Shown here: piece after piece, positions 1 through 25,059 of the stretch
Numbering within the stretch: the stretch's first letter is position 1
Layout of the letters: the number at the start of each line of letters is the position of its first letter
Translations under genes and position numbers: made by a program
Origin: a virus
IMG/VR virus record: IMGVR_UViG_3300010885_032827
Coordinates: 1 to 25,059 of that record
DNA: 25,059 bases
Strand: one strand, 5' to 3'
The notes under the pieces: model-generated
Databases searched by the model: none
Told to the model about the DNA's origin: nothing
The model's input: the letters and a program-made list of their open reading frames with translations, nothing else

Positions 1-2
1 GT

Positions 3-716
3 GTTGTTGTTGGTGCAGTAGCTTACGATCAAGTTAAAGATGCTGTCGACGCTAATAAAATGCTTAAGCCGGATACAACATTTAGAATTTCTGATGTCAT
101 TGCATTATATGTAGATGGTCCGCCGACAGTAAAGTATGGCATGAACTACGCCAATAAAGACCTAGGTACACTTGCAGGGCTTGTTTCAGGGGGTATTATA
201 GAAGGCCTAGGGAAGTTCGGTTCTGATACTGAACAAGGCGCTGCAGCAATTGCAGCCTTTGCAAAGTTACCTGGCGCATTTGGGGCTGTGGATGTACAAG
301 CATCATTAAGCGCATCATCTAAGACATCACTTAACCCGTTTAGAGAAGTTATTTTTGAGTCGGTTGATTTTAGATCCTTTGCTTTTAAGTATAAATTTTT
401 TCCAAAAAGTCAACAGGAAGCGCAAAAAGTAAAAGATATTATTAAGCTTTTTAAATTTCATATGCACCCTGAGTTATCAAAAGACAAGCTATTTTTTATA
501 TACCCTTCTGAGTTTCAGATTACATATTACTTTGCATCTAAACGTAACGAGTATTTTCATAAAATGGCGCCGTGTATATTAGAGAGTATGGATGTTTCGT
601 ATGGGGGTGATCAATTCTCTGCATTTGAGGATGGTAATCCTACAGAAGTAAACATGTCGCTTGTCTTCCGAGAGACAGAAATTTTAACTAAGCAGATGAT
701 TGAGGATGGGTATTAA
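3..716 (+). CDS. 48: Baseplate tail-tube initiator/cap, gp48-like (5' partial)
   Basis: The reading frame is open from the first bases of the window. An in-frame ATG lies at 60, but 19 sense codons precede it with no stop, so this is very probably the C-terminal 237 residues of a longer protein (T4 gp48 is 364 residues). The C-terminal third is the recognisable part: a stretch with EVIFESVDFRSFAFKYKF, a KDIIKLFKFHMHPE helix, and the end LESMDVSYGGDQFSAFEDG followed by a beta hairpin. This is the tube-like fold shared by T4 gp48 and gp54 and related to tail tube proteins. In T4 these proteins sit on top of the hub and start tail-tube polymerisation. gp54 is the alternative identity. gp48 is preferred because gp53 follows directly, but I cannot separate the two firmly. 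Confidence 0.75.
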   Translation, partial: VVVGAVAYDQVKDAVDANKMLKPDTTFRISDVIALYVDGPPTVKYGMNYANKDLGTLAGLVSGGIIEGLGKFGSDTEQGAAAIAAFAKLPGAFGAVDVQASLSASSKTSLNPFREVIFESVDFRSFAFKYKFFPKSQQEAQKVKDIIKLFKFHMHPELSKDKLFFIYPSEFQITYYFASKRNEYFHKMAPCILESMDVSYGGDQFSAFEDGNPTEVNMSLVFRETEILTKQMIEDGY

Positions 717-717
717 A

Positions 718-1410
718 ATGTATTTTCAAAAGTTTCCTCAAACCTTATACACTCTTGATGATAGAAAATCCGTACAAGTCGTTACAAACATTTTACAGAG
801 AGTAATCATTAAAGAGACAATAAAAAATAATTTAAGTCTATTTGATGAATACGACATCATTGACGGTGAGACACCTGAGATAGTAGCGCATAAGTTCTAC
901 AACAATGCAGGTTACCATTGGCTAGTGCTTCACATGAACGATATTATTGATCCTAGATTCGATTGGCCGCTGTCTACCAGAATGCTTAACAAGCATATTC
1001 AATCAAAGTATACAGGGGCGTTTAACATACACCATTATGAAGACACAAAAACAAATGTTATAAATGGTAAAGTTATAATAAGATCAACAAACGAGTTTAC
1101 TAACTTCTATGCTGGTAACGTTGTACAGAATATAAGCGGTACAGGAACTGGTATTATCATCGAAAAAACAAATAATGCCAACGTCACCGTTCAAGTTACA
1201 GCAGGTGGATTTGCGAGTACAAATAGAGTAAAAATTCTAGATAGTACCTCAACAGGTAACATATCTTCACTTACAGTATTAACAGGTATACCTATTACTA
1301 ATGATATGTATGAAAATACTATGAATGAAACCAAGCGTAGAATTAAAATGCTTAAGCCGCGGTACGTAGAGGCTGTAGTTAAAGAATTTAATAGTAAATT
1401 AGGATTGTAA
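718..1410 (+). CDS. 53: Baseplate wedge subunit gp53
   Basis: The protein has 230 residues (T4 gp53: 196). The N-terminus MYFQKFPQTLYTLDD and the segment IDGETPEIVAHKFYNNAGYHWLVL match the gp53/LysM-like fold seen in marine T4-like phages. It is a wedge component that helps join six wedges around the hub. I chose ATG 718 because it lies two bases after the gp48 stop, has GAGG at 702-705 upstream, and gives the family's usual N-terminus. TTG 700 and ATG 706 are in frame but would overlap gene 48 and add non-family residues. Residues about 105-200 form a beta-rich insert containing YAGNVVQNISGTGTG and TAGGFASTNRVKI, a module type seen again in the DUF4815 protein. The C-terminus returns to the family pattern (NETKRRIKMLKPRYVEAVVKEF). 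The stop overlaps the next start as TAATG. Confidence 0.88.
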   Translation: MYFQKFPQTLYTLDDRKSVQVVTNILQRVIIKETIKNNLSLFDEYDIIDGETPEIVAHKFYNNAGYHWLVLHMNDIIDPRFDWPLSTRMLNKHIQSKYTGAFNIHHYEDTKTNVINGKVIIRSTNEFTNFYAGNVVQNISGTGTGIIIEKTNNANVTVQVTAGGFASTNRVKILDSTSTGNISSLTVLTGIPITNDMYENTMNETKRRIKMLKPRYVEAVVKEFNSKLGL

Positions 1411-2771
1411 TGGCAGATAATCAAGGCATACAAAAAGCCGGTGATGTAAAAATTGAGCAGCTTAAGTTAATAAGCTCCACCAATGTAATATATGACCTTA
1501 CAGAATTCTTAGTTGAGTTAAATCTGTATGAAGATATATTTTCAAATTATCTAACAGGTTCTATCGTTATGTCCGATAGCCGTAACTTGTTTGATATGGT
1601 ACCGATTATTGGTGAAGAGTATCTAGTATTAAAATTTGTAACACCTTCGTTCCCAGCATCAGTGCAGAAGACGTTTAGAATTTATAAAGCAACTGATAGA
1701 CAGGTTGTACGAGATAGGAATACTCAAACGTATGCTTTACATTTTGCATCTATTGAATTATTCTTTGATGTCTTATTGCCGCTTTTTATTCCGTTTGAAG
1801 GGGATATTAATGATGTTGTTGGTAATATATTTAGTAGTTATATTGCTGAAAATAGAGATTTTCAGATTAATGAATCGTCAGATGAGATAAAAGAAATTGA
1901 AAACGTAACTCCCCTGTACATTAAGACGGAAGTAGCAAACAAAATAAAGTTTGTTTCACCTGGGTGGACACCGTTTAAATGCATAAATTGGCTGGCTTCA
2001 AAATCTATACCTAAGGACGGTAAAGCTAAAAACTTTTTGTTTTTTGAGAGTAATAAGAGTTTTTGTTTTACAAGTATTGAAACATTATTTCGCGAAGCTT
2101 ATGAGGACAAGACAAGCATTGGTAAGTATTCCATTTCAGCAGCAGGTATTAGGCAAAGTAGTAATCGACCTGATTTAGATAGAGAATACTTTCTTGCAAA
2201 AGATGTCGAGATGGTAGATACAACCGATCACATAAAAAACTATACTAATGGTTATCTTGCAAATAGATTACTTACACTTGACGTATACAATAAAGAATAC
2301 GTAGTAACCGATTATGATTACGTAAATGAATACAGCAAACAGTATCACACCTCTGGTGATGGTAAAAAATCAATGCCTGTATTTAACAGCGACTCGTTAA
2401 GAAATCCTGCAACAAATATTAGTTTCTATCCCGTTAACCCTAAATTGTTTAATGATTTCCCTGATAACGTCAGTGAGAAGATGAAAGACATATACGGTAA
2501 TAGAAAATCAAGTTTACTCGATCTTACTAACTTAAGAATGAACATCTCTGTACCCGGTAGGACAGATGTTGAAGTAGGCAGGATTCTTTACTTCTCATAC
2601 CCTGCTGTAATCCCAAGCGATAGTTCAGATACAAATGAAACTCTAGAAGATTTAAACTATTCAGGCTACTATTTAATAACAGCTATACATCATAAGGTTA
2701 GTAAATTAAATCATACCATGGTCATGGAGATTGTTAAAGACTCTCTCACAACAGAAAAAGCGGCGAAGTAA
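1410..2771 (+). CDS. 27: Baseplate hub protein, gp27-like
   Basis: The protein has 453 residues (T4 gp27: 391). No single diagnostic motif is visible, but the layout follows gp27 and the N-terminal half of VgrG. It begins with a beta domain (LYEDIFSNYLTGSIVMSDSRN, about residues 37-57) and continues with strands and a FRIYKATDRQ segment. Next come FASIELFFDVL and a middle domain with WTPFKCINWLASKSIP. The C-terminal beta domain carries VEVGRILYFSYPAV and YYLITAIHHKVSKLNHTM. In T4 the gp27 trimer is the adaptor between the six-fold tail tube and the three-fold gp5 spike. Its position directly before the gp5-like genes, with a 1-nt TAATG overlap on both sides, fits this role and suggests coupled translation. 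Cyanophage records often list such proteins simply as baseplate hub. Confidence 0.72.
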   Translation: MADNQGIQKAGDVKIEQLKLISSTNVIYDLTEFLVELNLYEDIFSNYLTGSIVMSDSRNLFDMVPIIGEEYLVLKFVTPSFPASVQKTFRIYKATDRQVVRDRNTQTYALHFASIELFFDVLLPLFIPFEGDINDVVGNIFSSYIAENRDFQINESSDEIKEIENVTPLYIKTEVANKIKFVSPGWTPFKCINWLASKSIPKDGKAKNFLFFESNKSFCFTSIETLFREAYEDKTSIGKYSISAAGIRQSSNRPDLDREYFLAKDVEMVDTTDHIKNYTNGYLANRLLTLDVYNKEYVVTDYDYVNEYSKQYHTSGDGKKSMPVFNSDSLRNPATNISFYPVNPKLFNDFPDNVSEKMKDIYGNRKSSLLDLTNLRMNISVPGRTDVEVGRILYFSYPAVIPSDSSDTNETLEDLNYSGYYLITAIHHKVSKLNHTMVMEIVKDSLTTEKAAK

Positions 2772-3856
2772 TGCAAAGAATATTTAACAAAGACGGCTTT
2801 AATTGGTGGATTGGTGTTGTTGAAGATAGAATGGACCCTGAAAAGCTAGGACGCTGTAGGGTTCGTATCTTTGGTTATCATACTGATAGTAGAGACTTAT
2901 TACCTGTAAAAGACCTTCCTTGGGCAATCCCTATTCAGCCTATTACATCGGCTGCTACCTCCGGTGTAGGTTCTTCACCGCTTGGTCCTGTTACAGGTAC
3001 CTGGGTCATGGGCTTCTTCCTAGACGGAGAAGACATGCAACAACCAGCTATGCTTGGTACTATATCAACTAAAGCGGCTAAAGCAGCATTTGCAGCCACT
3101 GTGGAAAGAGATCCAACTAATAATCCTAATGATGGTGTACAAAGGAACGCTGCAGGTGAACCAGTTAAAGATGAATCAGGGGAACCTGTTAAAGCAGGTA
3201 CGCCTAGTATACCTGGTTGGGAATTAGGTAAAACATCAGAAAAGTTTGAATCGGGTGGCAAGGGTCCTGGTACAATTAACGATTACAAGGGCGGAGCTGC
3301 CGGCGACCTTGGTGGTGCATCTTACGGTACGTATCAACTAGCATCATACCTACCCGTGACCATGAAAGATGGTAAAGCAAGACCCTCACCAAAGAACTCA
3401 CCTGTATTGCAATTTATTAATAACTCTAAATTTAAAAACGACTTTAAAGATCTTGAGCCTGCTACAGCTGCCTTCGATGCTAAGTGGGCAGAGGTTGCGG
3501 GAAAATCTTCAGCTGAATTTAAAGAAGATCAACACAACTATGTAAAGAGAAAATATTATGATGTAATGGTGGCAAACCTACAACGTACAGGGTTAGATTT
3601 AACTAAGTACGGACCTGCGGTACAGGATCTTATTTGGTCAACAGCGGTACAATTTGGGCCAGCAAGAACGTCAATATTTACTGTACCGCTAAAAGGCAAA
3701 AGCGAGTTGACAGAAAAAGATATTGTTAATTTAGTTAGTGAGTATAAGACTAGCCAGGTACCCGAGTTGTTTAAATCTAGCTCTGAAAATATCCGTACTA
3801 GTGTTAAATCAAGATACGCAAGCGAAAAGTCAATACTATTAGGGATGGTTGCATGA
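2771..3856 (+). CDS. 5: Spike hub gp5 N-terminal part: OB fold plus VgrG3-type peptidoglycan hydrolase
   Basis: The protein has 361 residues. Residues about 10-100 are a gp5/VgrG OB-fold domain: NWWIGVVEDRMDPEKLGRCRVRIFGYH, then DLPWAIPI and GTWVMGFFLDGEDMQQPAMLG. A charged, flexible linker (about 110-150) follows. Residues 155-361 resemble the C-terminal wall-degrading domain of VgrG3-type type VI secretion spikes: E160 in FESGGKGPG, then GGASYGTYQL (181-190), a KW..VAG..FKEDQ segment, and IWSTAVQFGPA near the end. E160 is the likely catalytic acid, inferred from the motif. This is not the T4-lysozyme-type domain of T4 gp5. The expected role is to cut the cell wall while the tail tip crosses the periplasm. 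There is no beta-helix here; that part is in the next gene, which starts inside this stop codon (ATGA overlap, 3853-3856). Confidence 0.85.
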   Translation: MQRIFNKDGFNWWIGVVEDRMDPEKLGRCRVRIFGYHTDSRDLLPVKDLPWAIPIQPITSAATSGVGSSPLGPVTGTWVMGFFLDGEDMQQPAMLGTISTKAAKAAFAATVERDPTNNPNDGVQRNAAGEPVKDESGEPVKAGTPSIPGWELGKTSEKFESGGKGPGTINDYKGGAAGDLGGASYGTYQLASYLPVTMKDGKARPSPKNSPVLQFINNSKFKNDFKDLEPATAAFDAKWAEVAGKSSAEFKEDQHNYVKRKYYDVMVANLQRTGLDLTKYGPAVQDLIWSTAVQFGPARTSIFTVPLKGKSELTEKDIVNLVSEYKTSQVPELFKSSSENIRTSVKSRYASEKSILLGMVA

Positions 3857-6201
3857 GTGATATTCTTTCCACACAGATTAGCGGTGTTTTAGAGAACGCA
3901 ATCTTTAATCAGATTAATAGTCTTAACTTAAAAATACCTAATGCGACTGCTCGAGCAATCACATCAAGGATAGCTGAAGTGTATGCAGTAGAAATTGCAT
4001 CGACGGTTTTTAAAACATCTAATCAACAACTGACAAGTATACCAGCTAATATGATTGGTATAAAGAACCCTGTTAATATATTAACTGGTAATTTAGGTAG
4101 TACCGGGGTAACAAACAACTTAAGTAATATTCTTGATGTGCAGCTTACCGCTCAAATTACAGATAAATTAGTTACATCTCTTGAAGCTGAATTAAAACAA
4201 AAACTACCCGCTAATACTAGAAACCTTATTAACTTTGGAGGTCTAGCAGCAACACTTGTTCAATCTCTAACACCTACAGTTTCAGGTGTCGTTGGTACTG
4301 CTTTATCATCTTTTACCGATAGTTTGTTTGGTAGAGGCGGTACTCCTAAACAGTTAATACCAAATGTAGATCAATTGTTTGCTAGCTTCTCAGATGACCC
4401 AGCACAAGCACTAGACAAGATAGATGAGAACTTTGCACAGTCATCTGCAAATAAGTACCTTACTCAAGCTCAAAACTTTGATATTAATAATACCTCTAAT
4501 CAAGAAAAATTAGTTGTACTTAAAAAAGGGTTTACTGACCCTGATGCCAATTACCCAACAAAAGAGTACGCTGGTAGATCTGATACCAATAAACTTGCAA
4601 CAGGGGATGCTGCCGGTACTATTATTCAAGAAAAAAATAATGGTCGAATGAAAGGTGCAAAATTACCAGGCGGTGAGGCTTGGGATGAACCTGAGTCGGC
4701 TTATAAAGGTGAATACCCGTACAACAAAGTTACGCAAACAGAATCTGGTCATATTATTGAATTAGATGATACCCCGGGGTGCGAACGTATTCACATCTAT
4801 CACAAGTCAGGTACCTATGTAGAGATTGATTCTAATGGATCTATTATAAAAAGAACAAAAGGATCATCGTACGAAATTATTGATCGTAATGGGAAGATAG
4901 CAATTTCCGGTGAAGCAGATATTTCCGTAAATGGTGCATGTAACATATTTGTTGGCAATGACGCTAATATTGAGGTTGAAGGCGATACCAATATTACTTG
5001 TCATAATGATATAACAGCACAAGCAGGAGGTACATTGAACCTATCTGCATCTGAGACAATGAACCTTACTAGCCCAAATATTAACATACAGGCTTATCAG
5101 GTTATGAATTTAACCTCTAATGTTGAGTTAAATTTACATTCAACAGATACATTGAATATGCGATCTAATGCAAACGTACTGGTGTATACTGAGGATTACT
5201 TCTTTAAATCAAACACCGATTGTTTTATTCAGGTTGAAGGTAATCAACATAATAAGACAAAGGGTAATCATTTCAACGCTGTAGAGGGTAGCTTTAATAA
5301 TAAAGTAACCGGTGATATTAAAAATCAAGCCAGTGGTAAGATTAGTAACAAAGCCGGTGGTAATATTGATAACGATGGTTCTAACTTCCATATGAACTCC
5401 GGTACCTCCGTAGCAGCAGATAGCGCTGAACCAAGCAAAGAAGCTAATATTGCAGGTATTTCTAACATTGGTATTATGGCAAGCAGAAAAGATATTGTTT
5501 ATTTTACTATGCACGACCCTGCCCCATTGACACTGAGTGATTCTGGTACGTTAGACCTTGAGGAACAAAGTGCTGGTAAAGCAGAAAAAAGAGCACATGA
5601 AGATAAGTTAAGAACATCAGGGGTTGCTTCGACTGCTGATTTAAATCAAAACCCTGTGACGCAAGATAGTGCAAGTATATCTTCAACGCAAACTATTCAA
5701 GTTGCAGGTAATACAGATTTACTTAAAGCTACAAAACTACCCGGCAACTATAATCTATCGCCCAATTTTACACTTGAAATGCTGTCTTCAAAAGCAGCTC
5801 TAACAAGAGATCCCATTGAGAGTACTGAATTAACATATGGTGAAATTGTATATAACTTACAACTTGTTGCACTTAATATTATGGAGCCAGTTTATAACTT
5901 ATACCCGAACGCGTTTGTAACATCTGGGTTTAGGTTAAGAGGTAAGTCAACCGGGACATCTCAACACCCGCTAGGCCATGCTGTTGACATTCAATTTAAA
6001 GGGGCGTCAAAATCTGATTACTTTGAAATAGCTAAGCGTTTAGCTAAGGTATTAAAGTATGATCAGCTGTTATTAGAGTTCTGTGCTTATACTAACAACC
6101 CTTGGATTCATATTTCGTACACGAGTAAAAATGATAGAAGTCAAGTATTGACTTTCTGGAATCATAAAACTCACTCACAAGGGCTGACTCAGTTAGCATA
6201 A
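3853..6201 (+). CDS. 5: Spike gp5 C-terminal part: beta-helix needle plus M15 peptidase
   Basis: The protein has 782 residues. Residues 1-220 are mostly helical and hydrophobic, with no recognised domain. Residues about 270-350 match the start of the gp5 needle (GGEAWDEPESAY, then GEYPYNKV, ESGHIIELDDTPGCERIHIYHKSGTY). Residues about 350-530 are short repeats rich in N, G and V (such as INIQAYQVMNLTSNVELNL), the typical triple-stranded beta-helix. After a low-complexity linker, residues about 630-770 are an M15-type peptidase: SGFR, then H705 and D712 in HPLGHAVD, and H753 in WIHISY as zinc ligands, with E742 a likely catalytic residue. M15 enzymes cut peptide bonds in peptidoglycan stems. 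T4 gp5 lacks this domain. The gene overlaps the upstream gp5-like gene by 4 nt, so both products are probably made together and assemble into one spike. Confidence 0.88.
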   Translation: MSDILSTQISGVLENAIFNQINSLNLKIPNATARAITSRIAEVYAVEIASTVFKTSNQQLTSIPANMIGIKNPVNILTGNLGSTGVTNNLSNILDVQLTAQITDKLVTSLEAELKQKLPANTRNLINFGGLAATLVQSLTPTVSGVVGTALSSFTDSLFGRGGTPKQLIPNVDQLFASFSDDPAQALDKIDENFAQSSANKYLTQAQNFDINNTSNQEKLVVLKKGFTDPDANYPTKEYAGRSDTNKLATGDAAGTIIQEKNNGRMKGAKLPGGEAWDEPESAYKGEYPYNKVTQTESGHIIELDDTPGCERIHIYHKSGTYVEIDSNGSIIKRTKGSSYEIIDRNGKIAISGEADISVNGACNIFVGNDANIEVEGDTNITCHNDITAQAGGTLNLSASETMNLTSPNINIQAYQVMNLTSNVELNLHSTDTLNMRSNANVLVYTEDYFFKSNTDCFIQVEGNQHNKTKGNHFNAVEGSFNNKVTGDIKNQASGKISNKAGGNIDNDGSNFHMNSGTSVAADSAEPSKEANIAGISNIGIMASRKDIVYFTMHDPAPLTLSDSGTLDLEEQSAGKAEKRAHEDKLRTSGVASTADLNQNPVTQDSASISSTQTIQVAGNTDLLKATKLPGNYNLSPNFTLEMLSSKAALTRDPIESTELTYGEIVYNLQLVALNIMEPVYNLYPNAFVTSGFRLRGKSTGTSQHPLGHAVDIQFKGASKSDYFEIAKRLAKVLKYDQLLLEFCAYTNNPWIHISYTSKNDRSQVLTFWNHKTHSQGLTQLA

Positions 6202-6202
6202 T

Positions 6203-6799
6203 ATGCCTAATAAAGTTGCAGTTGTATTTACAAATCAAAGCGGATTTGAAGCTGTATCACCAGACCCTCTTGCCGTTATAACTGACCCAGAAGGCGGCTC
6301 TCAACCTGAACCTGGTATGTTATACCTACCTACAATATATGCAGGTTCAGCTTATTCTATCGATGTTCAGTTTACAGTTAAGTATTACGACCTAATCGAT
6401 CCAACCGTACTTCTAGGTACATCCCTTGCAAGCAATGTTACAACGACCTTTAATTTTGCACAGTATGGTATGAGTGCTGTAAAGGTAAATGCAAGTACTT
6501 ATAGGATCTCTGGTACTTACAGTAATGCATTTCCAGATGAGTATTATCGGTTTAAGATGAAGAACAATAGCTTACAGGTTCTACCAGCTAATACTACAGA
6601 AGATTTTCTAGCATTAGTAGAATATAACATGCCACAACCTGTGACAACAAATAAAGAGATGTTATTTAATGTATCTGCTCCTGCAGAATTTAATGGTTCA
6701 CCAAACATTAACTGGCCATTTACAATGTATCAATGGGTGGTTTGGAGATACCAATCTGCAGTCACCAGCGTTCAATCATTAGTAGATAGGGGAATATAA
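6203..6799 (+). CDS. Unrecognised protein between spike and PAAR tip genes
   Basis: The protein has 198 residues and I do not recognise its family. It is rich in short beta-type stretches (AGSAYSIDVQFTVKYYD, STYRISGTYSN, YYRFKMKNNSLQVLP) with little predicted helix, no signal peptide, no membrane segment and no cysteines. The N-terminal third is proline-rich (PDPLAVITDPEGGSQPEPG). The C-terminus carries a tryptophan-rich strand (WPFTMYQWVVWRYQ). It starts two bases after the needle gene stop and its own stop overlaps the PAAR gene start (TAATG). It is therefore translated with the spike and is likely a virion protein tied to the spike or tip. An immunoglobulin-like or other beta-sandwich fold is a guess from composition only. 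Confidence 0.7.
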   Translation: MPNKVAVVFTNQSGFEAVSPDPLAVITDPEGGSQPEPGMLYLPTIYAGSAYSIDVQFTVKYYDLIDPTVLLGTSLASNVTTTFNFAQYGMSAVKVNASTYRISGTYSNAFPDEYYRFKMKNNSLQVLPANTTEDFLALVEYNMPQPVTTNKEMLFNVSAPAEFNGSPNINWPFTMYQWVVWRYQSAVTSVQSLVDRGI

Positions 6800-7110
6800 T
6801 GCCAGCAATTGCAAGGAAAGATGATACAGTACTTTCACCAGATGGCACGGGCTATAAATGCCGTATGCCTATGAAAACCAAGGTTGATGTTGTAAACGAT
6901 AAGAACGTTTATGCAAATCAAATTCTTGTGGTTGTCCAAGGTAATCAAGTAGCACCACACCCAAAATCGGGATGCACACCGGACAACTCTACCTTAAGTT
7001 CCTACTCATCAACAGTATTTGTTGGTGGTAAGGGAGTAGGTAGAATCGGTGATCAATATTCAGATAACATAATAATTAAAGGCTCAGAGTCGGTCTTTGC
7101 CGGTGGATGA
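6799..7110 (+). CDS. 5.4: PAAR-domain spike tip protein, gp5.4-like
   Basis: The protein has 103 residues, close to T4 gp5.4 and other single-domain PAAR proteins. It shows the expected pattern: an N-terminal MPAIARKDDTV strand, a central QGNQVAPHPKSG turn, and an end with VGRIGDQYSDNIIIKGSESVFAGG, the classic closing strand (compare SEDVFVNG-type ends). PAAR proteins form a sharp metal-stabilised cone that caps the gp5 or VgrG needle and makes first contact with the membrane. Candidate metal ligands are C21, H54 and C59. The position that often holds a His or Cys after RxGD is Q86/Y87 here, so the ligand set is not the standard one. It is the last gene before the promoter at 7124 and completes the spike gene set. 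Confidence 0.85.
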   Translation: MPAIARKDDTVLSPDGTGYKCRMPMKTKVDVVNDKNVYANQILVVVQGNQVAPHPKSGCTPDNSTLSSYSSTVFVGGKGVGRIGDQYSDNIIIKGSESVFAGG

Positions 7111-7123
7111 TCTGGTCCGCACC

Positions 7124-7131
7124 TATAAATA
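7124..7131 (+). promoter_or_regulatory. T4-type late promoter, TATAAATA
   Basis: An exact match to the T4 late promoter box TATAAATA, read in T4 by the gp55 sigma factor with gp33 and the sliding clamp. It lies in the only clear gap between the spike genes and gene 25 (7111-7152) and points the right way. By the T4 spacing, transcription would start near 7137, giving a leader of about 16 bases before the gene 25 ATG. A second, imperfect copy (GATAAATA, 7141-7148) follows. Confidence 0.72.
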
Positions 7132-7134
7132 AAA

Positions 7135-7141
7135 GAGGGGG
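7135..7141 (+). promoter_or_regulatory. Ribosome binding site of gene 25
   Basis: The purine run GAGGGGG lies 11 bases before the ATG at 7153 and sets that start. If the late promoter at 7124 works with normal T4 spacing, the transcript would begin inside this run and keep only its last bases. Read-through messages from upstream would carry the full site. Confidence 0.5.
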
Positions 7142-7152
7142 ATAAATAGTAA

Positions 7153-7548
7153 ATGGCTACTAGAAATACACGACAATACTCGGATTTAAATCTGCTGTTT
7201 ACTACCAATCAAGATACATTGGATATTACCAAGAAGTATGATGATGAGGCAGTTAAGACATCCCTCAAGAATTTAATTCAAACCAAAAATTACGAAAGAC
7301 CTTTTCATCCTGAAATTGGATGCCAGATCTTTAGTCTCTTATTTGAAAACTTTACGCCGATAACAAAGCAGGTTATGAAAAGAACTATCTTTGATGTAAT
7401 CGAAAAGTTTGAACCAAGAGTAACAGTGTTAGATGTTAAGGTGAGAGATAGAATTGATGCAAATGATATAAGCATTGAATTAGTATACAGATTAAACAAT
7501 AGCGATAGACCTATCACGCTTAACACCGCAATATCCAGAGTAAGGTAA
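7153..7548 (+). CDS. 25: Baseplate wedge subunit gp25
   Basis: The protein has 131 residues (T4 gp25: 132). It belongs to the gp25/GPW-like family that is conserved in almost all contractile tails and in type VI secretion (TssE). The family core is clear: an N-terminal YSDLNLLF strand, helix AVKTSLKNLIQT, the key loop ERPFHPEIGCQIFSLLFENFTP (the EPR-like turn that contacts the sheath-proximal wedge), helix VMKRTIFDVIEKFEPRV, and closing strands. gp25 joins gp53 and gp6 in the wedge core and connects the baseplate to the first sheath ring. It follows the late promoter and lies two bases before gene 6. Confidence 0.95.
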   Translation: MATRNTRQYSDLNLLFTTNQDTLDITKKYDDEAVKTSLKNLIQTKNYERPFHPEIGCQIFSLLFENFTPITKQVMKRTIFDVIEKFEPRVTVLDVKVRDRIDANDISIELVYRLNNSDRPITLNTAISRVR

Positions 7549-7550
7549 TA

Positions 7551-9392
7551 ATGTCTAATTTAAGAATAGCCGAGCTTGATTTTGATCAAATCAAGACAAA
7601 TTTAAAAACATTCCTACAGAGTCAAGATCAGTTTACAGACTACGACTTTGAGGGTTCTGGTCTTTCGGTCCTTATTGATTTGCTTGCCTACAACACCCAT
7701 TATAACGCATACCTTGCTAATATGGTTGTTAATGAGATGTTCTTGGATTCAGCTGTAAAGAGATCTTCAGCGGTATCTATTGCTAAGCATTTGGGTTATA
7801 CACCAAGATCAGTTAAAGGTGCTCAGGCTACTGTTAATCTAACAGTTAATGCCCCAACGGGGTTTCCAAACAATTTGACGCTTGAGAGGTATACCCCTTT
7901 TGCAACAAAGATTAATAACTTAAGTTATACTTTTTATAATCTTGAACCAATTACAATTCAACCCTCGGCAGGGGTGTATCGCTTTTCTGGTGTTAACCTT
8001 AAAGAAGGTGTGCTTGCAGAGTATAGTTTTGGTGTCGTAGAACCCGGTCCAGAGGAAAAATATATTATACAAAGTACTAATATTGATGTTACCTCTATGT
8101 TGGTAACTGTGCAGGTATCTGCTACTGATACCTCAACCACAACATATACTCTTTCAAATGATATTTCAGGGTTAACCGACACTTCAACAAATTATTTTAT
8201 TGAAGAAAATACACAGGGGTTGTATCAAATATTTTTTGGTGATGGTGTAATTGGAAAGAAGCTGTCACCAGGTAATATAATTAGAGTTCGTTATTTAAAC
8301 TCTTCTGGGGCTGCTTGTAATATTTCAAGCACAATTGCGCAAGACTTTACACCTGATGCTACAATTGGGGGATCAACGAGCATTGTTGTTCAAGTTGTAA
8401 GTAATTCTACAAACGGTGCAGATAAAGAGACAATTTCCTCTATTAAATTTAACGCCCCTCTTGCTAACTTAGCTCGCAATAGAGCAGTTACAAAGAGCGA
8501 TTATGAGACACTTATTAAGGCAAATTATACTCAAATTGAAGCTGTTGCTGTCTGGGGTGGTGAAGAAAACGAAACACCTGCGTATGGTCGTGTCTTTATT
8601 TCCTTAAAGCCGTACATGGGTTACACAGTAGATAATATTGTTAAAGATTCAATTAAAAATACTATTCTTAAAGACAGACAAGTAATTACTGTTACACCAG
8701 AGTTTGTAGACCCAGATTATATTTACATTAACTTAGGTGTACAGGTTAAATACAATAAAAACATAACTACCCAATCAGCATCTATTATTGGTACACAAGT
8801 AGATACAGCGTTAAGAAATTATTTTGCTTCAGATTTGCAACAGTTTAATAAAACGTTTTATTACTCAAAGGTTATAGAAACTGTTGTAGCCTCTAACCCA
8901 GCCATTGTTGGTGCACTTGTAAGTTTGTTTTTACAAAAACGTATTGTACCAATCCTTAATGTTAATAATTCTTTTGTTAATACTAACAGTATTAAATTTG
9001 GAAACAAATTACATCCTGGTGAGATTACCTCGACTAAATTCTATATCGTCTATGATGATGAAATTACTCAGGTAACAATGAAAGACACACCAGATGTAAT
9101 GCCGCCTGATTATGACGGAACTGGTACTATTAAGTTATACAGGGTTGATGATAATACATTCGTATCTACTGTCGGTGCTGTTAATTATGCAACAGGTGTA
9201 ATTACAATTAGTAGCCTAACAGTAGTTGGCTTTCCACCCGATCAGTTTGATATTCGCATAACTGGTGCTGTACAAGAAGAAAGTTATGATGTTGAGCCTT
9301 TGAGAAATCAAATCGTAGTTGTTGATGATAGTGATACAAACAGTATCGCAGGTAGAACTGCTGGGTTAACTGTAACCGTGGCAGCCATATAA
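7551..9392 (+). CDS. 6: Baseplate wedge subunit gp6
   Basis: The protein has 613 residues (T4 gp6: 660). The N-terminus is closely T4-like: AELDFDQIKTNLKTFLQSQ, then FTDYDFEGSGLSVLIDLLAYNTHYNAYLANM, FLDSAVKRSSAVSIAKHLGYTPRS. Later come the J-like core segments (IFFGDGVIGKKLSPGNIIRVRYL; APLANLARNRAVTKSDYETLIKANY; AVAVWGGEENETPAYGRVFISLKP), also typical of the wider baseplate J family. The C-terminal third is beta-rich. gp6 dimers form the continuous inner ring that ties the six wedges together and opens during the dome-to-star switch. Its stop overlaps the next start (TAATG at 9390-9393). Confidence 0.95.
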   Translation: MSNLRIAELDFDQIKTNLKTFLQSQDQFTDYDFEGSGLSVLIDLLAYNTHYNAYLANMVVNEMFLDSAVKRSSAVSIAKHLGYTPRSVKGAQATVNLTVNAPTGFPNNLTLERYTPFATKINNLSYTFYNLEPITIQPSAGVYRFSGVNLKEGVLAEYSFGVVEPGPEEKYIIQSTNIDVTSMLVTVQVSATDTSTTTYTLSNDISGLTDTSTNYFIEENTQGLYQIFFGDGVIGKKLSPGNIIRVRYLNSSGAACNISSTIAQDFTPDATIGGSTSIVVQVVSNSTNGADKETISSIKFNAPLANLARNRAVTKSDYETLIKANYTQIEAVAVWGGEENETPAYGRVFISLKPYMGYTVDNIVKDSIKNTILKDRQVITVTPEFVDPDYIYINLGVQVKYNKNITTQSASIIGTQVDTALRNYFASDLQQFNKTFYYSKVIETVVASNPAIVGALVSLFLQKRIVPILNVNNSFVNTNSIKFGNKLHPGEITSTKFYIVYDDEITQVTMKDTPDVMPPDYDGTGTIKLYRVDDNTFVSTVGAVNYATGVITISSLTVVGFPPDQFDIRITGAVQEESYDVEPLRNQIVVVDDSDTNSIAGRTAGLTVTVAAI

Positions 9393-11098
9393 TGTCAGCA
9401 TTAAGATTAAAAGAAAAACTGTCTACGCTGGTACCTGACCAGCTACCGGAGTTTATCAAGACAGATTATACAACATTTGTAGCTTTTCTTGAAGCATACT
9501 ATCAATTCTTAGAACAAGACCAAAATGCTCAAGAGCTACTACAAAATGCTCGATCGTACAGAGACGTAGATACAACAGTAGATTCTTTTGTTGAATATTT
9601 TTTAAAACAGTATTGTGCAGACCTTCCAAGAAGTGCACCTGTTAATAAAAGACAAATTGTTAAACAAATTAAAGACCTCTATAACTACAAGGGTAGTGAA
9701 AAGTCATATAAGCTTCTATTCCAGTTATTGTTTAAGAAGACTCCAGAGTTCTTTTATACAAATACGCAGGTTTTAAAAACCTCTGATGGTAAATGGATCC
9801 AGCAAGTTTCAATTTATGTGAAAACAATTGTCGGCAATCCTGATAGTATTGCAGGTAAAGTTGCAACGGTTATTTCAAATAATAATAAATCCCTTGTAAA
9901 TGTTCTACAAAAAAGATACGCAGTTGGTATTGACCCTGAAAGCGCATCTCCAGATATCACGACTAGAACAAACTTATTTGAATTTATTATAGATAATTCT
10001 AAAAACACTCCAATTGAGATTGGTGATGTTATTGAGTACGCTGGCTATCGTGGTATTGTCCAGGGCGTACCTTCTGAGGTTGAAGTATTAAATTCAGGTA
10101 CCGGGTTTAGAGCTGGTGATGTATTCAAACTTACAACAAGATACGGCCGTAATACTGCTATTAAAGCAAAGAAAGTTTCAAGCGATGGAAGATTATTAAT
10201 TGCAGAGTTTATTAGATTTGGTATTAATTATAATGAAGATTTTTACGCTTATATTTCTGCGACAGATAAAGTACTACCGCAACCATCGTTTGCTTTTGGT
10301 GCTGGGTCTGTAGCTCTAACTGATAGCACGACAGGTTTTAGTGAAGTTGGTGATATTATTGTACCCACATATTCGATTACAGCTGTTGAAGGCTCATACG
10401 CTGGTGATGTAATAAGAAGCTTTGTAAGTGATTCGCAAACGTTTACAGGAGGTGCATTAGGTGAAGGTGCTGATGCGTTCTTATTAATTAAAATTGGAGC
10501 AAAGGCCCGATACCCTGGTTATTATAAGAACAATGACGGCTTTATTAGTGATGATATATACTTAGAAAATGCAGATTACTATCAACCGTTCTCTTATGTA
10601 TTAAAAATTGATGAGCAGCTAACTAATTATAAGAAAGCTGTTCTTGATATTCTTCATCCTGCTGGGTTAAAATTATTCAGCGATTATTCTATTAATAATA
10701 GTTTTGATCTATATGCGCAAGTTACAACAACCCTAAGGTTCTTAACAAGCCAATTTGAAGATAGGTATACGGTTACAGATAGCAATGCAAAGGTAGTCAC
10801 GAAGAACTCTGTCGACAGCGTTGGAACATTATTGCATAACCGTGTAAAAATTGTTACACGTGGACTTGAAAAAGAACTTGTTGTACCTTCAGACGTAATT
10901 GCAAATACAACTTCAAAACCAATTGCAAATAATATAAGTAGAGCAGGTGTTATTTTTGGTAGTCTTTATAAACAAGAAGCCAAATTTATTAGAGATTATT
11001 ATTCAATTGATGCATTTGAGCCTGAATATAGTGCAGAGTATGATAAGATCATATCTAGTGATCGAATAAATATAACAAAGAATAGCATTCCTGTCTAA
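9392..11098 (+). CDS. Baseplate-associated structural protein in the gene 7 position
   Basis: The protein has 568 residues. The N-terminal 130 residues are helical and contain a pattern I associate with marine T4-like structural proteins: LPEFIKTDYTTFVAFLEAYYQFLEQ, then DTTVDSFVEYFLKQY, KRQIVKQIKDLYNYKGSEKSYKLLFQLLF. The middle has beta modules such as VLNSGTGFRAGDVFKL followed by IRFGINYNEDFYAYI, which recall the repeat type in gp8. The end of the core reads NYKKAVLDILHPAGLKLFSDY. T4 has gp7 (1032 residues) between gp6 and gp8, so by position this protein may take part of the gp7 job in joining the wedge arms. I see no direct similarity to T4 gp7, so the role is inferred from context. It starts within the gene 6 stop. 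Confidence 0.78.
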   Translation: MSALRLKEKLSTLVPDQLPEFIKTDYTTFVAFLEAYYQFLEQDQNAQELLQNARSYRDVDTTVDSFVEYFLKQYCADLPRSAPVNKRQIVKQIKDLYNYKGSEKSYKLLFQLLFKKTPEFFYTNTQVLKTSDGKWIQQVSIYVKTIVGNPDSIAGKVATVISNNNKSLVNVLQKRYAVGIDPESASPDITTRTNLFEFIIDNSKNTPIEIGDVIEYAGYRGIVQGVPSEVEVLNSGTGFRAGDVFKLTTRYGRNTAIKAKKVSSDGRLLIAEFIRFGINYNEDFYAYISATDKVLPQPSFAFGAGSVALTDSTTGFSEVGDIIVPTYSITAVEGSYAGDVIRSFVSDSQTFTGGALGEGADAFLLIKIGAKARYPGYYKNNDGFISDDIYLENADYYQPFSYVLKIDEQLTNYKKAVLDILHPAGLKLFSDYSINNSFDLYAQVTTTLRFLTSQFEDRYTVTDSNAKVVTKNSVDSVGTLLHNRVKIVTRGLEKELVVPSDVIANTTSKPIANNISRAGVIFGSLYKQEAKFIRDYYSIDAFEPEYSAEYDKIISSDRINITKNSIPV

Positions 11099-11118
11099 AA
11101 TTTAATACAAACACGTAC

Positions 11119-11126
11119 CATAAATA
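11119..11126 (+). promoter_or_regulatory. Possible late promoter, CATAAATA
   Basis: One mismatch from TATAAATA in the gap 11099-11145. By T4 spacing the start would be near 11132, leaving a leader of about 14 bases that contains a full AAAGGAG. This geometry matches the promoter at 7124, which supports it modestly. Confidence 0.42.
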
Positions 11127-11133
11127 AGGTAAC

Positions 11134-11140
11134 AAAGGAG
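11134..11140 (+). promoter_or_regulatory. Strong ribosome binding site AAAGGAG
   Basis: AAAGGAG five bases before the ATG at 11146 is the best Shine-Dalgarno match I saw before any gene in the window. It suggests that the small protein downstream is made in large amounts. Confidence 0.7.
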
Positions 11141-11145
11141 ATAAC

Positions 11146-11595
11146 ATGAGTAATCTAAATGATGCAATCAAGATGAGGGGCGATCTGGTTATTACAAAGA
11201 CCGCTGAGAACGGTTCAGTAGAAACTGTTAAGGTACCTAATCTGGTTGTAACTGTTGGTAAAGGGTTTATTGCAAACCGCATGGCTGCCAACGTCACTAA
11301 TATTATGTCGCATATGGCTATTGGTTCAGGTAACACTGCACCAACAACAAGCGATACTATTATGGAAGCTGAACTTGCAAGAGTCGCTTTGTCTGTTGCA
11401 GGTGGTACACCAAGTCAAAATACGGTAACCTATTCTGCTACATTCCCAGCTGGAACGGGTACAGGTGCACTGACTGAGGCAGGTGTTTTAAACGCCGCTA
11501 ACGTTGGTACACTATTATGCAGAACAGTATTTCCAGTTATTAACAAACAAGCTGCTGACGTTATTGCAATTTCATGGGTTGTGTCAATCACATAA
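11146..11595 (+). CDS. Small conserved phage virion protein, function unknown
   Basis: The protein has 149 residues. It resembles a widespread family of small phage structural proteins with the layout: a short N-terminal strand pair (MRGDLVITKTAENGSVETVKVPNLVV), a helix VGKGFIANRMAA, then SHMAIGSGNTAPTTSDTIMEAEL, a variable part, TYSATFPAGTGTG, LTEAGVLNA and a final strand AADVIAISWVVSIT. The motif set (gly-asn-thr-ala-pro, then leu-thr-glu-ala-gly) is the usual signature. Such proteins are found beside baseplate and tail-fibre genes, but their precise role is not known to me. The strong ribosome binding site and possible promoter directly upstream suggest high copy number. It is placed between the gene 7 position and gene 8. 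Confidence 0.78.
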   Translation: MSNLNDAIKMRGDLVITKTAENGSVETVKVPNLVVTVGKGFIANRMAANVTNIMSHMAIGSGNTAPTTSDTIMEAELARVALSVAGGTPSQNTVTYSATFPAGTGTGALTEAGVLNAANVGTLLCRTVFPVINKQAADVIAISWVVSIT

Positions 11596-11603
11596 AGTAA
11601 AAT

Positions 11604-14165
11604 ATGGCTTCAGCACTCGGTAAATCGCTACTTCATACCAGTGTAGCGGACGCTGTTTATAAGGAAATTTCTTCTAAGCAGGGCCGCTATTACTATTTTC
11701 TAGGAACCACGGTTGCATGGGGTGATGAGACTGACCCCCCTCTCCCTGTTGATAGCGAAGAATATGAGCGTACAACGCGTAATAATATTATCATTGTAAA
11801 AGAAGTACAACCGAATGATGTAGCATTTGTTATTACGAGAAAAAATTGGGCGTCAAATGTTGTATACGATATGTACGACGACAGATATTCAACTGAGGTG
11901 GTTGGTGTCGATTTACAAGAAGGTGGCATTGGCTATAGTAGTAATGTTGCCGTTTCAATTTCAGGCGGTGGGGGCACTGGTGCTGCAGCATCTGCATACC
12001 AGGCAAACGGTATTGTTACATCGATTGTTTTAACATCTGGTGGTACAGGTTATACTTCAACCCCTATCGTTACTATTACTGATCCGTTTGGCGCAAATGC
12101 AAAAGCAAATGCTGTAATTAACTACGCAGCAAGCGGGGCAAGTTCCTTACAAGATTCTAATTTTTATGTTGTTACTGATGACTTTAACCTATACAAGTGT
12201 ATAGATAATAACAATAATAGTCTTTCAACAGTTAAGCCAACTGATACAAGTATTGATCCTTTCCAATTAACAGATGGCTACATTTGGAAGTTCTTATGTA
12301 GTGTACCCGTTGCACTAAGAAATAAATTTCTTACAGAAACGCAGGTACCTGTTTCAACATCTATTAGAAATCAATTTTATTCTGGTGGTGAAATTAAAGT
12401 TGTTAACGTTACTAATACAGGAAACAATTATACAACGGCGCGCTTAACCGTACAGGGTGATGGTTATTTAGAATCCGATCCATATTATATTGTGCGTGGT
12501 GCTATAACTGTACCAGGTAGAAATTACACATATGCAACTCTTGCAGTTGCTGATCCTATTTCTGGTGTTGCAGCATGGACGTCCAATACTGCAGTTAATA
12601 TTGGTCAGAAGTTTAAGTATGATTTTAATGTATATGATGTTGTTCGACCTGGTAGACTAGGTACTACAGGTCCTGTACATACGACAGGTATTATTGCTAA
12701 TGGAACAGCTGGTTTAAAATATGTTGGGCACAGCATAACTGGCAACGTTGGTATTTCGTCGGGTAACATTACAAGCATAACACTTGACGGTAGTGTTAAA
12801 TCTGTTGATATTACAAACGTAGGTTCGGGATACTTAACAGCTCCTTCTGTTTCCTTTGTAGGCGGTAATGGGTCAAATGCTAATGCATATTCAATAATTA
12901 CAGATGGCTCGGTAAGTTCAATACAGATATCTGACATTGGCAGAAACTATACTTCTATACCAGCAGTTAGAATTGGTACCCCTTGGACTGCTAATACCGT
13001 TGTTACTTTAAATCAACAAATTTTTAACGGAACGTATCTTTATACTGTTGTAGGGGCAGGTACAACAAATACCCTTGCACCAACGCATACTGTAGGTACA
13101 AGGATACTAGGTACAGCAAATGTCGCATTTACAGGCAACGTTGCTACAGGTACAGCTGTATTAAAATACGGTGCAGGTTATATTGGCGCACCATTAGCAA
13201 ACGTTATTGGTGATGGCTCCAATGCAAGGATAACTTTAGAAGTTGAAAAATCTGAAGCTACAGTATCACCAGTTATTGAATATGGTAAAATTGTTCGTAC
13301 AAGAATTGATAATGGTGGTGTAGGTTATACGTATGCTACAATTACCCCTATTGGTAACGGCACAGGTGCGGAGTTTGACGTTGATCTTTCAACAGGGGAT
13401 CTTTCAACACTACAGTCTAACGTTGAAAATTTAGCCGTACCGGGCGCTATTCATGCAATACGTATTGTATCAGGTGGTTATGGTTATACAGGTGCAACCG
13501 TTACTATTACAGGTGATGGTACAGGAGCAACAGCAACCGCTGTAATTTTAAATGGTAGGGTAGCAAAGATTATTGTACAGAGTCCGGGGTCAGGTTACAC
13601 CAGGGCAGTGGTATCAATTACTGGTACCGGTTTTGGAGCAGTTGGTAGAGCAGTTTTACCACCGGTTGGTGGGCATGGAAGAGATGTAATTTCAGAATTG
13701 TTTTCAACATCATTAGCTTTCTATACAACAATTGCAAGAGATAAAAATCAAGGGTTTGATGTCGATAATGATTATAGACAGTTTGGTATTGTAAAAGATT
13801 TACAAAATTACCCTGATACAAGATACTTTAACGGGGACGTTGGTTCAGCATGCTGGGTAATCTCTGGCACGGTTGATACGGCTTATTTTACAAATGATAA
13901 GATCATCCGTAGAGTTTCAGATAATACGCGATATGTAATCGTTAAATCAACATCAACAGGTGTACTTGTGCAATCAATTGATGGCGGTGTACCAGTCTTT
14001 AGTGATACCTTTAAGACAGCGACTAATCAATCATTTATTGCTACCGGAGTTAATGCGCCAGATATAGATAAATATTCAGGCAAACTTCTTTACATAGACA
14101 ACAGACTCGCCTTTACGTCAACAGCTGACCAGGCCGTTTCAATTAAAACAGTATTTAAGTACTAA
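11604..14165 (+). CDS. 8: Baseplate wedge subunit gp8 with large repeat-rich insertions
   Basis: The protein has 853 residues against 334 in T4 gp8. The gp8 frame is recognisable in three pieces. Residues 1-100 contain YYYFLGTTVAWGDETDPPLPVDS. Residues about 185-255 contain NFYVVTDDFNLYKCIDNN, then KPTDTSIDPFQLTDGYIWKFLCSVPV. Residues about 690-853 end with YSGKLLYIDNRLAFTSTADQAVSIKTVF, which matches the T4 end (SGEMIYMENRPPI, then QTEEINILF). Between them lie insertions at about 100-180 and 260-690. These are built from many GxGYTxxPxVTI-type beta repeats and two modules of the type W-T-x-N-T-x-V-x-x-G-Q with a later P-x-H-T. gp8 dimers link the wedge core to the outer baseplate. The insertions probably project outward. 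The start ATG at 11604 follows a weak AAAGTAAA purine stretch. Confidence 0.85.
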   Translation: MASALGKSLLHTSVADAVYKEISSKQGRYYYFLGTTVAWGDETDPPLPVDSEEYERTTRNNIIIVKEVQPNDVAFVITRKNWASNVVYDMYDDRYSTEVVGVDLQEGGIGYSSNVAVSISGGGGTGAAASAYQANGIVTSIVLTSGGTGYTSTPIVTITDPFGANAKANAVINYAASGASSLQDSNFYVVTDDFNLYKCIDNNNNSLSTVKPTDTSIDPFQLTDGYIWKFLCSVPVALRNKFLTETQVPVSTSIRNQFYSGGEIKVVNVTNTGNNYTTARLTVQGDGYLESDPYYIVRGAITVPGRNYTYATLAVADPISGVAAWTSNTAVNIGQKFKYDFNVYDVVRPGRLGTTGPVHTTGIIANGTAGLKYVGHSITGNVGISSGNITSITLDGSVKSVDITNVGSGYLTAPSVSFVGGNGSNANAYSIITDGSVSSIQISDIGRNYTSIPAVRIGTPWTANTVVTLNQQIFNGTYLYTVVGAGTTNTLAPTHTVGTRILGTANVAFTGNVATGTAVLKYGAGYIGAPLANVIGDGSNARITLEVEKSEATVSPVIEYGKIVRTRIDNGGVGYTYATITPIGNGTGAEFDVDLSTGDLSTLQSNVENLAVPGAIHAIRIVSGGYGYTGATVTITGDGTGATATAVILNGRVAKIIVQSPGSGYTRAVVSITGTGFGAVGRAVLPPVGGHGRDVISELFSTSLAFYTTIARDKNQGFDVDNDYRQFGIVKDLQNYPDTRYFNGDVGSACWVISGTVDTAYFTNDKIIRRVSDNTRYVIVKSTSTGVLVQSIDGGVPVFSDTFKTATNQSFIATGVNAPDIDKYSGKLLYIDNRLAFTSTADQAVSIKTVFKY
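11890..13660 (+). repeat. Degenerate protein-level repeats inside gp8 (GxGYTxxPxVTI type)
   Basis: About nine or ten copies of a short beta unit with a glycine-tyrosine-threonine turn are visible in the translation, for example GGTGYTSTPIVTI, VGSGYLTAPSVSF, IGRNYTSIPAVRI, NGGVGYTYATITPI, GGYGYTGATVTITG and PGSGYTRAVVSITG. Each is followed by a glycine-rich turn and an alanine-rich strand. DNA copies are diverged, so these are old repeats. The gp8 core segment at about 12160-12370 interrupts the series. Confidence 0.7.
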
Positions 14166-14173
14166 GGTAAAAC

Positions 14174-17100
14174 ATGGCGATTGATTTTAATACAGATCCA
14201 TATTATGACGACTTTTCTGAAAGTAGCAATTACTACCGTATACTTTTTAAACCCGGTCGTGCAGTTCAAGCTCGTGAGTTAACCCAGCTTCAAACTATTA
14301 TTCAAAACCAAATTACCAAGTTTGGTAAGAATATTTACAAAGACGGTTCACCTATCGTAGGTGGTAAGACGTTTGTAAGTAACGGGTCGTACATTAAAAT
14401 TAAAGAGACAACTACAATTGCTGCATTTGAAGGCGCAACGGTAATTGGCGGCACATCTGGTGCTAAAGCTATTGTAAGAAAAATTACAACTCACAATACT
14501 ACTAACAATGTTTATTATCCTGCTGCACTTCATTTAGTTTACGTAAGCGGTCAGTTTTTAGAAAATGAAACTATTACAATTGAAGGTACGACAACCGCTG
14601 TTACTGCAATTGCTGATGTAGCTACGTACACGGGGTCAACAACATTCTTTAGCGTAGATGAGAGTGTCTTTTTTATTAAAGGTCATTTTGTCTATGCAGC
14701 ACCACAAACCGTTGTTCTATCTCCGAGATTCGTTAACTTACCGTCAGCAAGACTAGGGTATACCGTTACCGAAGGTATTACAACATCGGATGATGAAGCA
14801 GATCTTCTCGACCCAGCTATTGGCTCAACAAATTATTTCGCGCCTGGTGCAGATAGATATTTTATTGATCTCACATTAACTTCAATCGAGTATGATCCAA
14901 CAATTGAAGACTCTGACGTAACTACTGTCAATGATTTTATTCAAATATGTACAGTAAAGAACGGCGGTGTAATTAATTTGAGTATGGATACGCAGTTTAA
15001 TTCTATTGAAACTGCTATGGCAAGAAGAACATATGATGAGTCCGGCGACTATACCGTAAGACCTTTTATTGCAAAAGTTAAAGATCATCTATACGGCAAC
15101 ACAAGCAAATTATCTGTCGAGGTTTCTCCAGGTAAGGCTTATGTAAGGGGTTATGAGTTTGAGACAACATCACCCTCATACATCACTTTAGATAGAGCAA
15201 GAGATACAAATATTGTTAACAATTATTCTATTGCTCTTGACTACGGTCAATACACCCCGGTATGGAATATTAATAACTTTGTAGCGTTCACAGAAGCCCA
15301 GTTACTTAACATTCACGATATTAAATCCGGTTCAATTTCTGTTTCTAGCAATGCAGCTTATTCTGCAAACATTATTGGTACAGCCCGTGCTCGCTACATG
15401 AGCTATCAGGGCACTGCAGGTACTGGTAATGTTTACAATTTATACCTGTTCGATGTTCGTATGCTGGGAAGCAATACATTTAGTAAAGCAAATGCTTTCT
15501 CTGCCGCAACGTATACATCAGTACCAGCATTAACTGTTAAAGGCGATACATTTGCCTGGGGTAATGCAGCGTTTACATATGGTACGGACGATACACTGCT
15601 GTTTAAAGTCCCTCAAAGAAACATTAAGACATTCTCTAATGTATCTGGTGCCGGTACCTCCGTAACAGATACAACATACCAATCAGTTCGTAATCTTGCT
15701 TCAACAGCGTTTGCACCTGGTACAGGCGGCTATTCAGGCAATTCAGTTGCCACGCTTTCGTTAGCTGGTAGCGAACAATTTCTTGGCTCGGGTCTTTTAT
15801 CTGACACAGATATTAGAGATAGATTTATTGTAACTGTTACAGTTTCAGGAACAGGTACACCGCCAGTAGGTACCATTCTTGATTTTACTGGTGCTAATGG
15901 CGATATTGAGATTATTGGTCAAAATGCATACTTAAGATATAAAGGCAGTACAAGCAGCTTTACAGCCAATGTAATGGCGTTGGTCGTTGCTCAACAAGCG
16001 ACATCAAAAGTTAAGACGCTAACGACTGGTACAGTTACTGTGCCATATGGTAGCAGTGTAACAAATATTTCGTTAAACGTACCTGATGTATACAGTATTA
16101 CGAGTATTACAGATGCTACTGGTAATAGTTACTTCTCTTCTTACCAATTAGATACCGGTCAAAGAGACGATTATTACGATCACGGAAGCGTTACATTAAA
16201 GTCAGACGGTAGAGCTCCTGTATTACACGTCACTAATAACCCCAACGTTGTAGTTACATTCCAATATTTTGGACATACAGGTTCGGGATTCTTTAATGTC
16301 GACTCATATACAAATGGGGGATTAGATTACGGGTCTATTCCTCAGTATAAAAAAGCTTCAGGTGCTATAACAAACCTAGCTGATGTTATTGATTTTAGAC
16401 CAGTAAGAGAAGCAAATAAAACAACATATCTTTCTGATAGATCACCAAAGCCCGGGTCTGCTATGACAGCAGATTATGAGTACTATCTACCTAGAAAAGA
16501 TAAACTTGTACTTACAAAAGAACGTAAGCTAACAATTGCAAAAGGTCTCGCAAGCGACTCTCCTTCTTACCCCAGCGATTTAACCGATGCGCTTGCATTG
16601 TATAATATCGATGTACCGGCTTACACCGGGCGCGCAGAAGATGTACAGTTTACCTATATTGATAATAAGCGCTTTACAATGCGCGATATTGGTAAAATTG
16701 AGAAGCGTGTTGGTAGATTAGAATATTATTCTGCTTTAAGCTTACTTGAAAAGCTTGATGCTGATGAAAGAATACCAAGTCAAATAGCTGGTATTGACAG
16801 ATTCAAAAACGGTATTCTGGTTGATTCATTTGCAGGGCATTCTGTAAGCGATGTAAATAATGGTGATTTAAGATGCTCTATTGATTACGATAATAGATTA
16901 ATGAGACCACGATTTGTTTCTGAGTCTTATATGTACGCGGTTAGTGGTGGTGAATCAACATCATATAAAAAATCTTTTGATTTAGTCACAATGGACTATA
17001 CAACAGAGCCATTTGTATCTCAAATCAAAGCTACTAATACAACATACCTAACACCATTTGAAGTATTTACATGGACAGGTACGATGACTTTAACTCCATC

Positions 17101-20100
17101 CACAGATGTGTGGGCGGATACGGTTACTAACCCAACGGTTACAGTTAACCTTAACGGTGAAAACGACGCGTTTACTCAAATTACATTAGACAATACAGGT
17201 CTATCTCCATGGGGTACTAAATGGAATGATTGGCAATCAGTCTTCCGTGGCTTAACTGATGTGTCTGTGGATGTATCTGCAGTTACAAATGTAAGTAATG
17301 ATGTTCAGATTGATAAGACAGGTAAGATATCTGTAACACCGACTGCAAGAACAGACGTAACAACCTCTGTAACGAAGACATCACAAGAATCATTTGCGAG
17401 AACAGGCCTACAATTTAACACCGCTGCTAAGACCATTACATCAAAGCTAGGTGAAAAGGTAATTGATTCAAGTATTATACCTTTCATTAGATCAAAGCCA
17501 ATTTCATTTGCTGCGTATAATTTAAAACCCGATACTCAGATGTATGCTACATTCGATGGCATCGATGTTACAAAATACTGCACACCTTCAGTGGCTGTAA
17601 AGTTTTTAAATACATTACCTAATAACATTACACAAATAAGAGTGTTGTCAGGTGGTTCAACAGTATCGGTAGGCAATGTTATATCGCAAAGAGGCAATGT
17701 GTTATACATGATGCCTGATATTACTACGAAGCTACCTGTAACCGGTAACACAGCAACGCTTGTTGCTGAAACAACTACAACTGCATCTATCTTAGGTGTT
17801 ACTATAACCAATCAGACATTAAGAACTGATGCTACGGGTGGTATTGCCGGCAGATTTACTATTCCTAATAATGGTGATCTTAAGTTTAACTTAGGTGAAA
17901 GAGCATTCCGATTAGCAGATACTTTAGATAAACGATTTATTACAACGGTTGCTGAAACAAAATATCTTGCTTACGGTTTATCTCAAACTAAAGAAGATAC
18001 AATTCTTGCAACTAGAATGAATCTGGTTTCAATAGATCCGCTATTAGAAGTTAAAAAGAGTGCTGCAGAAACTTCGGTATCAAAAAATACTAGCATAGGT
18101 AAGGCTACGGTAGGTACATCTAATCAAGCCCAACTACCTCCACCTATACCTGCATATACACAGACTTTATTCTGTGGTGAAGCAATACAAACAACAGGGT
18201 TACAAGGTGTACATAACTTTAATATTAATCTTGGTATTGGTGTAGGTGCAGCTAATGTAACGTGTTTTAGCGATGTAATACCTGATAGATTTACATTAAT
18301 TTATAAAGGTCAAGAAATTACTTCTGGCTTTATGACAAGAAGTGCTGATGCAGGTGTTAACCTTGGTTACTCTATACGATTAAAAGATTTGGGTTATCCA
18401 GAAATTACAAGAACTGGATGTACCTCTCATGTAATAGAGTTTACAAAGCAAGAAGAAGGTATTGAGTTTGCTACTGTTAGAGTTGATGCTCCTTTAAAGG
18501 GTACAGGATGGAATTTTAATATTAAATGTCCTTCTGGTACGACAACACCTGCTCCGGGTTCTGCACGTATTGATATTACCGATCCTGTTGTAACATTGTT
18601 ATCAAAAGATTTTGGTGATGTAGGAAGAACTGCAGGTGCTCAGACTGCTGTAACCGATATTGGTGTTCGATGCACAATAACAAATACAGCTACAGATAAG
18701 AGATGGTCAAAACAAGGAACAGATAAGACAATTTATCTCGAAGCATTAACTTGGTCAACTGTATCCGGAGTTAATGAAGGTACGGCTACAATTATAACAA
18801 CGGGCACTGGTCAAGGCGTATACAACGGGACTGTTTATCCAAACAAAACAACAGAGACATGGCAAAATACGCTTGGAACGCTACCTGTATTACTACAACC
18901 AGGTGAGTCAAGAACATTTACTGTTCGATTAGCTAAAACTGCTACCCAGCGTGCTAACGGTAGATGCCAGATCCTACCATCTCTATCTGGACCAGGTGTT
19001 CAAAGTCAGTTATACAATGTATCAACCAACATACCAACAATTGACTTTCAAACTCAGGATGCTAATCCCCCTCCTGCACCAATAGACCCACTTGCACAGA
19101 CGTTCTTTGTTGAGTCAAGAGATTTTCCAAACGGCTTATTCCTAGCCTCGGTTGACTTGTGGTTTAATCAAAAAGACGAATTACTACCTTGTTCAGTAGA
19201 AATAAGACCTGTTGTTAATGGCTATCCAAGCTCAACAGATATAATTCCTTTTGCTACTGCTGTTAAGGATTCTTTTAACATAATTGCATCCACAACGTTT
19301 AGTATTTCTAATAATACTAACTTTAAGTTTAATGCACCAGTTTATTTACCACCTGGTCAGTATGCTTTAGTAATTAAAGGTAATTCTAAGAAGTATATTA
19401 TTTACTCTGCATCGCTAGGTGAGTTTAAACTTGATGAGCCTGATGTTAGAGTAACAGATCAACCATATATTGGTTCGATGTTTAAGTCTCAAAATGCTTC
19501 TACCTGGACAGCAGACCAAGGTATGGATATTACCTTTAGACTTAATAAATGTAAATTCAGCACAACGACACCTACAACGGTTATTCTTAACTCTGTAGCT
19601 CCTACAAATAACGTCGAGTATGATGTATTTTATACAACTGGAGAAAATTTACAGTTTGCTGATACTTCTACCCTTTACTCATTCAAGTCAACAAGTAATG
19701 CAACCGGTGCACTAGACTCTGCATACAGAGGTTATTTACTAGGTTCAAATTATGGAATGGATGAGCGTAAAGCCATTAAATCTAGTACACCTAGCTCGTT
19801 GAAATTTAATGTTGTACTGTCTACAACTGATACGACTATTTCACCTGTAATTGACTTAGAGAGATTGAGTAGCGTTCTAATCCGTAACATTATTAACAAC
19901 GATGCAACTAATGAAGATAGTTACAGCGGCGGTAACGCTTCAGCAAGATATATTACTAGACGCGTTACGTTGAATCCAGGCTTTGAAGCTAAGGACATGA
20001 GAGTGTATCTAAATGCTTATTGCCCTGGACCTTCATCAATTAAAGTTTATTACAAAGTAAATGCACCTGGAACAACGCAGTTTGACTCCGATAATAAATA

Positions 20101-20299
20101 CGTGTTAATGAATAATTTATTTACGAGCGGTGATACAAAGTCTGGCTTTGCAGAATATACATTCACAACCTTCCTAGGTCAATGCTTACCAGATGGTGCT
20201 GATTACAGTACGTTTGTTGTTAAAATCGTTATGTTATCATCTGATACAACTCAGGTGCCAATCATAAGAGACTTAAGGGTGTTAGCGCTAGATGCATAA
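14174..20299 (+). CDS. Giant DUF4815-type virion structural protein
   Basis: The protein has 2041 residues. The N-terminus is the hallmark of a marine T4-like family annotated with DUF4815: FNTDPYYDDFSESSNYYRILFKPGRAVQARELTQLQTIIQNQITKFG. Residues about 83-130 hold a beta module (GATVIGGTSGAKAIV then SGQFLENETITI). Later family blocks include YKKASGAITNLADVIDFRPVRE, RDIGKIEKRVGRLEYYSALSLLEK, and DPLAQTFFVESRDFPNGLFLASVDLWFNQKD followed by PYIGSMFKSQNASTWTADQGMDITFRLNKC. Between the last two, residues of about 1330-1620 appear to be added beta domains, one with CGEAIQTTGLQGVHNFNINLG and PDRFTLIYKGQEI, the other ending LQPGESRTFTVRLAKTATQ. It sits where T4 has genes 9-11, so an outer baseplate or fibre-holding role is likely but inferred. 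The start ATG follows TAAGGTAAAAC. Confidence 0.85.
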   Translation: MAIDFNTDPYYDDFSESSNYYRILFKPGRAVQARELTQLQTIIQNQITKFGKNIYKDGSPIVGGKTFVSNGSYIKIKETTTIAAFEGATVIGGTSGAKAIVRKITTHNTTNNVYYPAALHLVYVSGQFLENETITIEGTTTAVTAIADVATYTGSTTFFSVDESVFFIKGHFVYAAPQTVVLSPRFVNLPSARLGYTVTEGITTSDDEADLLDPAIGSTNYFAPGADRYFIDLTLTSIEYDPTIEDSDVTTVNDFIQICTVKNGGVINLSMDTQFNSIETAMARRTYDESGDYTVRPFIAKVKDHLYGNTSKLSVEVSPGKAYVRGYEFETTSPSYITLDRARDTNIVNNYSIALDYGQYTPVWNINNFVAFTEAQLLNIHDIKSGSISVSSNAAYSANIIGTARARYMSYQGTAGTGNVYNLYLFDVRMLGSNTFSKANAFSAATYTSVPALTVKGDTFAWGNAAFTYGTDDTLLFKVPQRNIKTFSNVSGAGTSVTDTTYQSVRNLASTAFAPGTGGYSGNSVATLSLAGSEQFLGSGLLSDTDIRDRFIVTVTVSGTGTPPVGTILDFTGANGDIEIIGQNAYLRYKGSTSSFTANVMALVVAQQATSKVKTLTTGTVTVPYGSSVTNISLNVPDVYSITSITDATGNSYFSSYQLDTGQRDDYYDHGSVTLKSDGRAPVLHVTNNPNVVVTFQYFGHTGSGFFNVDSYTNGGLDYGSIPQYKKASGAITNLADVIDFRPVREANKTTYLSDRSPKPGSAMTADYEYYLPRKDKLVLTKERKLTIAKGLASDSPSYPSDLTDALALYNIDVPAYTGRAEDVQFTYIDNKRFTMRDIGKIEKRVGRLEYYSALSLLEKLDADERIPSQIAGIDRFKNGILVDSFAGHSVSDVNNGDLRCSIDYDNRLMRPRFVSESYMYAVSGGESTSYKKSFDLVTMDYTTEPFVSQIKATNTTYLTPFEVFTWTGTMTLTPSTDVWADTVTNPTVTVNLNGENDAFTQITLDNTGLSPWGTKWNDWQSVFRGLTDVSVDVSAVTNVSNDVQIDKTGKISVTPTARTDVTTSVTKTSQESFARTGLQFNTAAKTITSKLGEKVIDSSIIPFIRSKPISFAAYNLKPDTQMYATFDGIDVTKYCTPSVAVKFLNTLPNNITQIRVLSGGSTVSVGNVISQRGNVLYMMPDITTKLPVTGNTATLVAETTTTASILGVTITNQTLRTDATGGIAGRFTIPNNGDLKFNLGERAFRLADTLDKRFITTVAETKYLAYGLSQTKEDTILATRMNLVSIDPLLEVKKSAAETSVSKNTSIGKATVGTSNQAQLPPPIPAYTQTLFCGEAIQTTGLQGVHNFNINLGIGVGAANVTCFSDVIPDRFTLIYKGQEITSGFMTRSADAGVNLGYSIRLKDLGYPEITRTGCTSHVIEFTKQEEGIEFATVRVDAPLKGTGWNFNIKCPSGTTTPAPGSARIDITDPVVTLLSKDFGDVGRTAGAQTAVTDIGVRCTITNTATDKRWSKQGTDKTIYLEALTWSTVSGVNEGTATIITTGTGQGVYNGTVYPNKTTETWQNTLGTLPVLLQPGESRTFTVRLAKTATQRANGRCQILPSLSGPGVQSQLYNVSTNIPTIDFQTQDANPPPAPIDPLAQTFFVESRDFPNGLFLASVDLWFNQKDELLPCSVEIRPVVNGYPSSTDIIPFATAVKDSFNIIASTTFSISNNTNFKFNAPVYLPPGQYALVIKGNSKKYIIYSASLGEFKLDEPDVRVTDQPYIGSMFKSQNASTWTADQGMDITFRLNKCKFSTTTPTTVILNSVAPTNNVEYDVFYTTGENLQFADTSTLYSFKSTSNATGALDSAYRGYLLGSNYGMDERKAIKSSTPSSLKFNVVLSTTDTTISPVIDLERLSSVLIRNIINNDATNEDSYSGGNASARYITRRVTLNPGFEAKDMRVYLNAYCPGPSSIKVYYKVNAPGTTQFDSDNKYVLMNNLFTSGDTKSGFAEYTFTTFLGQCLPDGADYSTFVVKIVMLSSDTTQVPIIRDLRVLALDA

Positions 20300-20513
20300 G
20301 CCAAGATTAGTTCCGATTATTGATCATAAAGAATTGGTCAGGGATACGTATTCAAAAGCAATACTCCCTACCAATTTGAGTGCTTTGCAGGAACATAGAT
20401 TAAAGAAAAAAGCATTCGAAGATTTGATGAGACAGACATCGGAAATTAAAGAACTTAAAGAAGAGATGAGTGAGATTAAATCTATGCTACATCAGCTTCT
20501 TAAAGATAAATAA
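20292..20513 (+). CDS. Small charged coiled-coil protein
   Basis: The protein has 73 residues and overlaps the DUF4815 gene end by 8 nt. The first half contains LVPIIDHKELVRDTYSKAILPTN, a pattern (hydrophobic, then KELVRDT, then AIL-x-TN) that recurs in small proteins of marine T4-like phages next to structural genes. The second half is a strongly charged helix with heptad-like spacing (IKELKEEMSEIKSMLHQLL), likely to form a coiled coil. It has no signal peptide or membrane segment. Translational coupling to the giant gene suggests that it is an accessory of that protein or a short linker. The function is unknown. Confidence 0.72.
   Translation: MHKPRLVPIIDHKELVRDTYSKAILPTNLSALQEHRLKKKAFEDLMRQTSEIKELKEEMSEIKSMLHQLLKDK
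20505..20512 (+). promoter_or_regulatory. Weak late-promoter-like box, GATAAATA
   Basis: One mismatch from the T4 late box, overlapping the stop codon of the small coiled-coil gene and 28 bases before the ATG at 20541. The gap 20514-20540 holds nothing else notable. In AT-rich DNA such single-mismatch boxes also occur by chance, so this is tentative. Confidence 0.25.
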
Positions 20514-20540
20514 CTAATAACATTCATTTAGAAAATAAAC

Positions 20541-20753
20541 ATGGCAACTCTAGTCTTAAGAACAGTAAAAGGTTCACCACTTACCAATCAGGAAGTAGAT
20601 GGAAATTTTTCCAATATACTGGCTGATGTCGGTGTAACTAATAACCTAACGACTACAACAAAAGCAAATGTTGTATCTGCAATTAACGAAATTATTGCAA
20701 AAGCCCCCACAAAAGACTCAGTTATTGCTTTAACCATAGCGCTAGGATCATAA
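20541..20753 (+). CDS. Short fibre-associated protein, fibre N-terminus-like
   Basis: The protein has 70 residues. The N-terminus (TLVLRTVKGSPLTNQEVDGNFSNI) is a motif commonly found at the very start of long phage fibre and structural proteins. The second half, LTTTTKANVVSAINEIIAK, is another common short fibre element, a helix thought to help chain association. Here the two motifs stand alone with only a few residues after them, so the gene is either a free-standing mini-fibre or adaptor, or the remains of a longer fibre gene. No frameshifted continuation was evident, because the next gene starts at once at 20758. No strong ribosome binding site is visible before the ATG. Confidence 0.7.
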   Translation: MATLVLRTVKGSPLTNQEVDGNFSNILADVGVTNNLTTTTKANVVSAINEIIAKAPTKDSVIALTIALGS

Positions 20754-20757
20754 AAAA

Positions 20758-21087
20758 ATGGCAAATATATTTAAAAACGCAATTCTTTCCGGGGTTGGTC
20801 TTACAGCTGCCAACGTATACATTGCACCAACAGGTAATACTTCTATTTGTATTGAGCTAGATGTTGCTAATACAACGTCCAGTACTGTCAGTGCTAACGT
20901 TATTATTAGAAAAGGTACTGGTGGCGGTAGCGCATTTATTATTAAATCTGCACCTATTCCAACTGGTTCGTCACTTCAAGTTATTGCTGGTCAAAAGATT
21001 GTTTTAGAATCTGGTGATTACTTACAAGTACAGAGTGATACAGCAGCCTCTATTGACGCAGTTGCAAGTATCTTACAAGACGTTTAA
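20758..21087 (+). CDS. Small beta-sandwich virion protein
   Basis: The protein has 109 residues. It begins MANIFKNAILSGVG, followed by alternating strands: NVYIAPTGNTSICIELDVANT, TVSANVIIRKGTGG, AFIIKSAPIPTGSSLQVIAG, KIVLESGDYLQVQSDTAASID. This layout (start MANIYKNA-like, then VYxAP, a pair of strands, VLESGDYLxVxS) is a recurrent small phage protein family found among fibre genes. It is probably a fibre-bound or capsid-bound beta-sandwich domain. There is no helix of note, no cysteine apart from one, and no membrane segment. It starts four bases after the previous stop and is followed closely by the first fibre gene. The precise role is unknown. Confidence 0.72.
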   Translation: MANIFKNAILSGVGLTAANVYIAPTGNTSICIELDVANTTSSTVSANVIIRKGTGGGSAFIIKSAPIPTGSSLQVIAGQKIVLESGDYLQVQSDTAASIDAVASILQDV

Positions 21088-21097
21088 GGATTAAATA

Positions 21098-22171
21098 ATG
21101 GCATACATTGGTACACCACCGGCCAATCGGCCGTTAACTTCATTCGATATTGGTGAAAACAATATCACATCCTTCAATATTTCTGAAGCTGTCATTGAGA
21201 CTTTAGATATTGTTAACGGTTCGGTTACAGCGGATAAACTAGCTGCTAATGCGGTTACATCAGCTAAGATTGCTGACGGTGCGGTTAATACTGCTGAATT
21301 AGCAGATAACTCTATTACAACCGCAAAACTTAATACAGGGTTTGCATGGTCACATGGGCATCCTTTATCGGCTCTTTCGGGTAATGTTTCTGTTGAGCAA
21401 TTACCGCTTTCTGGTATTACTGCTGGTACATATGGTAACTCAACAAGTATTCCTGCTGTTACGGTTAATAGTAAGGGTCAAGTAACTGCTGTATCAAATG
21501 TAGCAGTTGTGGCTGGTGGTTTTTCCAACATGACAGTATACACCGCCAACGCAACATTTACAATTCCTGCAGGTATTACAAAGATTAAAGTAACATTGGT
21601 AGGCGGTGGTGGTGCTGGTGGAAGTGCTACATATATTACTGATGGTTACGGGGGTGCCGGTGTTGGTACGTATTTAACGTCAGGTACCGAAACAATAACT
21701 CAGATATATGCAGGGCCAGGTATCGGTGGTGCACCTGGTGGTGTAACACCTCAAGGCGGTGGTGGTAATGCCACCGGTGGTACTTTAAATATAAAAGGTA
21801 CACCCGGTCTTTCATCACAAGTTACAGGCCAAACAAATGCAGTTAGCGGTGGAGTTGCAGTTACCTTTAACAGCGGGGAGGGTGGTTCATCTACTCTCGG
21901 TGGTGGTATGCCTCCTGTGTTTGCAAACAATAACGGTATTAGCGCAACAGGTATAAATTTAAGTTACGGTGGTGGGGGTTCAGGGGGTGCACAATCATCA
22001 CAAGGCGCTGGTCAAGGCGGTGGTGGTGGTTCTACTGCTATTAAATATCTAACCGGTCTTACTCCTGGTAACACATTAACAGTTACAGTTGGTACGGGTG
22101 GTTTAGCTTCAACTACTGAAACTCGAAATGGTGGTAATGGTGGTCCGGGTATTGCCATTATTGAATATTAA
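21098..22171 (+). CDS. Tail fibre protein with glycine-rich tip
   Basis: The protein has 357 residues. Residues 1-30 (MAYIGTPPANRPLTSFDIGEN) are a typical marine phage fibre N-terminus. Residues about 35-75 are shaft repeats of the ADKLAANAVTSAKIADGAV type. Residues about 105-140 contain LSGITAGTYGNSTSIPAVTVNSKGQVTAVSNV, a widespread fibre element. Residues about 145-357 form a glycine-rich domain opened by YTANATFTIPAGITKIKVTLVGGGGAGG and closed by GGNGGPGIAIIEY. The opening and closing match modules in the gene at 22776. Glycine-rich fibre tips, as in the gp38 adhesins of some T-even phages, are receptor-binding, so this is a likely host-range determinant. AAGGA at 21086-21090 is its ribosome binding site. 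Confidence 0.85.
   Translation: MAYIGTPPANRPLTSFDIGENNITSFNISEAVIETLDIVNGSVTADKLAANAVTSAKIADGAVNTAELADNSITTAKLNTGFAWSHGHPLSALSGNVSVEQLPLSGITAGTYGNSTSIPAVTVNSKGQVTAVSNVAVVAGGFSNMTVYTANATFTIPAGITKIKVTLVGGGGAGGSATYITDGYGGAGVGTYLTSGTETITQIYAGPGIGGAPGGVTPQGGGGNATGGTLNIKGTPGLSSQVTGQTNAVSGGVAVTFNSGEGGSSTLGGGMPPVFANNNGISATGINLSYGGGGSGGAQSSQGAGQGGGGGSTAIKYLTGLTPGNTLTVTVGTGGLASTTETRNGGNGGPGIAIIEY
21261..21280 (+). repeat. Shared fibre shaft repeat, copy in first fibre gene
   Basis: Twenty bases encoding AKIADG are identical to 22241-22260 in the next fibre gene, within a wider stretch of about 39 bases that differs at only a few sites. It encodes the trimer-type shaft unit. Confidence 0.8.
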
Positions 22172-22188
22172 AATAACAGGAAAAACAA

Positions 22189-22773
22189 ATGGCTTTAACA
22201 AGAGTTTCAGGCAATGCGCTAAATGCTAATGCAATTACTGCAGCTAAGATTGCTGACGGTACGATATTAGGGGCAGATATTGCTGACGGCGCTATTTTCC
22301 TGGGTAATGCAACGCACTCTGGTACAAAGGTATCAGGCAACGTTAACGTTCAATTAGTGACTACAGGTCAGGCAAACGTTGTTAACATTGTTAATACAGG
22401 TTCATTTACAGAACAAGCCAACGTTATGTCCTCCGGTCCTGCAGTTATACAAACATATACGACCGACCTTAACACATATACCGTACATACTGCTAATACT
22501 GCTGCCGCGTTTCAAATGAATTTTACGGGCCTATCTACAGTTGATGTTAATAAATCGGTTACGTTTGCAATTGCCGTACAAAACGGATCAACAGCTTATT
22601 ATCCAACATCAATTCAAATTGACGGTGTAGTACAAAGTTCATTGTATATTAAGTGGCAAGGCTCTGTGCCTGCAAGCGGTAGCCCAAACGCTACAGACGT
22701 GTATACATTTGCTATATTAAAAATAGCAGCAGGAGTATACAAAACATTTGCATCTCAAAGTAAGTTTGTCTAA
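22189..22773 (+). CDS. Short tail fibre protein
   Basis: The protein has 194 residues. Residues about 8-38 carry shaft repeats (LNANAITAAKIADGTI, then GADIADGAI) that share a nearly identical DNA segment with the fibre gene before it. The middle has STKVSGNVNV-like and QANVVNIVNTG strands. The C-terminal 90 residues (FQMNFTGLSTVDVNKSVTFAIAV, then YPTSIQIDGVVQSSLYIKWQG and DVYTFAILKIAAGVYKTFASQ) look like a compact beta-domain, a pattern seen in other phage virion proteins. There is no glycine-rich tip here. It could be a separate fibre, a partner chain, or a tip domain replacing the glycine-rich one. CAGGAA upstream serves as ribosome binding site. Confidence 0.78.
   Translation: MALTRVSGNALNANAITAAKIADGTILGADIADGAIFLGNATHSGTKVSGNVNVQLVTTGQANVVNIVNTGSFTEQANVMSSGPAVIQTYTTDLNTYTVHTANTAAAFQMNFTGLSTVDVNKSVTFAIAVQNGSTAYYPTSIQIDGVVQSSLYIKWQGSVPASGSPNATDVYTFAILKIAAGVYKTFASQSKFV
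22241..22260 (+). repeat. Shared fibre shaft repeat, copy in second fibre gene
   Basis: Identical over twenty bases to 21261-21280 in the preceding fibre gene and in the same reading frame relative to the protein. It offers a site for recombination between the two fibre genes. Confidence 0.8.
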
Positions 22774-22775
22774 TT

Positions 22776-25059
22776 ATGCCGACTATCAGAACGTTTGCTA
22801 GAAATTCAGCAAGGGCAAAAGGCCTGGGTACTAATTCCAGTGTCTATAGAATTGTACCTTCGGTTACATCAGTTAATGAAGGTTCTTCGGTAACGTTCAC
22901 AATTACTACACAAAATTTTGGTACGCTGGTATCTGAACCAAGTGTAGTAGGTACTTATACTACAGCAGGTTCTTATTCTTATACAGTCCCGGCTGGTATA
23001 ACAAGCATGCAAGCTATCGCTATTGGTGGCGGTGGTGGAGGTAGCGCTGCTGGCTTAGACTCAGGTAATCCTGGTCAAGGTGGCGGCGGCGGTGGTGGTG
23101 CATACAAAAATAATATACCTGTTACACAAGGTGATGTCTTTTCAATTGTAGTGGGTGCGGGCGGTGCTGGTGCAGCCTCTGGTGGCGGCGCAGGTACATC
23201 AGGCGGTACTAGTTCTGTAACGCTAAATGGTTCAACAGTACTAGTACAAGCTAATGGAGGTCAATCTGGTGGTTCAGCCGGTTATGTACCCGCTGGACAA
23301 GTAGCATACACAACACCAGGGTCATATAATTGGACATGCCCGACAGGTGTTACATCTGTTTCTGTCGTTGCTGTTGGCGGGGGTGGTGGCGGCTCTAACA
23401 CTGGTGGGTTTGTAGGTGGTGGCGGCGGTGCGCTTGCGTATAGAAATAATATTACGGTTGTACCAGGGCAAGTATATCAGGTAGTTGTAGGTGCTGGTGG
23501 TATATTGGGTAGTGGATCAGAGCGTAACGGTGGGTCTTCAACATTTGCTGCTGCATTTGGAACAATGACAGCTGGGGGCGCTTCAGGGCAATCCGGTGGT
23601 ACTGTTAATAACGGTGTCGGTGGTAATGGCGGATCAGGAAACGGTGGTAATGGTGCTGATGGAGATGGCGGTTCTGGCGGCGGTGCTGGTGGGTATGCTG
23701 GTAACGGTGGTAACGCCGGGAGCAGTGGATCAGGCGGCGGTGGTGCAGGAGGCGGTGATACAGGGACAGGTCAAAACGGCTCGAGAAGAGCTGGTGGCGG
23801 CGGTGTTGGCTTACTAGGCCAAGGAGCATCTGGTGTTGTAACTAATGAAGGTTCTCCAGGTTACGGGACTATCTTCCCACCTGGTGGTGGTGGCGGATCA
23901 GGCGGTAGTTCAGGTAGTATGGGTGCAGGTGGTGCTTTCGGGGGTCTTGGTGGTGATTATGGTGGTGGTGGTGGTGGTGGTTATTCAGGTGGTACAGGTG
24001 GTAAAGGCGCTGTTCGTATTATCTGGGCTGGTGCATCCGGTGTAACAAGGTCGTTTCCTTCAAAAAATACACAAGATATTAATGATAGCGTTGCTGCTTA
24101 TGTACCCGCTGGACAAGTAGCATACACGACACCAGGGTCATATAATTGGACAGCACCAGCTGGTGTTACATCAGTATCTGTTGTTGCTGTTGGTGGAGGT
24201 GGTACCGGTGGTACAGGAACAGGTGCAGGCCCTTACCCTAATGGTGGTGGGGGTGGTGGTTTAGGCTGGAAGAATAATATAACTGTTGTACCAGGTCAAA
24301 CATATACAGTAAGTGTTGGTGGGGCAGCTCAAGCATCATATTTTATTAATCAAAGTACAGTAGCAGGCTTAGGTGGTGGTCGCCCTACGGGTGGCGGCTT
24401 TGTGGGTGACGGTGGTGGTAATGGTGGTAACAGTCACCCTGAAGATAGTGGTAATGCAACCTACGGTGTTTCGGGTGGGGGTGGTGGCGCTGGTGGTTAC
24501 ACAGGTAACGGAGGAAACTCCGGTGCTTATAGCGATGCCGGGACAAGTGATAATAATAATCCGTTCACAACACAGCTCACCCCAACTGCGGGTTCAGGTG
24601 GAGGAGGTGGTGGTGGTTCAGTGCTTGGTTCTTTTTACACGAGCGGTACGATTGGCGGGGGCGGTGTTGGTATATTAGGTCAAGGTGCTAATGGTGCTGC
24701 AGGTACATATACCCGTGGTAACTTAGGTGGGTATCCTACTGGTATACCTGCTGCAGCTGGTGGTGGTTCAGGTGGCGCAGCCGGTACTATAACAAATGGC
24801 TTTCCGGGTGCTAATGGTGGAAATTACGGTGGGGGTGCAGCATCGGGTTACGGTGGTAATAACACTAACCCTGGCGCACCAGGGACTGGCGCCGTACGTA
24901 TTATCTGGAGCGGAACGTCTGGTGTAACAAGATCGTTTCCATCTACAAACACAGCTGACATCGTAGATACAACCCCTGGGGTTTCAGCCGGTGGAGGTGC
25001 AGGTGTTATCGGTGATGTACTAGGCATTGGTGGTAGAGGCGGCGCTGGGGATGGTGGTA
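22776..25059 (+). CDS. Glycine-rich tandem-module adhesin/tail fibre (3' partial)
   Basis: An uninterrupted frame runs from ATG 22776 to the window end (761 codons, no stop). Residues about 25-45 resemble the start of a Calx-beta or immunoglobulin-like unit (VTSVNEGSSVTFTITTQNFG). Three glycine-rich modules follow. The first (about residues 57-168) is short. The second (about 170-437) and third (about 442-725) are full length. Full modules open with YVPAGQVAYTTPGSYNW, then GVTSVSVVAVGGGG, an aromatic NNITVVPGQ segment, long glycine-rich loops with GGGGVGLLGQGA-type turns, and close with AVRIIW and GVTRSFPS. A fourth glycine-rich stretch begins at the window end. Poly-glycine helix sandwiches of this type form receptor-binding tips in T-even gp38 adhesins. 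The ATG lies two bases after the previous stop. Shorter + strand frames inside it are shadows. Confidence 0.85.
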   Translation, partial: MPTIRTFARNSARAKGLGTNSSVYRIVPSVTSVNEGSSVTFTITTQNFGTLVSEPSVVGTYTTAGSYSYTVPAGITSMQAIAIGGGGGGSAAGLDSGNPGQGGGGGGGAYKNNIPVTQGDVFSIVVGAGGAGAASGGGAGTSGGTSSVTLNGSTVLVQANGGQSGGSAGYVPAGQVAYTTPGSYNWTCPTGVTSVSVVAVGGGGGGSNTGGFVGGGGGALAYRNNITVVPGQVYQVVVGAGGILGSGSERNGGSSTFAAAFGTMTAGGASGQSGGTVNNGVGGNGGSGNGGNGADGDGGSGGGAGGYAGNGGNAGSSGSGGGGAGGGDTGTGQNGSRRAGGGGVGLLGQGASGVVTNEGSPGYGTIFPPGGGGGSGGSSGSMGAGGAFGGLGGDYGGGGGGGYSGGTGGKGAVRIIWAGASGVTRSFPSKNTQDINDSVAAYVPAGQVAYTTPGSYNWTAPAGVTSVSVVAVGGGGTGGTGTGAGPYPNGGGGGGLGWKNNITVVPGQTYTVSVGGAAQASYFINQSTVAGLGGGRPTGGGFVGDGGGNGGNSHPEDSGNATYGVSGGGGGAGGYTGNGGNSGAYSDAGTSDNNNPFTTQLTPTAGSGGGGGGGSVLGSFYTSGTIGGGGVGILGQGANGAAGTYTRGNLGGYPTGIPAAAGGGSGGAAGTITNGFPGANGGNYGGGAASGYGGNNTNPGAPGTGAVRIIWSGTSGVTRSFPSTNTADIVDTTPGVSAGGGAGVIGDVLGIGGRGGAGDGG
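23283..23336 (+). repeat. 54-base direct repeat, copy 1
   Basis: Encodes the module opening YVPAGQVAYTTPGSYNWT. It matches copy 2 at 24099-24152 with a single mismatch, a silent A/G change in a threonine codon. The copies are 816 bases (272 codons) apart and in frame. Confidence 0.93.
24099..24152 (+). repeat. 54-base direct repeat, copy 2
   Basis: Second copy of the module opening, differing from copy 1 (23283-23336) by one silent base. The sequence after it diverges more, apart from scattered module elements such as AATAATAT-A-ACGGTTGTACCAGG-like blocks. This points to recent exchange or selective homogenisation of the joint only. Confidence 0.93.

Follow-up and report, generated by a model that had tools for sequence, protein, structure and literature searches.

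Two adjacent genes encode a gp5-type tail spike in a group of uncultured T4-like phages that includes the window, the whole stretch of 25,059 nucleotides analysed here, and all features described below lie on its plus strand. The first gene of the locus (1410..2771) matches phrog_350, 'tail protein' (E 1.4e-74), and is taken by us to be the gp27-like hub gene, a name that follows from T4 gene order and position. It overlaps gp5a by 1 nt. The gp5a gene (2771..3856, 361 aa) combines an OB fold with a VgrG3-like, predicted muramidase domain, and gp5b (3853..6201, 782 aa) comprises a helical domain, a linker, a β-helix and an M15-type domain. The two are joined through an ATGA stop/start overlap of 4 nt (3853..3856), evident in the sequence and in relatives. 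The second gene downstream of gp5b (6799..7110) encodes a PAAR-motif protein (PF05488, E 6.5e-8; phrog_281, E 4.4e-17) that probably caps the spike tip. Searches of NCBIfam with gp5a, gp5b and the hub gene give no match.

Domain organisation of gp5a and gp5b

The gp5-type OB fold of gp5a (residues 8–97; 2792..3061) is matched by T4 gp5 (phmmer E 6e-22) and by Pfam Gp5_OB (E 9.5e-16; 58.8 bits against a cut-off of 25). It is followed by a VgrG3-like hydrolase domain (residues 152–353; 3224..3829), which takes the place of the T4-type lysozyme domain absent from gp5a. This domain covers the PF21277 profile (T6SS_VgrG3-like_C) entirely, at E 7.2e-54 and 183 bits against a cut-off of 27; it also matches 4noo by phmmer (E 3.1e-40), and the gp5a model matches 4nso by Foldseek (E 1.8e-16, TMt 0.87). 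E160 (3248..3250), the putative catalytic glutamate, is invariant in 51/51 sequences and aligns with a glutamate of 4noo, presumably the residue that is catalytic in VgrG3. The domain is thus VgrG3-like by profile, fold and conserved glutamate, as an earlier sequence-only reading had proposed together with the OB fold, and a muramidase activity is predicted from it. T6SS VgrG proteins carry gp27-like and gp5-like parts on one chain, and gp5a, at 361 aa with its OB fold at the very start, is ruled out as one of them; PMC5061870, in its available text, deals with a different VgrG3. The AlphaFold single-chain models are poor in the OB fold and around the linker, with many residues at pLDDT < 50.

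The N-terminal portion of gp5b forms an all-helical domain in the AlphaFold model (residues 1–215; 3853..4497), and these ~215 residues were missed by the sequence-only reading, whose description of gp5b as a β-helix with an M15 peptidase holds for the remainder. The helical domain has no family match in Pfam, PHROGs, the phages collection or PDB sequences, and its structural matches, to CNOT1, reach Z 8.6, a range common for helical bundles; its fold may nonetheless be a known one. Kinship with the helical stretch of cyanophage gp5 was considered and rejected (hhalign probability 0.1 against four cyanophage proteins). A profile built from the window clade itself finds the domain in 64/64 window-type split rows. 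A single-protein scan for occurrences outside gp5b gives two loci and supports none: L289 shares its contig with L002, and the contig of L290 is cut within the helical domain and continues with linker, β-helix and M15 domain. The gp5 linker with its GFxDP..YP motif follows (residues 224–256; 4522..4620), recognised from the motif positions in related proteins and from the tail of the Pfam Gp5_OB profile at a below-cut-off E 0.0078; the same match exceeds the cut-off in relatives G002 and G003.

The gp5-type trimeric β-helix, or needle, spans approximately residues 276–540, its end being approximate (4678..5472). Its start is matched by T4 gp5 (phmmer E 1.3e-19, residues 277–390) and by phrog_430 (E 1.6e-53); with the trimer folded as one chain, Foldseek matches T4-type gp5 at low TM-scores (E 3.2e-4 to 9.6e-4). 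Pfam Gp5_trimer_C stays below its cut-off (20 vs 30.9 bits). The M15-type peptidase domain occupies residues 622–782 (5716..6198). It matches phrog_894 (E 5.4e-15), and its AlphaFold model superposes on the zinc DD-peptidase 1lbu with a VIA-align Z of 11.3 over 129 aligned residues (rmsd 3.0), at a Foldseek E of only 0.0033; Pfam Peptidase_M15_3 gives 14.2 bits, below its cut-off of 23.2. M15 peptidases bind zinc through an HxxxxxxD ... H pattern, which is fitted by the putative ligands H705 (5965-5967), D712 (5986-5988) and H753 (6109-6111), within 5965..6111 and invariant in 41/41 gp5b sequences. Assignment to the M15 type, already made in the earlier reading, rests on the phrog_894 and 1lbu model matches together with these invariant residues. 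By domain identity, the hydrolase domain of gp5a is of the glycan type and that of gp5b of the stem-peptide type, in agreement with the earlier claim that the two predicted activities differ.

The split is real and conserved

The two-gene arrangement is found in all 64 scored rows, comprising 63 of 77 related contigs and the window; the reported division of gp5 into two genes, overlapping in the window by a 4-nt ATGA, is confirmed. The junction is a 4-nt overlap in 23 rows, a 1-nt overlap in 33 and a 1-nt gap in 8, and an ATG is present there in 64/64. Fourteen of the 77 window-type loci were left unscored at the junction; three of these end 51-56 nt past gp5a and likewise have TAATG with the beginning of gp5b behind it, whereas the remaining 11 stop before that point or give too short a match. 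Copies of gp5b with in-frame stops or frameshifts occur in L008, L026 and L047 and in L019, L032 and L045.

The overlap had also been read as built-in 1:1 translation. With ORFs as chosen, however, overlaps of 1-17 nt occur at 7/18 gene junctions in the window, and the overlap length varies among relatives, so the gp5a–gp5b overlap is no evidence of special 1:1 translation. A second full-length gp5 elsewhere in the genome would have contradicted the split spike; six larger relatives, which may all be fragments and of which the longest have 159,688 and 165,076 bases, have one OB gene each and no second. A second Gp5_OB match in 4/6 of them, above the cut-off in two, proved to be the linker within gp5b.

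Comparison with known and related spikes

T4 gp5 is the textbook piercing protein, made whole and then cut. The order of OB fold, enzyme domain and β-helix is common to T4 and the window, and in both the finished spike consists of two polypeptides broken between enzyme domain and β-helix, the T4 halves assembling as (gp27-gp5*-gp5C)3, as given in the available text of PMC3004832. T4, however, cuts the product of one gene between Ser351 and Ala352, whereas the window has two genes; T4 has a T4-type lysozyme and a C-terminal domain that is the β-helix, whereas the window has a VgrG3-like domain, an added helical domain and an M15-type tail. Moreover, the GFxDP linker lies between OB fold and lysozyme in T4 (a weak match) but after the break, on the β-helix side, in the window. 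The earlier proposal that the gene split would replace the T4 maturation cut is kept as a fair analogy; the two breaks do not coincide in position.

The two-gene gp5 is not unique to the window clade. In the Methylophilales phage Melnitz EXVC044M and 56 Melnitz-like contigs, an OB gene is likewise followed by a linker/β-helix gene, named 'OB domain protein' and 'baseplate hub subunit/tail lysozyme' in the Melnitz GenBank entry. The second gene carries an M15-type domain in 51/57, and the other 6 end before reaching it. Melnitz-type spikes differ in having a VanY/M15-type domain in gp5a where the window has a muramidase-type domain (M15 above the Pfam cut-off in 3/4 contigs tested, below it in L105 and Melnitz), and in giving no match to the helical-domain profile. 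The Melnitz search gave 80 loci: 56 have the split, in 11 a single chain contains both OB fold and β-helix, and 13 are truncated or without the OB part. The Melnitz-type contig L116 is exceptional in that ~280 nt separate its OB frame from the one that follows, which is the case in none of the 57 further rows compared, P-HM2 included. Prochlorococcus phage P-HM2 itself has two neighbouring genes that share 1 nt, one for the OB part and one for the β-helix part, each of them annotated gp5, but Pfam names no enzyme domain in either half. Pelagiphage Mosig was rejected as a case of separated halves; its gp5 is one short chain of linker and β-helix in which Pfam names no enzyme domain.

Melnitz-type sequences form a separate clade on both the gp5b tree (90 sequences cut by similarity to 40) and the gp6 tree (84 cut to 45, with 11 gp6 sequences lacking a readable gp5 arrangement left out), and grouping the window-type and Melnitz-type splits together is rejected (p-AU 0.002 and 0.004, respectively). 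No split gp5 gene was found in literature titles and abstract openings, a search with most subscription journals outside its coverage; the available main text of the Melnitz paper (PMC9004378) does not contain the words gp5 or 'OB domain', and no discussion of P-HM2 gp5 was found in the available part of PMC3037559.

Two enzymes in one spike also occur independently of the split. Two fused relatives, L186 and L246, carry OB fold, VgrG3-like domain, linker, β-helix and M15 domain in a single frame of ~900 codons, differing from the window in giving no match to the helical-domain profile; the Pfam M15 match of L186 is above the cut-off (27.5 bits). Single-gene spike proteins combine GH19 with an M15-type domain in Synechococcus phage BUCT-ZZ01 and Phage_lysozyme2 with an M15-type domain in Caulobacter phage Cr30, the glycan-type enzyme being identified by Pfam and the M15 domain, below the Pfam cut-off, with a purpose-built profile. 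Of 46 loci from the BUCT-ZZ01 search, 42 have the M15 domain only. In Anabaena phage A-1(L), two wall-cutting activities likewise reside in the baseplate, where endoglucanase and peptidase activities of hub protein gp15 have been assayed, whereas those of the window are predicted; its enzyme domains, the third of them lysozyme-like, lie in the single-gene hub protein rather than in the spike (PMC10966104, available text). Split spikes and two-enzyme spikes are each already present in known phages, and of the proposed two-enzyme piercing tip it is the presence of both domains that stands, not its dependence on the split.

Proposed assembly and alternative readings

Taken together, gp5a and gp5b are probably two separately translated proteins of a T4-like central spike, docked as base and needle and bearing two predicted enzymes. 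A gp5a trimer (OB fold and VgrG3-like muramidase) would sit under the hub, with gp5b as the needle below it and the PAAR protein as its cap. Tail contraction would drive the needle through the outer envelope, and both enzymes would thereby reach the peptidoglycan, one to act on the glycan strands and the other on the peptide stems. In T4, lysozyme is fully active only once the β-helix has left (PMC3004832, available text); here the needle would come off the muramidase with no maturation cut, none being needed because gp5a and gp5b never form one chain. The helical domain (gp5b 1–215) may be the docking part, probably helping to keep the needle on the hub until release.

A further and distinctly speculative proposal, which we consider less probable than its opposite, is that the helical domain arrived with the split in the window clade as a docking and release module replacing T4's cleavable covalent link. 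It would hold the needle noncovalently to the OB–muramidase trimer and let go on impact, freeing the muramidase protease-free, and uncut two-gene spikes would have arisen separately at least twice. Against a docking role of the helical domain, in this proposal as in the docked spike itself, stands Melnitz gp5b, which has just 33 residues ahead of the linker motif: a spike can be split without such a domain.

The principal competitor, itself improbable, takes gp5a as the spike base and gp5b as a separate needle or free wall hydrolase without fixed-ratio docking. It draws on the halves being distinct genes with a helical domain of no assigned role between them, and on the fusion of M15-type domains to PAAR proteins in Milchi and Vibrio phage 1.244.A. 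Against it, the gp5 linker and β-helix sit in gp5b, and the same domains are joined in the single chains of L186 and L246, which suggests that both halves belong to one spike. Marginally less probable still is that one enzyme domain is structural only and inactive: the below-cut-off Pfam M15 score would fit this, but the putative active-site residues are invariant where much of the neighbouring sequence is variable, and the folds match 4noo/4nso and 1lbu.

Returning to the docked two-protein spike, it is very unlikely that programmed frameshifting or readthrough where the genes meet yields a full-length gp5a–gp5b fusion as well, which would render the split less than absolute. The two reading frames differ and in most rows the ORFs overlap; upstream of the ATG, the gp5b frame stays open for more than five codons in 18/63 rows (window included), and in 16/63 the last 45 nt before the stop contain a slippery-type heptamer, counted in all frames. 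Yet in 28/63 the gp5b frame closes no more than two codons from the ATG, no such heptamer occurs in 47/63, and the junction always offers an ATG, even in the 8/64 rows with a gap in place of an overlap. An artefact of assembly or sequencing is scarcely credible as the origin of the split, despite the damaged gp5b copies, given 63 further contigs from many sample numbers with the same split position and three junction spellings.

The spike is modular: the OB-side enzyme is swapped (VgrG3-like, M15-type, GH19, Phage_lysozyme2), and an M15-type domain recurs at the needle end. M15-type domains in T4-like spikes stand out against the 2018 review statement, in the available text of PMC6116005, that virion lysins of the endopeptidase type are nearly confined to phages infecting Gram-positive hosts. 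With a conserved clade that has a similar break in its genes beside single-gene relatives, the purpose of the T4 cut becomes testable by comparison.

Baseplate gene run and domain composition of the split spike

The window, 25,059 bases of a virus record that is probably a fragment, carries a T4-like baseplate gene run recognized by Pfam and PHROG matches. The run opens with the tail tube cap (phrog_230), followed by gp53 (phrog_232, Pfam Phage_gp53), a hub-like protein (phrog_350) and the gp5a/gp5b pair, after which a 198-residue gene (6203–6799) leads to the PAAR protein, gp25 and gp6, in that order. Neither Pfam nor PHROG gives a match for the 198-residue product; a relative was found in 12 of 77 loci of the window's type (window-type), some of which stop short of that point. 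A 2041-residue protein at 14174–20299 matches phrog_358 and phrog_877, large PHROG families of unknown function.

gp5a (2771–3856) joins a gp5 OB fold to a domain resembling the C-terminal structures of Vibrio cholerae VgrG3, both in sequence (E 3.1e-40) and in predicted fold (Foldseek E 1.8e-16, TMt 0.87). The beta-helix start of gp5b (3853–6201) matches T4 gp5 (E 1.3e-19), and its C-terminal domain model resembles the zinc DD-peptidase 1lbu (Foldseek E 0.0033; Z 11.3, rmsd 3.0, 129 aligned). The AlphaFold models are moderate overall (mean pLDDT 75.4 for gp5a and 70.4 for gp5b): their quality is good across the VgrG3-like and M15-type domains but poor for the linker and the OB fold. These matches bear out the domain assignment of the sequence-only reading. 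For the gp5a/gp5b spike we infer joint assembly, trimer geometry and both enzyme activities.

Additionally, gp5b residues 1–215, which that reading did not describe, are predicted by AlphaFold to be all-helical; searches of Pfam, PHROGs, PDB sequences and the phages collection gave no match for them. A profile built from the window clade, whose own members match by construction, finds this domain in 64/64 window-type rows but gives no match in either fused VgrG3-type contig (L186, L246). As the domain accompanies the split, docking is the natural guess for its role; splits of the kind found in Methylophilales phage Melnitz (Melnitz-type) lack it, so a split spike does not generally depend on such a domain.

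Conservation of the split and the gene junction

An IMG/VR search with gp5a returned 77 loci, 63 of them scorable at the junction, giving 64 rows with the window. The split is kept in every scored member of this clade of uncultured T4-like phages: gp5b follows gp5a in a different frame in all 64, through a 4-nt overlap (n=23), a 1-nt overlap (n=33) or a 1-nt gap (n=8), and three more loci, ending 51–56 nt beyond gp5a, have the same gp5b start. The loci include some near copies, among them L002 with 99% identity to the window; with identical sequences removed, the putative catalytic E160 is invariant in 51/51 gp5a, and the putative zinc ligands H705, D712 and H753 in 41/41 complete gp5b. A single in-frame stop interrupts an otherwise open gp5b in L008 (8274–8276), L026 (2842–2844) and L047 (2861–2863), and gp5b appears frameshifted in L019, L032 and L045; strain variation or errors of assembly would account for these copies. 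Among 50,697 phage records, from which the search possibly left out very near ones, none has one place spanning 80% of gp5a or gp5b. The top-listed records by gp6 are the pelagiphages HTVC008M (41% identity) and Mosig (39%), followed by Melnitz (38%) and BUCT-ZZ01 (36%).

A frameshifted gp5a–gp5b fusion is disfavoured because the gp5b frame closes soon upstream of its start, within two codons in 28/63 rows and within five in 45/63. The ATGA overlap (3853–3856) fits coupled translation, and the proposal of a special 1:1 translation device finds no support: overlaps of 1 to 17 nt occur at 7/18 gene junctions of the window, on an ORF list of our choosing in which the 17-nt overlap requires a TTG start codon, and such tight packing, common in the operon, does not single out this pair.

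Arrangements among relatives

Profiles built from these sequences and run over the collected loci distinguish three arrangements: 64 window-type splits, 57 Melnitz-type splits (56/80 loci of the Melnitz search plus Melnitz itself) and single chains. Single chains with OB fold, linker, beta-helix and M15-type domain occur in L173, L182, L183, L184, L185, L187, Cr30, pf16 and BUCT-ZZ01; L186, on a 90,767-base contig, and L246 hold OB, VgrG3-like, linker, beta-helix and M15 domains in one frame of ~900 codons. Phage P-HM2, with two neighbouring genes both annotated gp5, is a third split arrangement lying outside the rows of both trees described below, and with the Melnitz-type contigs it removes the supposed uniqueness of the split.

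In the beta-helix plus M15 tree (40 rows), the two split types fall into distinct clades, single chains lie between these, and grouping the two types together is rejected (p-AU 0.00225). The gp6 tree (45 rows) agrees (p-AU 0.00418). At least two changes of state are required in the former and two in the latter, counts that cannot separate splitting from refusion, on trees with long branches. Two separate gp5 splits are the simplest reading, though not the only one.

Enzyme exchange and linker position

The OB-adjacent domain varies: it is VgrG3-like in window gp5a, VanY/M15-type in Melnitz-type gp5a (3/4 tested contigs pass the Pfam cut-off, whereas the fourth contig and Melnitz itself fall below it), GH19 in BUCT-ZZ01, L173 and, below cut-off, L184, and Phage_lysozyme2 in Cr30. 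The needle-end M15-type domain recurs across both split types and the single chains L173, L182–L185, L187, L186, L246, Cr30, pf16 and BUCT-ZZ01. A second wall-cutting enzyme in the spike thus needs no split, contrary to the idea of a two-enzyme tip dependent on it. The needle-end domain is missing from the OB and beta-helix chains of Mosig, BUCT608 and seven contigs (L174–L177, L179–L181), and the PAAR protein carries an M15-type domain in Milchi and Vibrio phage 1.244.A. A comparable two-enzyme idea is described for A-1(L) in PMC10966104; there the enzymes lie in the hub and were assayed, whereas in the window the domains lie in the spike and their activities are predicted.

According to PMC3004832, T4 gp5 has lysozyme as its middle part and is cut in the linker joining lysozyme to beta-helix; in the completed spike, (gp27-gp5*-gp5C)3, linker and beta-helix hold the lysozyme back. 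In the window, OB fold and enzyme come first, then the stop/start, after which gp5b runs from the helical domain through linker and beta-helix to the M15-type domain. The linker motif GFxDP..YP directly follows the OB fold in Mosig and Milchi, follows the enzyme in BUCT-ZZ01, L186 and the window, and in Melnitz lies close to the gp5b start; the remaining known proteins searched, Cr30 and pf16 included, showed no such motif. In T4 gp5 a related, weakly scoring segment (residues 112–139) precedes the lysozyme. These differing orders suggest that gp5 acquired enzyme domains at several sites along its length. Judged by domain order, the gene split, proposed to replace the maturation cut, would act much as the T4 cut does, though its position is not exactly the same.

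M15/VanY-type domains are present in both halves of the Melnitz-type spike (L087 3362–6405; contigs L135, L152, L160), which would hold two predicted peptidases and no recognized muramidase. The gp5-type single chain of L174 (2126–4312) ends in a CHAP match, just below cut-off, in place of M15; this putative CHAP end is another enzyme swap.
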